A DNA stretch of 64,000 bases from contig NZ_JBGUAW010000005.1 in assembly GCF_041821045.1 (NCBI RefSeq), positions 1-64,000 of the forward strand. The letters run 5' to 3'. Made by a program: the position numbers and the translations under genes. Below are positions 1-64,000 of the stretch, piece by piece; the first letter of the stretch is position 1; each line of letters begins with the position of its first letter. A model generated the notes under the pieces. The model searched no databases and was not told where the DNA came from. It saw only the letters and a list, made by a program, of their open reading frames with translations. The stretch comes from Thiohalorhabdus sp. Cl-TMA (GTDB lineage Bacteria; Pseudomonadota; Gammaproteobacteria; Thiohalorhabdales; Thiohalorhabdaceae).

Positions 1-64
1 AAAACGCGGCGCGCCGATGATAGTGCGGGGCCTCCCCGTGCGAAAGTAGGTCACCGCCAGGCAT
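1..64 (+). rRNA. rrf: 5S ribosomal RNA, 3' end (partial)
   Basis: The first bases match the 3' half of proteobacterial 5S rRNA: the GCGCCGATGATAGTG segment, the CGGGGCCTCCCCGTG helix-loop, the CGAAAGTAGG loop and the closing CCGCCAGGCAT. The 5' half lies outside the window, so an rRNA operon ends here. The exact 3' end is placed by comparison with the E. coli molecule and may be off by a few bases. Confidence 0.93.
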
Positions 65-71
65 TTTCGCC

Positions 72-105
72 AAGCCCCCGGGGTCCCCCCGGGGGCTTTT
101 TTTTT
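72..105 (+). terminator. Rho-independent terminator of the rRNA operon
   Basis: A perfect GC stem (AGCCCCCGGGG paired with CCCCGGGGGCT) is followed directly by nine T residues. It sits about ten bases after the 5S rRNA, the usual place for an rrn terminator. Confidence 0.93.
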
Positions 106-261
106 GCGAACAGGGAATGGGCTCGGCGCATTCGGGGATAAGGGATGGTGCGAATGCCGCAGGTTCCGCTGGCGGCCCGATTTTTGGGGGACTGTTGCCG
201 GGCGTAGAATGTAATTGAGGTTTTGCGGTCCATTTCCCTTTTCCAACGGAGCTGCAGAAGA

Positions 262-1188
262 GTGCGTGGTTTTGACGGGTCCATAGGCCGACAGGGCCTT
301 GCAGCCTTGGTCGCCCTCTTTCTGGTCAGCGGCATGGCAGCAGCCGAGCCGCAGCCCGTGGCCGATGTGCATCTCCATTACAACTGGGATCATGAGGAGG
401 TCACCCCGCCGGAGGTGGCCGCGGAGAAGCTAGCCCGGAACAAAGTCGCCTTCGGCGTGGTCTCCGGGGTTCCGGCGGCGCGGGCGCTCAAGCTGAAAGA
501 GGCCGCTTCGATGCCCGTGATCGCCTTTTTCAGTCCCTATATCCATCACCGGGGGCGATTGGATTGGCACCGGGACGAACGGGTCCTCAAGCGGACCAGG
601 GCGGCCCTGGCCTCCGGCCGGTTTCACGGCATTGGCGAGGTGCACTTCGTCGCGAGTATCGGTCCCCCCTGGAGCAATCCGGTCTTCCAGGGGCTCCTGG
701 ATCTTGCCCGGGAGTTCGAGGTTCCGGTTCTGGTCCATGCGGAAGCCTCGGACCACCGGTATTTCCTCCCGGTCTGCCGGAGCAATCCCGGGGTCCGCTT
801 CCAATGGGCCCATGCGGGCGCCCGCATGGGGCCGGAAGCCGTGGGGGCCCTGATGGAGGCGTGTCCCAATGTATGGACCGAGCTGTCCGCACGGGATCCC
901 TGGCGCTATGGGCGCTTCGCCGCGGAAGACGGCAGCCTGCCGGAGGCCTGGCGCCGACTGTTCGAGCGCTTCCCCGAGCGGTTCATGATCGGCTCCGATC
1001 CGGTCTGGCCTCCGGGGATGGTGTTCCGCTGGGATACCGCCGACACGGGATGGCGGCGGTTCGAGCAGTTCCTTGACTATCACCGGCGCTGGCTTCGTGC
1101 GCTTCCACAAGATCTTGCGCGGAAAATCCGGCTGACCAATGCGCAGCGATTCTTCGCCTACGCCCTTTCCGAGCCCAGGAACCAATAG
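262..1188 (+). CDS. Secreted amidohydrolase-family (TIM-barrel) protein
   Basis: The protein looks like an Amidohydro_2-type metal-dependent hydrolase. Near the mature N-terminus it has a D-x-H-x-H motif (ADVHLHY), followed by a GIGEVHF strand, a VLVHAE strand, QWAHAG and a late IGSDP that would supply the final metal-binding Asp. A hydrophobic stretch ending MAAAEP is a signal peptide, so it probably acts in the periplasm. The GTG at 262 gives a 308-residue protein with a compact signal peptide. An in-frame TTG at 223 is the alternative and would add 13 residues. It stands alone between the rRNA terminator and the rimP operon. The substrate cannot be told from sequence. Confidence 0.75.
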   Translation: MRGFDGSIGRQGLAALVALFLVSGMAAAEPQPVADVHLHYNWDHEEVTPPEVAAEKLARNKVAFGVVSGVPAARALKLKEAASMPVIAFFSPYIHHRGRLDWHRDERVLKRTRAALASGRFHGIGEVHFVASIGPPWSNPVFQGLLDLAREFEVPVLVHAEASDHRYFLPVCRSNPGVRFQWAHAGARMGPEAVGALMEACPNVWTELSARDPWRYGRFAAEDGSLPEAWRRLFERFPERFMIGSDPVWPPGMVFRWDTADTGWRRFEQFLDYHRRWLRALPQDLARKIRLTNAQRFFAYALSEPRNQ

Positions 1189-1279
1189 GGCGCGTACTGG
1201 TCTCAAAGGGGCAAGGGTTGGGAATCCCTGGATCTAATGGTAGAATTCGGGATTCCATGGAGTTCGGCCAATCCCGAAA

Positions 1280-1306
1280 AGTGGGTCGCGCACCCGCTTT
1301 TTTTTA
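1280..1306 (+). terminator. Leader hairpin with T-tract upstream of rimP (terminator/attenuator)
   Basis: A stem AGTGGGT/ACCCGCT with a CGCGC loop is followed by eight T residues, 20-odd bases before the rimP start. In E. coli the rimP-nusA operon leader also carries terminators and is autoregulated through NusA. That parallel makes this either the end of the upstream transcript or a NusA-responsive attenuator; the sequence alone cannot separate the two. Confidence 0.75.
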
Positions 1307-1328
1307 TTTCAGGTGACCGAGGCAGGCA

Positions 1329-1787
1329 ATGTCGGCGATCGGACGGGATGGGCTCATCCAGATGCTGGAGCCCACGGTCCGCGCCATGGGCTATGAGCTG
1401 GTTGAGCTCGAGCTTGTGGGCGGTAGTGGGAACCGTGTCCTGCGCTTGTTCATCGACACCCCGAGCGGGGTGACTCTGGACGACTGCGAGGCGGTAAGCG
1501 GAGCCGTCGAGGAAGTCCTCGACGGCGAGGACCCCATTCCCGGCGAGTACAGCCTGGAGATCTCCTCGCCCGGCGTGGACCGCCCGCTGCGTAAGGACGA
1601 GGACTACCAGCGGTTCGCGGGCGAGACAGTGAAAATCAAGACCTTCGGGCCGGTTGACGGGCAGCGCAGCTTTACCGGCACGCTGATCGGTCTGGAGGAA
1701 GGGCAGGTGATCTTGAATACGCCGGCCGGGCGGGCCGCCATCCCCCGGGAGCAGATTGCCAAGGCCCATTTAGTGGCGGATTTGTAG
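1329..1787 (+). CDS. rimP: Ribosome maturation factor RimP
   Basis: RimP is needed for late assembly of the 30S subunit in the cytoplasm. The 152-residue protein has the family's two-domain layout: an N-terminal alpha/beta domain with YELVELEL and LRLFID strands, the signature EISSPGVDRPL near residues 78-88, and a small C-terminal SH3-like barrel. Length matches the family (about 150). It is the first gene of the rimP-nusA-ylxR-infB-rbfA operon; nusA begins about 40 bases after its stop. Confidence 0.97.
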   Translation: MSAIGRDGLIQMLEPTVRAMGYELVELELVGGSGNRVLRLFIDTPSGVTLDDCEAVSGAVEEVLDGEDPIPGEYSLEISSPGVDRPLRKDEDYQRFAGETVKIKTFGPVDGQRSFTGTLIGLEEGQVILNTPAGRAAIPREQIAKAHLVADL

Positions 1788-1830
1788 GCCAGTGACACCA
1801 GATTCGGCAGGATCGGAGGATGCTCCGCCT

Positions 1831-3342
1831 ATGAGTAGCGAAATCCTGATGGTGGTCGATTCGGTTGCCCGGCAGAAGGGCGTCGATAAGGACATCATCT
1901 TCCAGGCCATGGAAGCGGCCCTGACCACCGTATCCAAGAAGAAGTACGGCCAGGACAAGGCCATCCGGGTGGAGATTGACAAGGATACCGGTGATTTCCG
2001 GAGCATCCGGTATTGGACGGTGGTGCCCGACGACGCCGAGCTCGAAGAGCCCGAGCAGGAGATGCACCTCTCCGAGGCCCGGGAACGGGATCCCGAGGTG
2101 GAGGTGGGCGGTACCGTCGAGGAGGATCTGCCGCCCATCGAGTTCGGGCGCATCGCCGCCCAGACCGCCAAGCAGGTGATCCTGCAGAAGGTCCGTGAGG
2201 CCGAGCGGGACATGGTGGTGGAAGAGTACGAGGACCGGGTCGGTGAGCTGATCACCGGCGTCATCAAGCGCATGGAGCGCGGCAACGCCATCATCGACCT
2301 GAACCGTACCGAGGCCATCCTGCCCCGCAACGAGCAGATCCCGCGTGAGAATCTGCGCGCGGGGGACCGAGTACGGGCTTACCTGTATGATGTGCGCCGG
2401 ACGCAATCCGGCCCGCAGGTCTTCCTGTCGCGGACCCATCCGCAGCTGATCGTGCGCCTCTTCGAGCTGGAAGTGCCGGAGATCGCCGAGGGCATCATCC
2501 AGATCCGCGGGGCCGCCCGGGATCCGGGATCGCGCGCCAAGATCGCCGTGTCCACCTCCGATGATCGGATCGATCCCGTAGGGGCGTGCGTCGGCCTGCG
2601 CGGTTCCCGGGTGCAGAAGGTCGTGGACGAGCTCGCCGGCGAGCGGGTGGATATCATTCAGCACACCGGCGATGCGGCCACCTTCGTCTGCAATGCCTTG
2701 TCTCCTGCGGAGATCAGCCGGGTGGTGGTGGACGAGGAGCTCCACACCATCGACGTGGTGGTGAACGAGGACCAGCTTTCCCTCGCCATCGGACGCGGCG
2801 GCCAGAACGTTCGGCTAGCCAGTCAGCTTACCGGCTGGGAGATCGATATCCTCACCGAGGAGGAGGAGCGCGAGAAACGGACCAAGGAATTCGAGGTCTA
2901 CCAAAAGCTGTTCATGGAGCAGCTGGAGACCGACGAGGAGGTGGCCGGGATTCTCGCCGAGGAAGGCTTTACTAGCCTGGAGGAGATCGCCTACGTCCCC
3001 CTCTCGGAGCTCGCCTCCATCGAGGAGTTCGACGAGGAGATCGCCCAGGAGCTCCGCACCCGGGCCCGCGATGCCCTGCTCAACAAGGCCATCGCCGAAG
3101 AGGAGCGCCTGGAGTCGGAAATGGATCCGTCCCTCATGGAGGTGGAGGGCATGGACGAGGCCACCGCCCGCCGCTTGGTGAGTGGCGGCGTCAAATCCCA
3201 GGAGGACCTGGCCGACTCGGCGGTGGATGAGCTGCTCGACATCGAAGGCATCACCGAGCAACAGGCCCAGGACCTGATCATGGCTGCCCGTCGGCCCTGG
3301 TTCGAAGGAGGCGAACAGGCCTCCGGCCACACGGAGGGCTGA
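1831..3342 (+). CDS. nusA: Transcription termination/antitermination factor NusA
   Basis: NusA binds RNA polymerase and modulates pausing, termination and antitermination. The 503-residue protein has, in order, the N-terminal polymerase-binding domain, an S1 domain (about 135-200), two KH domains (with [15 protein letters not shown] and [15 protein letters not shown]), and two C-terminal acidic helix-hairpin repeats like those of E. coli NusA. An upstream in-frame start at 1792 exists, but the ATG at 1831 follows a GGAGG-type site and gives the conserved MSSEIL...D start. It sits second in the operon and may regulate the leader hairpin upstream of rimP. Confidence 0.97.
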
Positions 3343-3352
3343 ACGAGAATAC

Positions 3353-3943
3353 ATGGCGAACCCCGAGCGCCAATGCTGTGCCTGCCGTCAGGTACACCCG
3401 AAAGGCGAGCTATTGCGCTTCGTTCTTGGACCCAACCGGCTCCCGGTGCTGGATCTTCGGGACAAGCTCCCGGGGCGGGGCGCCTATCTGTGTCCGCGGA
3501 GGGCGTGCATCCGCAAGGGCCTACAGCCCAAAGGGGTCCCGCGGGCCCTGGAGGCGAAGCCTCCCGAGCAATCCGCGGAGGAACTGCGTATCGAAGCCCT
3601 TGACGGCCTGGAGCGACTTTTGAGGGAGCAGCTGGGGCACGCCCATCGTTTCGGGGCCGTGGTGTGGGGTAGCGATCGCGTGACCGATGCCCTCTCCGCG
3701 GGACAGGCGGATTGGGTGCTGATTGCCGTGGACGCGGCACAACGAACAGTAACCGACATGTGCAGCCGGGCAGGCGGGGATCGGGTCTTTCGGGCCCCGG
3801 CCAAGAGTGAGCTGGGGGGAGTCCTTGGACCGGCTGAAGTGGGGGTGGCCACCGTTACGCACCCCCGCATGGCGGACAAGATTCAGGCTCTGGCGGTGCG
3901 CTGGAATCGGCTGAGAGAGGAGAATGGTGATGGGCAAGGTTAA
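3353..3943 (+). CDS. ylxR: YlxR (DUF448) fused to an L7Ae-like domain
   Basis: The N-terminal 90 residues are a YlxR/DUF448 nucleic-acid-binding domain, with the RQCCACRQ start, LRFV and the GRGAYLCP...C motif. After about residue 105 the chain continues into an alpha/beta domain ([24 protein letters not shown]) resembling ribosomal L7Ae. YlxR domains are commonly encoded between nusA and infB; a fused L7Ae domain occurs in some proteobacteria, whereas Firmicutes have a separate gene. The stop overlaps the infB start, so translation is probably coupled. The likely role is RNA or ribosome binding; no enzymatic motif is seen. Confidence 0.85.
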
Positions 3944-6491
3944 GGTATCCACATTCGCCCGCGAGATGGGGACGTCCGACGAAAAGCTCCTCGAGCAGTT
4001 ACGGGCCGCCGGGGTGGAGAAGCACTCCGCCGATCAGTTCGTCAACGACGAGGATAAGCGCCAGCTGCTCGCTTATCTGCGCAAGAGCCATGGCGGTGCC
4101 GACGAGGAAGAGGAGCCGGCACCCAGCAAGATCACGCTCAAGCGCCGGTCCAACCGGCAGGTGAAGCAGAGCTTCTCCCACGGGAGATCCCGGACCGTGG
4201 AGGTGGAGGTGCGCAAGAAGCGGACCTTCGTCAAGCGGCGCCGCGACGAAGAGCTGGGCGACGAAGAGCCGGAAGCGGAAACCGTAGGCGCCGAGGCTGC
4301 CGAGCTGGAAATGGAGGGGGCTGCCGCCGGCTCCGCGCCCGTTGCCGAGGAGCACGAGGCGCCGAGTACGGCGGAAGCCGAGGCCGCGCCGGAGACCGAG
4401 GAAGGCGAAGAGACTACGGAGCGTGAAGAGGCCCCGATGGAAGAGGAGGCCGAGCCGGCCGAGCAGCAGACGGCGGTCGAGGAAGCCCCTGCGGAGGAGG
4501 CCGCCGCCGTGGAAGGTGCGCCCGCGGAGCAGCCTGCCCCGGAGGAGGGCCCCGCCCCCGACAAGGGCAAGAGCAAGAAGGGACGTAAGGAACAGGAAGA
4601 AGAGCTCCGGAACAAGGAGGCTTCCGAGGAAGAGGGCTTCGAATCCAAGAAGCAGCGTAAGAAGCGTGAAAAGCGCGCCAAGCGTGAAGGGCGGAAGCGC
4701 GAGGACCGCCGCGGCTTCGAGCGTCCCGAGCCTCAGGTTCGCGAAGTGGCCGTACCCGACACCATCTCCGTGGAGGAGCTATCCAACCGGCTGGCCCTGA
4801 AGGCCACCGAGCTGATCAAGCAGCTCTTCAAGATGGGCGTCATGGTTACCAAGAACGACACCCTGGACTCCGATACGGCCACCCTGGTGGTCGAGGAGCT
4901 CGGGCACAAGGTGAAGCACGTATCGGAGGAAGCCCTCGAGGAGGAGGTCTTGGCGGCCGAAAAACCCCAGGGCGAGGCGGTGGCCCGCCCTCCCGTAGTA
5001 ACGGTCATGGGCCACGTGGACCATGGCAAGACCTCGCTGCTGGACTACATCCGTAAGGCCAAGGTCGCCGCGGGCGAGGCCGGCGGAATCACCCAGCATA
5101 TCGGCGCCTACCACGTGGATACGGATAACGGCACCCTGGTGTTCCTGGATACCCCGGGGCACGAGGCCTTCACCGCCATGCGGGCGCGCGGCGCGCAGGT
5201 CACCGACATGGTGATCCTGGTGGTGGCCGCCGATGACGGTATTAAGCCCCAGACCATGGAGGCCATCGACCACGCCAAGGCGGCGGAGGTCCCCATCGTG
5301 GTGGCCGTGAACAAGTGCGACCTTCCAGATGCGGAGCCGGAAAAGGTCAAGCAGGAGATGTCCCAGCACGGTCTGATCCCGGAAGACTGGGGCGGCGAGA
5401 CCGTGTTCGTGAACCTCTCCGCCAAGACCGGGGACAGGGTGGACTCGTTGCTGGAGATGGTGGCTCTGCAGTCGGAGCTGCTGGAGCTCCAGGCCGTGGC
5501 CGAGGGCCCCGCCCAGGGTATCGTCATCGAATCCAAGCTGGACCGAGGCCGCGGCCCGGTGGCTACCATCCTGGTGCGCGAGGGTCGGCTCCATCAGGGA
5601 GATGTCCTCCTGGCGGGGCCCGAGTACGGCCGGGTGCGGGCCCTTGTGAACGAGTACGGTGATAACGTCGAGGATGCCGGCCCCTCCATGCCGGTGGAGG
5701 TGCTCGGGCTCTCCGGCGTCCCGGAGGCCGGCGACGACGCGCAGGTGGTGACCGAGGAGCGCAAGGCGCGCGAAATATCGGAAATGCGCCACCAGCGCGC
5801 CAAGGAGCAGCAGATCGCCGCCAACAAGCGCGCCAAGCTGGAGGGCATGTTCGAGCAGATGCAGCAAGGCGAGGTGGCCGAGCTGCCCATCCTGCTCAAG
5901 GCCGACGTCCAGGGCTCCGTGGAGGCCATGCGCGAATCCCTGGAGAAGCTGTCCAACGAAGAAGTGCAGGTCAAGGTGATCCACGCCCAGGTGGGCGGTA
6001 TCAACGAGTCGGACGTCAACCTGGCGCTCGCCTCCGAGGCCATCATCATCGGCTTCAATGTCCGCGCGGAGGCCTCCGCGCGGCGGCTGATCGAGCAGAA
6101 CGGCGTGGACGTGCGCTACTTCAGCGTGATCTACGAGGCCGTGGACCAGGTCAAGGCGGCCCTGGAAGGGCTGCTGGAGCCGGAGATCACCGAGGAGATC
6201 ACCGGCCGCGCCGAAGTGCGGGATCTGTTCCGCGTGCCCAAGATGGGCACCGTGGCCGGCTGCCAGGTCATCGAGGGCCACGTCACCCGCAACGCGAAGG
6301 TTCGCGTGCTGCGCGACAACGTGGTGGTCTACGATGGCCAGCTGGACTCCCTCAAGCGCTTCAAGGACGACGCCAAGGAAGTGCGGGAAGGCTACGAGTG
6401 CGGTATGGGCATCAAGGACTTCAACGACCTGAAGATCGGCGATGTCCTGGAATGCTACGAATCCCGGGAGACCGCCAGGACCCTGGACTGA
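3930..6491 (+). CDS. infB: Translation initiation factor IF-2
   Basis: IF-2 is the GTPase that delivers fMet-tRNA to the 30S subunit and promotes subunit joining. The 853-residue protein has an IF2N-type start ([11 protein letters not shown]), a long Glu/Ala-rich low-complexity linker (about residues 110-260), a second IF2N domain, then the G domain near residue 360 with [17 protein letters not shown] and NKCD, followed by IF-2 domains II, III and IV. ATG 3924, GTG 3927 and ATG 3930 are all in frame. The purine-rich site GAGAGGAG at 3915-3922 is best spaced for 3930. It overlaps the end of ylxR. Confidence 0.97.
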
Positions 6492-6633
6492 CGGCGGCGG
6501 GCGCCGGCCGCCGGCCACCGGCATTCCCTCGGCAAAGCGTGGCCTCTCGCTCCGGGCGGGGACAGCGATCCGCTCGGCCATCCGGTCCGTCAGGGCCCGC
6601 CGGTCCAGCAGGCCGCGGGCGAAGGAAGCATCG

Positions 6634-7008
6634 TTGAGTCAAGAAACCTCCCGAACGCGACGTGTGGGGGAGCTCATCCAACAGGAGCTGGGCCCGCTGG
6701 TGCAGACCGAGCTCCGCGATCCGCGCCTGGCCTGGGTCAGCATTCTGAAGGTGGACGTGGCCCCGGACCTCAAGTCGGCGCGGGTCCACTACTCGTGCAT
6801 GCCCGGCACCGAGGCCGACGAGGACCGGGATGCGGTTCAGGAAAGCCTGGAGCGTGCCAGCGGGTACATCCGCGGCCAGATCGGCCGCCGGCTCACCCTG
6901 CGCTCGGTTCCGCACCTGTACTTTGCCTACGACGACTCCCTGGAGCAGGGCGATCGCATGAACCGCCTGCTCCGTTCGCTCCATAACGGGGAAACCGATG
7001 GCGAATGA
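6634..7008 (+). CDS. rbfA: Ribosome-binding factor A
   Basis: RbfA is a small KH-fold protein that matures the 5' end of 16S rRNA and supports cold growth. The 124-residue protein carries the family start (RTRRVGELIQQEL), the DPRL motif, WVSILKV strand, and the late RSVPHLYFAYDDS element. The TTG at 6634 follows GAAGGAAG with good spacing and gives the normal family length; the longer open frame from 6442 has no support. The reading frame overlaps the next gene by 11 bases. Confidence 0.95.
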   Translation: MSQETSRTRRVGELIQQELGPLVQTELRDPRLAWVSILKVDVAPDLKSARVHYSCMPGTEADEDRDAVQESLERASGYIRGQIGRRLTLRSVPHLYFAYDDSLEQGDRMNRLLRSLHNGETDGE

Positions 7009-7981
7009 GGCGACCCTGGCCGATGCGGCAGCCTGCATCGCCCAGGCCGACAGCGTGCTGCTCTCCACCCATGTCAGTCCGGACGGCGATGGCATCGGCT
7101 CCGGTCTGGGCTTGGCCAAAGGCCTGGCGGCCATGGGCAAGGAGGCCCTTCTCGGCATCGCCGACCCGGTGCCTTCTTACTTGTCCTTCCTGCCCGCCGG
7201 CGACTTCGTGCGCAGCGGGCCGGGGGACGGAAAGCACTGGGACGTTCTGCTGACACTGGATTGCGGCGACTGGGAGCGCCTCGGGGACGCACCCGGGGAT
7301 CGTTCCCGGTTCGGCACGGTCATCAACCTCGATCACCACCGTTCCAACGAGCGCTACGGCGACATGAACGTGGTGATCCCGGAAGCCTCCGCCACTGGCC
7401 TGCTGGCCTTCCAGCTCCTGGAGGAGATCGGGGCGCCCATCGGCTCCGAAACGGCCTTGTGCCTCTACACGGCGATTGCCACCGATACCGGGTTTTTCCG
7501 CTACAGCAATACCGATGTGACCACCTTCGAGGCGGTCACCGAGCTGGTGCGGGCGGGGGCCACGCCGTACACCGTCCATCACGCCCTGCACGAGAACAAT
7601 CCGCCCTCCCGGCTGCGGATGATGGGCGAGGCCCTGCGGCTGCTGGAGTTCCACGGCGACGGGCGCATCGGTATCATCCCGCTGGATCCCGGTGCCTACC
7701 AGCGCGCGGACGCCGCCCCCGAGGACGCCGAAGGTTTGGTGGAGCTGCCGCGCTCGGTGGCGGGCGTGGAAGTGGCGGTCCTCCTGCGCCCCACGCTCGA
7801 GGAAACTGCCTACAAGGCCAGTCTGCGCTCCAAGAAGCAGGTGGATGTGTCGCGCGTCGCCGAGCGATTTGGTGGGGGCGGGCATGCCCGGGCCGCGGGG
7901 TGCCGCCTGGAGCTTCCGCTGGATCAGGCCCGGGACCGGCTGGTGGCCAGCATCCAGGAAGAGCTCAACCGCGCGGGATAA
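6998..7981 (+). CDS. nrnA: DHH-family phosphoesterase (NrnA-type oligoribonuclease/pAp phosphatase)
   Basis: The 327-residue protein is a DHH/DHHA1 phosphoesterase. Motif I reads HVSPDGDGIGS, motif II LDCGDWERLG, motif III NLDHHRSN (the DHH triad), and the C-terminal DHHA1 domain has GGGGHARAAGCRL. This layout matches NrnA enzymes, which degrade nano-RNA and hydrolyse 3'-phosphoadenosine-5'-phosphate. Its place between rbfA and truB is conserved in many bacteria. It overlaps rbfA by 11 bases, so translational coupling is likely. Exact substrate preference is not decided by sequence. Confidence 0.9.
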   Translation: MANEATLADAAACIAQADSVLLSTHVSPDGDGIGSGLGLAKGLAAMGKEALLGIADPVPSYLSFLPAGDFVRSGPGDGKHWDVLLTLDCGDWERLGDAPGDRSRFGTVINLDHHRSNERYGDMNVVIPEASATGLLAFQLLEEIGAPIGSETALCLYTAIATDTGFFRYSNTDVTTFEAVTELVRAGATPYTVHHALHENNPPSRLRMMGEALRLLEFHGDGRIGIIPLDPGAYQRADAAPEDAEGLVELPRSVAGVEVAVLLRPTLEETAYKASLRSKKQVDVSRVAERFGGGGHARAAGCRLELPLDQARDRLVASIQEELNRAG

Positions 7982-8033
7982 ACCTCCGCGGCCCCCTGCA
8001 TCCGTTAACTCCGAACAGGATGAAAGCCGTCTT

Positions 8034-8924
8034 ATGAGCGATGCCGTCAACGGGATCCTGCTGCTGGATAAGCCCCGGGGACTCTCCTCCAACGCCGCGC
8101 TGCAAAAGGCCAAAAAGCTCCTGAAGGCCCGAAAGGCCGGGCACACGGGCAGCCTGGACCCAATGGCCACCGGGCTGCTGCCGCTCTGCTTCGGCGAGGG
8201 GACCAAGGTTTCCAAGTTCCTGCTGGAGGCCGACAAGCGCTACTGGACAACGCTCCGTCTCGGCCAGGAGACCACCACCGGGGACGCCGAGGGCGACGTG
8301 GTAGAGAGCGCCCCAGTAGAGCTGAATGAGCAACGTGTCCGCGAGGTGCTGGAACGGTTTACGGGCGAGATCGAGCAGGTGCCTTCCATCTACTCCGCGA
8401 TCAAGCAGGGCGGCGAGCCGCTCTACAAGAAGGCGCGCCGCGGCGAGGAGGTGGAGGAGCCCAAATCGCGGACGGTGCAGATCCACGAGCTCCGGCTCCT
8501 TTCCCTAGATGGGGAGCAGCTAGAGCTGGATATCCGCTGCTCCAAGGGCACCTACATCCGGACCCTGGCCACCGATATCGGCCGGGCACTGGGCTGCTTC
8601 GCCCACCTCTCGGAGCTGCGGCGCACCGCCTCCGGCCCCTTCCGTATCGAGGATGCCGTGGCGCTGGAGACCCTGGAGGAGCAATCCTTCGAGGAGCGCC
8701 GCCACCGGGTGCTCGCCGTCGATGCGGCGCTGAGCGATTTCCCGGCCGTGGAGCTCGGCGAGACCGCGGCCTACTACCTCCTGCAGGGGCAGCCCGTTAT
8801 GGTGCCCAAGGCCCCGGAGGGCCAGTTCCTCCGGCTCTACGACGATTCCGGGAAGTTCCTGGGTGTTGGGGCCACGCTGGCGGACGGGCGCGTGGCCCCC
8901 AAGCGGCTCTTCCATCTGCCCTGA
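8034..8924 (+). CDS. truB: tRNA pseudouridine-55 synthase TruB
   Basis: TruB isomerises uridine 55 in the T loop of tRNAs. The 296-residue protein has the family signatures: [14 protein letters not shown] at the N-terminus, [15 protein letters not shown] with the catalytic Asp near residue 42, the RYWTTLRLG segment and [17 protein letters not shown]-like C-terminus follows. The ATG at 8034 gives the conserved start; the long in-frame extension back to 7692 lies in nrnA and is rejected. It is followed by a gap holding an rpsO promoter. Confidence 0.96.
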
Positions 8925-8938
8925 AAAGCGGGGCCCGC

Positions 8939-8968
8939 TTGCTCCGCAGCCGCCACTGGGTCTAGAAT
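8939..8968 (+). promoter_or_regulatory. Candidate sigma70 promoter for rpsO-pnp
   Basis: TTGCTC at 8939-8944 and TAGAAT at 8963-8968 are separated by 18 bases, just after the truB stop. A GC-rich hairpin (GCCCCGG...CCGGGGC, 8980-8999) follows in the rpsO leader. In E. coli rpsO has its own promoter and a structured, S15-controlled leader. Here the promoter is inferred from hexamers only. Confidence 0.5.
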
Positions 8969-9081
8969 TAAGCCTTCACGCCCCGGTTGATCCCGGGGCA
9001 TTGACGTTTCTCCGCCGCGCCGGATTCGCACAAGCAAGCGGGTCTGGACGGAATGGATTGCAACCGAGGGGTTTTTGCGGC

Positions 9082-9351
9082 ATGACCATGACCGCCGAGC
9101 AGAAAAATGAAGTCATCAGTGAATTCAAGCAGCACGACAACGACACCGGCTCTCCGGAGGTGCAGATCGCGCTGCTCACTACTCGGATCACCGAGCTGAC
9201 CGAGCACCTGAAGGATCACAAGCAGGACCATCACAGTCGGCGCGGCCTGCTCAAGATGGTCGGTAAGCGGCGCAAGCTGCTCGACTACCTGAAGGGCAAG
9301 GACGTGAACCGCTATCGCACCGTGATCCAACGTCTCGGGATCCGCAAATAA
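9082..9351 (+). CDS. rpsO: 30S ribosomal protein S15
   Basis: The 89-residue protein matches S15 in length and sequence: [36 protein letters not shown] and the final LGIRK. S15 binds 16S rRNA early in 30S assembly and bridges to the 50S subunit. Two close ATGs (9082 and 9088) are possible; the first gives 89 residues. It sits just upstream of pnp as in many proteobacteria and is likely cotranscribed with it. Confidence 0.97.
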
Positions 9352-9368
9352 CCCCTCAGGAGCCCCCT

Positions 9369-11465
9369 TTGCCGCTCGAAGCTCACAAGGTAGAACTCGA
9401 ATACGGCGGGCAACCGCTCACGCTGGAGACCGGCAACCGTGCCCGCCAGGCGGACGGGGCCGTAACCGTGACGCTCGGCGACATTGTGGTGCTGGTCACC
9501 GCGGTGGCCCGGAAGGAGGCCAAGCCGGGACAGGCCTTCTTCCCGCTGACAGTGAACTATCAGGAGCGCACCTTTGCCGCCGGGAAGATCCCCGGCGGCT
9601 TTTTTAAGCGGGAAGGCCGGCCCTCCGAGAAGGAAGCGCTGACCTGCCGGCTCATCGACCGGCCCATCCGCCCTCTGTTTCCGGACTCTTTCCTCAACGA
9701 AACCCAGATCGTCGCCACCGTGCTGTCCGCTGACGGCGAGAACGATCCGGATATCCCGGCCATGATCGGCGCCTCCGCCGCCCTGGCCATCTCCGGGATT
9801 CCCTTCGACGGTCCCATCGGCGGTGCGCGGGTGGGCTACGTGGACGGCGAGTTCGTGCTCAATCCCACCTTCGAGGAGCTGGAGTCCTCCGATCTGGACC
9901 TGGTGGTGGCCGGTACCGGCGAGGCCGTATTGATGGTGGAGTCGGAGGCCAACCGCCTCTCCGAACAAACCATGCTGGACGCGGTGCTGTTCGGCCACGA
10001 GAAGATGCAGCCCGTGATCTCCGCCATCAACGATCTGGCGGCTACCGTGGGCAAGCCCCGCTGGGAGTGGGAGGAGCCCGAATCGGATGCCGAGCTGGCG
10101 GCGCAGGTGCGCGAGATCGCGGAAGCCGATCTGCGCGCGGCCTATGCCATCCGTGAGAAGCAGGATCGTCAGGACGCGGTGGGCGAGGCCAAGGACAAGC
10201 TGTTCGAGGCCCTGGAGGTGGATCCGGAAGGGGATCCCGACCGTGCCGGCGAGATCAAGGATCTGTTCAAGGAGCTGGAGAGCCGCATCGTCCGCGAGGA
10301 CGTCCTGGCCGGCGAGCCGCGGATCGACGGCCGCAGTCTCACGGATATCCGGCCCATTACCGTGGAGACGGGCGTTCTGCCACGAACCCACGGCTCCGCC
10401 GTCTTTACCCGCGGGGAGACGCAGGCCCTGGTGGTCGCCACGCTGGGCTCGGGGCAGGATGCCCAGGTGATCGACGCGCTGGAGGGGGAGACCCGTGAGC
10501 GCTTCATGCTTCACTACAACTTCCCACCCTTCTGTACCGGCGAGACCGGCTTCATGGGGTCGCCCAAGCGGCGGGAGATCGGCCACGGCAAGCTGGCCAA
10601 GCGGGCCCTGGAGGCGGTGATCCCGAGCCACGAGGACTTCCCGTACACCCTCCGCGTGGTCTCGGAGATCCTGGAGTCCAACGGCAGCTCCTCCATGGCC
10701 ACCGTCTGCGGCACCTCCCTCGCCCTGATGGACGCGGGCTGTCCCATCGAGGACCCGGTGGCCGGCATCGCCATGGGGCTGGTGAAAGAGGGCGACGAGT
10801 TCGCGGTGCTCTCCGACATCCTCGGCGACGAGGACCATCTCGGCGACATGGATTTCAAGGTTGCGGGGACGAAGAACGGCGTGACCGCCCTGCAGATGGA
10901 TATCAAGATCGCCGGTATCACGCGGGAGATCATGGCCAATGCCCTCGAGCAGGCCCGCGACGGCCGCATGCACATCCTCGGGGAGATGGGCCGGGTGATC
11001 GATCAGGCCCGCACGGAACTTTCCCAGTATGCCCCGCGCATGATCACTTTGAAGATCAAGCCGGAGAAGATCCGAGACATCATCGGGCCCGGGGGCAAGA
11101 ATATCCGCACCCTCACCGAAGAGACCGGAACCAGCATCGATATCGACGATGATGGCACGGTCTACATCTCCTCCACCAACGCCGAGGGTGCCGAGGAGGC
11201 CAAGCGGCGCATCGAGAAGACCGTTGAGGAAGTGGAGGAGGGCAAGATCTACGAAGGCAAGGTGGTCCGGATTACGGATTTCGGCGCCTTCGTGAATATC
11301 CTCCCGGGAACGGACGGCCTGCTGCACATCTCCGAGATCGCTCCGGAGCGCGTGGAGAAGGTTACCGACTACCTCAACGAGGGCGACATGGTCCGGGTTA
11401 AGGTGCTGGAGATCGACAACCGGGGCCGTATCCGGCTGTCCAAGAAGGTCCTGGACGCCGGTTGA
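9369..11465 (+). CDS. pnp: Polyribonucleotide nucleotidyltransferase (PNPase)
   Basis: PNPase is a phosphorolytic 3'-5' exoribonuclease of the RNA degradosome. The 698-residue protein has two RNase PH-like domains (the first with [10 protein letters not shown]...[14 protein letters not shown], the second with [14 protein letters not shown] and the [14 protein letters not shown] active-site region), then a KH domain ([15 protein letters not shown]) and an S1 domain ([15 protein letters not shown]). The start is a TTG six bases after AGGAG. The C-terminus ends soon after S1, slightly shorter than in E. coli. Confidence 0.97.
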
Positions 11466-11508
11466 GACGCCACCGAACAGCCGTGCCCGTAGACCCCGAC
11501 GGGATGCC

Positions 11509-12771
11509 ATGAGCACCCTTTTCCCCGCTTTCAACCGTCGCGCCGACGCCGTCCCGGAAACCGTTTATCTGCTCGATAACGGGGTCCGGGTTCTGGTGCG
11601 TCCGGAGCCCGGCCATCCCGCGGTGGCCCTGGGGATCTGGGTGGAGAACGGCAGTCGCTTCGAGGGGCCCGAGGAGAGCGGATTGGCGCATCTCCTCGAG
11701 CACATGGTCTTCAAGGGGACGCGGGACTTCACCGTGCGTGACGCCGCGGAGGCCATGGACCGCTACGGGTCCGAGGTGGATGCCTGGACGGGGCGGGAGC
11801 TTACCGCCTATACCCTCGAGGTGCTGCGCGAGGACGCGGCCGACGCGCTGCACCTGCTCGCCGACATGGTGGCCCGGCCCGCCTTTCCCGCCGAGGAGCT
11901 GGAGCGGGAGCGGCGCGTGGTGGCCGCGGAAGCCGCCATGGTGCGGGAGGACCCCGAATCCTGGCTCCTGGACAGGCTGGTGGCGGAGGGGTGGCCGGAG
12001 CATGCCGCCGGCGCGCCCATACTCGGCAACCCCGACGTTATTGCCGAAACCGATCGGGAGCGTCTGGCGGCGTACCATGCCCGCAGCTACACCGGGGGCC
12101 GGATCACGGTGGCTCTGGCCGGGGACGTGGATCCCGAGGCCGTCCGGGATCAGTGCGCCCGGGAGCTCGGGGAACTGCCCAGGGGCGAGCGTCCCGCCGA
12201 CCGACCCCCCGCGTTCAGCGCCGGGGAAGGCATCCTCGACGGCCATGTGGAGCAGGCCCACGTGGGAATCTGCGCCCCCGGCACGGCGCGGCTGGACGAG
12301 GACCGTTTCGCCGCCGGAATAGCCAACCATATCCTCGGTGCCTCGGTCACTTCGCGGCTTTTCCGGCAGCTTCGCGAGGAGCGCGGACTGGCCTACACCG
12401 TGTATTCGGAGCTTGACAGCCTGCGCGATTGCGGGCTGTGGGCGGTCTATCTGGCCTGTCCCGCCGAGGAGCGCGAGCGGGCAGCGGATCTGGTTCGGGA
12501 GATCCTCGATGGCATGGTGGCCGAGGGGTTCGAGCCGGAGGAAGTGGAGCGGGCGCGGCACAGCCTGCGCTCCGGCTTGCTCCGCAGCGGGGAGACGCTA
12601 GAGCAGCGGCTCTCCCAGGCCGTGGGCGATATCCTTTATCATGGGCGAACGGTGCCCCGGGAGGAACGGCTGAAAGCCCTGGAGGCCGCGAGCCCGGAGC
12701 GTGTGCACCGGGTGGTGGCGGAGCACTGGCGCCGTCGCCGCTTGCTGGCCCTGGTCCCCGAAAACGCCTGA
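11509..12771 (+). CDS. M16-family zinc peptidase
   Basis: The protein has the inverted zinc motif HLLEH (H-x-x-E-H, about residue 64) typical of M16 peptidases such as processing-peptidase and PqqF relatives, with the third ligand Glu expected in the EAEREVVAAE-like helix (here RRVVAAEAAM). It is 420 residues with two homologous halves; the second half (FRQLREERGLAYTVYSE) lacks a zinc site, as usual. No convincing signal peptide is seen, so it may be cytoplasmic. It lies between pnp and an M48 peptidase, nine bases from the latter. Substrate unknown. Confidence 0.9.
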   Translation: MSTLFPAFNRRADAVPETVYLLDNGVRVLVRPEPGHPAVALGIWVENGSRFEGPEESGLAHLLEHMVFKGTRDFTVRDAAEAMDRYGSEVDAWTGRELTAYTLEVLREDAADALHLLADMVARPAFPAEELERERRVVAAEAAMVREDPESWLLDRLVAEGWPEHAAGAPILGNPDVIAETDRERLAAYHARSYTGGRITVALAGDVDPEAVRDQCARELGELPRGERPADRPPAFSAGEGILDGHVEQAHVGICAPGTARLDEDRFAAGIANHILGASVTSRLFRQLREERGLAYTVYSELDSLRDCGLWAVYLACPAEERERAADLVREILDGMVAEGFEPEEVERARHSLRSGLLRSGETLEQRLSQAVGDILYHGRTVPREERLKALEAASPERVHRVVAEHWRRRRLLALVPENA

Positions 12772-12780
12772 GCTCCCCTT

Positions 12781-14019
12781 ATGAACATCTTCAGCTGGGT
12801 CTTCCCGGCCGTGGTGGCCGTGGTGGCTGCCGTCCGGTTATGGCTACTGGACCGGCAGTGGCGCCACGTTCAGGCCCACCGCGCCCTCGTCCCTGCGGCC
12901 TTCCGGGATACGATATCCGCCGAGAGCCACGCCCGCTCGGCGGACTACGCCTGCGCACAGGCGCGCGTGAGCATGGCCGAGACCGTAGTGGAGGCGCTGC
13001 TCCTTTTGGCGCTCACGCTGGGCGGAGGACTGGCGGGTATCCTGGCTTTCTGGGCGGGAAGCGGAGCCCCCGTCGTGGTATGGGGGGTGGGCGCCGTCCT
13101 TACGGTGGGCCTGCTGGTGGCCCTGGCCGGCCTCCCCTTTCGAATCTACCGGACCTTCAGGGTGGAGGCGGAATTCGGGTTCAACCGGCGCAGTTCCGGG
13201 CTGTTCATCGGCGACTTGCTGCAGGAGGGGGTGCTGACGCTGTTGCTGGCGGGGCCGCTGGTGGCCGCTTTCCTGGTCCTAATGGACCGCGGCGGGTTGC
13301 TCTGGTGGCTGTACGCCTGGGGCCTGTGGACGGCATTTACCCTGACCCTGACCTGGCTGTATCCGAAGTGGATCGCGCCGCTATTCCACGAGTTCACCCC
13401 TCTGGAGGAGCCCCGTCTACGGCAAAGAATTCTCGGCCTCCTGCAGCGGTGCGGATTCAGCCTGAAGGGGGTGTACGTCATGGACGCCTCCCGGCGCACC
13501 ACCCACGGGAACGCTTATTTCACCGGTATGGGGCGGGCCAAGCGCGTGGTGTTCTTCGACACCCTGCTGGACACGCTCGCTCCGCCGGAAGTGGAGGCGG
13601 TGCTGGCGCACGAGCTCGGCCACTACCGGCTGGCCCACATCCGCTCGGGCTTCGTGCTGAATGTCCTCGCCACCCTCGGGGTTATGGCGCTGCTGGCCTG
13701 GCTGAGGGGAGAGGGCTGGTTCTACACCGGCCTGGGGGTGGCGCGCCCCTCGGATCCTGCATTCCTGACCCTGCTCGTGCTGACGGGCCCCTGGTTCGCC
13801 TTCTTTTTGCAGCCTCTGGGGGCTTGGTGGTCCCGGCGTCGGGAGCTTGAGGCCGATGCCTTTGCCGCCCGATACAGTGATCCCGATGCGCTGGCCCAGG
13901 CCCTGGTGGCCCTGTACCGGGTGAATGCCAGCACCCTGACTCCCGACCCCCTCTACGCCCGGACCTTCCATTCCCATCCGTCACCCATTGAGCGCGTCCA
14001 GGCCCTGAAAGGGGAGTAA
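12781..14019 (+). CDS. M48-family membrane metallopeptidase (Ste24/CAAX-protease-like)
   Basis: A 412-residue integral membrane peptidase. The zinc motif HELGH (in VLAHELGHYRLAH, near residue 279) and the later ELEADAFAARY, which provides the third ligand Glu, are present. Several hydrophobic segments flank the catalytic domain, and the N-terminal half has the Peptidase_M48_N layout of Ste24-type enzymes. It starts nine bases after the M16 gene, so the two are probably one transcript. A membrane-protein quality-control role is plausible but not shown. Confidence 0.9.
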   Translation: MNIFSWVFPAVVAVVAAVRLWLLDRQWRHVQAHRALVPAAFRDTISAESHARSADYACAQARVSMAETVVEALLLLALTLGGGLAGILAFWAGSGAPVVVWGVGAVLTVGLLVALAGLPFRIYRTFRVEAEFGFNRRSSGLFIGDLLQEGVLTLLLAGPLVAAFLVLMDRGGLLWWLYAWGLWTAFTLTLTWLYPKWIAPLFHEFTPLEEPRLRQRILGLLQRCGFSLKGVYVMDASRRTTHGNAYFTGMGRAKRVVFFDTLLDTLAPPEVEAVLAHELGHYRLAHIRSGFVLNVLATLGVMALLAWLRGEGWFYTGLGVARPSDPAFLTLLVLTGPWFAFFLQPLGAWWSRRRELEADAFAARYSDPDALAQALVALYRVNASTLTPDPLYARTFHSHPSPIERVQALKGE

Positions 14020-14089
14020 ACCCTTCGGGGCGACCGTGCCGGCGGAGCGTGTCTCTCCCGATCCGCCGCCACTCCGGAGGAGCGTACGC

Positions 14090-14413
14090 ATGCAGGCTTG
14101 GGGATTCCTCTTGGCGGCCATCGTTCTGGAAGTGGCGGGAACCACCTGCATGAAATTATCCGACGGGTTTTCCCGTCCGGTGCCCTCGGTGCTCATGGCC
14201 TTGCTGTACGGACTGTCCTTCGCATGCCTGACGATGGCCGTGAAGCGCATCGAGATCGGGGTGGCCTACGCGGTCTGGGCGGGAACCGGAACGGCCTTGA
14301 TCGCCCTGGTGGGCATCGCCTTTTTCCAGGAAATGGTCACCTCCCTCAAGCTGGCCAGCATCGCCATGATTATCCTCGGGGTGGTGGGTCTGAACCTGGA
14401 GGCGGGCGGCTAG
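14090..14413 (+). CDS. SMR-family multidrug efflux protein (EmrE-like)
   Basis: A 107-residue protein with four predicted transmembrane helices. It aligns well by eye with EmrE: the helix-1 Glu in IVLEVAGTT is the proton/drug-coupling residue, followed by MKLSDGFSRPVPS and YAVWAGTGTALI. It probably exchanges protons for cationic compounds, or guanidinium in related subfamilies. The ATG at 14090 follows CGGAGGAG and gives the family length; upstream residues in the open frame are not conserved. Confidence 0.9.
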   Translation: MQAWGFLLAAIVLEVAGTTCMKLSDGFSRPVPSVLMALLYGLSFACLTMAVKRIEIGVAYAVWAGTGTALIALVGIAFFQEMVTSLKLASIAMIILGVVGLNLEAGG

Positions 14414-14628
14414 GCCGCGATCGGTGTCGGGGTATCCGGAACGGGCAGGGGGGACGCCGGGCTCACGCGGCGCGGGCCCGCCTTCCCGCCCATGCCTGAG
14501 CGGCTTTCTTGATCCTTATCGATAACCCTTCTTTCCCCACCGAACAATCGGATGCTACTTCTGTCTGTATCGCCCGGAGATTCGGCTCCGTCAGGAGGCG
14601 TGGCCGGACGGCTGGGCCGGTAAATGTC

Positions 14629-16452
14629 ATGGGCGCCGGGCTCCCGTCCACAGGCGGGGCAGGGCCGTCAGGAGGGGCAGCGGTGTGGATTCCGTCCGGA
14701 AGCGATTTCGGCGGCTCAGGGCAGGTCCCCCGCCTGGGTCGGGAAGGAGGACTCCTGGCTTCGCCCGTGGGTACCCGGAAGGAGCGTGCGGCCCTGGCCC
14801 CGCCCTTGAAGCTCCTCCTGGTCTCCAACAACTCCGGGCTGATCCGTTTGATCCGGACCATGCTGCCCGCCGGCCCAAAAAGCCGGATCCAGATGCAGAC
14901 CTGCGACCGCCTGGCGGGCGCCCTCGCCCGCTTGCGTTACCAGCCCTTCGACGTGGTGCTCCTCGATCTGGTGCTCCCCGATTGCCGCGGACTGCCCTCC
15001 ATCCAGATCCTTACCCGCTCCTTCCCGGAAATTCCGCTGGTGGTGCTTACGGGCACCGATGAGGAAGTGCCCGGGCAGGCGGCCATGGAAGCCGGGGCCC
15101 AGGACTATCTGCACAAGGGCGGCATGGATGCCGAGCTCCTGATCCGGACCCTGCGCTTCGCCGTGCATCGGCAGAAAGCGGATTACGCCCTCAAGAAAAG
15201 CCAGGAGAGCCTGCAAACGCTCGTGGAGAACCTCCCGGACGGCGTGGTTCTGTACAACAACGAGGGCATGACCTTCGCCAATCCCGCCGCCCTGGAGCTA
15301 TTCGGGGTTTCCTCGCTGGCCGAGATCCAGGGGCGCGAAGTGACCGAGTTCCTGAACTGCCCGCAGGATCCCGAGCTGGCGTGGCGGCTGGACCGGGTGA
15401 TCGCCGGCCTCCAGCCGCACGACGAATTCCAGGAAGGCGAATGCCTGAAGGCCGACGGCCGGTGTCCCTCCGCCTGCAAGTTCATGGCCATTCCCCTCCA
15501 GCAAGCACGGGGCAACCAGGGCCAGCTAATCCTCCGGGACATTACCCCCCGCAAGCGAGCGGACAAATACCTCCGTCTGGCCACAGCGGTTTTCGAGGCG
15601 TCCGCCGAGGGCATGATGATCCTGGACGCGGAAGGCCGGGTGGAGATGGTGAACGAGGCGTTCACCACGATGACCGGGTATTCCGCCGAGGAGGTGGTGG
15701 GCTGGGACAGCCGTTTCCTGGGCGCCGGCGAGAACGGCACGGCGTTCTTCAGCAAGCTGGGACGTATTCTGTCGGAAAAAGGCCACTGGCGGGGCGAGCT
15801 CAGCGCCCTCGGCAAGAGCGGGGCCGTTTTCATTGCCCGGCTGACCGTTTCGGTGGTACGGAACGAGCTCGGCGAGGCCACGAACTATGTGACGGTATTC
15901 AGCGATGTCACCGAGGAAAAGGAGCGGGAGGCCGCCATCAAGCACCTGGCCAATCACGATCCCCTTACCGGCCTGCCGAACCGCCGCTTGCTCCACGACC
16001 GGCTAACCCAGGCACTCGCCGACCGTCACCGGGAGCCGCAGGGGCGGGACCGGCTGGCCCTGTTGTTCGTGGATCTGGATGCCTTCAAAGCGGTCAACGA
16101 TACGTACGGCCACGAGGCGGGCGACCAAGTGCTGCGGGAAATGGCCGGGCGTATGCGGGAAGCCCTGCGCGAAGGGGATACGGTGGCCCGCTTCGGCGGC
16201 GATGAGTTCGTGGTCCTGCTCAAGCATCTGCCCGGCGAAGACATGGCGGCGGAGCTCGCGCGCAAGCTCTTCCGGTCCATGTCCCGGCCCGTCACCCTGA
16301 ATGCCGACGGCGTGACGGTGGAATTGGGGGCGAGCATCGGCATCGCCATGGCCCCCAAGCACGGCGATCAAGCGGATCTGCTGCTCAACCGGGCGGATCA
16401 GGCCATGTACTGCTCCAAGGAGCGCGCGGAGCAGCCCTACTACCTGTTCTGA
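14629..16452 (+). CDS. Response regulator-PAS-PAS-GGDEF diguanylate cyclase
   Basis: Domains in order: a receiver domain (LKLLLVSNN to VLTGTDEE...YLHKG) with phosphoacceptor Asp in VVLLDLVLPD; two PAS domains (LVENLPDGVV..., then VFEASAEGMMILDAEGRV...); and a GGDEF domain starting HDPLTGLPNRR. The active-site motif is intact (RFGGDEFVV) and an inhibitory I-site REGD lies five residues before it, so product-inhibited c-di-GMP synthesis is expected. No histidine kinase is adjacent. The start is uncertain: the frame is open from TTG 14509, and residues before the receiver domain are low complexity. The ATG at 14629 is a compromise. Convergent with gloB. Confidence 0.88.
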   Translation: MGAGLPSTGGAGPSGGAAVWIPSGSDFGGSGQVPRLGREGGLLASPVGTRKERAALAPPLKLLLVSNNSGLIRLIRTMLPAGPKSRIQMQTCDRLAGALARLRYQPFDVVLLDLVLPDCRGLPSIQILTRSFPEIPLVVLTGTDEEVPGQAAMEAGAQDYLHKGGMDAELLIRTLRFAVHRQKADYALKKSQESLQTLVENLPDGVVLYNNEGMTFANPAALELFGVSSLAEIQGREVTEFLNCPQDPELAWRLDRVIAGLQPHDEFQEGECLKADGRCPSACKFMAIPLQQARGNQGQLILRDITPRKRADKYLRLATAVFEASAEGMMILDAEGRVEMVNEAFTTMTGYSAEEVVGWDSRFLGAGENGTAFFSKLGRILSEKGHWRGELSALGKSGAVFIARLTVSVVRNELGEATNYVTVFSDVTEEKEREAAIKHLANHDPLTGLPNRRLLHDRLTQALADRHREPQGRDRLALLFVDLDAFKAVNDTYGHEAGDQVLREMAGRMREALREGDTVARFGGDEFVVLLKHLPGEDMAAELARKLFRSMSRPVTLNADGVTVELGASIGIAMAPKHGDQADLLLNRADQAMYCSKERAEQPYYLF

Positions 16453-16462
16453 GCGCGGCGGG

Positions 16463-17245
16463 CTAGAACCGATCCTTCCAATCCCGGAGGGCGGCGAATA
16501 CGGACACCGGGTCGCTGTCGGCCGCTCCGCGGCCGCCGGCGGCCTCCCGGACCGCGGGCTCGCGCACCCGCAGGAACGGATTGGTCCGCTTCTCCGCGCC
16601 GATGGTGGAGGGCAGGGTGGGCTCCTCCTTCCGGCGCTTCTCCCGCGCCCATTGCAGCTTCTCCGCAATCTCCCCGTTATCCGGCTCCACCGCCAGGGCG
16701 AACTCCAGATTCTTGACGGTATATTCATGACCGCAATATACCTGCGTGGAATCGGGAAGGCCGGCCAGGCGGGAGAGGCTGGTCTCCATCTGCTCGGCGG
16801 AACCCTCGAACAACCGGCCGCAGCCAGCGACGAACAGGGTGTCCCCGGCGAAGACCAGCTCGTCCTCGGGAAAGAGGAAGGCGGTATGGGTGCGGGTGTG
16901 GCCGGGGATATCCCAGAGGATGCCCACGCGGTCCAGACCGGGGGGCGTTACCCGGTCGCCGTCGTACATGGGATGGGTCAGCCCCGGGATGCGGTCGCGA
17001 TCCTCCGCGGCGCCGTAAACCGGCAGGTCGTAGGCCTTTTGCAGCTCCCGGTTGCCGCCCACGTGATCGGGGTGGTGGTGGGTGTTGAAGATGGCCACCG
17101 GCTGCAGGTCCCGCTCCTCCAGAAAGCGCTTCACCGGATCCGCCTCCGAAGGATCGATGATGGCGACGTTGCGGCCGTTGGGAGAGTGCAGCAGCGCCAC
17201 GTAGTTATCCCGTAGTGCGGGGACCAGGGCTACGGGGGTGTCCAT
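16463..17245 (-). CDS. gloB: Hydroxyacylglutathione hydrolase (glyoxalase II)
   Basis: Glyoxalase II hydrolyses S-lactoylglutathione to lactate and glutathione. The 260-residue protein is a metallo-beta-lactamase fold with THHHPDHVGG (two metal sites), PGHTRTH, FAGDTLF and YCGHEYT, all the expected ligands. The C-terminal HAGH domain contains the NPFLR motif. The ATG at 17245 follows AAGGAG. It is divergent from the yafS-like gene, the same neighbourhood as gloB-yafS-rnhA-dnaQ in E. coli. Confidence 0.95.
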   Translation of the reverse strand: MDTPVALVPALRDNYVALLHSPNGRNVAIIDPSEADPVKRFLEERDLQPVAIFNTHHHPDHVGGNRELQKAYDLPVYGAAEDRDRIPGLTHPMYDGDRVTPPGLDRVGILWDIPGHTRTHTAFLFPEDELVFAGDTLFVAGCGRLFEGSAEQMETSLSRLAGLPDSTQVYCGHEYTVKNLEFALAVEPDNGEIAEKLQWAREKRRKEEPTLPSTIGAEKRTNPFLRVREPAVREAAGGRGAADSDPVSVFAALRDWKDRF

Positions 17246-17572
17246 GGATGCTCCTTTCGGGTTGGGAAACCGGGCCGAATCCTCGACAATGGATGCCGGT
17301 GGGCAGGAGGTCCGGAAATAGCCCCAAATGCTCTTGGCGATCTCGACTGTCCAGTATATCAAAGAGGTGCGCCAGGCTGGCCTATTCGGGCTTTCCCGCA
17401 GGTCCCGCCACCCGAGGCGGCGGCAGGCTCCCGGCGTTTTCCGCCGATCGGCCCGGGCGACTTAGCTCGGGCTTCGCGCTTGGCCCGAGCGACGTGCCCC
17501 GTTCACGGTGCTGCACACGGGCGGACCGCGTTTGGGCGCAATTTCCAGGCTCGTTGTTAATTGGAGGCCAGG
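17246..17572. other. Divergent intergenic region between gloB and yafS-like gene
   Basis: About 330 bases with no supported gene. It should contain promoters for both directions, but no convincing hexamer pair is visible. A hairpin GCTCGGG/CCCGAGC lies at 17465-17490 without a T-tract. Confidence 0.5.
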
Positions 17573-18349
17573 GTGGCTTGGTATGAAGGTCCCTTCGGGC
17601 GGACCCTAATGGCGGCCGAAAACGATCTGCTCCGGCGCTTGCTGGCGGACCTGCCCCCCGTGCAGGATTCGCTGGCCATCGCGCCGCAGATCTATGCCCC
17701 CCTTTATGAGAGCCTGTGCCGCCGCAGCCGCCGTCCCAATCTCCTGGTCCCCGCCACCGGTGAGGGCCTTGGCGGGAGCCCGGGCTCCGCTCCGCGTCCC
17801 GTTAACCTGGTTTGGGGGCTGCCGGAGACCTTGCCGTTCCCCAGCGGCTGGATGGACCTGATGGCCCTGGTGCACCCCCTGGAATATTCCCGCTCGCCCT
17901 ATCAGATCCTGGCCGAGGCCGAGCGGGTGCTCGCTTCCAATGGCCGGCTTCTGGTGCTGGTATTCAACCCCTTTTCCCTATTCGGAGTGGCTCGCTCCTT
18001 CCACCGCTGGCCCACCCCCTATTCCCCCTGGAGCGGGCGTTTCTATCCCGGGTTCATGGTGCGACGCATGCTAGAATCCACGGGCTTGGCCCACGAGCGG
18101 AGCCGGTATTTGTTCTATCGGCCGCCCATAGACCGAGAAGGGCCGCTCAGCGCCCTGCGCTTCCTGGAACGGCTGCCCAAGCGCCAGCAGCTCCCTCTGG
18201 GCGGGGTAGCCTGCATCCAGGCGCGCAAGGAGGAGCCGGGACTTACGCTGCTCGGCCCCGCCTTCCGGGCGGAGCTGGGGCGGGGTCGCGAAAAATGCCT
18301 GCCTGCCTACTCCATGGATAGAGAATATGGCTGGACCCGAGACCGTTGA
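17573..18349 (+). CDS. yafS: SAM-dependent methyltransferase, YafS-like
   Basis: A 258-residue class I methyltransferase-like protein. The Rossmann core is seen in [11 protein letters not shown], the [26 protein letters not shown] segment (acidic loop and motif II) and [20 protein letters not shown]. Its position between gloB and rnhA is the same as yafS in E. coli, which supports orthology. GTG 17573 has GGAGG five bases upstream; TTG 17561 is an alternative. Substrate unknown. It overlaps rnhA by 23 bases. Confidence 0.8.
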
Positions 18350-18782
18350 GCTGTTCACCGACGGCGCCTGCCGCGGCAACCCCGGACCGGGGGGATGGGG
18401 CGCCCTGCTTCGCTTCAAGGGCCAAGAGCGGGAGCTCTATGGCTTCGAGCCGGACACCACCAACAACCGGATGGAGCTCACTGCGGCCATCCGGGGGCTG
18501 GAGGCCCTGAAGCGCCCCTGCCGGGTGGATCTGACCACCGATTCCCAGTATCTGCGCAAGGGCGTCACCGAGTGGATGGAGAACTGGAAGCGGCGGGGCT
18601 GGAAGACCGCCGACAAGAAGCCGGTGCAGAACCGCGACCTGTGGGAGGAGCTGGATGCCCTCCTTCAAAAGCATGAGGTGGCCTTTCACTGGATCCGGGG
18701 CCATAGCGGCCATGCAGAGAACGAGCGCGCCGATGCCCTGGCCAACCGCGCGCTGGACGAAGCACAGAACAGGGTAGACTGA
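18327..18782 (+). CDS. rnhA: Ribonuclease HI
   Basis: RNase HI cleaves RNA in RNA-DNA hybrids. The 151-residue protein carries all four acidic active-site residues in context: [11 protein letters not shown] (Asp), MELTAAI (Glu), LTTDSQYL (Asp) and NERADALA (Asp), plus the basic handle [16 protein letters not shown] and the histidine in IRGHSGH. The start codon lies within the end of the yafS-like gene, indicating translational coupling. Confidence 0.97.
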
Positions 18783-18793
18783 GGGTCCCGCCC

Positions 18794-19519
18794 ATGATGC
18801 GTCAGATCATCCTCGATACCGAAACCACCGGCCTCGACCCGCAGGGAGGCGATCGGATCATCGAGATCGGCTGCGTGGAGGTGGCCGGGCGCCGCCGCAC
18901 GGGCCGGGTCTTCCACCGCTACGTCAACCCCGAGCGCGCCATCCCCGAGGAGTCCACGGCGATCCATGGCATCACCGACGCGGACGTGACGGAGTGTCCG
19001 GTGTTCGCCGATCTGGCGGAGGAGCTCTTCGGCTTCGTGGATGGTGCGGAGCTGGTAATCCACAATGCCCCGTTCGACGTGGGCTTCTTGAACATGGAGC
19101 TGCAGAAGGCGGGCTGGCCCCGCCTGGAGGACCACTGCCAGATTTTGGATACCCTCCAGGAGGCGCGGCACAGGCATCCCGGACAGAAGAACGACCTGGA
19201 TTCCCTGTGCGGCCGCTACGAGGTGGACAACAGCCGCCGGGACAAGCACGGTGCCCTGCTGGACTCCGAAATCCTGGCCGACGTCTTCCTGGCCATGACC
19301 GGTGGTCAGGAGGATCTGGCCCTGGCGGCGGAGGAGACCTCCCCGGCTAGTGCCGCCGAACGGCTCCTCGCCCCCGAGGATACCAGCCACCGCCCACCGC
19401 TCGCCGTGGTCGAGCCCACAAGCGCGGAATGGTCCGCCCACCGCCACTTCCTGGAGCGTATACAGGAGGAGTCGGGGGACTGTCTCTGGCTGGACCGCGA
19501 GGAGTCCGCCGGCCGCTGA
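18794..19519 (+). CDS. dnaQ: DNA polymerase III epsilon subunit (proofreading exonuclease)
   Basis: DnaQ is the 3'-5' proofreading exonuclease of the replicative polymerase. DEDDh motifs are intact: LDTETTG (Exo I), HNAPFDVGFL (Exo II) and KHGALLDSEIL (Exo III). The 241-residue length matches the family, and the C-terminal region that contacts the alpha subunit is Ala/Pro/Glu-rich here. It follows rnhA by 11 bases; in E. coli these genes are also neighbours but divergent, whereas here they are in tandem. Confidence 0.96.
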   Translation: MMRQIILDTETTGLDPQGGDRIIEIGCVEVAGRRRTGRVFHRYVNPERAIPEESTAIHGITDADVTECPVFADLAEELFGFVDGAELVIHNAPFDVGFLNMELQKAGWPRLEDHCQILDTLQEARHRHPGQKNDLDSLCGRYEVDNSRRDKHGALLDSEILADVFLAMTGGQEDLALAAEETSPASAAERLLAPEDTSHRPPLAVVEPTSAEWSAHRHFLERIQEESGDCLWLDREESAGR

Positions 19520-19552
19520 GCCCGGTGGTCCCGGGCTCCGGGGTGGCGCCGT

Positions 19553-19566
19553 TTGACGGGCATCAA
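19553..19566 (+). promoter_or_regulatory. FNR/DNR-type binding site upstream of nnrS
   Basis: The 14-base palindrome reads TTGAC-GGGC-ATCAA, one mismatch from the FNR/DNR consensus TTGAT-N4-ATCAA. It lies 74 bases before the nnrS start in the dnaQ-nnrS gap. NnrS genes are commonly under FNR/NNR-type control in denitrifiers. No strong -10 is visible at the class II distance, so the promoter is less certain than the site. Confidence 0.55.
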
Positions 19567-19640
19567 GGCGGTTCCCGGGCCGGCCGAGCATCCTGATCCG
19601 ACTTCCCGCTTTCGTCCCTACCACCCGGAGCCGGATCACC

Positions 19641-20864
19641 ATGGCTGTTTCCGCAGATGCCCGCGGCAACCGCGCCGTCCTCCTCCGCGAGCCCTACCGT
19701 CTATTCTTTCCCGGCGCCGCCCTCTATGCCCTCGCCGTCATGGCGGGCTGGGCGCTTTGGCTGCTGTATCTGGGCGGCTTGGGTCCGGGCGTTCCCATCC
19801 CGGCGATCCCCCCCGGCTGGCTTCACGGCCATACCCAGGTCTGGGGGGTGCTGCAGCTCTTCATTTTTGGCTTCATCCTCACTGCCCTGCCGCGCCAGTG
19901 CCGCCATCCGAACGAGGTGCCGCCCCGGCGCTGGGTCGGTCTCATTGCGCTGTTCCTGCTGGCACAGGCGGGGATCTGGATAGGCGGACTCGGTGGCTGG
20001 GTGGCCCTGGCTATCGGGGCGGGATGTCTGGGTGCCCTCCTGATGCTGGGGACCGCGGCGGGCCTGGCGCGCTGGCTGCCGGACGCCGGCAATCCGCACC
20101 AGCCCCGCTACGCCTTGGCCGCTCTGGCGATATCGGGCGGTGCCGCCCTGCTGGACGCTTTGGCCTGGGGCCTCAGCGCACCGGGCCTGCACGACTGGGC
20201 GATCCGGGCGGGGCTGTACGCGGAGATGGGGCTGGCCCTGGCCCTCTCCCATCGCCTAGTGCCCATGTTCGCCCGCAACGCGATCCCCGGATATCAGGGC
20301 TCTCAGGGGCCCCGCTTCCTGCCCGTGCTGGCTGCCGGGATCGGGGTGCGGCTGGTGCTGGCGGCGTCTCCCGGGTCGGGTGCGGCACTGGCGGGCGGCG
20401 CGGTGGACGTGCTTCTGGCCGGCTGGGTGCTCCGCGAGCTCCTGCGCTGGTCCCCGGCCACGGCGGTGCACCGGTGGCTGGTAGGCGCCAAGCTGGTCCC
20501 GATGGCCTGGTTCGTGGTCGGCCTGGCGCTGAGCGGGGCCGTTGCCCTGGGAGCAAGCTGGCCCGACGCGGGCCGCGCCTGGGTCCACGCCGTGGGCCTG
20601 GGCGGTATGGCCTCGCTCGCCCTGGTGTTCAGCATGCGGGTAAGCCTCGGTCACGCCGGTCGCGCCCTGGACCCGGACCGAGCCCTGCGCGTGGCCTTCT
20701 GGCTGCTTCAGGGGAGCGTGCTCCTGCGCTTGCTCCTGCCCCTCTGGACGCCGGAGGGGCAGGGCGGCATGATGACAGCAACCCATTGGGCCGCCTGGCT
20801 GTGGCTGGCGGCCTTCGCCATCTGGCTGGTGCGGCTGCTGCCGCGCATGGCCGAGCACTCGTGA
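19641..20864 (+). CDS. nnrS: NnrS-family membrane protein
   Basis: A 407-residue polytopic membrane protein with roughly twelve hydrophobic segments. Family signatures visible are LREPYRLFFPGAALYA, HGHTQVWGVLQLFIFGFILTALPR (with conserved His) and LSHRLVPMFARNAIPGY. NnrS is a haem- and copper-containing membrane protein linked to nitric oxide and nitrosative-stress metabolism in denitrifiers. An FNR/DNR-type box lies upstream. The HybE-like gene follows after 23 bases. Confidence 0.88.
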   Translation: MAVSADARGNRAVLLREPYRLFFPGAALYALAVMAGWALWLLYLGGLGPGVPIPAIPPGWLHGHTQVWGVLQLFIFGFILTALPRQCRHPNEVPPRRWVGLIALFLLAQAGIWIGGLGGWVALAIGAGCLGALLMLGTAAGLARWLPDAGNPHQPRYALAALAISGGAALLDALAWGLSAPGLHDWAIRAGLYAEMGLALALSHRLVPMFARNAIPGYQGSQGPRFLPVLAAGIGVRLVLAASPGSGAALAGGAVDVLLAGWVLRELLRWSPATAVHRWLVGAKLVPMAWFVVGLALSGAVALGASWPDAGRAWVHAVGLGGMASLALVFSMRVSLGHAGRALDPDRALRVAFWLLQGSVLLRLLLPLWTPEGQGGMMTATHWAAWLWLAAFAIWLVRLLPRMAEHS

Positions 20865-20887
20865 ACAGGCACATCCTGGGAGCCGCC

Positions 20888-21442
20888 ATGAGCCAGGACG
20901 AGCCCCGTTGGGAATTCCATGCCGTTCCGGATCCGGTTGCCGGCCTCGAGGCCGCCTATCAGGGGATCCAGTTCGAGATGCTGGGCTATGGCAGCCCCCG
21001 TCTGAACGAATGCCTGGAAGTGCGGGCGGAAGGGCCTGAAACCCGCGACGGCTGGCATCAGGTGCTGCTGGTTACCCCCTGGGCCGCCATGCAGGTCTAC
21101 CTTCCCCGGGAACCGCACGACCTGTCGGCCCTTCCGGAGCCGGCCGAGCTGGAGTGCGAGGAGGATGGCCGCGTGGTGGTCGGCGCCGAGCTGCGCTTCC
21201 CCTTCGACGGGGTGATCCACGACCTGGAGGTGGCCTACGACACGCGCCTGGGCCACCACCTGGTGGAAATGCTCCTGACCAGCATGGGCGCCTTCCAGGA
21301 TACCGAGGAGGCCCTGGTCTGGGCCCGGGAGCGGGCGGCCCGACGCAACGGGCGGCAGACCCCGTCCGACGCGGAATCCTCCCCGGGGCCCCGCCGAGTG
21401 AGCCGGCGAGACCTTTTCCGGGGCCTGTTGGGTCGCAGGTAG
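20888..21442 (+). CDS. HybE-like chaperone family protein
   Basis: The 184-residue protein resembles the HybE family (NiFe-hydrogenase assembly chaperones): an N-terminal helix with GLEAAYQGI, a central VLLVTPWAAMQVYLPRE strand pair matching the ITPW...IFPGP region of E. coli HybE, LRFPFDGV, and a C-terminal RRVSRRDLFRGLLGRR tail comparable to HybE's basic tail. In E. coli, HybE binds Tat signal peptides of hydrogenase 2 subunits. No hydrogenase gene is nearby, so the partner is unknown. ATG 20888 follows GGGAG; a GTG at 20861 is possible. Transcribed with nnrS. Confidence 0.6.
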   Translation: MSQDEPRWEFHAVPDPVAGLEAAYQGIQFEMLGYGSPRLNECLEVRAEGPETRDGWHQVLLVTPWAAMQVYLPREPHDLSALPEPAELECEEDGRVVVGAELRFPFDGVIHDLEVAYDTRLGHHLVEMLLTSMGAFQDTEEALVWARERAARRNGRQTPSDAESSPGPRRVSRRDLFRGLLGRR

Positions 21443-21447
21443 CTGCT

Positions 21448-22155
21448 GTGGATCCCATGGACGGAGCGCTGCCGGACGATCCGGAGACCGCTCGCGCGGT
21501 ACAGGGGCGGCTCCGCGGACAGGTGCGGCTGGAGCCCTTGGACCGTCCCGTTAGTCGGGTAGGCGGGGTGGATTCCGCCTTCCTGACCGACAGGGTGGTG
21601 GCCGTGGTGGTGGTGCTTCGCTATCCGGAGCTGGAGGTGGTGGAAGAGGCAATCGCCGCCCTCCCGATCCCCTTCCCCTATGTCCCCGGTCTGCTTTCCT
21701 TCCGCGAGGGTCCGGCCATCCTGGAGGCCTTTCAGCGCCTCCACACGCTCCCCGATCTGCTCCTCTTCGATGGTCAGGGGATTGCCCACCCGCGCCGGCT
21801 CGGCATCGCCTCCCACATGGGTCTGCTGCTGGATCGGCCGGCTGTGGGTGTGGCCAAATCGCGCCTGGTGGGAACCTACGATGCGGTCGGACTGGGTGTG
21901 GAGAAGGGGGACCGGGTGCCGCTCATGGACGGCGGCGAGACGCTCGGGACCGTGCTCCGCAGCCGGCGCAACGTGCGGCCGCTCTTCGTCAGCCCGGGCC
22001 ACCGCTGCAACGTGACCGATGCGGTATCCTGGACGCTGGCCTGCTGCACCCGCTACCGGCTGCCGGAGCCCACACGCATCGCCGACAAGCGGGCCGATGT
22101 GCACAAGCGGCAACTGCGGGAGCGCACCGATTCGGCGCCGGAGCAGGAAGGATGA
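21448..22155 (+). CDS. nfi: Endonuclease V
   Basis: Endonuclease V nicks DNA near deoxyinosine and other deaminated bases. The 235-residue protein has the family motifs: VGGVDSAF with catalytic Asp, PYVPGLLSFREGP with the metal-binding Glu, LLFDGQGIAHPRRLGIASHMGLL (second Asp, DNA-binding wedge) and GVAKSRLVG. The start is GTG 21448 (nearby AGGT) or ATG 21457. It is five bases from the HybE-like gene and seven from mazG; with mazG it may form a nucleotide-sanitising pair. Confidence 0.92.
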   Translation: MDPMDGALPDDPETARAVQGRLRGQVRLEPLDRPVSRVGGVDSAFLTDRVVAVVVVLRYPELEVVEEAIAALPIPFPYVPGLLSFREGPAILEAFQRLHTLPDLLLFDGQGIAHPRRLGIASHMGLLLDRPAVGVAKSRLVGTYDAVGLGVEKGDRVPLMDGGETLGTVLRSRRNVRPLFVSPGHRCNVTDAVSWTLACCTRYRLPEPTRIADKRADVHKRQLRERTDSAPEQEG

Positions 22156-22161
22156 GCGCGC

Positions 22162-22974
22162 ATGACCGAGATGAGCCGTTTGCTGGAGATCATGGCCCGG
22201 CTGCGGGATCCGGAGGGCGGCTGTCCCTGGGACCGGCAGCAGACCTATGCCTCCATCGTCCCGCATACGCTGGAGGAGGCGTACGAGGTGGCGGACGCCA
22301 TCGAGCGGGAGGACTGGGCCCACCTTCCGGACGAGCTTGGGGACCTGCTTTTCCAGGTGGTCTTCTATGCCCAGATCGCCCGCGAAGAGGGGCGCTTCGA
22401 CTTCGGTGACGTGGCCGCCGCGGTCAGCGACAAACTGGTGCGACGCCATCCCCATGTTTTCGGCGGGCAGGATTTCCAGTCGGCCGAGGAGCAGTCCCGG
22501 GCGTGGGAAGCGCAAAAGGCGGAGGAGCGCGCCGCGCGCCAGGCGGGCGAGGGGTCCGGAAGCGCCCTGGACGACGTCGCGCGGACCCTGCCCGCCGTGC
22601 AGCGCGCGGGGAAGCTTCAGGAGCGGGCGGAGCGGACCGGATTCGAATGGCCCCGGGATGAGGACCTGTTCGCCAAGGTGGATGAAGAGCTCGGTGAGCT
22701 GCGGCACGAGGTGGAAGAGGAGGGTCCGGCCGAGCGCGTCGAGCATGAGGTGGGGGACCTCCTGTTCGCCGCCGTGGGGCTCGCAAGGCGTCTGGGGGTA
22801 GACCCGGAGACCGCCCTGCGCCGCTCCAACGACCGCTTCGAGGAGCGGTTCCGGCATATGGAGGGGGCCCTGCGTACCGAGGGGCGGGCCATGGAAACGC
22901 AGTCCCTGGGGGAGCTGAAGCGGCTCTGGCGGGCGGCCAAGGCGGCGACGGGCGGTGGCGGCGCCGGGGAATGA
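22162..22974 (+). CDS. mazG: Nucleoside triphosphate pyrophosphohydrolase MazG
   Basis: MazG hydrolyses (d)NTPs to monophosphates and pyrophosphate. The 270-residue protein contains two MazG domains. The first has CPWDRQQT, LEEAYEVADAI and ELGDLLFQVVFYAQIA (E-E-x-x-E-D metal pattern); the second has KVDEELGELRHEVEE and EHEVGDLLFAAVGLAR. Length equals E. coli MazG. It closes the nnrS-hybE-nfi-mazG cluster. Confidence 0.95.
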   Translation: MTEMSRLLEIMARLRDPEGGCPWDRQQTYASIVPHTLEEAYEVADAIEREDWAHLPDELGDLLFQVVFYAQIAREEGRFDFGDVAAAVSDKLVRRHPHVFGGQDFQSAEEQSRAWEAQKAEERAARQAGEGSGSALDDVARTLPAVQRAGKLQERAERTGFEWPRDEDLFAKVDEELGELRHEVEEEGPAERVEHEVGDLLFAAVGLARRLGVDPETALRRSNDRFEERFRHMEGALRTEGRAMETQSLGELKRLWRAAKAATGGGGAGE

Positions 22975-23017
22975 CCGGCCGTGGGAAGCCGGCGTCGTGT
23001 CACCTTTCTGAAAAGTG

Positions 23018-23046
23018 TTGGCTTTAGAAACCGGAGGGAGTAAGGT
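23018..23046 (+). promoter_or_regulatory. Candidate sigma70 promoter for the HNH gene
   Basis: TTGGCT (23018-23023) and TAAGGT (23041-23046) are 17 bases apart in the gap after mazG, about 25 bases before the next start codon. Only hexamer evidence. Confidence 0.4.
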
Positions 23047-23069
23047 AGCAACCAGGATGGAATGACCCT

Positions 23070-23648
23070 ATGGTGCACACTCTGCTCTTAAACCGTGGAA
23101 CGCGACCTATTGCCTGGGCTACCTGGCAAGAGCTGGTAATTCTCCAGTGCCGGGGACTGATTCAGCAGCCCATGGGCGACATCGTCTACCGGGTGCGGGG
23201 CGGGGTCTCCCGGGAGACCGGGGAGCGCAGCATGGTGGAGGTTCCGTCCATCGCGGTGGTGGCCGAGGCGCGCCATCCCGGTGACCGGGTGCCCCTGCCG
23301 AGGCGGGAGAACCGGGAGCTCTACCAGCGCGACGAGTGGACCTGCCTCTATTGCGGCGGTCGCTTCGACCGGCGCGAGCTTTCCCGCGACCATATTCATC
23401 CCCTTTCCCTGGGCGGTCTCGACCGGTGGGAGAACGTTGCCACCGCCTGTCGGCGCTGTAATCGGCTAAAGGGTGGGCGCACCCCCGAAGAGGCCCGGAT
23501 GCCCCTGCTTGCTGTACCGTACGCACCGGTCCACGCTGAGTGGATGGTGCTGACGGGGCGCAATATCCGGGGCGACCAGATGGAGATCCTGCGCGCGCAT
23601 CTGCCGCGCACCAGCCCCCTCCGCTTCGATATCCCCCGGATCGCCTGA
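23070..23648 (+). CDS. HNH endonuclease family protein
   Basis: A 192-residue protein with a complete zinc-finger HNH core: CLYCGGRF (first Cys pair), SRDHIHPLSLGG (DH with catalytic His), WENVATACRRCNRLKGG (Asn, second Cys pair) and RTPEEA. The N-terminal region (about 1-70) is a separate small domain seen with this HNH type in proteobacteria. It is a free-standing gene with no methyltransferase or phage gene next to it, so a restriction role is not indicated; a housekeeping DNA-metabolism role is possible. Confidence 0.85.
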   Translation: MVHTLLLNRGTRPIAWATWQELVILQCRGLIQQPMGDIVYRVRGGVSRETGERSMVEVPSIAVVAEARHPGDRVPLPRRENRELYQRDEWTCLYCGGRFDRRELSRDHIHPLSLGGLDRWENVATACRRCNRLKGGRTPEEARMPLLAVPYAPVHAEWMVLTGRNIRGDQMEILRAHLPRTSPLRFDIPRIA

Positions 23649-23768
23649 GGCGACCGCTTTCCTCCCCCGGTCCACGAGCGTATTCTTAAGGGCGTTTTGT
23701 ACCGTGCGCGCATCATCTTGCTGTCCCCTTGCTCGCGCAGTTTGCCCGCTCGCTGTTCGAGGAACGAC

Positions 23769-24200
23769 ATGATCGTTTTCGACATACTTTGCAGCAATCA
23801 GCACCGTTTCGAAGGCTGGTTCGCCAACGGCGCCGATTTCGAGGCCCAGCTCGACAATGGACAGCTGACCTGTCCGGTCTGTGGCTCCGATCGGCTCAAG
23901 CGGGCGGTCAGCGGCTCCCGGGTGGCCACGGGGGCCGGCAAGCCGACGGCGGCGCCCGGGCCCGCCAGGGGGGAAGCCGCCGCGCGCGAGCTCATGCGCC
24001 GGGTCTGGGAGCATATCGGCGGCCATTCCGAATACGTGGGCCAAGATTTCGCCAAGGAGGCGCGCCGGATGCAGAAAGGGGAGACGGAAGACCGGAGCAT
24101 TCACGGCGAGGCGACCCGCGAGGAGGCCGAAGCCCTGCTGGAGGAAGGCCTGGCGGTCCTGCCCCTGGGTCCCGCCGAGGACCCCGAGTCGACCCATTAA
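23769..24200 (+). CDS. DUF1178 zinc-ribbon family protein
   Basis: A 143-residue protein starting MIVFDILC with an N-terminal zinc-ribbon-like half: C-x4-H (CSNQHRFEGWF) and CPVCGS. The rest contains an Ala-rich linker and a conserved helical part (GQDFAKEARRMQKGETEDRSIHGEAT). These are features of DUF1178, a conserved family of unknown function. The ATG follows CGAGGAAC. A terminator-like hairpin follows. Confidence 0.85.
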   Translation: MIVFDILCSNQHRFEGWFANGADFEAQLDNGQLTCPVCGSDRLKRAVSGSRVATGAGKPTAAPGPARGEAAARELMRRVWEHIGGHSEYVGQDFAKEARRMQKGETEDRSIHGEATREEAEALLEEGLAVLPLGPAEDPESTH

Positions 24201-24241
24201 GAGGCTACCGGGGGATAAATCCCTGCTGACGTGGCGAGAGC

Positions 24242-24264
24242 GGCCCCGCAAGCGCGGGGCCTTT
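24242..24264. terminator. Hairpin between convergent DUF1178 and ICMT-like genes
   Basis: An eight-base perfect stem GGCCCCGC/GCGGGGCC with an AAGC loop is followed by only three T residues. It lies between two convergent genes and may serve both. Confidence 0.55.
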
Positions 24265-24278
24265 GCCGTTCCGGCGGT

Positions 24279-24920
24279 CTAGAAGGGCAGGGTGTAAGCC
24301 GGCAGCACGCCGCGGGCGTGGGCCTCGGCAATGGCGCGCAGGGCGATATAGGCGATGATGAACCAGCCCGCGTCCGCAAGGGCCATGCGGAATTGCCGCG
24401 GTGAGGCGGTTACCCAGTCTGGCTCCCGCCAATCCGCGCCGGGGCGGGGCCAGAATCGGGGAACCGCCCGCCGGTAGTCCTGATAGGCGGCGCCGTGCCG
24501 ACGGGCCAGCTTCTCCTCCTCGCGGGTCAGCACGCCCGGATAATAGAGCAGGAAAGCCAGGAGGAGCAGAAGCAGCAGGAGGGGATTGGCGCTCGCCAGC
24601 CCCAGACCGATGGTGGCCAGCAGACTGGAAAGGTAGAGGGGGTTGCGGGTCACCCCGTACGGTCCCGCGCGCACCAGCTCCGCCCCTTTGTGTCCGCCGA
24701 TGAACAACGTGGCGAGCAACCGGCCGAAGATGCCGGCCATTACCAGCATCAAACCGGCCCATGCCGTGGCAAGCGCCCACCAGGAACCGCCGAGCAGCGC
24801 ACTCTCCGTGGACAGCGCGAGGAATACCACCAGTACCGCCACGGCACCGCTCAGACGCCGGCGGGTCCGGGTGTGGTGAAGGGGGCGGTGCTGGCTGAGG
24901 AGGCCCTGTCCGAAAGCCAT
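24279..24920 (-). CDS. Isoprenylcysteine carboxyl methyltransferase (ICMT/PEMT)-family membrane protein
   Basis: A 213-residue membrane protein with about five hydrophobic segments. The methyltransferase signature is clear: GPYGVTRNPLYLSSLLATIGLGL, then EEEKLARRHGAAYQDYRRAVPRFWPR, which binds SAM and the head-group in ICMT/PEMT relatives. The bacterial substrate is unknown (lipid or small molecule). The start at 24920 is chosen by hydropathy; the ribosome-binding site is weak, and the open frame continues upstream to 24998. Confidence 0.8.
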   Translation of the reverse strand: MAFGQGLLSQHRPLHHTRTRRRLSGAVAVLVVFLALSTESALLGGSWWALATAWAGLMLVMAGIFGRLLATLFIGGHKGAELVRAGPYGVTRNPLYLSSLLATIGLGLASANPLLLLLLLLAFLLYYPGVLTREEEKLARRHGAAYQDYRRAVPRFWPRPGADWREPDWVTASPRQFRMALADAGWFIIAYIALRAIAEAHARGVLPAYTLPF

Positions 24921-25228
24921 TTTCCCGAGACCGACCGTGGTTGCCGAATTTGTGGAAGCCTCTATTCCACCTATCCCGGTTCGTCGGGTGTGGCGCAACC
25001 CAGGGCATCCCGGGAGATCAAATTTCAGCGGGGAAGGTAGCGGCAGGCGCGCGCGGATCTGTAGCCGCCCGTTGGCATGGTCCTGGAAGGCGCGGAGTGG
25101 AGTGCCCGTCGGGTATCCCGGAAATCCGCCCCGGAAGGAGGGGTGTGGCGCGGTCCCAACCAGGCGCCGCGGCGGTCCGTCTGCCGGCCCCGTCCGGGCG
25201 GAGTAGGGGTGCGAAGTGGCGCAGCCGT
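24921..25228. other. Intergenic region with no recognised gene
   Basis: About 310 bases between two minus-strand genes. Short open frames occur in all frames but none has a convincing start site or recognisable protein. It should contain the promoter of the ICMT-like gene. Confidence 0.4.
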
Positions 25229-26653
25229 CTAGCCGGTGCCGGCCCGTTCAGGAAGCTCGGCGAGGTCGATCCGCTCGCCGTTACCGGGCCGGAAGATCCC
25301 CTGCCGGCCCCGGAGCTCGGCGATCCGGTCGCCCAGAACCTCCATGGGCGTCTCCTCGCCGTGGACCAGGGCGAGCGCGGGCCCCCGGGTGAATCCCGCG
25401 TACCAGCGCCGCAGGCCCTCGCTGTCTGCATGGGCGGAAAGGCCTCCCACGGTGTGGATGCGGGCGCCGACCTTTACCGGCTCTCCCCACAGCTCCACCT
25501 CCCGGGCGCCGTCCACCAGCCGCCGGCCCAGGGTTCCGTGCGCCTGGTAACCGACGAACACCAGATGGGTCTCGTCGCGCCACAGGTTGTGCTTCAGGTG
25601 GTGCTTGATGCGGCCGCCCGTGCACATGCCGCTGCCGGCGAGGATGATGGCCCCGCTACGGACCCGGTTGATGCCCATGGATTGCCTCGGGGTGCGGGTC
25701 ATCTGCAGGTTGGGGAGCGCGAAGGGGTTGCCGCCGTTCTCCTGGCTGCGCTTGACGGCCTCCGGGTCGTACACCTCCTTGTGGCGGGCATATACCTGCG
25801 TGGTCTCGATGGCCATGGGACTGTCCAGGAAGATGGACCAGTCATCCAGGCCCCAGTCCCGGTGGTGCTTGGCGAAGGTGTACAGGAGCTCCTGGCTCCG
25901 GCCCACGGCGAAGGCGGGGATGAGGATGTTGCCGGCCTCCGAGCGCGCTTCCCGGAAGATTTCGGCCATTTCTCCCCAGGTGGCCTCCCAGGAACGGTGG
26001 AGCCGGTCCCCGTAGGTGGATTCCAGGATTACCAGATCCGCCTCTTCCACCGGGCTCGGGTCGCGCAGTATGGGAGAGCCGTGGTGCCCCAGGTCGCCGC
26101 TGAAAACCAGCTTGCGCGCCAGGCCGTCCTCCTCCAGCCACAGCTCCACGATGGCCGATCCCAGGATGTGGCCGGCATCGCGAAGTCGCACATGCACCCC
26201 GGGCATTATCCGGCGGATCTCGTCGTAGTCCAGGCCCCGGAAGCGGCGCATGGCGCGCTGCGCTTCCTTGACCGTGTACAGGGGCTCCACGGGATCCAGT
26301 CGGCGCCGGCGGCGCTTGCGATTCACCGCCTCGGCCTCCCGCTCATTGAGGTTACCCGCGTCCTTGAGCATGATCCGGCACAGGTCGCGGCTGGCCCGGT
26401 GGGTGTAAATGGGGCCCCGGAAGCCCGCCTGCACCAGCAGCGGCAGGCGGCCAGAGTGGTCGAGGTGGGCATGAGTCAGGACCACCGCGTCGATGCGGTC
26501 CGCGGCGAATGGGAAGGAGTCCCGGTTGCGCTCCTCGTCTTCGGGGCTCCCCTGGATAAGGCCGCAGTCCACCAGAATGCGCTTGCGGCCCACCCGGATG
26601 AGGAAGCAGGATCCCGTAACCTCCCGTGCCGCTCCCAGGAACTGGATATCCAT
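25229..26653 (-). CDS. Beta-CASP metallo-beta-lactamase-fold RNA nuclease
   Basis: The 474-residue protein has the MBL core with LTHAHLDHSGRLP, DAGHILGSA and SGDLGHHGSP, the beta-CASP insert beginning ESTYGDR, a GSGMCTGGRIKHHL segment, and a C-terminal RMMBL domain with VGGLSAHADS. This is the layout of RNA-specific beta-CASP enzymes (CPSF73/YsgB-like), normally endo- or exoribonucleases. The ATG at 26653 lacks a good ribosome-binding site and follows a possible small ORF by three bases, suggesting translational coupling. Confidence 0.92.
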   Translation of the reverse strand: MDIQFLGAAREVTGSCFLIRVGRKRILVDCGLIQGSPEDEERNRDSFPFAADRIDAVVLTHAHLDHSGRLPLLVQAGFRGPIYTHRASRDLCRIMLKDAGNLNEREAEAVNRKRRRRRLDPVEPLYTVKEAQRAMRRFRGLDYDEIRRIMPGVHVRLRDAGHILGSAIVELWLEEDGLARKLVFSGDLGHHGSPILRDPSPVEEADLVILESTYGDRLHRSWEATWGEMAEIFREARSEAGNILIPAFAVGRSQELLYTFAKHHRDWGLDDWSIFLDSPMAIETTQVYARHKEVYDPEAVKRSQENGGNPFALPNLQMTRTPRQSMGINRVRSGAIILAGSGMCTGGRIKHHLKHNLWRDETHLVFVGYQAHGTLGRRLVDGAREVELWGEPVKVGARIHTVGGLSAHADSEGLRRWYAGFTRGPALALVHGEETPMEVLGDRIAELRGRQGIFRPGNGERIDLAELPERAGTG

Positions 26654-26656
26654 GGC

Positions 26657-26773
26657 TCAGGCCCGCCCCGGCCGGGTATGGGGGGGCCGGGAGCGCACTC
26701 CGGCGGGTATCGGATGGCGGGTGGCGATGCGGCCCACGGGGAGCCGATGGACGGCGGTTTTCTCGCTGGACAT
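26657..26773 (-). CDS. Candidate 38-residue small ORF, coupled to the beta-CASP gene
   Basis: An ATG preceded by AGAGGG with suitable spacing opens a 38-codon frame (start MSSEKTAVHRLPVG) that ends three bases before the beta-CASP start, which itself has no ribosome-binding site. The residues are rich in Arg and Pro. There is no recognised family; it may be a translated leader or chance. Confidence 0.35.
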   Translation of the reverse strand: MSSEKTAVHRLPVGRIATRHPIPAGVRSRPPHTRPGRA

Positions 26774-26856
26774 GCGGAACCCTCTGGTTTCCCGGTACTA
26801 TCCGGACGCGGTCGGTCCGGCTCCAGGGTATCAGAGGGCTCGGGGTGGGGAACGGA

Positions 26857-26976
26857 TCAGCGCCGGTTACGGCTCGGGTGGGGGCTGCGCTGCCGGCGGG
26901 GACGTCTGCGCAGCGGCTCCTGGCGGGTACGGCGGCGGCGGTTGATGGTCCGGGAGGCGGGACGTTTGCGCTTCAT
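26857..26976 (-). CDS. Candidate 39-residue very basic microprotein
   Basis: An ATG follows a strong ribosome-binding site (AGGAGGAG, six bases of spacer). The 39 residues (start MKRKRPASRTINRRRRTR) contain about 17 Arg and no acidic residue except one Glu, suggesting nucleic-acid binding. It lies about 80 bases before the smaller ORF and shares its strand with the beta-CASP RNase. No family is recognised. The strong site is the main support. Confidence 0.45.
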   Translation of the reverse strand: MKRKRPASRTINRRRRTRQEPLRRRPRRQRSPHPSRNRR

Positions 26977-27063
26977 GAAAACTCTCCTCCTGCGGGCCGG
27001 GCCCGCTTTGGAATCCGCAGGGTCCATTGCAGCGAGGCCGGGTTGCAGTTTGTTGACAGGCCG

Positions 27064-27089
27064 AAAAAAGCCCCGGCGGAGGCCGGGGC
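27064..27089 (-). terminator. Rho-independent terminator on the minus strand
   Basis: Reading the minus strand, the stem GCCCCGGC/GCCGGGGC with a four-base loop is followed by six T residues. It ends the transcript of the 89-residue protein encoded at 27116-27385 and separates it from the basic microprotein. Confidence 0.88.
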
Positions 27090-27115
27090 GGGATTCATGC
27101 GAAAGCCGGCCCCGG

Positions 27116-27385
27116 TCAGGTCGGCGTGGTCTCCTTGCGCTGCCGATCGGGCTCCACCGTCGGCCCCGGTTCACGCGGAGCGCCTTCGGGCAGGCCGAGG
27201 AAGACGGCGGCCGCCAGGTCCGCCTGCTGCTCGCCGTCGAGGTCGCGGATCTCCCGCTCGAAACGGATCCCCAGATTCTTGGCGATCCGCCCCAGGGCTT
27301 CCTCGTTGTATCGGATCCCCGGGTAATGGCGCCGGGTGATCAGGTGCAGCTTCATCTTGACGAGATCGCTTTCGCAGACGCACAT
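27116..27385 (-). CDS. Hypothetical protein, 89 residues
   Basis: The ATG follows AGGAGGTG with five bases of spacing, and a strong terminator lies downstream, so this is a real single-gene transcript. The protein starts MCVCESDLVKMKLHL, has a compact central part (ITRRHYPGIRYNEEALGRIA) and a Pro/Glu-rich tail. No domain is recognised. The two N-terminal Cys could bind metal, but no second pair is present. Confidence 0.65.
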   Translation of the reverse strand: MCVCESDLVKMKLHLITRRHYPGIRYNEEALGRIAKNLGIRFEREIRDLDGEQQADLAAAVFLGLPEGAPREPGPTVEPDRQRKETTPT

Positions 27386-27516
27386 ACGGCACCTCCTGTG
27401 AGGTGGTCAAAAATCCACCTTGCGCCTGTGCTCCAGGTCGGATCAAGGCGAACGCCGCACTTCGTCACGGCTCTCTGGGGCGTTACAATAAGGCGTTTTT
27501 TTGAGTGGGGGCTCTC

Positions 27517-27918
27517 ATGGCAACGGCGCACCTGGACGCCCAGGAACTGGCCATTACCGCCTGGTTCGTGGAAAGCGCGGTGGTCTCTCTGAAGGAGTAC
27601 CTGGAGGAGGATGCGGAGGAGGGCGTGGAGGATGCCCTCCGCGTGCGCGACCTCTATCTCCTAGAGGGCATACGGAGCCTCCTCCAGGGCCATCTGGGGA
27701 GCGCGGAATCCGTCTCCCTGGAATTGAGCGCCGAGCAGCTGGAACGGCTGAGCCGTCTGGCGGATGATGCCGCCGCCCTGTGCCGGGGACAGCGCCCCGG
27801 CACGGAGGAAATGCAGGCGCTTTCCACGCCGCCCGACGCTTCGGCCCTGGCCCACATACTGGAGGGGCTGCGCGACAAGCTCCGCGCCCATCCCGAGCAC
27901 CCGGAATTGGACGGCTGA
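27517..27918 (+). CDS. Hypothetical protein, 133 residues
   Basis: An acidic, mostly helical protein (starting MATAHLDAQELAITAWFVES) with Leu/Glu-rich helices and no recognised domain or signal peptide. The ATG follows GTGGGGG. A candidate -10 TACAAT at 27484-27489, with TTCGTC 17 bases upstream, may drive it. The cupin gene follows after 34 bases on the same strand, so they may be cotranscribed. Confidence 0.6.
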   Translation: MATAHLDAQELAITAWFVESAVVSLKEYLEEDAEEGVEDALRVRDLYLLEGIRSLLQGHLGSAESVSLELSAEQLERLSRLADDAAALCRGQRPGTEEMQALSTPPDASALAHILEGLRDKLRAHPEHPELDG

Positions 27919-27952
27919 GCCCCAGGCTCCAGCGAGCAGCGAGGCACGACGC

Positions 27953-28462
27953 ATGAGCCGCAATGCGGACTACTGGATCGACAAGCTCGGCCTCACCGAG
28001 CACCCCGAAGGCGGTTTCTTTCGCGAGACCTTCCGGGCCCCGGAGGGAATGGACGCGGTCCATCTACCGGACCGGTACGAGGGGAGCCGCTCCTATCAGA
28101 CCGCCATCTACTTCCTCCTGAAGAGCGGTCGGATGTCCGCCTTCCATCGCATGGAATCCGACGAGCTCTGGTTCTTCCACGCGGGGAGCGCCGCGAACAT
28201 TTATTGCCTCCATGAAAACGGAGAGCGGGCGGACATCCGGCTGGGGCCCGATCCGGAGGCGGGGGAGGCTCTGCAGGCGGTGGTGCCGCGCGGTACCTGG
28301 TTCGGGGCCGAGGTTACCGAGCCCGACAGCTTCGTGCTGGTGAGCTGTACGGTGGCCCCCGGATTCGAGTTCGACGACTTCCGCCTGGGGAGCCGCGCCG
28401 CCCTGAAGGCGCAGTTCCCACAGCATGCCGAGCTGATCGAGCGGTTAACCATCGAGCCGTGA
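27953..28462 (+). CDS. Cupin-fold protein, DUF985 family
   Basis: The 169-residue protein is a DUF985 (Cupin_5) member: LGLTEHPEGGFFRETFR at the start, SAIYFLL-like strand (TAIYFLLKSGRMSAFHRMESDELWFFHAG), VVPRGTWFGAEV and the final VAPGFEFDDFRLG. It shares a beta-barrel with metal-dependent cupins; the His in SAFHRM and Glu in SDELW could bind metal. Function unknown. It lies upstream of, and in the same direction as, the methylthioadenosine operon. Confidence 0.88.
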   Translation: MSRNADYWIDKLGLTEHPEGGFFRETFRAPEGMDAVHLPDRYEGSRSYQTAIYFLLKSGRMSAFHRMESDELWFFHAGSAANIYCLHENGERADIRLGPDPEAGEALQAVVPRGTWFGAEVTEPDSFVLVSCTVAPGFEFDDFRLGSRAALKAQFPQHAELIERLTIEP

Positions 28463-28527
28463 ATCCGTTTATCTGACTCCGGTCCGGGTCGGGCCGGAGC
28501 GCACGGAGTCGAACCGGAGGAGCATGC

Positions 28528-29433
28528 ATGCCCGAGGATGCGCCAAGCCCGCCCATGCTGGGAGTGATCGGCGGCAGCGGGATCTATGACATCGAGGAAA
28601 TCGAGAACGCCCGCTGGGAATGGGTGGAAACGCCCTTCGGCGCCCCGTCCGACCGGATCCTGGTGGGCGACCTGGCCGGTTTGCCGGTGGCCTTCCTGCC
28701 CCGCCATGGACGGGGGCATCCCCTGCCGCCCAACGGGGTCAATTATAGGGCCAACATCGATGCCCTGAAGCGGCTGGGGGTCACCGACATCCTCTCCCTG
28801 AGCGCCGTGGGCTCCCTGCGCGAGGATCTGCCCCCCGGAGCCTTCGTGGTTACGGACCAGTTCATCGACCGTACCATCCAGCGGGAGAAGAGCTTCTTCG
28901 GCGCGGGGCTGGTGGCGCACGTCTCCATGGCCGAGCCGGTATGCAACCGGCTCGGCGATCTGGTGGAGCGGGTGGCCCGGGAGGAGGGGCTGCGGGTGCA
29001 TCGCGGCGGCACGTACCTGGCCATGGAGGGCCCGCAGTTCTCCAGTCGCGCCGAATCGGAGCTGTATCGCTCCTGGGGCTGCGACGTGGTGGGCATGACC
29101 AACATGCCCGAGGCCAAGCTGGCCCGCGAGGCGGAGCTGTGCTACGCCACCGTGGCCATGGTCACCGATTTCGACTGCTGGCACCCGGACCACGGTAACG
29201 TGGAAGTGGAGGACGTTATCCGGGTGCTGCAGGCCAATGCCAGCAAGGCCCGGACCCTGGTGACGGCACTGGCGGAGAGCTTCGACCACCGCCCCGTACC
29301 CTGCGGCCAGGGATGCGACCGGGTCCTGGATACCGCCCTGATCACCATGCCCGAGGCGCGTGACGCCGAAACCGTCCGGCGCCTGGACGCCGTGGCCGGA
29401 CGGGTGCTGACCACCGACACGGAGGAAACATGA
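28528..29433 (+). CDS. mtnP: S-methyl-5'-thioadenosine phosphorylase
   Basis: MtnP converts methylthioadenosine and phosphate to adenine and methylthioribose-1-phosphate. The 301-residue protein has [31 protein letters not shown] and [29 protein letters not shown]. The two Asp in TDFDCW match adenine-specific MTAP rather than 6-oxopurine PNP, which has Asn there. ATG 28528 follows CGGAGG. Its last bases overlap apt, and mtnA and an aldolase gene follow, giving a coherent MTA salvage operon. Confidence 0.92.
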
Positions 29434-29969
29434 GCCAGAATCCGTCCCTGCGGGAACGGGTCCGTTCCATCCCCGACTATCCCAAGCCCGGCATCATCTT
29501 CCGGGACATCACCACCCTGCTGCAGGATCCGGCGGGCTTCCGGGAGACCGTGGACCTGCTGGTGGCGCCCTTCGAGGCCAGCGCCGTGGACAAGGTGGTG
29601 GGCGTGGAGGCCCGGGGCTTCATTATCGGCGGGGCGGTCGCCCACCAGCTGCATGCCGGCTTCGTCCCGGCCCGCAAGATGGGCAAGCTGCCGTGGGAGA
29701 CGGTGAGCGCGGAGTACGACCTGGAATACGGCACCGACGCGATCCAGATCCATACCGACTGCATCGCCAGGGGCGAGCGGGTCCTGCTGGTGGACGACCT
29801 GATCGCTACGGGTGGCTCCGCGGGGGCTGCGCTGGACCTCATAGAGCAGGTGGGCGGCAGCGTCGTCGGCTGCTCCTTTGTTATCGACCTCCCGGATCTC
29901 GGCGGTAGCGCTCAGCTACGCGAGCGCGGCTACGCGGTCTCCTCCCTCATCGAGTTCGAGGGGGACTGA
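29430..29969 (+). CDS. apt: Adenine phosphoribosyltransferase
   Basis: Apt makes AMP from adenine and PRPP. The 179-residue protein has the family markers [37 protein letters not shown] and the PRPP-binding loop [17 protein letters not shown]. It overlaps mtnP by four bases (ATGA) and precedes mtnA, so the adenine released by MtnP is recycled directly. Confidence 0.96.
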
Positions 29970-30009
29970 GCGCCGGAGCCGGGTCACGGCAACCGACAGG
30001 TCATCGCCC

Positions 30010-31107
30010 ATGCGCGTGGACGGCGTACCCTATCGCACCATCTGGCTGGCGGAGGACGGCTGGTCGGTGGACATCATCGACCAGACCCGCCTGCCCTGGG
30101 AGTGGCGGGTCGCCCGCCTGGCCAGCATGGAGGCGGCCGCCGAGGCGATCCGGTCCATGCGGGTGCGTGGTGCGCCACTGATCGGCGCCACGGCCGCATA
30201 CGGGCTTTGCCTGGCCCTGCGCGCCGATGCCTCCGACGCGGCCCTGGAGCGGGCCCATGATCAGCTGCTGGCGACGCGGCCCACGGCGGTGAACCTGCGC
30301 TGGGCCCTGGAGGCAATGCGGGAGCGGTTGGGGAGGCTGCCCCCCGCGGAACGGGTCGAAGCGGCCTATGCGCAGGCCTCGGAAATCGCCGAAGGGGAGG
30401 TGGAAACCTGCCGCTGGATCGGGGACCACGGCCTGGCGCTGATCGAGGCGGCGCACCGGGCCAAGGGGGAGGGACCGGTGAATGTCCTGACCCACTGCAA
30501 TGCGGGCTGGCTGGCCTGCGTGGACTGGGGGACCGCCCTGGCGCCCATCTATCGGGCGCATGACGCCGGCATCCCGGTCCATGTCTGGGTGGACGAGACC
30601 CGGCCCCGCAACCAGGGGGCCGCCCTCACCGCCTGGGAGCTGGGCAGGCACGGCGTTCCGCATACCCTGGTGGCGGACAACGCTGGCGGTCACCTGATGC
30701 AGCACGGCCGGGTGGACCTCTGCCTCGTGGGCACGGATCGCACGACCCGAAGCGGCGATGTGGCCAACAAGATCGGTACCTACCTGAAGGCGCTGGCTGC
30801 CCGGGAAGCGCAGGTGCCCTTCTACGTGGCCCTGCCGGGGTCCACCATTGACTGGACGGTGGCGGACGGGCTGGCTGAAGTCCCCATCGAGGAGCGGAGC
30901 CAAGTGGAGGTGACCCATATTTCTGGCCGAGCCCGCGACGGCCTGGTGAGTTCCGTGGCCATCGCCCCCGAGGGCACGCCCGCGGTCAATCCGGCCTTCG
31001 ACATCACGCCCGCCTCCCTGGTAACCGCGCTGGTCACCGAGCGCGGCGTCTGCGCGGCCTCGGAGGCTGGCCTCGCCGGCCTCTATCCCGAACGGTCGGC
31101 ATCATGA
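30010..31107 (+). CDS. mtnA: Methylthioribose-1-phosphate isomerase
   Basis: MtnA isomerises the aldose MTR-1-P to methylthioribulose-1-phosphate. The 365-residue protein has the IF2B-like fold signatures: [16 protein letters not shown], the catalytic Cys in [10 protein letters not shown], and the catalytic Asp in [21 protein letters not shown] 30010 gives the conserved start; the open frame extends upstream into apt. Its stop overlaps the aldolase start (ATGA). Confidence 0.95.
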
Positions 31108-31751
31108 GACATATCACTGCCCGCCGGTCCCTGGTGGCGGCCATGGACGAGCTGGGGCAGGCCGGCCTGAATCAGGGCGCCTCGGGCAATGTTGGCCTCC
31201 GGGTCCCCGGTGGACTGCTGATCACCCCTTCCGGCGTACCCTACGAGCAGCTGCGCCCCGGGGATCTGGTGGAACAGGACATGGAGGGCGGCGTGGTCCA
31301 GGGCCGCCTGCGTCCCTCCAGCGAATGGCGCTTCCATCGGGACATCCTGGCCGCCTATCCCGAAACCGATGCGGTGGTCCACGTTCACTCCCCCTACGCC
31401 ACCGCGCTGGCCTGCCTGAACCGGCCCATTCCGGCCTTTCATTACATGGTGGCCGTGGCCGGGGGCATGGAGATTCCGTTGGCCCCTTACGCCACATTCG
31501 GCTCCCAGGAGCTTTCCGATCAGCTTCTCGCTGCCATGGGTGACCTGCGGGCCTGCCTGCTCGCGAACCACGGCTTAGTGGTCCGGGCGACCGGATTGGA
31601 GCAGGCCCTAGGCCTGGCCAGGGAAGTAGAGAATCTGGCCCGCCAGTACCTGCTCGCCCTGCAGGCCGGCGATCCCGTTCTTCTGGGCCTGGAGGAGATG
31701 GAGCGCGTGCTGGAGCGGTTCGCGGGGTACGGCCCGGGAGGCGGCGATTAG
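31104..31751 (+). CDS. Class II (FucA-like) aldolase, probable methylthioribulose-1-phosphate aldolase
   Basis: The 215-residue protein is very similar to E. coli L-fuculose-1-phosphate aldolase: [69 protein letters not shown]. Catalytic Glu74 and Zn ligands His93, His95 and His156 are all present. Fusion of this type after mtnP-apt-mtnA matches the DHAP shunt described in Rhodospirillum and E. coli, giving DHAP plus a thio- or deoxy-aldehyde. A dehydratase (MtnB) reading is less likely given the FucA-like similarity. It overlaps mtnA and touches the convergent EAL-HDOD gene. Confidence 0.85.
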
Positions 31752-33007
31752 GTTCGGGACCTGGAATCGCCGTCGTCGTGATCCTGCCTATCCAGATCCT
31801 CCAGCTCCTCGAATTCCCTGGTGGCCTGCTCCTCGTAGGAATAGAGGTCGGCGTCCCGGAGCACGTAGAGGTTGTCCGGCTTCTTCCGCGGCAGGGCCCG
31901 CTTCTCGCGCAGCTCGATAATGGTGGTCAGGAGGTCGCCCAGGGGGCCGGAACGGCTCAACAGGGCATCGGCGATATCCGTATCCAAGCGGACCTCCTCC
32001 ACCACCTGGCCCAGCGGCCTTTGCACCAGCGCCTCGATCAGGGAGAAGGCACCGGTGATGAAGGCGCTTTCCGCGAAGTAGGGGTCCTCGTCCATGTGGC
32101 CGGCGGCCAGCTCCATGAGCCGTCCGCGGATCACCGCCTCCTCCAGGAGGGGGTTGCGGATGTCGCCCCGTCCCGCCCCGGAGTAGAGCAGCAGCGCGAT
32201 CCACTTGCGCAGATTGAACTTGCCCAGCAGGGCCAGCGCCTGCCGGATGGAGTGGATATCCTTGGCCCGGTGGAAAGCCGGTGAATTGATGAGCCGCAGG
32301 AGCTTGTAGCTGAGGTCCGGGTTTTCCTTGAAGGTGGCCTCGATCTCGTCGAATTCCGCCTCGCCGGAAACCTGCTTGTAGAGCGTGAGCAGGGCGGTCT
32401 GCTGCAGGGACAGGGACTCGGTGGTGATCTGCGATGGCCGGGCGAAAAAGGTGCCCTGGAACAGGTGGAATCCCCGATCCTGGGCCTCCTCGAACGCCTC
32501 CCGACTGTGCACGTTCTCGGCGATCAGGGTGGCCCCGTTGTCCGGCAGGGAGACCAGTAGATCGTCGAGTGCCTCGTCCCCGACCAGATTGAAATCCACC
32601 TTGATGTAGTCGACCACCTCGTAGAAGGGGCGGTATCCCGGGTCGGCGATCAGAAGACTGAGGGCCAGCCGGAAGCCCTTTCGCGAGGCGCCGAGGAGCT
32701 GGTCGATAAGCGCCTGGTCCGGCTCCACGGTCTGGACCAGCTCGAGCACGCACCGTTCGGCGGGGAGCAGATCGGCGAACCCCCGGCTGATGAATTCCGG
32801 CGAAACATGGATAAAGGCGGTGCGCCCCCCGAGCAGCTTACCGAATTCCGGGCTGTCGAGGGTATCCACCAGGGCGGTGGGCAGCTCCCGGGCCAGATGG
32901 GAGGCATCGGCCCCCGGGTTGTCCGGGTCGCGAAACTGTAGCTCGTACCCGAAGAGCTCCTGCTCCCGATCGAGCACCGGGTAACGGGCGATGTGGATCT
33001 GCTGCAT
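31748..33007 (-). CDS. EAL-HDOD domain protein (YuxH-like)
   Basis: The 419-residue protein has an N-terminal EAL-like domain (VLDREQELFGYELQFR, then VDYIKVDFNLV) and a C-terminal HDOD domain (FKENPDLSYKLLRLINSPAF, IRQALALLGKFNLRKWI). The catalytic EAL features are incomplete: the first Glu (Glu22) is present, but the Asp pair of DDFG is replaced by a non-acidic segment, so c-di-GMP hydrolysis is unlikely. Proteins of this type are usually signalling scaffolds. Its 3' end overlaps the aldolase gene by four bases. Confidence 0.85.
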   Translation of the reverse strand: MQQIHIARYPVLDREQELFGYELQFRDPDNPGADASHLARELPTALVDTLDSPEFGKLLGGRTAFIHVSPEFISRGFADLLPAERCVLELVQTVEPDQALIDQLLGASRKGFRLALSLLIADPGYRPFYEVVDYIKVDFNLVGDEALDDLLVSLPDNGATLIAENVHSREAFEEAQDRGFHLFQGTFFARPSQITTESLSLQQTALLTLYKQVSGEAEFDEIEATFKENPDLSYKLLRLINSPAFHRAKDIHSIRQALALLGKFNLRKWIALLLYSGAGRGDIRNPLLEEAVIRGRLMELAAGHMDEDPYFAESAFITGAFSLIEALVQRPLGQVVEEVRLDTDIADALLSRSGPLGDLLTTIIELREKRALPRKKPDNLYVLRDADLYSYEEQATREFEELEDLDRQDHDDGDSRSRT

Positions 33008-33413
33008 CCGGGATGCTTTCTTAGTTGGGTCGTGGGGGTGGACCCGCTCCCCCGAGGGCTGGAGCGCATTCGCAGAGATCCGGCTCCAGCATGACCTGTA
33101 GGGGGTTCCCTTTCCGCCCGTAGAATACTAGGTCTTCCGCGCCGAAGGCTAGAGGGCTGTGGATGCCCGCCGGTACCCGGTCCGCTCCCCTTCCATGGTC
33201 GCCTGCAGGCTGTCCAGCGGCCTCTTCCGGGGGCTGCGAAGATTTCCTCCGGCCGATGGCTTTCTCCATTCCCGGTCGAATGGGAGAAAGATCCCCGAAT
33301 CCGGGAGCCGTTTTTTCCTGGAAGACGGGTGCCCTTTTGATCGGGATCATTCTTTATAAGGAGGCGCTGAAGTACTATCGGGAGCGTGCCCAAGACCTTG
33401 TCAGGAGCCCGCC
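33008..33413. other. Intergenic region upstream of the cytochrome gene
   Basis: About 400 bases, divergent between the EAL-HDOD and cytochrome genes. No supported gene. It contains the FNR-type box and promoter described separately, and presumably the EAL-HDOD promoter. Confidence 0.5.
33337..33350 (+). promoter_or_regulatory. FNR/Anr-type box at class II position
   Basis: TTGAT-CGGG-ATCAT has one mismatch from the FNR/Anr consensus TTGAT-N4-ATCAA. Its centre (33343.5) lies 29.5 bases before a TACTAT -10 (33373-33378), exactly the spacing of a class II FNR-activated promoter with the site at -41.5. The cytochrome gene starts about 36 bases downstream. Strong sequence support for oxygen-limited activation. 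Confidence 0.75.
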
Positions 33414-34466
33414 GTGCTTAAGCGCTGTATCCTCCTCCACTGCCTGTTCTTCGCGCTCTTCGGTTCCGGGCCGGTCCAGGCCGAACCCACGAATTCCCCC
33501 AGCGGCAAGCAGCTTTTCAGGGAGCATTGTGCCACCTGCCACGGGCCGTCGGGTCGGGGCGGGATCGGATTGCCCCTGCATCTGGAGGACTTCCTCCGCA
33601 TCGCCGACCGGCAATACCTGATGGAGACCATCAAGCACGGCCGGCCCGGCCGGGTCATGCCCGGATTCGCACATCTCCTGACGCGGACCGAGCGGGGGCG
33701 GATCGCGGATTTCATCGAGGGATGGCAGAAAGGCCCGGAGGCGGAGCTGCCTGAAGTCGGAGAAGGGAGCGCCGACCACGGTGCCGAGCTGTTCGAGCGG
33801 AACTGCGCCGGATGCCACGGCTACAAGGGGCAGGGAGGCACCCAGCCCAAGGCCGCGCCGGGTCATATTACGGGCAAGAAGGCCGTGGTGCCGCCGGCGC
33901 TGAACAACTCCGGCTTCCTGGCGGCGGCCAGCGATGCCTTCATCAAGGCGACCATGCTGCGTGGCCGGGAGGGCACGCCCATGCGGGCCTATGGCGGAGC
34001 GGAGGAGCTTACCGACCAGCAGATGAACGATCTGGTGGCCTACATCCGTAGCTGGGGCCAGGGGGTGGACCCGCTCGCCAAGCCGGTAATCGAGGTGCGC
34101 TCCGATCTGCCCATGGACGAGCTCATCCCCATGCTCAAGATGTCCATCAACAGCCACAACTTCGTTTTCATCCGGCAGCAGACCCTCTACGAGGGTCTGC
34201 CGCCCGCGGCGAAAAAGCCCGACAGCCCCGTCCATATCCTGCAATTCTGCAGCTTCGGACTCCTCGACAAGGCGCTGAAGGTGGATGAGCGGGTGGGTGC
34301 CTTCCTGCCCTGCCAGATCAGCGTCTACCGGGAGGGCGGACGGACGGTCATGAGCGCCATCAATCCCAAGGCCCTGTCCCCGCTTTTCCATAAGCCGGAG
34401 CTGGAGCTGTTCTGCTCCCTGGTAAGCGAAAAATATCTCCGGATTATGCAGGAGGCGAACTTCTGA
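33414..34466 (+). CDS. Di-haem c-type cytochrome fused to a DUF302 domain
   Basis: A 350-residue secreted protein. Residues 1-23 are a signal peptide. Two cytochrome c domains follow, with CATCH at 39-43 and CAGCH at 131-135; VMPGFAH and TPMRAYGG would supply axial Met. The C-terminal 125 residues form a DUF302-type domain (LYEGLPPA..., LLPCQISVY-like FLPCQISVYREGG, SAINPKAL). It starts with GTG six bases after AGGAG and is preceded by an FNR-type promoter. It probably carries electrons in the periplasm under low oxygen; the DUF302 role is unknown. It overlaps the next DUF302 gene. Confidence 0.85.
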   Translation: MLKRCILLHCLFFALFGSGPVQAEPTNSPSGKQLFREHCATCHGPSGRGGIGLPLHLEDFLRIADRQYLMETIKHGRPGRVMPGFAHLLTRTERGRIADFIEGWQKGPEAELPEVGEGSADHGAELFERNCAGCHGYKGQGGTQPKAAPGHITGKKAVVPPALNNSGFLAAASDAFIKATMLRGREGTPMRAYGGAEELTDQQMNDLVAYIRSWGQGVDPLAKPVIEVRSDLPMDELIPMLKMSINSHNFVFIRQQTLYEGLPPAAKKPDSPVHILQFCSFGLLDKALKVDERVGAFLPCQISVYREGGRTVMSAINPKALSPLFHKPELELFCSLVSEKYLRIMQEANF

Positions 34467-34951
34467 TGGCGGCGCGCATCCTGACCGTACTGGCATTGCT
34501 TTTGACCGTTTCCCAGGCCGGGGCCGACCAGGCCCGCTCAAACTTCCTGGAGCGGGAGATCCCGGGCGCCCATGTGGGGCTGGTGCTCAACCACATCCAG
34601 GCCGCCATCCATGAAGCGGGCTTCACTTTCACGCGGATCCAGAACGTGGACCAGGGGCTGGCGGCCAAGGGATTCGACCGACCTCCCTACAAGATCGTTT
34701 TCTTCGGCGATCGGAAGGCCTTCGAGGAGGCACGCCGGATCGACCCCCGCGTCATTCCGTACCTGCCGCTCAAGATCACCATCTACGAGGGCGATGAAGG
34801 CGACACGCACCTCTCGGTCGTAAACCCGACGGTGGTGGGGCGGATGTTCAACCCCGGGCTTCAGGAGCAATTCCGGAACTGGTCCCGGGACATTTCCCGC
34901 ATCCTGGATCAAACCGTACAAGAGGTCCGCGGCCGCACCTTCTCCCCCTAG
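34466..34951 (+). CDS. Secreted DUF302-family protein
   Basis: A 161-residue protein with a signal peptide (cut after AGA-D) and one DUF302 domain: NVDQGLAAKGFDRPPYKIVFFGD, RVIPYLPLKITIYEGD, HLSVVNPTVVGRMF. Its start codon overlaps the cytochrome stop (TGATG), and the two proteins share DUF302, so they are probably a functional pair in the periplasm. It lacks the PC dipeptide of the cytochrome copy. DUF302 function is unknown. Confidence 0.85.
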   Translation: MAARILTVLALLLTVSQAGADQARSNFLEREIPGAHVGLVLNHIQAAIHEAGFTFTRIQNVDQGLAAKGFDRPPYKIVFFGDRKAFEEARRIDPRVIPYLPLKITIYEGDEGDTHLSVVNPTVVGRMFNPGLQEQFRNWSRDISRILDQTVQEVRGRTFSP

Positions 34952-35071
34952 CCGTGCTGCTCCGCCGGTACCGGTCCGCCGGGTTCCCGGCACTGTACGT
35001 GGTCGCTTCCCCGGGGATCCCGGACGGGGCCGTGTGCCGCCCGTCCTATTCTGGTCAAGTGTCAGAGAGGC

Positions 35072-35476
35072 TCAGTCCTTCCGCATCCCGGCCGTCGAAT
35101 AGGCGTAGTACATGCATCCAGTCATGAGCAGGAGGCTGAGCACGCCCTGCAGCACTCCTCCCGCGAAATCCGCCGTCACCGTGAAATAGGGGGGAACCAG
35201 AAAACCATAGACGGTGAGGATGCTCCCGAGCAGATAGGGGAAGGGCAGAAAGCTTGCCCATTGCGCGGTCCGTCGCCGTCCGTGCAGCAGTCCGCGAAGG
35301 GGAAGCAGCAGGGGCAGGGTCTTTATGGTCATCCAGGCCGGATAGGGGCCGTGCGGACTCCACCAGAGGGCCCAGGCCATGGAATTCGCTATGAGGCCCA
35401 GCAGGCCGGCAACGGCGAGCCATTGCCACGTCTCGGCTGAAAGGCTGTGGGCGGGCTTGGCGAGGAGCTTGCGCAT
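35072..35476 (-). CDS. DUF2069-family membrane protein
   Basis: A 134-residue protein with about four hydrophobic helices. The segment LPLLLPLRGLLHGRRRTAQWASFLPFPYLL matches the DUF2069 signature. Function unknown. Convergent with the DUF302 gene and divergent from the lipoprotein pair. No clear ribosome-binding site before the ATG. Confidence 0.78.
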   Translation of the reverse strand: MRKLLAKPAHSLSAETWQWLAVAGLLGLIANSMAWALWWSPHGPYPAWMTIKTLPLLLPLRGLLHGRRRTAQWASFLPFPYLLGSILTVYGFLVPPYFTVTADFAGGVLQGVLSLLLMTGCMYYAYSTAGMRKD

Positions 35477-35949
35477 GTTGATTACCGGAGTTTTGGCGAA
35501 GGAGGGGCATAAAATGCTTGAAGGCCACTATAAGTAATTTTTAAAGGAATTATGTTCCCTGCGCATGAAATGTCCGTGTAGTGTTGACACTGCAATCCGG
35601 GCGGGCGTAATTTCGACTTCAAAAGCCCGCAAGGGTACGTCGTTTTGTCCGAATCTTCCTCGCCGTGGAGGACAGCGCCCGGCGCACATCCTGCTTCGGA
35701 AACGGGGCGGTATTCTGCCGGGCTTGTTTGGGGGGAGCAACCACAATGGGGAGGATTTGGATTCCGGAAAACGCAAGTCCTTAATCGACAGCGCGAAGGG
35801 CCTTGCTTTTGTTTTGTCGATGGGCATTTCCTCTTTAGGGGTACGCAAAGGAGGAGCTCGCCTGCCGAGAGGGTGCATCAAGGGCCTCATTCTTTGTTCT
35901 AGGGAGACGTCGTCTCCAAAAATGCAAACCTCGGGAAGGAGCAGGTTCC
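35477..35949. other. Long intergenic/5' leader region upstream of the first lipoprotein
   Basis: About 470 bases, AT-rich at its left end, with no supported gene. A promoter-like pair lies at 35584-35613. If used, it would produce a 5' leader of over 300 bases or a separate small RNA. No known riboswitch motif was recognised. Confidence 0.45.
35584..35613 (+). promoter_or_regulatory. Candidate sigma70 promoter with long leader
   Basis: A perfect -35 TTGACA (35584-35589) and a TAATTT -10 (35608-35613) are 18 bases apart. The next start codon is about 340 bases downstream. Confidence 0.45.
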
Positions 35950-36357
35950 GTGATCCAGCAGAAGCCTTTTGCCAAGATGCTCGGTCTCGTTTTCGGTGGT
36001 GCACTGATTCTGGCGGGCTGCGCCGGGCAGGACGGCACCAAGATGGGGATGGCGGAGAAGGCCGAGCAGGCCGTCGCGAAGGCCGAGACCGCCGTGGAGA
36101 AAACCCGCACCGAAACCGATGGCTGGGGCCTGTGGAAGAGCACCAAGAAAATCCTGGGCAATGCCCGGGCCAGCCTGGAAAAGGGTGATTACAAGGCCGC
36201 CCTCGACGCTGCACGCCAGGCCCGCTTTCAAGCCAACAAAGGACTGGCCCAGTATCGCGAGGAGCAGGACCAGTTCCAGGTCGCCGCGAAGACCGCCAGC
36301 AATAGCGGCAATTTCAACGAAGCCAGCTGGGTCTCCGGCAAAACTTCCGGTGAGTGA
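35950..36357 (+). CDS. Lipoprotein, paralogue of the next gene
   Basis: A 135-residue lipoprotein: signal peptide with lipobox LAGC near residue 24, then an Ala/Lys/Glu-rich helical region and a WGLWKSTKKILGNARASLEKGDYKAA segment shared with the next gene. The helical repeat resembles a short TPR-like or coiled-coil unit. GTG 35950 follows AAGGAG. Most likely anchored to the outer membrane. No family recognised. Confidence 0.75.
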   Translation: MIQQKPFAKMLGLVFGGALILAGCAGQDGTKMGMAEKAEQAVAKAETAVEKTRTETDGWGLWKSTKKILGNARASLEKGDYKAALDAARQARFQANKGLAQYREEQDQFQVAAKTASNSGNFNEASWVSGKTSGE

Positions 36358-36366
36358 TTGGGAAAA

Positions 36367-36400
36367 GGGTGTCCTGAATTGGGCACCCGTTTCCTTTTTT
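36367..36400 (+). terminator. Rho-independent terminator between the paralogous lipoproteins
   Basis: An eight-pair stem (GGGTGTCC/GGGCACCC, one G-U pair) with a six-base loop is followed by GTTTCC and six T residues. It should end or attenuate transcription before the LysM gene. Confidence 0.8.
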
Positions 36401-36459
36401 GATAGGGTCATCGGCAACGCCGATTCCTAGAAACCACTCAGCGAGGAGTGTGCGGGCTT

Positions 36460-37254
36460 ATGATCCGAGCGAACCGACTCCTGTATTTGGGCGGGATGGT
36501 GCTGGGGGCCTCCTTGGCCCTGGGTGGCTGCGCCTCCCAGCCAACCGAGGAAGCGCCTGCGGAGCAGGCCGAGATGAGCATGCAGGAAAAGGCTGCCCAG
36601 GCCGTTTCCGAGGCCGAAGCTGCGGTCAAGAAGACCCAGCAGGAAACGGATGATTGGGGGCTTTGGAAAAGCACTCTCGGTATCCTGAACAATGCCAAGA
36701 ACAGCCTGGAGCAGGGTGACTACCAGGCGGCCATCGACGCGGCGGAGCAGGCCAAGTTCCAGGCCGAGAAGGGGCTCGAGCAGTACCAAGAAGAGCAGGA
36801 AGAGTACAAGAAGGCCGAGGAAGCGGCCAAGCAGCGCGGCGATTTCCCCGAGGAGGAATGGGTCGGCGCCGCCAAGGCCGGCCAGCAGGACGCCAGCCGG
36901 GACCGGGAAGGTGGTGATCGTATGGCCGGGGAGCGCAAATCCGTGGCCAACGGCACGCTGATCATCCAGTCCGATGACCAGGGCTTGTACAAGGTGGGCC
37001 GGGGAGACACGCTGTGGGATGTCGCATCCGCGGACGCCATCTACGGCAACCCCTTTGCCTGGCCCCTGATCTACAAGTTCAACAGCGGCAAGATCAACGA
37101 TCCGGACCTGATCTTCCCGAGCCAGGAATTCGAGATCATGTGGAATGTGGATTCCGCCGCCTTCAACGCTGCGGTGCGCCACGCCAAGACCCGTGGCTCC
37201 TGGCGCCTGGGTGAGCCCGAGGCCTCCGACCTGGAGTATCTGGAGCAGAATTAG
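36460..37254 (+). CDS. Lipoprotein with LysM domain
   Basis: A 264-residue lipoprotein with lipobox LGGC. Residues after the lipobox copy the preceding gene (WGLWKSTLGILNNAKNSLEQGDYQAA), followed by a Glu-rich helix, then a LysM domain (LYKVGRGDTLWDVAS to IFPSQEF, about 175-225) that should bind peptidoglycan. The gene pair looks like a tandem duplication in which one copy gained a LysM. The ATG at 36460 follows GAGGAG. A terminator follows. Confidence 0.82.
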   Translation: MIRANRLLYLGGMVLGASLALGGCASQPTEEAPAEQAEMSMQEKAAQAVSEAEAAVKKTQQETDDWGLWKSTLGILNNAKNSLEQGDYQAAIDAAEQAKFQAEKGLEQYQEEQEEYKKAEEAAKQRGDFPEEEWVGAAKAGQQDASRDREGGDRMAGERKSVANGTLIIQSDDQGLYKVGRGDTLWDVASADAIYGNPFAWPLIYKFNSGKINDPDLIFPSQEFEIMWNVDSAAFNAAVRHAKTRGSWRLGEPEASDLEYLEQN

Positions 37255-37284
37255 TACGGGAAGGGCTTCGGCACCAGGAAAAAA

Positions 37285-37314
37285 ACGACGGCCTGTACGG
37301 GCCGTCGTTTTTTT
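37285..37314 (+). terminator. Rho-independent terminator after the LysM lipoprotein
   Basis: A nine-base perfect stem ACGACGGCC/GGCCGTCGT is followed by seven T residues (37308-37314). Confidence 0.92.
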
Positions 37315-37339
37315 GGTCATGCATTCCCGGCCGGGGCCC

Positions 37340-38929
37340 CTACGGCGTGTCCTTGAGCCGGACATGGACATGCTCGAAATGCACGCCGGGCTCCGCGAGC
37401 TGAATCATTTCCCCGAGCCGGTCCCGGTTGTCGATGCGGATATTGAACGGGGCCCCGGAACGGAAAAGGCCCGCGGGCATGAGCATGGATGTGGGCCCCT
37501 GCGACTGGGTCAGAAGCAGCACCGGCTGCTCCTGGAGCGCATTCCCCATGCTCCAGGAGATCCGGCACCAGCCGTCATGCAGGTGCCCCGGGAGGAGCTC
37601 CACACCCGCCTGTACCCCGCCCGATGCGGGAAGGTCCTGGTGCCAGCGGACCAAGCCTGCCTGCATGCGTGGCGTCGACGTATCCGGGCTTTCCTCCAGG
37701 TCGAGGATCAGGACTGGTTTGCCCACCAGCGTGCCACTTCCAACTCCCTGGCCGCGAAGCCGGATCCCCGCCTCGTCCCACTCCACGGCCTCCCAGCCTC
37801 CTGCCTCCGGGGTCGCGGAAGGATGGGCGAGGACCTCGCTCTGGAGGCGAACGTTGGCCTTCAGGGTGGCAGGGTCGCCGGACCGGCTCCAGCGACCCGC
37901 GAAGCAATGCCGGACGGCTTGTTCCATGCCCACCGCAACATGTACTGGCCTGGGGACGGGGAGCGGTGTTCTCCGCCGCCGGTTCCCCCTTCCCAGGATC
38001 CGCTCAAGGCGTTGCAGAAGGATGCGCCGCGGAGCCTCGGGCGTCTCCGCGAGGAGGGGGTGTAGCCGGGCTGGAGCCGCTCCGAGGTCCAGGTTCCGGC
38101 GAAGCTCCGTAAGCCGGGAAAGGGCCCGGCTGGCATCGATGATCCACCAATCCGGTGCGTGCGCCTTGGCGGTGGGCTTGCGGGGGTCCAGGCCGTCGGG
38201 CAGTACCGGCGGTTGATCCCCGGCGGCATCGAATACGAACCGGCCCCGGCGGCTTTCCACGTACGCGGATGGGGAGGCCGCGGGGAAAAGGAGTACATCC
38301 TCGCTGAGCAGTTGAAGGAACTGCTCCAGATGGGCGTGCAGCTCGCTTTCCCAGGCGTGGGGGTTGGTGGCGGCCTGCAGAAGGAGGCGGGCCGACGGCC
38401 GCAGCGGGGTGGTGGCGGTATCCCCTACCAGGGAGGGGCCGCGTACCGCGAAAAGATGTGCGGCCCCGGCGCCTCGGAAGGTGGCGAGAAAGCGGGCCCA
38501 CCATTCCCTTGGCGGAATTCGGTTCTGATGCCAATGGGCCCGGAACAGGATCTGCATCAGCTCGAGCGCGTGGGTAGTGGCCTGGGCGAGCCGCCTGCGG
38601 CTTCGGCTGCGGATGGGCAGGATGCTGAAACCTTGTCGGGCCAGAAGCAGATAGGCATCGATGAAACGGTCCAGGCGCGCCGGCTCCGTGGGGCGGAAGG
38701 CCGCATAGAGCTTATCCAGGAACCGGAGCCGGAGGCTCCCGGGGATGTGCTGGAGAGCGGCTAGTCCCACCGGATCGGGCTCCTCGGGACCGAGGGGCCG
38801 CGAATCGGGATGCTCCCTTAGGACTTCCAGGTACCGGCCGAAACGGGGCTTCTCCGTTGGCGGCACGGGCTCCGGAAGGTCCTCGGACCATTCCAGGGGC
38901 AGGCGGGTATGGAGTGATGGAAGCGCCAA
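37340..38929 (-). CDS. Large protein with a PilZ-like C-terminal barrel
   Basis: A 529-residue soluble protein. The N-terminal two thirds are helical and resemble no domain I can name. The C-terminal part (WEAVEWDEAGIRLRGQG, GTLVGKPVLILDL, AGLVRWHQDLP, VQAGVELLPG) looks like a PilZ-type barrel, but the RxxxR and (D/N)xSxxG c-di-GMP motifs are not evident, so binding is doubtful. A TTG start at 38929 follows GAGGAG. The diguanylate cyclase and EAL-HDOD genes elsewhere in the window make a c-di-GMP link possible. Confidence 0.5.
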   Translation of the reverse strand: MALPSLHTRLPLEWSEDLPEPVPPTEKPRFGRYLEVLREHPDSRPLGPEEPDPVGLAALQHIPGSLRLRFLDKLYAAFRPTEPARLDRFIDAYLLLARQGFSILPIRSRSRRRLAQATTHALELMQILFRAHWHQNRIPPREWWARFLATFRGAGAAHLFAVRGPSLVGDTATTPLRPSARLLLQAATNPHAWESELHAHLEQFLQLLSEDVLLFPAASPSAYVESRRGRFVFDAAGDQPPVLPDGLDPRKPTAKAHAPDWWIIDASRALSRLTELRRNLDLGAAPARLHPLLAETPEAPRRILLQRLERILGRGNRRRRTPLPVPRPVHVAVGMEQAVRHCFAGRWSRSGDPATLKANVRLQSEVLAHPSATPEAGGWEAVEWDEAGIRLRGQGVGSGTLVGKPVLILDLEESPDTSTPRMQAGLVRWHQDLPASGGVQAGVELLPGHLHDGWCRISWSMGNALQEQPVLLLTQSQGPTSMLMPAGLFRSGAPFNIRIDNRDRLGEMIQLAEPGVHFEHVHVRLKDTP

Positions 38930-39062
38930 CCGCTCCTCATGCCAGTAACGGGGAGAGCTTACCCGGCTTGGGCTCGAATCCGCAGCCGGACTGCGCGGCC
39001 GATTCTATCATTCCGGTAGGGGGTTCCCGGGAACGCTACTGGACATCCCGGGCCCGGGGCCT

Positions 39063-39701
39063 TCATTCGTTCGTGGACTGTCCGAGGCCGGCCAGGGCCA
39101 GCCCCCGGGAGAATTTGGTCCGGGCTCCTGGCTCCAACGGATATTTCGACTGTAGCGTGTTTATCAGCTCTTGCAGGGCCCCCAGGTAGCCGTCCTTCAG
39201 CTCGAGCTCCACCTCGCAGATAGGGTCCTCCCGGCCATCCGCGACAATGGTGCCTCGATCGGCCGCCCATTCCGCTGTTGTACCCCCTTCAAGCCGGAGG
39301 TCGCGAGCCCGGCGCACCATGTCCACCCGGAACAGGGTAATGAGCGGCAGGTCGCCCTGCAGGGCCCGCAGTCGTTGGATAAGCTCCGCATCCGCGAAGA
39401 CCCCCAGATCGGGCTCCGGAGTGTCCACATGGGCCTCCCATTCCCGATGATGATGAAGGCCGTCCCCGGCATTCTCCCCGGCATCCGCCTTGACCGTCGC
39501 CACCCATCGGCTGCCCTCCCGGCGTACCCGGTATGCATAGCCTGCTTGCAGGAGGTGGAGGCCGGCGGTGTCAATGTAATCCGCGGTCATCTCGATCGTT
39601 CGCTCGGGACCCTCGGACAGGGAGCGAACTTCCGGTGCCCCGGCGATTTCCTCGAACCGCTCCTGGTGCGTGACCTGGAGCTTGAACTCCTGCTCTAGCA
39701 T
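39063..39701 (-). CDS. CYTH-domain protein (triphosphatase-like)
   Basis: The 212-residue protein is a CYTH (triphosphate tunnel) family member: it starts MLEQEFKLQV (E-x-E-x-K variant with E-x-K), has YIDTAG, YAYRVRREGSRWVATVKAD (R-x-R and T-x-K), and late CEVELELKDG. Enzymes of this type hydrolyse inorganic triphosphate or nucleotides. The CHAD domain often fused to CYTH is absent. ATG 39701 follows GGAGGA. It overlaps mobB by seven bases. Confidence 0.87.
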   Translation of the reverse strand: MLEQEFKLQVTHQERFEEIAGAPEVRSLSEGPERTIEMTADYIDTAGLHLLQAGYAYRVRREGSRWVATVKADAGENAGDGLHHHREWEAHVDTPEPDLGVFADAELIQRLRALQGDLPLITLFRVDMVRRARDLRLEGGTTAEWAADRGTIVADGREDPICEVELELKDGYLGALQELINTLQSKYPLEPGARTKFSRGLALAGLGQSTNE

Positions 39702-40261
39702 TGGGGGTCCTCCCCGAATACGCCGGCTCGAAGGCGGCCTTCCCGCATCTCTACCTGAATGCAAGCGGCCACCGTTTCGGGCCGATTGATATCCAGCAGG
39801 GGAAGGTTCCCGAAATCCAGTTCCGGAGGTGCATCCAGGGCCACCGCGATGATGCCCTCCAGCTCGGGATACAGGGCGGGCTGTCCGAGGGCGGGCCGGT
39901 GCACCTCGATCTTGGGGATGTCCTCTCCACGGAAGCCTTCCACCAGCACCAGGTCGAGCCGCCCGGGATCCAAACGTTCCAGCATTGCCGCCAGGGGAGC
40001 CTCTCCCTCCTCCGGCTCCTCGGTGAACAGCGCCCATCGCCTCGGAGAGGCGACCAGGGTCTGCGCGGCTCCGGCCTTGCGCAGGCGATAGCTGTCCTTG
40101 CCCGGGATGTCCGGGTCGAAGCCATGATGGGCATGCTTTACCAGTCCGACGCGCAGTCCCGCCTCCCGCAGGAGGGGAATCAAGCGGGTAAGGAGCGTGG
40201 TCTTGCCCGTGCCGCTATAGGCGACGAAGCCCAGTACGGGTTTCGGGAATGCGCCAATCAT
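39695..40261 (-). CDS. mobB: Molybdopterin-guanine dinucleotide biosynthesis adaptor MobB
   Basis: MobB is a GTP-binding adaptor that assists MobA in making the bis-MGD cofactor. The 188-residue protein has a Walker A motif GFVAYSGTGKTTLL, then GLVKHAHHGFDPDIPGKDSYRLRKAGA, and DLVLVEGFRGEDIPKIEVHR. The ATG at 40261 follows AGGAG. mobA is not in the window. Its presence implies molybdoenzymes (for example nitrate reductase), consistent with an anaerobic respiratory life. Confidence 0.93.
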   Translation of the reverse strand: MIGAFPKPVLGFVAYSGTGKTTLLTRLIPLLREAGLRVGLVKHAHHGFDPDIPGKDSYRLRKAGAAQTLVASPRRWALFTEEPEEGEAPLAAMLERLDPGRLDLVLVEGFRGEDIPKIEVHRPALGQPALYPELEGIIAVALDAPPELDFGNLPLLDINRPETVAACIQVEMREGRLRAGVFGEDPQC

Positions 40262-40370
40262 GGCTTCTCCTGGGTGAAACCGGTTGTCATTGGCCGAAAG
40301 ACTCCACAGGATACCCGCCTGGATGCATCGGTTCGACCGTTTCCCGGGAAGGGATATCGGAGGGGAGGGT

Positions 40371-40814
40371 ATGTACAAGCGTAAAGGGCGGATATTGTTC
40401 CTGGATCCGGAGCGGGGGGAGCTTTCCGGGATGGCGGCCGCCTGGGCCGGGTACCTCGGAGACGGATGGGTGGAGGCCGGGGCCGCGGCCTGGGAGGCCG
40501 AGCCGCCTTCCCCGAAGCGTCTGCTTCCACCGGATCTGCCCGGTCCCTTGCCCGAACCGGTTCCGTGGTCGTCCACCGAAGCGGCCGCGTGGGATCTGGT
40601 GGTGGCCCTCGCAGGACCCGAATGTCCTGATTGGACCGGCCTGCTCTCGGGGTACAGGCACAAGGTCTGGCGGCTCGGCGGGGAGTGCGGTCGGAACGGA
40701 TCCGGCGCAGTGGACACGGCTGCATGCAGTCAAGAACTGCGAAGGCGAGTGCTGGGCCTGGTGGGCGGGTTCCGAATGAAGGCCCGTGAGGATGCCGGTC
40801 CCGGTGCGGAGTGA
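40371..40814 (+). CDS. Degenerate low-molecular-weight phosphatase/ArsC-fold protein
   Basis: The 147-residue protein aligns with low-molecular-weight protein tyrosine phosphatases and thioredoxin-type arsenate reductases: RILFLDPERGELSGMAAAW takes the place of the P-loop VLFLC-x5-R-S-x-MAEA. The catalytic Cys12 is Asp and the phosphate-binding Arg18 is Leu, while Ser19 and Met-Ala remain. Later DLVVALAGPECPDW matches the ArsC DLVVTLC...CP region. It therefore looks like a pseudo-enzyme that may bind rather than hydrolyse. ATG 40371 follows AGGGGAG. Divergent from mobB. Confidence 0.6.
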   Translation: MYKRKGRILFLDPERGELSGMAAAWAGYLGDGWVEAGAAAWEAEPPSPKRLLPPDLPGPLPEPVPWSSTEAAAWDLVVALAGPECPDWTGLLSGYRHKVWRLGGECGRNGSGAVDTAACSQELRRRVLGLVGGFRMKAREDAGPGAE

Positions 40815-40941
40815 CGCGGAGGTCTCCGCTCTCGCGGGCTTCGATTCTGGGAGAAGGAGCTCGATCGGAGGTGGGGTCTCCAGGTAGTGCCCCAGGCATC
40901 GGAATGCCTGCGGGCGGGCATGGAAGCAAAGGAGGATGGGT

Positions 40942-41469
40942 ATGACCGAGAAAATCGGAAAGAGGATTTGGAAAGCGATGCTGGCCGCGTGCCTGCTGCT
41001 ACCGTTCGGTGCACAGGCGCAAACGGCGGGACAGGACTTCATGTCGGTTAAGCGCATGTCCATGGAGCTTGCCCGGGACATTGCCCAGGCGGCGGTGAAG
41101 GCCTGCCGGGATAAGGGATATCAGGTCACCGCGGCAGTGGTGGATCGCAACGGGGATACCCAGGTGGTAATGCGGGATGTCTACGCCCCGGAGGTGAGCC
41201 TTCGAATCGCTAAACAGAAGGCCTATACCTCGGTAATGTTCTCCGTTTCCACCAAGGAGCTGGAAGCCAGTCGGCCCGAGGCCGGCAGCACCCTGAATCA
41301 TGTCGAGGGTCTGCTGTTCGCGCGCGGAGCCCTACCCATCGAGATGGGCAGTGGGACCATGGTCGGCGCTGTCGGGGTTAGCGGAGCGCCGGGCGGGGAT
41401 ATCGATGAGGCCTGCGCGCAGAAAGGGCTCGATGCGGTGGCGGAGCGCCTGCAATTCGGAGGGATGTAA
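40942..41469 (+). CDS. Secreted GlcG/HbpS-family protein
   Basis: A 175-residue protein with a signal peptide (cut after AQA-Q) and one GlcG/HbpS (DUF336) domain: MSMELARDIAQAAVKACRDKGYQVTAAVVDRNGD and GTMVGAVGVSGAPGGDIDEACAQKGLDAV. HbpS-type proteins bind haem or small molecules; the function here is unknown. ATG 40942 follows AAGGAGG; ATG 40936 is too close to it. A small AGGCAT/ATGCCT hairpin lies in the leader. Confidence 0.85.
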   Translation: MTEKIGKRIWKAMLAACLLLPFGAQAQTAGQDFMSVKRMSMELARDIAQAAVKACRDKGYQVTAAVVDRNGDTQVVMRDVYAPEVSLRIAKQKAYTSVMFSVSTKELEASRPEAGSTLNHVEGLLFARGALPIEMGSGTMVGAVGVSGAPGGDIDEACAQKGLDAVAERLQFGGM

Positions 41470-41567
41470 CGGGCGAGCGGATTGAGCCCGGGAGCACAAT
41501 GGGATATGCCCGGGAAGGGCTCGGGCTGCCCCATCCCGGGCCCGGAAGCGAGCGGGCCGCAAACGGG

Positions 41568-42722
41568 CTAGCCAATGGCGGTCGCGATAAAGTCGCGTGT
41601 TTTGCGAACCCCCGCCTCCCACCCCAGAATTTCCCGCAGGATGCTCCGGTTCTGCAGCACGCGCGACCAAGGCAGGTCGGAATCCAGTAGACCGGGGTCG
41701 GAAGCCAGCTCCTCCATGGAAAAGACCTGTATTCCGAGGCTTCTATAATACGCAAATAACGGGTTTTCCTCGTTGAGGAAAACCTTGGCGCCCAGGAAGA
41801 GCATCATGGCGATGTTTCCTGCCGCCTGCTGCCTGAAGTGGTTCATGATCACGTTGGAGCAGGGCCGTATAGCTTCCAGGTAACGGTCCGGCGGCAAGAA
41901 CCGGCGCAGGGCCGCGAACCGTTCCCCCAGGGTGCTTCTTCCATACTTTTCAACGAATTCCGCGTAACATGCATTGCCGTAGCTGAGCGGGCAGATAACC
42001 CTCCGTTCCGTGCTGTCGATCTCTCCTATGAAATCGATGGCTTCCGCATGGTTATTGGAAAAAGCCGCGCTGTTTCCCAAAAGGATGTCGTTTCCGGACA
42101 CTGCGTGGCAGCTTTCGGTACGGTCGAAAAAGCGGCCGTTCAGGCTGTAATTCCAGTCGAGGAAGCCGGGCCGCGGGTGCCCGATCCGTTCCACGACCAT
42201 CCGGTACTCGGGACTGATTACCGGGGAGAAGAAATTGACTCGGCTCGCGGCCTCTTCCTTGGTGATCGAAGCCCCGCGGCAGGGGGTCAGCTTACGCAGA
42301 TAGTGCTGCAAGTCCTGGCGAAGACCTCCGGGGCGGAGGCATTTCTCGAATATTGCCCGGGTCTTTTCGGTGAAGAGCTTATCGGCTCCCTCGGAAATCA
42401 GGTCGTAGTAATCGTAGCCCATTCCCACCCAGGCGAAATTCACCCCTGCCGGCGCCCGGCCGACCAGCTCCTTGTTGAAGGCATCCAGGGAGTGCAGGAC
42501 CACCAGATCGTATTCCTGCAGTTGCTCCCCGAATTTTCTGTGCCTTAACCGGGCGGGGCCTATGGGCCGGACAGGCGCTTCCCGGATATATCGGGTCCTG
42601 TCCGTTCCGGCAGAAACCAGGAAACGGTTCGAATTCGGGGCAACCTCCTCGAAAAACCTGTAGGCCGAATCCAGGAACTTGTCGTCCGGGGACACATGCG
42701 CGATTCGGGGGCGTTCGGTCAT
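41568..42722 (-). CDS. WecF-like glycosyltransferase (TDP-Fuc4NAc transferase family)
   Basis: The 384-residue protein resembles WecF (Glyco_transf_56), which adds Fuc4NAc to lipid II of enterobacterial common antigen. Matching segments are FAWVGMGYDYYDLI, ILLGNSAAFSNNHAEAI, RRVICPLSYGN, NHFRQQAAGNIAMMLFLGAKVFLNEENPLFAYY. The donor sugar cannot be told. The start is ATG 42722 or an upstream GTG at 42770. It follows the ATP-grasp gene and is last in the minus-strand operon. Confidence 0.78.
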   Translation of the reverse strand: MTERPRIAHVSPDDKFLDSAYRFFEEVAPNSNRFLVSAGTDRTRYIREAPVRPIGPARLRHRKFGEQLQEYDLVVLHSLDAFNKELVGRAPAGVNFAWVGMGYDYYDLISEGADKLFTEKTRAIFEKCLRPGGLRQDLQHYLRKLTPCRGASITKEEAASRVNFFSPVISPEYRMVVERIGHPRPGFLDWNYSLNGRFFDRTESCHAVSGNDILLGNSAAFSNNHAEAIDFIGEIDSTERRVICPLSYGNACYAEFVEKYGRSTLGERFAALRRFLPPDRYLEAIRPCSNVIMNHFRQQAAGNIAMMLFLGAKVFLNEENPLFAYYRSLGIQVFSMEELASDPGLLDSDLPWSRVLQNRSILREILGWEAGVRKTRDFIATAIG

Positions 42723-42782
42723 GACCGGAAGGCTATGGGGGAGGCTCTTCAAAGAATTCGGTAGCTGCACGGTTTTCGCCGC

Positions 42783-43976
42783 TCAGTCCGTACATACTTC
42801 GATGTGGCTTTCCATATCGTCCATGAGCGACAGCATCTCCTCCATGTCGGAAAAACGCAGGATCGAGGTGCCCAAGGTATGATGAGCCCCTTGGAATGCG
42901 TTCACGCGGTCCCCGGCGGCCACCCACGGATCCCATTCGACGATTTTCTCTTCGAGCAAGCTGGATACGCGCAGCTCCCTGAATCTTCCCGGCCGTCGGG
43001 AATGGATAATGTAAGAGGACCAGAATCCGGATACCGGCCGGTTTTCCAGATCACTGCAATCCCGGCCCAAGGCCGCATCCACCGTATACTTGATCATGTC
43101 CACGCCGGTGGCGTACCGGGTGACCTCGGGGATCAGGTTCCCGCCGTTCCGGGGACCCACCTCGAGGAAGTACAGCTCACCGGTATCCGTGAAGACCAGC
43201 TCGATATTCAGCGCACCGTTCCGGAAGCCGATTGCATCCAGGAGGCGCTGCGTTTCCTTCTCCGCATGGGCCTGTTTCTGCGCCGTCAGGGTGGAAGGGA
43301 AGCTGATCCCGGCCGGAACGTTTCCGCTGCAGTTCGCGTCCACATGCTGATTGGACCAGCAGCAGAATCTCAGATCGCCGTCCACGACGAATGCGTCCGC
43401 ATCGATCTGATATCCGCTTCTGGGGATTTCTTCCTCTATCACCACGCGCTCGGTGGGCGAGAACTCCGCCGCTTGGAAGAAGGCCTCCGCGAAAGCCGTG
43501 CGCTCCTTGAGGCGTGTCACTCCTTTACTTCCCGATGAGTCCGCCGGCTTGACGAAGGCGTCTCCCGGGATTTCGGAAAGGAATGCACCGGCCTCCCGGA
43601 CATCCGAGAAGACTTCGCATTTCGGACTATTGAAACCATGGGCTTGCAAGAAATCCCGAAATTTCTTCTTGTCCGCCAGAGTGCTTACGGCTTCGTAAGG
43701 GTTTCCGGGGAGGCCCAGCTCTTCGGCCACAAAGGCGGCCGTGGGCGCCGCCGGGTCAGAGGCGTAGGCGACAATCCCGTCGATGCGTTTTTCCCGAGCC
43801 AGATGCAGCACTCCTTCATGATCCCGTGTGCTGAGGTTGTGGTACTCGTCCGCCACTGCGTGACCGGGGTTATCGGGCTTGAAATCCACGGTGATCACGT
43901 AATGGTTCTCGTTTTTCGCATATTCGATCGGCGGCATCTGGTTCCTGCTCCCGCCTAGGAATAGAATTTTACTCAT
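42783..43976 (-). CDS. ATP-grasp ligase
   Basis: The 397-residue protein has the ATP-grasp layout: an N-terminal Rossmann-like domain (KILFLGGSRNQM), a central ATP-binding domain (DAFVKPADSSGSKGVTR, RVVIEEEIPRSGYQIDADAFV), and metal-binding residues in ALNIELVFTDTGELYFLEVGPRNGGNL. It is similar to carbamoyl-phosphate-synthase-like ligases found in glycan and natural-product clusters. The acceptor (an amine or carboxylate) is unknown. Overlaps the DegT gene by eight bases. Confidence 0.85.
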   Translation of the reverse strand: MSKILFLGGSRNQMPPIEYAKNENHYVITVDFKPDNPGHAVADEYHNLSTRDHEGVLHLAREKRIDGIVAYASDPAAPTAAFVAEELGLPGNPYEAVSTLADKKKFRDFLQAHGFNSPKCEVFSDVREAGAFLSEIPGDAFVKPADSSGSKGVTRLKERTAFAEAFFQAAEFSPTERVVIEEEIPRSGYQIDADAFVVDGDLRFCCWSNQHVDANCSGNVPAGISFPSTLTAQKQAHAEKETQRLLDAIGFRNGALNIELVFTDTGELYFLEVGPRNGGNLIPEVTRYATGVDMIKYTVDAALGRDCSDLENRPVSGFWSSYIIHSRRPGRFRELRVSSLLEEKIVEWDPWVAAGDRVNAFQGAHHTLGTSILRFSDMEEMLSLMDDMESHIEVCTD

Positions 43977-45054
43977 TGCTCAATACCGTTTTTATGCGGT
44001 CGCAGATCGATTTCACCCGCGTTCTGCTCAGCCCGGGACTGATCGGGAGGCAAAGTGCCCGCCCGGCCTGTGCCGTCGCATTCGGGAGGTCGGTACCGGT
44101 CCGGAGGGGGGAGGTCTCATGTAGAGCTGGTGAAAAATAGGGCCGACATGCAATCCCATTTCCCGATAGGTATTTTTCTACTCTTTTCCGCTCGCTGACA
44201 TCGCTCAAGAGTATCGGCGCGTACGCCCCATTTTTCGAAGCCTTTGGGCCCCATTCCTGAAACTCCACCCATCCTTGCAGCTCCCTTTCATAGGTTTCCA
44301 GTACCTCTTTCCGGGCGGCGAGAATGTCCGGAAGATCCTCCAGGACAGCCAGCCCCATGGCCGCGTGGAGCTCACTCATCTTCGCGTTGAGTCCGATTTC
44401 CTTGATTTCGCCGTTTCCCGGATCCAGTCCGAAATTGATAAGGCTTCGCGCCCGTTCCAGGGCCTGATCGTCCCAAAAGACGATCCCTCCGCCTTCGCCC
44501 GTATGGAATAGCTTGGTGGCGTGGAAGCTGAGGACCGAGGCATCCCCCCAGCGGAGGATGCTGTTTCCGTCGTAATCTATGCCAAAGGCATGCGCGGCAT
44601 CGTAGATGACCGCGAGGTCCCTGTTTGCCGCGATTCGTTCTATCTCCTCCACATCGCAGGGATTTCCGTAAACGTGCACTGGGACTAGGGCCGAAGTGCC
44701 CGGGCCCGCATGCCCCCGGATCCGCTCCGGAGACAGGTTGAGGCTTTCCGGGTCGATATCCGCGAACCGGGGAGTGACCCCTTCGTTGCACAGGGCCGCA
44801 CTGGTGGCAATAAAGGTGAACGGGGTCGTTACCGCCTCGTGACGCACGTTCAAGGCCTTAAGGGCCACTTGCAGTGCCAGCGTGCCGTTGGCCACCAGGA
44901 GCAGGTTGCGGATTCCCAGGAAGTCCTGAAGACGCTCCTCGAGCTCCCTGACTAGCGGTCCGTTATTGGAAAGGCGACCGGTTTCGTAGATCCGGTTCAG
45001 ATAGCCATGGAATTTCTCGGGGTCCGGCAGATAGGGGCTGCCCACGGCGTTCAT
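43969..45054 (-). CDS. DegT/DnrJ/EryC1-family sugar aminotransferase (WecE-like)
   Basis: A 361-residue PLP-dependent aminotransferase. It has LSNNGPLVRELEERL, TTPFTFIATSAAL, VIYDAAHAFGI, the PLP-Lys in SFHATKLFHTGEGGGI, and GLNAKMSELHAAMGL. Members make amino sugars from 4- or 3-keto nucleotide sugars. Next to a WecF-like transferase, a WecE-like role (a 4-amino-6-deoxy sugar) is likely. ATG 45054 follows AAGGA. First gene of the operon, divergent from the formyltransferase. Confidence 0.88.
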   Translation of the reverse strand: MNAVGSPYLPDPEKFHGYLNRIYETGRLSNNGPLVRELEERLQDFLGIRNLLLVANGTLALQVALKALNVRHEAVTTPFTFIATSAALCNEGVTPRFADIDPESLNLSPERIRGHAGPGTSALVPVHVYGNPCDVEEIERIAANRDLAVIYDAAHAFGIDYDGNSILRWGDASVLSFHATKLFHTGEGGGIVFWDDQALERARSLINFGLDPGNGEIKEIGLNAKMSELHAAMGLAVLEDLPDILAARKEVLETYERELQGWVEFQEWGPKASKNGAYAPILLSDVSERKRVEKYLSGNGIACRPYFSPALHETSPLRTGTDLPNATAQAGRALCLPISPGLSRTRVKSICDRIKTVLSNE

Positions 45055-45403
45055 GGGTAGGTCCTTGCGATGCGGTTCAATCAAAAGGGGTGGTGAAGCT
45101 GACGCTTTTTTCCGAAGTCATCAGCCCCGCACGCGGAATCTCATTTTTTTGGCTTTTGTCGGGCGCCCGGAGCAGTTCCGCTTTCTGCTCTGTCCGAATG
45201 GGTCCCCGCCAGTATGTATCTTTACTTTTTGACGGTTGGATCGGGATGAACCCTGATTTCAAATTTATTTACAATGTTTTGGTGGGATGGAGGTTGATTC
45301 CACGGAAATTTGCACGTATTGGCTGGTATGGAGCTTCCGTTTCATCCACGGCGTGACTTCCTGCGTGTCTTCCGAAGTGCCGTGGCGGCAATGGGAGGTG
45401 GGC
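45055..45403. other. AT-rich divergent intergenic region of the glycan island
   Basis: About 350 bases with clearly lower GC than the flanks, no supported gene. It must hold promoters for both directions. A candidate -10 TACAAT lies at 45270-45275 for the plus strand, with no clear -35. Composition suggests acquired DNA. Confidence 0.5.
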
Positions 45404-46480
45404 TTGTCAGGTGGTGATTCTCCCCGTGTCTTGCTGCTTACCCGGTGCAGTCCCTTCCAGGTGCCCATTTTCGAGGGCATCAACGAGGGCGGTGGTCGGG
45501 TAGAGGCGGTGGTTGAATATTCCTCCACCGGCCTGAGCCGTCCCGCCCTGTGGGTGCGGAGGACCAAGAGGGTATTCGGGGACAAATGGCCGATTCCCGC
45601 CGCACTGCGGCTTTCGGCGGCAGGCGAAGCCGAAGATCCCGTGGTCTCCGGGCTTATCGACAAGCTCGAGGTGGATCTAGTCGTGGTCTCCCGCTGGGAC
45701 TTGCTTCCCCTGTCCTTCCTGGGCCGGTTTCCGCGGGGTGTGCTCAATACCCATATCTCGCTTCTTCCCGAGCTGCGCGGTAAGCATCCGATTCCCGGCG
45801 CGCTCCTGGCCGGAATGCGCAGGACCGGCGTCACCATTCATTTCCTGGACGCGGGAATCGATACGGGGGCGCCCCTTCTCCAGGAGCAGATTCCGATTCT
45901 TGAAGGGGATGGCCGGCGGGATCTGGAAATGCGGGCGGCTCAACGGATTCGGCCCATGTACAGCGAGGTGATCCGGGCCATGAAGGCCGGACGGTCTCCC
46001 GAAGGCGGGATGCGGTCCACCAATCTTCCCTGCCATTTCAGCTGGAAGCGACAAACGGGCTCCGAGCCGCCCGAGTCCTTACTGTTGGATTGGCGAGCAC
46101 CATCCTGGTTCATTGCCCGGGTTGCCGAGCACCGGGACTGCCATATCCGATTCCGGGAACGGGACTACCCCATACGGTCGGTGGTAGATCGTGGGGAGCG
46201 GCCCGCTGGAAGTGGCGATCGGCCGGGCCGAGTCATTGCCGGGGCGGGAAGCCGGGTAACGGTGGTGACGGGGGAAGGGGCTGTGGACCTGGAATTGGCC
46301 CGTGGAGCCGGAGGAGGGGAGCCTGCTGCCCGACCGGAGCCTGGTGGGATTATTCCGAGCGGGAGATGGCCGCGGTGGCAGGAGTTCACTGCCTGGGTGG
46401 AGCGCCTGCCTGCATCGGTGAAGCTCCGCGAGCTTTTCTTGTTCTCCATGGATTTTTCCATGTGTGGCGCCTTCCTGTAA
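45404..46480 (+). CDS. Fmt-like formyltransferase (probable sugar N-formyltransferase)
   Basis: A 358-residue protein with an N-terminal formyltransferase domain: VLNTHISLLPELRGKHPIPG holds the catalytic Asn and His, and GVTIHFLDAGIDTGAPLLQ the catalytic Asp. A C-terminal Fmt-like domain follows (PGRVIAGAGSRVTVVTGEGAVDLEL). It is not a housekeeping fmt by context: next to a sugar aminotransferase, N-formylation of a 4-amino sugar is likely, as in VioF-like enzymes. TTG 45404 follows GGAGG; upstream residues of the frame are not convincing. Confidence 0.8.
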   Translation: MSGGDSPRVLLLTRCSPFQVPIFEGINEGGGRVEAVVEYSSTGLSRPALWVRRTKRVFGDKWPIPAALRLSAAGEAEDPVVSGLIDKLEVDLVVVSRWDLLPLSFLGRFPRGVLNTHISLLPELRGKHPIPGALLAGMRRTGVTIHFLDAGIDTGAPLLQEQIPILEGDGRRDLEMRAAQRIRPMYSEVIRAMKAGRSPEGGMRSTNLPCHFSWKRQTGSEPPESLLLDWRAPSWFIARVAEHRDCHIRFRERDYPIRSVVDRGERPAGSGDRPGRVIAGAGSRVTVVTGEGAVDLELARGAGGGEPAARPEPGGIIPSGRWPRWQEFTAWVERLPASVKLRELFLFSMDFSMCGAFL

Positions 46481-46518
46481 GAGGGAATCGTCCCGGAATG
46501 CCCACGGGACGGGGAAGT

Positions 46519-47589
46519 TTAAGAGAAGGCGGGTGCCCCGTTTTCCGGGAAATAGTATCCCTCGGGAAGTGAACGGCCGATTCTCCGGGACAGCCGGAGG
46601 TTGGCCTCCCGGAATCGCTCCAGCAGCCAGCCATAAACGGGATCGTCGGGATCCGGGCGCACCTCGTCGGTATCGGGAAGCCGGGCTCGGCTGCGTGCAT
46701 CGGCCTCCGCGATCAGCATTCTCTTCCGCCGTACGTCTCCGTAGACATCGATATCCAAAAGGGTCCTGTCCCGCGCGTGCGCGGCGCTCTGACGGTGCAG
46801 GCTGGCGTGCTCGAAGAGCAGATTGCCGAAATCATGCCGCAATTCCCGGTTGAGGCGGAGCTTCTCGGCCAGCGCTTCCCGGGGCAGGGATGGGTTGTGA
46901 TGCGCCAAGGGGGTGTCATGCTGTGCGATACCCAGGGATCGGGACAGATCCGCCACGATGGCCTCGCGCCCGTTTCGCCTCCGCAAAGCCCCGGACGCTT
47001 CCAGGTATTCCTCCAGGAAAGCCACTTCGATTCGTTCCGGACCAAAGGCTTGCGCATACGATTCGTACAGCTCGTCGTAGCACAGATCCAGAAAGAAATT
47101 GCGTTCCCTGAATTTGTATATATAGGAAAGAAAATCCTTCCAGGATAGGGGAAGCCCGTCCTTGACGTATTCGTTGTAAAGGGAGTGGAGCAGCGTGTCC
47201 TGCCGTCTCAGGGTGAACAGGATATTCGTATCCGGACCCAGAAGCGTCCGGAGCCTATGGGCACTGCGCCGTGTGTCGCTCATGTCGGCGGAAAAGCGGA
47301 AGGAGAGCCATTCCAGGGACACCCCGAAGGCCGCTTTCCCCGCACGCCGCGCTTCGGCCATTTCCGCTTCGATCTTTTTCCTCGCCTCCTGGCTTTCCCG
47401 TTCGAAAATTTCGCTCCGTCCGTAAAGGAGGAGGTGCTCGAAGATGCGCTCGAGCTCCTCGTCCGCGTAGCCGATCCCGCCGTCGGCGCCTACCCCCAGG
47501 TATGCGATTTCGGGGTGCTGGGCAAAGAAGTCCTTCTGCAGGGAGGTGGTCAGGGTTTTCGGTATCCCGATGTGGGCAAAGACCTGCAT
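46519..47589 (-). CDS. Sulfotransferase-like protein
   Basis: A 356-residue protein. The N-terminus HIGIPKTLTTSLQKDFF resembles the PAPS-binding loop of sulfotransferases, though with Leu-Thr replacing the usual basic/Thr pattern, and ILFTLRRQDTLLHSLYNEYVK resembles the 3'-phosphate-binding region (R-x7-S-x-Y). Glycan sulfation would fit the neighbouring genes. ATG 47589 follows AAGAGG. Convergent with the formyltransferase gene. Confidence 0.65.
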   Translation of the reverse strand: MQVFAHIGIPKTLTTSLQKDFFAQHPEIAYLGVGADGGIGYADEELERIFEHLLLYGRSEIFERESQEARKKIEAEMAEARRAGKAAFGVSLEWLSFRFSADMSDTRRSAHRLRTLLGPDTNILFTLRRQDTLLHSLYNEYVKDGLPLSWKDFLSYIYKFRERNFFLDLCYDELYESYAQAFGPERIEVAFLEEYLEASGALRRRNGREAIVADLSRSLGIAQHDTPLAHHNPSLPREALAEKLRLNRELRHDFGNLLFEHASLHRQSAAHARDRTLLDIDVYGDVRRKRMLIAEADARSRARLPDTDEVRPDPDDPVYGWLLERFREANLRLSRRIGRSLPEGYYFPENGAPAFS

Positions 47590-47880
47590 GTTCACCTCTT
47601 GTCGGCCTTTCGACGGGAGAGGGTGGGCGTCTTCGCGAAAGCGGTGTCTGTTTTTTTGAGCCTCAGTTACTCATCACGGCGGGGGAGCCACCGGCTGTCA
47701 AGGCGGATCCTCCTCGGGCAAGAAGACGGAGGCGGGGTGTCGCCAGGGATGGACCGGTGGGCGGCTGTGCTCTCCTTGTCCGGGAGTGCTTTTGTCCCTA
47801 GTGTCGAAGTAAGGGCCTGTAAGCGTTACGCAAGCCGTTCAGGCACCGTAAATCTCTCGTCCAAGCCAAGGGGGTCACTC
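47590..47880. other. Intergenic region between the sulfotransferase-like and PA2779-family genes
   Basis: About 290 bases. No gene seen. A palindrome GTAAGCGTTAC lies at 47819-47829, about 50 bases before the next start and a possible operator. No clear promoter pair. Confidence 0.4.
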
Positions 47881-48291
47881 ATGCAGCGCGTAGAGAAATT
47901 GGGGCCTGTACTGGCCATGCCGCTCGCCGTGCTGGTCGTGCTGCTGTCCATGCCGATGGGGGTGGTGAAGGCGGGTCTGGTATCCACGGAACAAGTGGTG
48001 AAGGACGCCCGGTTGGTGGAGAAGCGGGCGCGCGTGCAGGCTTTCCTGGCCCGGAGCGATGTCCGGCAGCAGCTGGAGCGGTGGGGAGTGAGCCCCAAGG
48101 AAGCCTCTTCCCGGGTGGACAGCCTCACCGACTCCGAGGTGAGGCGCCTTGCCGGGGCGCTGGAGCGGGAGCCCGCGGGCGGCGATGCCCTGGGGACCCT
48201 GGTGGGCGGAGCCATTTTCGTCTTCATCCTGCTGCTCATTACCGATATCGCCGGGCTCACCGACGTTTTCCCCTTCGTCAAGAAGCCGTAG
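47881..48291 (+). CDS. PA2779-family membrane-anchored protein
   Basis: A 136-residue protein with an N-terminal hydrophobic segment, a conserved soluble part (VVKDARLVEKRARVQAFLARSDVRQQLERWGVSP, ALTDSEV-like SLTDSEVRRLAG) and a C-terminal transmembrane segment (VGGAIFVFILLLITDI). This matches the PA2779 family of Pseudomonas. It is followed by a PA2778-type peptidase, the known genetic partner. The ATG follows AAGGGGG. Function is unknown. Confidence 0.82.
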   Translation: MQRVEKLGPVLAMPLAVLVVLLSMPMGVVKAGLVSTEQVVKDARLVEKRARVQAFLARSDVRQQLERWGVSPKEASSRVDSLTDSEVRRLAGALEREPAGGDALGTLVGGAIFVFILLLITDIAGLTDVFPFVKKP

Positions 48292-48303
48292 CGGAGGCCG
48301 GTC

Positions 48304-49233
48304 TTGCGGAGGGCGTGTGCCCTGTTGCTCGCGGCCATGCTGTCCGCGTGCGCACATCTTGAAAGCGAAGGGCTTCGCGAGGATTCGGGCACCCTTCCGG
48401 AACGCTCGGAGGTGGTCGGGGTACCGTTCTATCCCCAGCAGGAACATTACTGCGGCCCGGCGTCCTTGGCTATGGTGCTCTCCTGGTCGGGGGAAAAAGT
48501 GGCGCAGGAAAAAGTGGCCCCCCAGGTTTTCACACCGGGGCGTGCGGGCAGCTTCCGGACCGATATTATCGCCGCGGCCAGGCGCCACGGGCGCCTGGCG
48601 GTTCCCGTCCGGGAGCTGCAAGGGGTGCTGGCCGAGCTGGGTGCCGGCCATCCCGTGCTCGTTTTCCAGAACCTCGGCCTGGATTGGTGGCCGCGTTGGC
48701 ATTTTGCGGTGGCCATCGGCTATGACCTGTCACGCGGAACGGTCATCCTTCACACGGGGCGGACGCCGGCGCGGGAAGTGGCGCTGGCCACCTTCGAGCG
48801 GACCTGGGACCGCGGGGGAAGCTGGGCGCTGGTGGTGCTTCCGCCCGGAGACCTGCCGGCGGGCAAAGGGCCCCTGGATGTTCTGGAGGCCGCCGTCGGT
48901 TTTGAACGTACCGGCAAGGACAAGGCGTCGGAGCGTGTCTATGCCGCGGTCACCCGTCGCTGGCCCGGGCAGCTCGGGGGGTGGATGGGGCTGGGAAACA
49001 GCCGTTATCGGCGGGGCGACCTGGAAGGCGCGGAGAAAGCCTTCCGCGGCGCCCTGCGCCAGCATCCCCGCGCGGCAGCGGCCTGGAACAATCTCGCGGT
49101 GGTCCTCAAGGAACGGGGCCGCCGGGAGGCGGCCCGGGATGCGGCCCTGGCCGCCGTCCGGTTCGGAGAGGAGGAACGGGACACGTACCGGCGCACCCTG
49201 GAGGAGATCGGGGGGCTGGAAGGGGCGCCATAG
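48304..49233 (+). CDS. PA2778-family lipoprotein cysteine peptidase (C39-like) with TPR
   Basis: A 309-residue protein. It has a lipobox (LSAC, near residue 16), then a C39-like peptidase domain with QEHYCGPASLAMVL (catalytic Cys), WWPRWHFAVAIGYD (catalytic His) and a following Asp-like position (LHTG). The C-terminal third is a TPR pair (WMGLGNSRYRRGDLEGAEKAFRGAL, AWNNLAVVLKERGR). TTG 48304 follows GGAGG. Paired with the PA2779-family gene 12 bases upstream. C39 peptidases often cut double-glycine leaders; no such substrate is seen here. Confidence 0.85.
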   Translation: MRRACALLLAAMLSACAHLESEGLREDSGTLPERSEVVGVPFYPQQEHYCGPASLAMVLSWSGEKVAQEKVAPQVFTPGRAGSFRTDIIAAARRHGRLAVPVRELQGVLAELGAGHPVLVFQNLGLDWWPRWHFAVAIGYDLSRGTVILHTGRTPAREVALATFERTWDRGGSWALVVLPPGDLPAGKGPLDVLEAAVGFERTGKDKASERVYAAVTRRWPGQLGGWMGLGNSRYRRGDLEGAEKAFRGALRQHPRAAAAWNNLAVVLKERGRREAARDAALAAVRFGEEERDTYRRTLEEIGGLEGAP

Positions 49234-49389
49234 AGCCCGGCCCAGCGGCGTAAGGGGTGCTCCTATCCGGCTGTACACGGGTGGACGGGAAGTCTTACGT
49301 TGGGCCGGAAGATCCTATGGCATCCACTTCCAGCGAGCGTCCGGGAGTCCGTCCGGCTGAGGCGCTTCCGGGCATTAGGAGGCACGATC

Positions 49390-49902
49390 ATGGCACGTGC
49401 GGTCCCGGGATTGTCCGCTGCGGTCCTGCTTCTGTGCGGGCTTGTGGCTGCTGGCCAAGCCCTGGCCGAAGAGGCCACCGCTCAGCTCGAGAACAAGGAC
49501 GGCGAGGAGGTTGGTGAGGTAACGTTGGAGGAGAGTCCGCACGGCGTCCTCGTCCATGCCGAGCTCGACGGAATGCCCGAGGGCACCCATGCCTTCCACA
49601 TCCACGAAAAGGGCAAATGCAAGCCGCCGTTCAAGTCCGCCGGCGGGCATTACAATCCGAAAGACCACCAGCACGGCTTCATGAACGAGGACGGCTACCA
49701 CGCCGGGGACATGCCCAATATCTACGTGCCCGATTCGGGCGAGCTGGAAGCGGTCATCTTCAATCCGAAGGTATCCATGAACGACGAGCTGCTCGACGAT
49801 AATGGGGCGGCCGTGGTGATCCACGAAGGCGCCGACGACTACATGACCGATCCCGCCGGAGATGCAGGCCCCCGGATCGCCTGCGGCGTGATCGAGCAGT
49901 AA
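49390..49902 (+). CDS. sodC: Periplasmic Cu/Zn superoxide dismutase
   Basis: SodC dismutes superoxide in the periplasm. The 170-residue protein has a signal peptide (cut after ALA-E), copper ligands in HAFHIHEKGKC and AVVIHEGADDY, the bridging and zinc ligands in SAGGHYNP, HQHG and HAGDMPN, disulfide cysteines, and the substrate-guiding Arg in GPRIACGVI. ATG 49390 follows AGGAGG. A stand-alone gene. Confidence 0.95.
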   Translation: MARAVPGLSAAVLLLCGLVAAGQALAEEATAQLENKDGEEVGEVTLEESPHGVLVHAELDGMPEGTHAFHIHEKGKCKPPFKSAGGHYNPKDHQHGFMNEDGYHAGDMPNIYVPDSGELEAVIFNPKVSMNDELLDDNGAAVVIHEGADDYMTDPAGDAGPRIACGVIEQ

Positions 49903-49971
49903 CGGTCCGGAGCGGGGCCGCCCGGCGGTCCCCGTTTCATACCGGACGACACGACCCTGCCCGGTTCGTCG

Positions 49972-50673
49972 CTATTCCTCCGCTTCCAGCTCCCGCCAGA
50001 AGCTTCCCGTCCAGACCTCCGCCGGCCGGAACCGGTTCTTGTAAGCCATCTTGGCGCATTCCCGGATCCAATAGCCGAGATACACGTGGGGATAGCCCGC
50101 CTCCCGGGCATGGTCGATCTGCCACAGGATGGCGTAGGTCCCCAGCGAGCGCCGTTCGGCCGTGGGCTCGAAGAACGTGTACATGGCCGAGAGTCCGGTT
50201 GGCAGGAAATCCGTGATGGCCACCGCCAGCAGCCGGTTGTCCGGATCCCGCATTTCCACCAGACGCGTATCCACCGGCGAGCTCAGGCAGGCGCGCTCGA
50301 AGTCTTCCGGGTCCTGGAAATCCATTTCCCCGCCCGGATGCCGGGCCTTCTGGTAGCGGCGATAGAGATCAAAATGGTCCGGATCGAGTTCCGCGGGCCG
50401 GATATTGACCTGAATGTCCGCATTCCGCCGCCAGATGCGCCGCTGGCTGCGATCGGACCGAAACCGTTCGGAGGGAATGCGCAGGGATTCGCAGGCGCTG
50501 CAGGCCGGACAGTGCGGCCGGTACAGCCTCGGGCCGCTGCGGCGGAATCCGTAACGGATCAGCTCCCCGTACAGGCGGCTGTCAACGGGCACTCCCGGAT
50601 CGTAAACGGCGGAAACCGCCGTCCGGTCAGGAAGGTAAGGGCAGTCATAGGGGAAAGTGGCGTATAATGTCAT
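49972..50673 (-). CDS. bpt: Aspartate/glutamate leucyltransferase (Bpt)
   Basis: Bpt transfers leucine from Leu-tRNA to proteins with N-terminal Asp or Glu, marking them for ClpAP via the N-end rule. The 233-residue protein has CPYLPDRTA, YGFRRSGPRLYRPHCPACSACESLRIP, FDLYRRYQKARHPGGEM and YLGYWIRECAKMAYKNRFRP. It is divergent from ilvB; the adaptor clpS and infA are not in this window. Confidence 0.93.
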   Translation of the reverse strand: MTLYATFPYDCPYLPDRTAVSAVYDPGVPVDSRLYGELIRYGFRRSGPRLYRPHCPACSACESLRIPSERFRSDRSQRRIWRRNADIQVNIRPAELDPDHFDLYRRYQKARHPGGEMDFQDPEDFERACLSSPVDTRLVEMRDPDNRLLAVAITDFLPTGLSAMYTFFEPTAERRSLGTYAILWQIDHAREAGYPHVYLGYWIRECAKMAYKNRFRPAEVWTGSFWRELEAEE

Positions 50674-50699
50674 GCCTTCGGCCGGCGAATGGGGCTAGA

Positions 50700-50728
50700 T
50701 TGACACCCTGGCGGTCCGGGCCTAGGGT
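50700..50728 (+). promoter_or_regulatory. Promoter of the ilvB-ilvN operon
   Basis: A consensus -35 TTGACA (50700-50705), a 17-base spacer and a TAGGGT -10 (50723-50728) lie 112 bases before the ilvB start. The layout is nearly the same as the leuA promoter. The roughly 100-base leader contains no Val/Leu/Ile-rich leader ORF. Confidence 0.65.
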
Positions 50729-50839
50729 GCGTAAAATACGGAATTTTCCTGTCTACCAGCAGACCATGATAACGCAGTAGCGGCTACCAGGTGGCGGCCC
50801 TCGCGCAGCCATCTTCAAGTCTATACACAGGAGCGAGCC

Positions 50840-52528
50840 TTGAAGCTCACTGGCGCAGAAATCGTCGTCCGATGCTTGCAGGAAGAGGGAGTGGATACGG
50901 TCTTCGGGTACCCCGGCGGCGCCGTACTCCACGTATACGATGCCCTGTTCAAGCAGGATCGAGTGCGCCACGTATTGGTTCGCCACGAGCAGGGGGCCAT
51001 TCATGCCGCCGAGGGCTACTCCCAGGCCACCGGAAAGGTGGGCGTGGGGCTGGTGACCTCCGGCCCGGGGGCCACCAACGCCGTCACCGGTCTGGCCACC
51101 GCCTACATGGACTCGGTGCCCCTGGTGGTGATTACCGGGCAGGTGCCCACCTCCCTGATCGGTAACGACGCCTTTCAGGAGGCGGATAACGTCGGCATTA
51201 CCCGGCCCTGCACCAAGCACAACTTCCTGGTCAGCGAGGTCAGCGAGCTGGCCTCCACCATCAAGAAGGCCTTCTATATCGCGTCCACGGGCCGTCCCGG
51301 GCCGGTGGTGGTGGATATCCCCAAGGACATCACCGCCGCCGAGTGCGAGTTCGAATACCCCCAGGAAGTGCATATGCGCTCCTACAACCCGACCATCAAG
51401 GGGCATTCGGGCCAGATCAAGAAGGCCGTGGAGCTCATGCGCAACGCCGAGCGGCCCATGGTCTACACCGGCGGCGGCGTGGTGCTCGGCGATGCCGCCG
51501 AGGAGCTGACCCGGCTCGTGCGCAAGCTCAATTTCCCCATCACCAACACCCTGATGGGGCTGGGCGGATATCCGGGAGACGATCCGCAGTTCGTGGGCAT
51601 GCTGGGTATGCACGGCACCTATGAGGCCAATATGGCCATCACCCACTGTGACGTGCTGGTGGCCATCGGTGCCCGATTCGACGACCGGGTGACCGGCAAG
51701 ATTGAGCGCTTCGCGCCGCATGCCAAGATCGTCCACGTGGATATCGATCCCGCCAGCATTTCCAAGAACGTGGAGGTGGATGTTCCCATCGTGGGCCATG
51801 TGCAGTCGGTCCTGGAAGAGATGGGCCAGGTTGTGGACCGCGAAGGTCCGGGAGACCTGGAGCGCCTCCGCCCCTGGTGGGACCAGATCAACGAGTGGCG
51901 CGGCCGGGACTGCCTCCAGTACGACCGCGAAAGCGGTCTGATCAAACCGCAGTTCGTGCTCGAGAAGCTCTACGAGGTGACGGAGGGCAATGCCATCGTC
52001 ACCTCCGATGTGGGCCAGCACCAGATGTGGGCGGCGCAGTTCTACCACTTCAAGCGTCCGCGCCAGTGGCTGAACTCCGGCGGCCTCGGGACCATGGGCT
52101 ACGGCCTGCCCGCCGCCCTCGGCGCGCAGATGGCCTATCCGGACGCGGCGGTGGCCTGCGTCACCGGGGAGGGCAGCATCCAGATGAACATCCAGGAGCT
52201 TTCCACCGCCAAGCAGTACCGTTTGCCCGTGAAGGTAATCAACCTGAACAACGGCTACCTGGGCATGGTGCGCCAGTGGCAGGAGCTGTTCTACGAGAGC
52301 CGCTACGCGGAGTCCTATGTGGACGCCCTCCCGGATTTCGTGGCTTTGGCGGAATCCTACGGCCACGTGGGCCTGCGCACCGACAAGCCCGGTGACGTGG
52401 AAGGCATGCTCCGCGAGGCCATGAGCACCGACCGGCTGGTGTTCCTGGACTTCGTGGTGGATCCGGCGGAGAACGTCTATCCCATGGTTCCGGCCGGTGC
52501 GGGCCTGGACGAGATGGTCCTGGTTTGA
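50840..52528 (+). CDS. ilvB: Acetolactate synthase, catalytic subunit
   Basis: The enzyme condenses pyruvate (with pyruvate or 2-ketobutyrate) in the first common step of branched-chain amino acid synthesis. The 562-residue protein has the ThDP-enzyme layout: N-terminal domain with GYPGGAVLHVYDAL and the catalytic Glu in VRHEQGAIHAAEGY, a central FAD-binding domain, and a C-terminal ThDP-binding domain with GEGSIQMNIQELSTA and NNGYLGMVRQWQ. TTG 50840 follows AGGAG. It precedes ilvN by ten bases. Confidence 0.96.
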   Translation: MKLTGAEIVVRCLQEEGVDTVFGYPGGAVLHVYDALFKQDRVRHVLVRHEQGAIHAAEGYSQATGKVGVGLVTSGPGATNAVTGLATAYMDSVPLVVITGQVPTSLIGNDAFQEADNVGITRPCTKHNFLVSEVSELASTIKKAFYIASTGRPGPVVVDIPKDITAAECEFEYPQEVHMRSYNPTIKGHSGQIKKAVELMRNAERPMVYTGGGVVLGDAAEELTRLVRKLNFPITNTLMGLGGYPGDDPQFVGMLGMHGTYEANMAITHCDVLVAIGARFDDRVTGKIERFAPHAKIVHVDIDPASISKNVEVDVPIVGHVQSVLEEMGQVVDREGPGDLERLRPWWDQINEWRGRDCLQYDRESGLIKPQFVLEKLYEVTEGNAIVTSDVGQHQMWAAQFYHFKRPRQWLNSGGLGTMGYGLPAALGAQMAYPDAAVACVTGEGSIQMNIQELSTAKQYRLPVKVINLNNGYLGMVRQWQELFYESRYAESYVDALPDFVALAESYGHVGLRTDKPGDVEGMLREAMSTDRLVFLDFVVDPAENVYPMVPAGAGLDEMVLV

Positions 52529-52538
52529 GGGGCGCCCC

Positions 52539-54172
<1,634 letters not shown>

Positions 54173-54199
54173 GCCGTCGCGCCGGACGGAGAAATGGAT

Positions 54200-54244
54200 C
54201 CGGGCCCGTCCTGCCGTCGCGGCGGGGCGCGGCCCGGCTTTTTT
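54200..54244 (+). terminator. Rho-independent terminator after ilvC
   Basis: A stem CCGGGCC (54200-54206) pairs with GGCCCGG (54231-54237), followed by six T residues. It separates ilvC from pssA. Confidence 0.75.
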
Positions 54245-54254
54245 GGGGAAGCGG

Positions 54255-55025
54255 ATGATGCGGACCCGCGCCAACCCCCGCAAGGGGGTTTTCGTGCTGC
54301 CCAACCTGCTGACCACCGCGGCCATGTTCAGCGGCTTCTTCGCCCTGATCAAATCCGTGGAGGGGGACTACGCCCTGGCCTCGGTGGCGGTCCTGGTGGC
54401 ACTGGTGTTCGACGGCCTGGACGGCCGGGTGGCCCGGCTGATCAACGCCGAAACGGACTTCGGCGCCGAGTACGACAGCATCTCGGACGTGATCGCCTTT
54501 GGCCTAGCGCCGGCGGTGCTGACCCATCAGTGGGCGCTCGGTCCCTTCGGTAACGTGGGCTGGCTCGGTGGCTTCCTGTTCACGGCCTGCGCCGGGCTGC
54601 GCCTCGCCCGATTCAACACCCAGAGTGCGGTGAAGGACAAGCGCTACTTCCAGGGACTGCCCGCCCCGGCCGCGGCCGCCACCCTGGTCACCTGGGTGCT
54701 GTTCGTGGAGGAGACCGGGCTGACCGGGGTCTGGGTGAACGTGGCGGCCCTGTTCGGTGTATATGCCCTGGCCCTGCTCATGGTCAGTAATATCCGGTTC
54801 CGCAGCTTCAAGGATGCCGATCTCCGGCATCGGGTGCCCTTCCCCGCGGCGGTGCTGATCGTGGGGGTCCTGATCCTGGTGGCCATCCATCCGCCGCTGG
54901 TGCTGTTCGGCTTCTTCTTCCTGTACGCTTTGGCCGGTCCGGTGGACACCATGCGCCAGCTCCGGCACAAGCGCCACCAGCGCCGGGAGCGTACCAAGGT
55001 TGACAGCCAGGGCCCGGAGCAATAG
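54255..55025 (+). CDS. pssA: CDP-diacylglycerol-serine O-phosphatidyltransferase
   Basis: PssA makes phosphatidylserine, the precursor of phosphatidylethanolamine. The 256-residue membrane protein has the CDP-alcohol phosphotransferase signature FDGLDGRVARLINAETDFGAEYDSISD (D-G-x2-G... with D-x3-D). This is the membrane-bound type II form, not the soluble E. coli form. In many bacteria pssA lies next to ilvC and leuA, as here. ATG 54255 follows GGGGAAG; TTG 54243 is an alternative. Confidence 0.93.
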   Translation: MMRTRANPRKGVFVLPNLLTTAAMFSGFFALIKSVEGDYALASVAVLVALVFDGLDGRVARLINAETDFGAEYDSISDVIAFGLAPAVLTHQWALGPFGNVGWLGGFLFTACAGLRLARFNTQSAVKDKRYFQGLPAPAAAATLVTWVLFVEETGLTGVWVNVAALFGVYALALLMVSNIRFRSFKDADLRHRVPFPAAVLIVGVLILVAIHPPLVLFGFFFLYALAGPVDTMRQLRHKRHQRRERTKVDSQGPEQ

Positions 55026-55028
55026 GTT
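55000..55028 (+). promoter_or_regulatory. Promoter of the leuA transcript
   Basis: A consensus -35 TTGACA (55000-55005), a 17-base spacer and a TAGGTT -10 (55023-55028). It overlaps the last codons of pssA. A start near 55035 would give a leader of about 335 bases carrying a Leu-rich ORF. Confidence 0.65.
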
Positions 55029-55068
55029 CTATAACTGGTAAAACTTCATGCCCAGGGGATTTGCACCA

Positions 55069-55221
55069 ATGGGAGTGTCAGCGATTCAAGGCGCCGCATC
55101 CTGTCGATTCCGGGCCGCCCCGGAAGGCGGCTTCGGCCCCGTACGTGCCGCTGTTGCCGCGATGCCCTTCCTGCGCCTATCCCTCCTGCCCCTGCGGCGG
55201 CTACGCCTCCTACGCGGCTAA
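55069..55221 (+). CDS. Leucine-rich leader peptide of leuA (leuL-like)
   Basis: An ATG nine bases after AGGGGA opens a 50-codon ORF whose last 16 codons read LRLSLLPLRRLRLLRG, with eight Leu, three of them CTA. An internal ATG at 55162 would give a 19-residue version with the same Leu codons. Just after the stop, two mutually exclusive hairpins can form (see the neighbouring entry). This is the classic layout of ribosome-mediated attenuation in leucine operons. Not annotated by similarity; the call rests on position, composition and structure. Confidence 0.65.
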   Translation: MGVSAIQGAASCRFRAAPEGGFGPVRAAVAAMPFLRLSLLPLRRLRLLRG

Positions 55222-55223
55222 CC

Positions 55224-55287
55224 CGCACCCCCGTTTCCAAATCCGCGGAATCCGGCCGGGTGCGCCGTCCTCAGAACGAGGCGCACC
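55224..55287 (+). promoter_or_regulatory. Alternative hairpins of the leuA leader (attenuator-like)
   Basis: CGCACCC (55224-55230) can pair with GGGTGCG (55258-55264). Alternatively GGTGCGCC (55259-55266) pairs with GGCGCACC (55280-55287). The two share the middle segment and exclude each other. A ribosome at the leader stop (55219-55221) would cover the first segment and favour the second hairpin. The second hairpin has no U-tract, so it may not be a simple intrinsic terminator. Confidence 0.55.
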
Positions 55288-55370
55288 GAGCAGGTCGTTG
55301 ATTTCAGCCCGTTTCCCCAATTTGTCCGTAGCCTTCCGTCGAGGCCGGTTGGACGAGCGGAGACTGCCCC

Positions 55371-56900
55371 ATGGCCGATCGAGTACTGATATTCGACACC
55401 ACCCTGCGTGACGGGGAGCAAAGCCCCGGCGCTTCCATGAATCAGGACGAGAAAATGCAGATCGCCCGCGCCCTGGAGCGGCTGCGGGTGGATGTGATCG
55501 AGGCGGGCTTCCCGTCCGCCTCCAAGGGCGATTTCGCCTCCGTGAAGGCGATCGCCGACGAGATCCGCGGCTCCCAGATCTGCGGGCTGGCCCGGGCCCG
55601 GGAGGCGGACATCGATGGTGCCGGGGAGGCGCTGGCCGGTGCCGCCGACCCGCGCATTCACACCTTCATCGCCACCAGCGACATCCACCTGCGCGCCAAG
55701 CTCAAGATGAGCCGCGACGAGGTGCACGAAATGGCGGTGGCGGCGGTAAAGCGGGCCCGCAAATACACCGACAACGTCGAGTTCTCCGCCGAGGACGCCG
55801 GACGCACCGATTCCGATTTCCTGTGCCGGATCGTGGAGGCGGCCATCGACGCCGGAGCCACCACCATCAATATCCCGGACACCGTGGGCTACGCCATCCC
55901 CCACGAGTTCGGCGAGCGCATCCGGATGCTGCGCGAGCGGGTGCCCAATTCGGACCGGGCCACTTTCTCGGTGCACTGCCACAACGACCTGGGCCTGGCC
56001 GTGTCCAATTCGCTCGCGGCTGTGGAGAACGGTGCCCGCCAGGTGGAGTGCACGGTGAACGGCCTCGGCGAGCGCGCCGGCAACGCCGCCATGGAGGAGG
56101 TGGTCATGGCCCTGCGTACCCGCTCCGATCACTTCGGGGTGGACACGCGCATCGAGACCACCGAGATCGTGCCCACCAGTCGCCTGGTGGCCACCGTTTC
56201 CGGCTTCGCCGTACAGAACAACAAAGCCATCGTCGGCGCCAATGCCTTCGCTCACGAGTCGGGCATCCACCAGGACGGCGTGCTCAAGGAGCGCGAGACC
56301 TACGAGATCATCACCGCAGAGAGCGTGGGCTGGTCGCGCAACCGCATGGTCCTGGGCAAGCTCTCGGGCCGCAACGCCTTCCGTACCCGGCTCGAGGAGC
56401 TGGGCGTGCACCTGGACGGCGACCAGTTCGAGGCCACCTTCGAGCGCTTCAAGGCCCTGGCCGATCGCAAACGGGAGATCTTCGACGAGGACCTGCTGGC
56501 CCTGGTGAACGACGAAGTGACCCGGGTGGCCGAGCGCTTCAAGCTGGCCAGGCTCCATGTCTGCTCCGACACCGGGCAAACGCCGGAGGCGCAGCTCACC
56601 CTGGAAGTGGACGGCGCCGAGCAATCGGCCACCACCTCCGGCGATGGCCCGGTGGACGCGGCCTTCAAGGCCGTGGAGACCATCACCGACCTGGACGCCG
56701 AGCTCAAGCTCTACTCGGTGAACGCCATCACCGGCGGCACCGATGCCCAGGGCGAGGTGACCGTGCGCCTGGAGCGCGGCGGTCGCATCGTCAACGGTCA
56801 GGGCGCCGACACCGACATCGTCGCCGCCTCGGTGAAGGCCTATGTGCATGCCCTGAATAAGCTCATGGGCGAGCCGCCGGCCAAGCATCCGCAGCTTTGA
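55371..56900 (+). CDS. leuA: 2-isopropylmalate synthase
   Basis: LeuA condenses acetyl-CoA with 2-ketoisovalerate, the first committed step to leucine. The 509-residue protein has the DRE-TIM barrel: [14 protein letters not shown], the metal-binding HCHNDLG and [25 protein letters not shown], and a C-terminal LeuA dimer regulatory domain (after about residue 390) that binds leucine. ATG 55371 follows GGAG. Expression is probably controlled by the leader ORF upstream. Confidence 0.97.
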
Positions 56901-56950
56901 GCGCGGATCCCTGTTTTTAAGTCTTTCTCTTTCAGAAATCGGAAACCGAA

Positions 56951-58363
56951 ATGTCCGGAAAGACCCTCCTCGATAAGCTCTGGGACGCCCATGTGGTGGA
57001 AACCGACGAGAATGGCGTTTCCCTGCTCTATATCGACCGCCATCTGGTGCACGAGGTGACCAGCCCGCAGGCCTTCGAAGGCCTGCGGCTGGCCGGGCGC
57101 CAGGTGCGGCGCCCGGAGCTGACCTACGCCGTGCCTGACCACAACGTGCCCACCACCGACCGCTCGGAAGGCATCAGCGACCCGGTCTCGGCCAAGCAGG
57201 TGGCGGCCCTGGACCGCAACTGCGAAGAATTCGGCATTACCGAGTTCAAGATGGACGACCCGCGCCAGGGCATCGTCCACGTCATCGGGCCCGAGGAGGG
57301 CATCGTGCTACCCGGCATGACGGTGGTCTGCGGCGACAGCCACACCTCCACCCACGGCGCCTTCGGCTGCCTGGCCTTCGGTATCGGCACCTCGGAGGTG
57401 GAACATGTGCTGGCCACCCAGACCCTGCCGCAGCGCAAGCCCAAGTCCATGCGGGTGACCGTGGACGGGCCCTTGCCCACTGGGGTGACCGCCAAGGACG
57501 TGATCCTGGCCATCATCGGCAGGATCGGCACCGCGGGAGGCACCGGCTATGCCATCGAATTCGCCGGCCAGGCCATCCGCGATCTCTCCGTGGAGGGGCG
57601 GATGACCGTGTGCAACATGGCCATCGAGGCCGGCGCCCGCGCGGGCATGGTGGCGGTGGACGACAAAACCATCGACTATTTCCGCGGCCGCCCCTACGCC
57701 CCCGAGGGCGAAGCCTGGGACGCTGCTGAGGCCTACTGGCGGGGCATAGCCTCGGATGCCGATGCGGAATTCGATGCCGAGATTGTACTTGAGGCCGGGG
57801 CGCTCATCCCCGAGGTGACCTGGGGTACCTCGCCTGAGATGACGGTACCGGTGAGCGGGGAGGTTCCGGATCCGGCCCGGGAAAGCGATCCGGTGAAGCG
57901 CTCGGCCATGGAGAAGGCCCTGGAGTACATGGGCCTGCGGCCCAACACCCCCATGCGCGAGATCGCCCTGGACAAGGTGTTCATCGGCTCCTGCACAAAC
58001 GCCCGCATCGAGGATCTGCGTGCCGCCGCGGCGGTGGTGCACGGCAAGCGCGTGGCCGAGGGTGTGGAGGCCATGGTGGTGCCCGGTTCCGGGCTGGTGA
58101 AGCAGCAGGCCGAGGAAGAGGGCCTGGACAAGGTATTCACCGCCGCCGGTTTCCAGTGGCGCGAGCCGGGCTGCTCCATGTGCCTGGCCATGAACGACGA
58201 TCGCCTCGCTCCGGGCGAGCGCTGCGCCTCCACCTCCAACCGCAACTTCGAGGGCCGGCAGGGCCGCGGCGGGCGCACCCATCTGGTGAGCCCGGCCATG
58301 GCCGCCGCGGCAGCCATCGCGGGGCACTTCGAGGACGTGCGCGAGGTCACCGGCGAGAACTAA
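56951..58363 (+). CDS. leuC: 3-isopropylmalate dehydratase, large subunit
   Basis: LeuC with LeuD isomerises 2- to 3-isopropylmalate. The 470-residue aconitase-like protein has [40 protein letters not shown] and [11 protein letters not shown]; the three Cys of these last motifs bind the 4Fe-4S cluster. The ribosome-binding site is weak. It is separated from leuD by a 176-base element. Confidence 0.97.
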
Positions 58364-58369
58364 AGACCG

Positions 58370-58504
58370 CGGACCGCCAAGGATGCCAAGGAAAGCAGAA
58401 AACCAAACAACATGCCCAGATCGGAAAAGGGCATTGCGATAAGGTTGTTTTTTCTAGTGTCTTTTGCCGTTCTTGGCGCGCTTGGCGTACTCGGCGGTTA
58501 GTCC
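58370..58504. repeat. Imperfect inverted-repeat (MITE-like) element between leuC and leuD
   Basis: The ends are imperfect inverted repeats built of CGCCAAG-type units: GGACCGCCAAGGATGCCAAG on the left and, on the opposite strand at the right, GGAC-TAACCGCCGAGTACGCCAAGCGCGCCAAG. Inside are a second stem (AAACAAC/GTTGTTT) and an ATGCCC/GGGCAT hairpin, and a T-tract (58447-58453). The composition differs from the flanking genes. Such dispersed CCAAG repeats are known in proteobacteria; whether this is one is inferred. Confidence 0.5.
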
Positions 58505-58539
58505 GTCTTCGCTGTTCTGATTCGTAAGGGAGTAGGGCC

Positions 58540-59193
58540 GTGGAACCGTTTACCCGTCACAAGGGTCTCGTGGCGCCGCTGGACCGCGCCAATGTGGACA
58601 CCGACGCCATCATCCCCAAGCAGTTCCTGAAGTCCATCGAGCGAACCGGCTTCGGGGTGAACCTGTTCGACGAATGGCGCTACCTGGACGAGGGGGAGCC
58701 GGGCAAGGACAATAGCGCCCGCCCGGAGAACCCCGACTTCGTCCTCAACCAGTCCCGCTACCGTGGGGCCCAGGTGCTGCTGGCCCGGGAGAACTTCGGC
58801 TGCGGCAGCTCCCGGGAGCACGCCCCGTGGGCGCTGGCCGACTATGGCATCCGGGTGATCATCGCGCCGAGCTTTGCCGACATCTTCGCCAACAACTGCA
58901 CCAAGAACGGCATCCTCACCATCACCCTGGACGAGGCCACCGTGGACCAGCTGTTCAAGGAGGTCGAGGAGCTGCCGGGCCATGAGCTGCATGTGGATCT
59001 GGACGCTCAGACCATTACGACACCCCATGACGAGCGGCTCTTCTTCGAGGTGGATGAGCACAAGAAGCATATGCTCTGGGAGGGTCTCGACGAGATCGGC
59101 TTGACGCTGGAGCGCGATGCCGCCATTGGCGGTTTCGAGTCGGAATATGGCCGGCGGGCGCCCTGGGTGTTCGGGGTGCCCGTGCAGGGCTGA
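58540..59193 (+). CDS. leuD: 3-isopropylmalate dehydratase, small subunit
   Basis: The small subunit of the dehydratase. The 217-residue protein has [31 protein letters not shown] and the swivelling-domain [17 protein letters not shown] 58540 follows AAGGGAG. It is normal in length and is followed by leuB after 86 bases. Confidence 0.97.
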
Positions 59194-59279
59194 GGTAGGT
59201 CGCGGTCCGGTGGAGCGCGCCATGGAGGCTCCGGCGACGTGGCGCGCCATTACCTCCAAGGCAGCAAGAAAGGAATCCC

Positions 59280-60362
59280 ATGACGCATAAGCTCGCCGTT
59301 CTACCCGGTGACGGTATCGGCCCCGATATCGTCCGCGAGGCCTGCAAGGTCCTGGAGACCCTGCGCACCAATTTCGGCCTGGACATGGCCTGGGAAGAGG
59401 CGCCGGTGGGCGGCACCGCTTACGACCAGTCCGGCCACCCCCTGCCGGAGGCCACCCTTGAGCTGGCCAGGGGGGCGGACGCCGTGCTCCTCGGCGCGGT
59501 GGGCGGTCCGCGGTGGGAGGCCCTGGATTACAGCGTGCGTCCGGAACGGGCCCTGCTGGCCTTGCGCAAGGAGCTGGACCTGTTCGCCAATCTCCGGCCC
59601 GCCAAGGTCTTTCCCGAACTGGCGGGGGCCTCCGCGCTCAAGCCCGAGGTGGTGGCCGGCATCGATATCATGGTGGTGCGGGAGCTCACCGGCGGGATCT
59701 ACTTCGGTGAGCCGCGCGGTGTGGAGGAGCTGCCCGACGGCCGGCGCAAGGGCGTGAACACCCTGGTATATGCCAGCGACGAGATCGAGCGCATCGCCCG
59801 GGTGGCCTTCGATATCGCCCGCAAGCGCTCCGGCCGCGTGTGCAGCATCGACAAGGCCAATGTGCTCGAGTCCACCGAGCTATGGCGCGAGGTGGTAACC
59901 GATGTGGGCACTCGGGAATTTCCCGATGTTGAGCTGTCTCACATGTACGTGGATAACGCGGCCATGCAGCTCGTCCGGGCACCCGGGCAGTTCGACGTCA
60001 TGGTGACCACGAACATGTTCGGCGACATCCTTTCCGACGAGGCCAGCATGCTCACCGGCTCCATCGGTCTGCTGCCCAGCGCCTCCCTGAATACCGAAGG
60101 CGCCGGGATGTACGAGCCCATCCACGGCTCGGCACCGGATATCGCCGGCACCGGAAAGGCCAATCCCCTGGCCACCATCCTGTCGGTGGGCATGATGCTC
60201 CGTTACAGCCTGGACGAGAGCGAGCTGGCCGACCGGGTGGAGCGGGCCGTGGAGAAGGTCCTGGAGGACGGGCTGCGCACCCCGGATATCGCCGCCGAGG
60301 GCGAGCAGGCCATCGGCACCGCCGAGATGGGCGACGCGGTGGTGGCGGCCTTGCGCGGCTAG
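59280..60362 (+). CDS. leuB: 3-isopropylmalate dehydrogenase
   Basis: LeuB oxidises and decarboxylates 3-isopropylmalate using NAD+. The 360-residue protein has [51 protein letters not shown] and the NAD-binding [20 protein letters not shown] 59280 follows AAAGGA. Last gene of the leu block. Confidence 0.97.
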
Positions 60363-60367
60363 TGGTG

Positions 60368-60477
60368 GCCGCCGCGAGGCGCGGCAAGGCCTCCGGGCTC
60401 CAAGGGGCCCTGCCCTTCGGGCATCCCTTCAGTCGCCCTGCGACCTTGCCGCGCCTCGCGGCGGCTTGCGGTTTTTT
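60368..60477 (+). terminator. Long inverted repeat with T-tract between leuB and asd
   Basis: A perfect 22-base inverted repeat (60368-60389 and 60444-60465) flanks a 54-base loop, followed by TTGCGGTTTTTT. It probably terminates leuB transcription. The loop itself contains a smaller GGGCCC-type stem. Confidence 0.7.
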
Positions 60478-60550
60478 CAGGGGCTCCCGGTGAGGGGGCG
60501 CCAGGTTGGACGCAACCCAAACAGGTACGGATGCAATGGCGGGAGGCAGT

Positions 60551-61663
60551 GTGAAGCGGATCGGATTCGTCGGCTGGCGGGGCATGGTGGGCTCCGTGCT
60601 CATGCAGCGCATGCGCGAGGAAGACGATTTCAAGGGGATCGAGCCGGTGTTCTTCTCCACCTCCCAGGCCGGCCAGCCGGGTCCCGACGTGGGCGTGAAG
60701 GTGCCGGCCCTGCAGGATGCCAATGACCTCGACGCCCTGCGGGAGATGGATGCTGTGGTCACCACCCAGGGCGGCGACTACACCGAGGCGGTATACGGGC
60801 CCCTGCGGGATTCCGGCTGGAAGGGCTACTGGATCGACGCGGCCTCCACCCTGCGTATGGCCGACGACAGCCTCATCATCCTCGACCCGGTGAATCGCGA
60901 CCGCATCGACGCCGCCCTGGAGCAGGGCACCAAGACCTTCGTTGGTGGCAACTGCACGGTGAGCCTCATGCTCATGGCCCTGGGCGGGCTATTCCGCGAG
61001 GGTCTGGTGGAGTGGATGACCTCCATGACCTACCAGGCCGCTTCCGGCGCGGGTGCCCAGAACATGCGCGAGCTGGTGCGCCAGATGGGCACCCTCCGCG
61101 ACGCGGCCGGCGCGCGCCTGGATGACCCTGCCAGCGGCATCCTGGAAATCGACCGTGCCATGACCGAGACAATGCGCGCCGGGGACTTCCCCGTGGAGAA
61201 CTTCGGCGTGCCGCTGGCCGGCAGCCTCATCCCCTGGATCGACAAGCCCATGGAGAATGGCCAGAGCAAGGAGGAATGGAAGGGCTCCGAGGAAACCAAC
61301 AAGATACTCGGACGCCGGAACGCCCCCATTCCTATCGATGGCACCTGCGTCCGGGTGGGGGCTATGCGCTCCCATGCCCAGGCCTTCACCATCAAGCTCA
61401 CGCGCGACGTGCCGGTGGCGGAGGTGGAAAGCCTCCTCGGCTCCGCCAATGACTGGGTGCGGGTGGTGCCGAATGAGAAAGAGCCCAGCATGGAAAGCCT
61501 GAGCCCCGCGGCTGCCACCGGTACCCTGGAGGTGCCCGTTGGCCGGCTGCGCAAGATGCGCATGGGTGGCGAATACCTGAACGCCTTTTCCGTGGGGGAC
61601 CAGCTCCTCTGGGGGGCCGCCGAGCCCGTTCGGCGCATGCTGGGTATCCTGGTGCCGAGCTAG
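60551..61663 (+). CDS. asd: Aspartate-semialdehyde dehydrogenase
   Basis: Asd reduces aspartyl phosphate to the semialdehyde used for lysine, threonine, methionine and peptidoglycan. The 370-residue protein starts [20 protein letters not shown] like E. coli Asd, and has the catalytic Cys in [10 protein letters not shown] and the conserved [13 protein letters not shown]-type motif ([13 protein letters not shown]). GTG 60551 follows GGGAGG; the open frame upstream to 60506 is not conserved. A terminator follows. Confidence 0.97.
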
Positions 61664-61698
61664 CCCCCACGCACCGGCAGCCGTTATACCCGCCTATG

Positions 61699-61725
61699 GG
61701 CCTCCGGACTCCGGAGGCCTTTTTT
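61699..61725 (+). terminator. Rho-independent terminator after asd
   Basis: A perfect nine-base stem GGCCTCCGG/CCGGAGGCC with an ACT loop, followed by six T residues. Confidence 0.93.
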
Positions 61726-62192
61726 GTTTCCGGAAGCTTCGGACCCGGCCGGGCTGGTATCGGGCATGTGCATGCCATTTACGGGCGTACCGGACCGATC
61801 CCGATGGAGTACCCAAAAAATCCAAGGCTTTCCGCCGAGTCCAAGGCGGGCGACTGTGTCCATTTGTGCACCGGGACAGGCCGAGAGCGAGGCCCTCCGG
61901 CCGGCCCCGCCATGCGGCAATGTCGGGGAAATATCGGCGGAAACGGGGCGATGGGCAAAAGCCTTTGACTGGCCGGGATAAATTCCGTTTGCCCCGCCGC
62001 ACCGCGGAAGGAAGGGCACACCGGACGCGGGGACGGAGCGAAAATCATCCTCGACAAAGGTGGAAATCTTTGGTTTGTTCCTACCTGCTTTGAAAAAGGG
62101 GCTGCATAGTACACAATCCCACTCGCAGAGTTGCCGATCCGGGATGGTTTGCGGTAAAAAAGGCCCCGTCAGGCCCGAACAGGAGAGCCCAC
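61726..62192. other. Intergenic region upstream of fimV
   Basis: About 470 bases with no supported gene. A promoter-like pair, TTGAAA at 62090-62095 and CACAAT at 62112-62117 (16-base spacer), lies about 75 bases before the fimV start. Confidence 0.45.
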
Positions 62193-64000
62193 ATGCCGAA
62201 ATCCGCCCACCCAGGGCGCCTGCGCAACCCATCTCGGGCCCGTCCGACTTCGTCCGCCAAGGCCGGCTCGGCCGCCGTGGTATTCGGTGGATTCATGGCC
62301 GTGTCCCCGGCCACGATGGCCCTTGGACTGGGCGACCTTCAGGTCGAGTCCAAGCTGGGCAGCCCGCTGCACGCTGAGGCGCCGATTCACCTCAGCGGGG
62401 GGGAATCCGGTTCGCCCCTGGAAGCCACCCTGGCCGCTCCGGCGGACTACGAGATGGTGGGGAAATCCCCTTCGCCCGTTGTAAACCAGATCCAGGTCCG
62501 CCTGGTGGGCGACGCCAGTCCCCGCATTGTCATTTCCAGCTCCCGGCCGGTGACCGACCCCCTGTTCGAGGTGATGATCCGGGTGGGGGACGGGGACAAC
62601 CAGGTCCTCAAGATGTACACCGTGGCCCTGGATCCCGCCAAGGCGACCCCGCCGCCCTCTGCCGCCAATAGCCGGTCCGCGGAGGCGGAGCCCTCCCGAG
62701 CCCGGCAGGCGCAGGACCGGCGCACAAACAGTGCAACCTCCGGTGGCGGCTCCGTGCCGCGCAAGGTCGGCCCGGCGGTGGAGCGCCCCAAGGTAGCCGT
62801 CACGGAGGGCTGGTCCAAGCGGAACCGGTACGGCCCCGTCCGCGAAGGGGACACGCTCGCCACCATTGTCCAACGCGTCCGACGGGATCCCTCGGTACCC
62901 GAGGAATCCGCTGTGGTGGCCGTCTGGAAGGAAAATCCGGAAGCCTTCATCGACAACAACATGAATCTGCTCCGCCGGGGGGCGGTACTGGAAATGCCGG
63001 AAGAGCAGCGGATCCGGCGGATTCCGGTTGCCGAGGCGCAGAAGACCATTCTGGAACAGCGCCGGGAATGGACGGCTCGCGGGCGCCCGCAGGTGAAGAC
63101 CAATCCCGGCCATGAACGCTACCGCCTCAAGGTGGCCCTGGACCAGTCCGAAAAGGGGAAGCAGGCCGAGGACGGGCCGGAAACCGCCGAACAGCAGGGT
63201 GAGTCCGGGGCGCGGACGGCGGCTGCCGCCTCGGATAAGGCCGATGCGGGAAACCCGGTTTCGGGCGCCTCCGGGGAAAAGCCCGACCTGAAGGAGGCCG
63301 CCGCGGCGGCCGGCCAAGCCATTGCCGAAGGGAAGGGAGAGGAGCCTTCCGGCTTGAAGGTGGCGAAGGAGGTCCAGGCCAGCCTGGAGAGCATGCGCGA
63401 GACCCTGGACGCGCGGCGGAGCACCATGAAGGCCACGGTCCAGTCCCTGGAGAATCGGATCACCTCCCTCAATGACCAGGTGGACCAGCAGAAGAGCCTG
63501 ATCGCCAAGCAGAGCGAGGCCATGTCCCGGATCGCCACCGGGAGCAACAACGGATCCGGGGGCATGCCGGGCCGGGATCGCTACGTACTCTGGATGCTCG
63601 CGGGTATTAATCTGCTCATGCTGCTGGCCATTCTCGCCCTCTGGCGCAGGATCCGGGGCACTGAAACGACTCCGGCGCCGGCCGGGGGCGGCGGGGAGAC
63701 GCCGCAGCCCGCCGCCGATACCGCGGAGCTGGATCCCTTGAGCGAGGCCAATGCCCAGGTGGCGTCCGGCGAGCTCAAGCAGGCCCGCTCCACCCTCTGG
63801 GAGGCGCTGGCGGTGGACCCTCGAAATTGGGCGCTCTATGGAAGGTTGCTGGACCTGTACGAGCAGGAAGGGGACGCGGACCAGTTCGAGGAGGTCGCGC
63901 GCCGCCTCTTCGCCCAGCTCGGCGGCGAGCACCGGGAATGGCAGGAGGAGGTTCGCGGCCGGGGTCGCCAGCTCAAACCGGAGAGCACCCTGTTCGCCGC
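62193..64000 (+). CDS. fimV: FimV-like protein (partial, runs off the window)
   Basis: An open frame from ATG 62193 (AGGAGA six bases upstream) to the window end, 602 codons so far. After a hydrophobic signal segment it has the FimV N-terminal ALGLGDLQVESKLGSPLHAEAPI motif, then a LysM-like domain (GPVREGDTLATIVQRVRRD to LEMPEEQ), a coiled coil (about residues 395-450), a transmembrane helix (YVLWMLAGINLLMLLAILAL) and a TPR-like cytoplasmic start. FimV organises polar type IV pili and chemotaxis machinery. The asd-fimV order matches Pseudomonas. Confidence 0.93.
   Translation, partial: MPKSAHPGRLRNPSRARPTSSAKAGSAAVVFGGFMAVSPATMALGLGDLQVESKLGSPLHAEAPIHLSGGESGSPLEATLAAPADYEMVGKSPSPVVNQIQVRLVGDASPRIVISSSRPVTDPLFEVMIRVGDGDNQVLKMYTVALDPAKATPPPSAANSRSAEAEPSRARQAQDRRTNSATSGGGSVPRKVGPAVERPKVAVTEGWSKRNRYGPVREGDTLATIVQRVRRDPSVPEESAVVAVWKENPEAFIDNNMNLLRRGAVLEMPEEQRIRRIPVAEAQKTILEQRREWTARGRPQVKTNPGHERYRLKVALDQSEKGKQAEDGPETAEQQGESGARTAAAASDKADAGNPVSGASGEKPDLKEAAAAAGQAIAEGKGEEPSGLKVAKEVQASLESMRETLDARRSTMKATVQSLENRITSLNDQVDQQKSLIAKQSEAMSRIATGSNNGSGGMPGRDRYVLWMLAGINLLMLLAILALWRRIRGTETTPAPAGGGGETPQPAADTAELDPLSEANAQVASGELKQARSTLWEALAVDPRNWALYGRLLDLYEQEGDADQFEEVARRLFAQLGGEHREWQEEVRGRGRQLKPESTLFA

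Follow-up and report, generated by a model that had tools for sequence, protein, structure and literature searches.

Overall organization of the operon and its upstream region

The window, which is the whole stretch of 64,000 nucleotides of Thiohalorhabdus sp. Cl-TMA DNA analyzed here, contains on its forward strand an operon of two genes encoding exported DUF302 proteins, the first of which is fused to a di-haem cytochrome c. The features of the operon and of the region upstream of it were as follows.

33337..33350, forward strand: FNR-family box TTGATCGGGATCAT, centre at 33343.5, assigned from the sequence and from its recurrence upstream of relatives
33350..33355, forward strand: -35 position at 17-bp spacing, TTCTTT, 2/6 matches, no usable -35
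33373..33378, forward strand: -10-like hexamer TACTAT, 4/6 matches, its first base 29.5 bases downstream of the box centre
33385..33385, forward strand: predicted transcription start (+1), placed from the -10 spacing
33403..33407, forward strand: Shine-Dalgarno-like AGGAG ahead of the GTG start, found by inspection
33414..34466, forward strand: gene for the exported 350-aa fusion of a di-haem cytochrome c with DUF302, GTG start
34466..34951, forward strand: second gene of the operon, for an exported DUF302 protein of 161 aa, with an ATGA overlap with the first gene

The initial annotation had described an FNR-family box with one mismatch before the cytochrome-DUF302 gene and a distance of 29.5 bases between the centre of this box and TACTAT. 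We found the box at 33337-33350, where TTGATCGGGATCAT differs from the palindromic consensus TTGATNNNNATCAA by one mismatch, and the distance was confirmed (33343.5 versus 33373-33378). When the -10 hexamer was taken as -12 to -7, the start fell at approximately 33385 and the box centre at -41.5; the start codon of the gene was located 70 bases downstream of the box centre. The spacer of this box, CGGG, was unlike the spacer preferred in the cytochrome-DUF302 family. A plain sigma-70 promoter scan reported no promoter in the 33337-33378 region, as would be expected of a promoter that depends on an activator.

Structural features of the gene products

Both gene products exceeded the Pfam cut-off for DUF302. 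The fused protein contained two CxxCH motifs (C39/C42/H43 and C131/C134/H135), and both motifs, together with M82 and M190, were invariant in 42 sequences, a pattern that is consistent with His/Met haems. The AlphaFold2 model of the fused protein, for which 42 family members were used, showed a mean pLDDT of 84. Foldseek matched the C-terminal part of the model to the DUF302 structure 1q9u, with a TM of 0.88 by target length, and the N-terminal part to the di-haem cytochromes of the bcc complex and of the c4 type and, more weakly, to TsdA. The DUF302 domain of the fusion contained three conserved cysteines (C279 in 38/42, C300 in 35/42 and C334 in 37/42 sequences). These features suggest that the fused protein carries electrons and that its DUF302 domain bears thiols. 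The partner DUF302 protein in the window was found without the first two of these cysteines (C279 and C300).

Recurrence of the box upstream of related genes

An 80-locus search of named genomes revealed relatives in Thiobacillus, Sulfuriferula, Sulfuricella, Thiohalophilus, Thiogranum, Acidiferrobacteraceae and, beyond these, numerous Gammaproteobacteria. The DUF302 partner gene was located directly downstream in most relatives; in 11 cases, the downstream gene had been miscalled on the strand antisense to the DUF302 gene. Apart from this partner, no neighbours kept in most relatives were found, and those recurring in some relatives are presumably cyaA-like, a methyltransferase, pyrC, rsmI and hemN. 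We also observed that the hemN-like gene located 3' of the operon in some relatives (L104:5545-6963 and L107:5525-6943) was preceded by a separate box, TTGATCCAGGTCAA, at 38-39 bases from its start.

The 250 bp ahead of the gene were scanned in 78 relatives. The best box was perfect in 8 relatives, had one mismatch in 19 and had two mismatches in 13, whereas shuffled upstream regions yielded 0, 0.77 and 8.35, respectively. Thiohalophilus thiocyanatoxydans, which has been cultured, bears a perfect box. A box with at most one mismatch preceded the gene in 27/78 relatives, as compared with 15/300 control genes of the same loci (Fisher p 5e-11), and upon collapse at 75% protein identity the box was kept in 19-20 of 52 clusters. 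In 51/78 relatives, such a box was absent from the 250 bp upstream; in some of the relatives lacking it, transcription of the operon may originate at a more distant upstream gene. The box centres were mostly positioned 58-90 bases ahead of the start codon, and the consensus of the family box was TTGAT-[AC]T[AG]N-RTCAA. The -10 hexamers peaked at two distances from the box centre, 28.5 and 29.5 bases, with 11 at each as compared with about 0.9 expected, and with 7 and 7 of 28 after near-identical sequences were collapsed. Because the sites were chosen without using the -10, this peak, which has the class II spacing, represents an independent test. The box-bearing promoters of the relatives also contained poor -35 elements.

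The switch is very probably real, since the same box at the same promoter distance precedes the operon in many distantly related, often sulfur-oxidizing, bacteria. The initial annotation had read the box as a class II activator site at -41.5, and this reading is supported by the recurrence of the box, its position and the -10 spacing upstream of the same gene in Gamma- and Betaproteobacteria. It had further named the lack of any FNR-family regulator as grounds for rejection, and we found that the genome encodes an FNR, an FNR-like paralogue and a DNR homologue.

We consider it likely that 33337-33378 is the core of a class II activator-dependent sigma-70 promoter, which is activated by FNR at low oxygen and from which both genes are co-transcribed. 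When oxygen is scarce, FNR would retain its [4Fe-4S] cluster and dimerise, and the dimer would bind to TTGATCGGGATCAT, centred at approximately -41.5. The bound FNR would then recruit RNA polymerase to a weak -10 without a usable -35, and one transcript would cover the cytochrome-cytochrome-DUF302 gene and the DUF302 gene that follows. The sequences and their comparison show the box at this spacing, its repeated occurrence ahead of genes of the family and an FNR that has the cysteines; from these we infer that FNR binds and activates, where transcription starts and that the operon responds to oxygen. The operon is predicted to be switched on when oxygen runs out.

Distribution of FNR-family boxes in the genome

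The whole genome contained 52 boxes with at most one mismatch, four of which were perfect. Control spacings yielded 14 (N5), 28 (N6) and 59 (N7) sites, versus 52 for N4. A genome-wide enrichment of the raw box count, apparent against N5 and N6, was gone against the codon-phase-matched N7 and was rejected; since the N7 spacing preserves the codon phase, the box count in coding regions is background. Among the 50 boxes classified with a simple gene caller, 22 were intergenic, where shuffling of the intergenic sequence in a 400-kb sample predicts about 4.2, and the excess of boxes is confined to intergenic and perfect sites. A -10 with at least 4/6 matches was found within 1 base of the class II spacing for three boxes (0.37 expected), which were located before the SAM synthetase gene, before nrdJ and at 33337.

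In addition to nrdJ, other boxes in the genome preceded norCB (assigned on the basis of a COX1-family match and the adjoining small cytochrome c), nnrS, a truncated-haemoglobin cluster and a nitronate monooxygenase/hemerythrin-like pair. As boxes lie before norCB, nnrS and similar genes, an FNR/DNR regulon is probably active in the genome. The nnrS gene, which is a usual member of NO-responsive regulons, is located in the window (19641-20864, PF05940), with the box TTGACGGGCATCAA (19553-19566, forward strand) 81 bases ahead of its start. The third box of the window, TTGATCCTTATCGA (14509-14522, forward strand), lies approximately 250 bases ahead of a response-regulator/PAS/GGDEF gene (from 14767) and may be a chance match.

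Candidate regulators of the operon

The FNR encoded in the genome (locus L016) scored 251 bits with NCBIfam NF008365, for which the cut-off is 228. Upon alignment with Aliivibrio FNR (5cvr), its four cluster cysteines, three N-terminal and one internal, were found to correspond, and its recognition helix was ETVSR (E-x-x-S-R). A CRP-like protein is also encoded in the genome.

We compared the presence of regulators over 50 genomes of relatives. FNR was present in 22/24 box-bearing and 17/26 box-less genomes (p 0.04), which is a weak association that includes incomplete assemblies and a statistic that ignores kinship. DNR was present in 17/24 box-bearing versus 18/26 box-less genomes and NirS in 15/24 versus 12/26, and these counts gave no support to the proposal that the presence of the box goes with denitrification (NirS) or with DNR. 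Six box-bearing genomes contained FNR and no DNR match, and several Thiobacillus and Hydrogenophilales genomes had neither the box nor an FNR match. Because FNR is usual in box-bearing genomes and six of these have the box and FNR with no DNR match, FNR appears to be the best single candidate and would be the simplest common regulator.

The motifs of FNR and DNR are indistinguishable (PMC2908626), and DNR-type regulators bind the same sequence; therefore, NO and low O2 are both conceivable signals. It is conceivable, although unlikely, that the box is real and mainly used by the NO-responsive DNR, in which case the operon would answer to nitric oxide or denitrification and not to oxygen itself. 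The DNR homologue of the genome, which among solved structures is closest to Pseudomonas DNR (E 1e-37), the binding of DNR to the FNR consensus (PMC1274295, PMC2908626) and the further boxes before norCB and nnrS argue for this explanation, whereas the failure of the box to track DNR or NirS, the six genomes described above and the finding of no full-length NirS in the own genome argue against it.

We regard as improbable that FNR binds the box and represses the operon, or that control lies mainly with the FNR-like paralogue (L018), whose oxygen sensitivity would differ. L018 contains an N-terminal cysteine motif, and several FNR proteins of differing oxygen sensitivity occur in one genome in Pseudomonas putida, as outlined in PMC4505428. 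However, the class II position and the missing -35 point to activation, and L018, with 149.5 bits, falls under the NCBIfam FNR cut-off of 228. With activation by FNR as the preferred reading, the operon adds a new member, whose product is uncharacterized, to the FNR/DNR regulon.

Absence of the box in a congener

The congener G001 contained both the gene (77% identity in the alignment) and FNR (77%), and no box was found upstream of its gene, even at two mismatches. By inspection, its upstream region (L020:1300-1450) contained TACTGT approximately 38 bases before the start, near the place of TACTAT, as part of a TTGCCC-N17-TACTGT pair. Judging from this one sequence, the gene in G001 may now be driven by a promoter that needs no activator, which would represent a change in regulation within one genus. 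The missing box in G001 counts against the universality of the control.

In dinucleotide shuffles, a box with at most one mismatch occurred in the 406-bp intergenic region with P = 0.0035, and the box taken by itself is only moderately unlikely by chance. A further reading, in which the 33337 box arose by chance or is what remains of a decayed site and the promoter is elsewhere, would agree with this 0.35% of shuffles, with the congener, with the weak -10 in the window and with the roughly 4 of 22 intergenic boxes expected by chance genome-wide, but it is very unlikely, as the distances of the box to the start codon and to the -10 are exactly those of the family mode and would rarely be matched by chance.

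Comparison with known systems

Most FNR-activated promoters in E. coli have the box at -41.5 +/- 4 (PMC3688515). The promoter described here is similar to the class II promoters of E. coli narG, dmsA and nirB (PMC3688515) in its box, the centre at approximately -41.5, the weak or absent -35 and the sigma-70 -10; it differs from them in the target gene, and its start and activation are predicted from sequence. It shares the DNA motif with the DNR regulon of denitrifying Proteobacteria (PMC1274295), and nor and nnrS boxes are also found in this genome. Unlike that regulon, the box of the cytochrome-DUF302 family does not track the presence of DNR or NirS.

DUF302 has been linked to sox clusters (PMC5037610, PMC5248467), and in Acidithiobacillia and Thiohalorhabdus a DUF302 gene is located between soxA and soxB (PMC5037610). 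Both that protein and the one described here are DUF302 proteins of sulfur oxidizers; in contrast, the present protein is fused to two cytochrome c domains, is paired with a second DUF302 protein and is encoded outside any sox cluster. In Bradyrhizobium, the DUF302 protein blr5777, which is encoded beside ccoG/fixG, is listed as changed under microoxia (PMC6515984). Both cases tie a DUF302 protein to microoxia, the tie being a predicted one for the operon described here, whereas blr5777 is a stand-alone DUF302 protein beside an oxidase cluster with no cytochrome fusion. Among the openly accessible papers found on DUF302, we saw no description of FNR control of a cytochrome-DUF302 operon and no link to the cytochrome-DUF302 fusion.

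The regulatory principle is textbook knowledge, and only the target operon is new. The proposed control would tie a widespread, uncharacterized cytochrome-DUF302 operon to low-oxygen or anaerobic respiration, and the value of the finding is a physiological condition under which the function of the operon can be sought. As a tentative proposal, the cytochrome-DUF302/DUF302 pair might be both an unrecognized core member of the FNR regulon in many sulfur-oxidizing and related Proteobacteria and a periplasmic electron carrier, in which the three-cysteine DUF302 domain would handle a sulfur or redox substrate and the electrons would pass via the two His/Met haems to a low-oxygen or nitrate chain.

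Elsewhere in the window, we observed two adjacent lipoprotein-like genes on the forward strand (35950-36357 and 36448-37254), for which no Pfam match was found. Their products contain the similar stretches DDWGLWKSTLGILNNAK and DGWGLWKSTKKILGNAR, and the pair is apparently a tandem duplication in which the second copy is longer.
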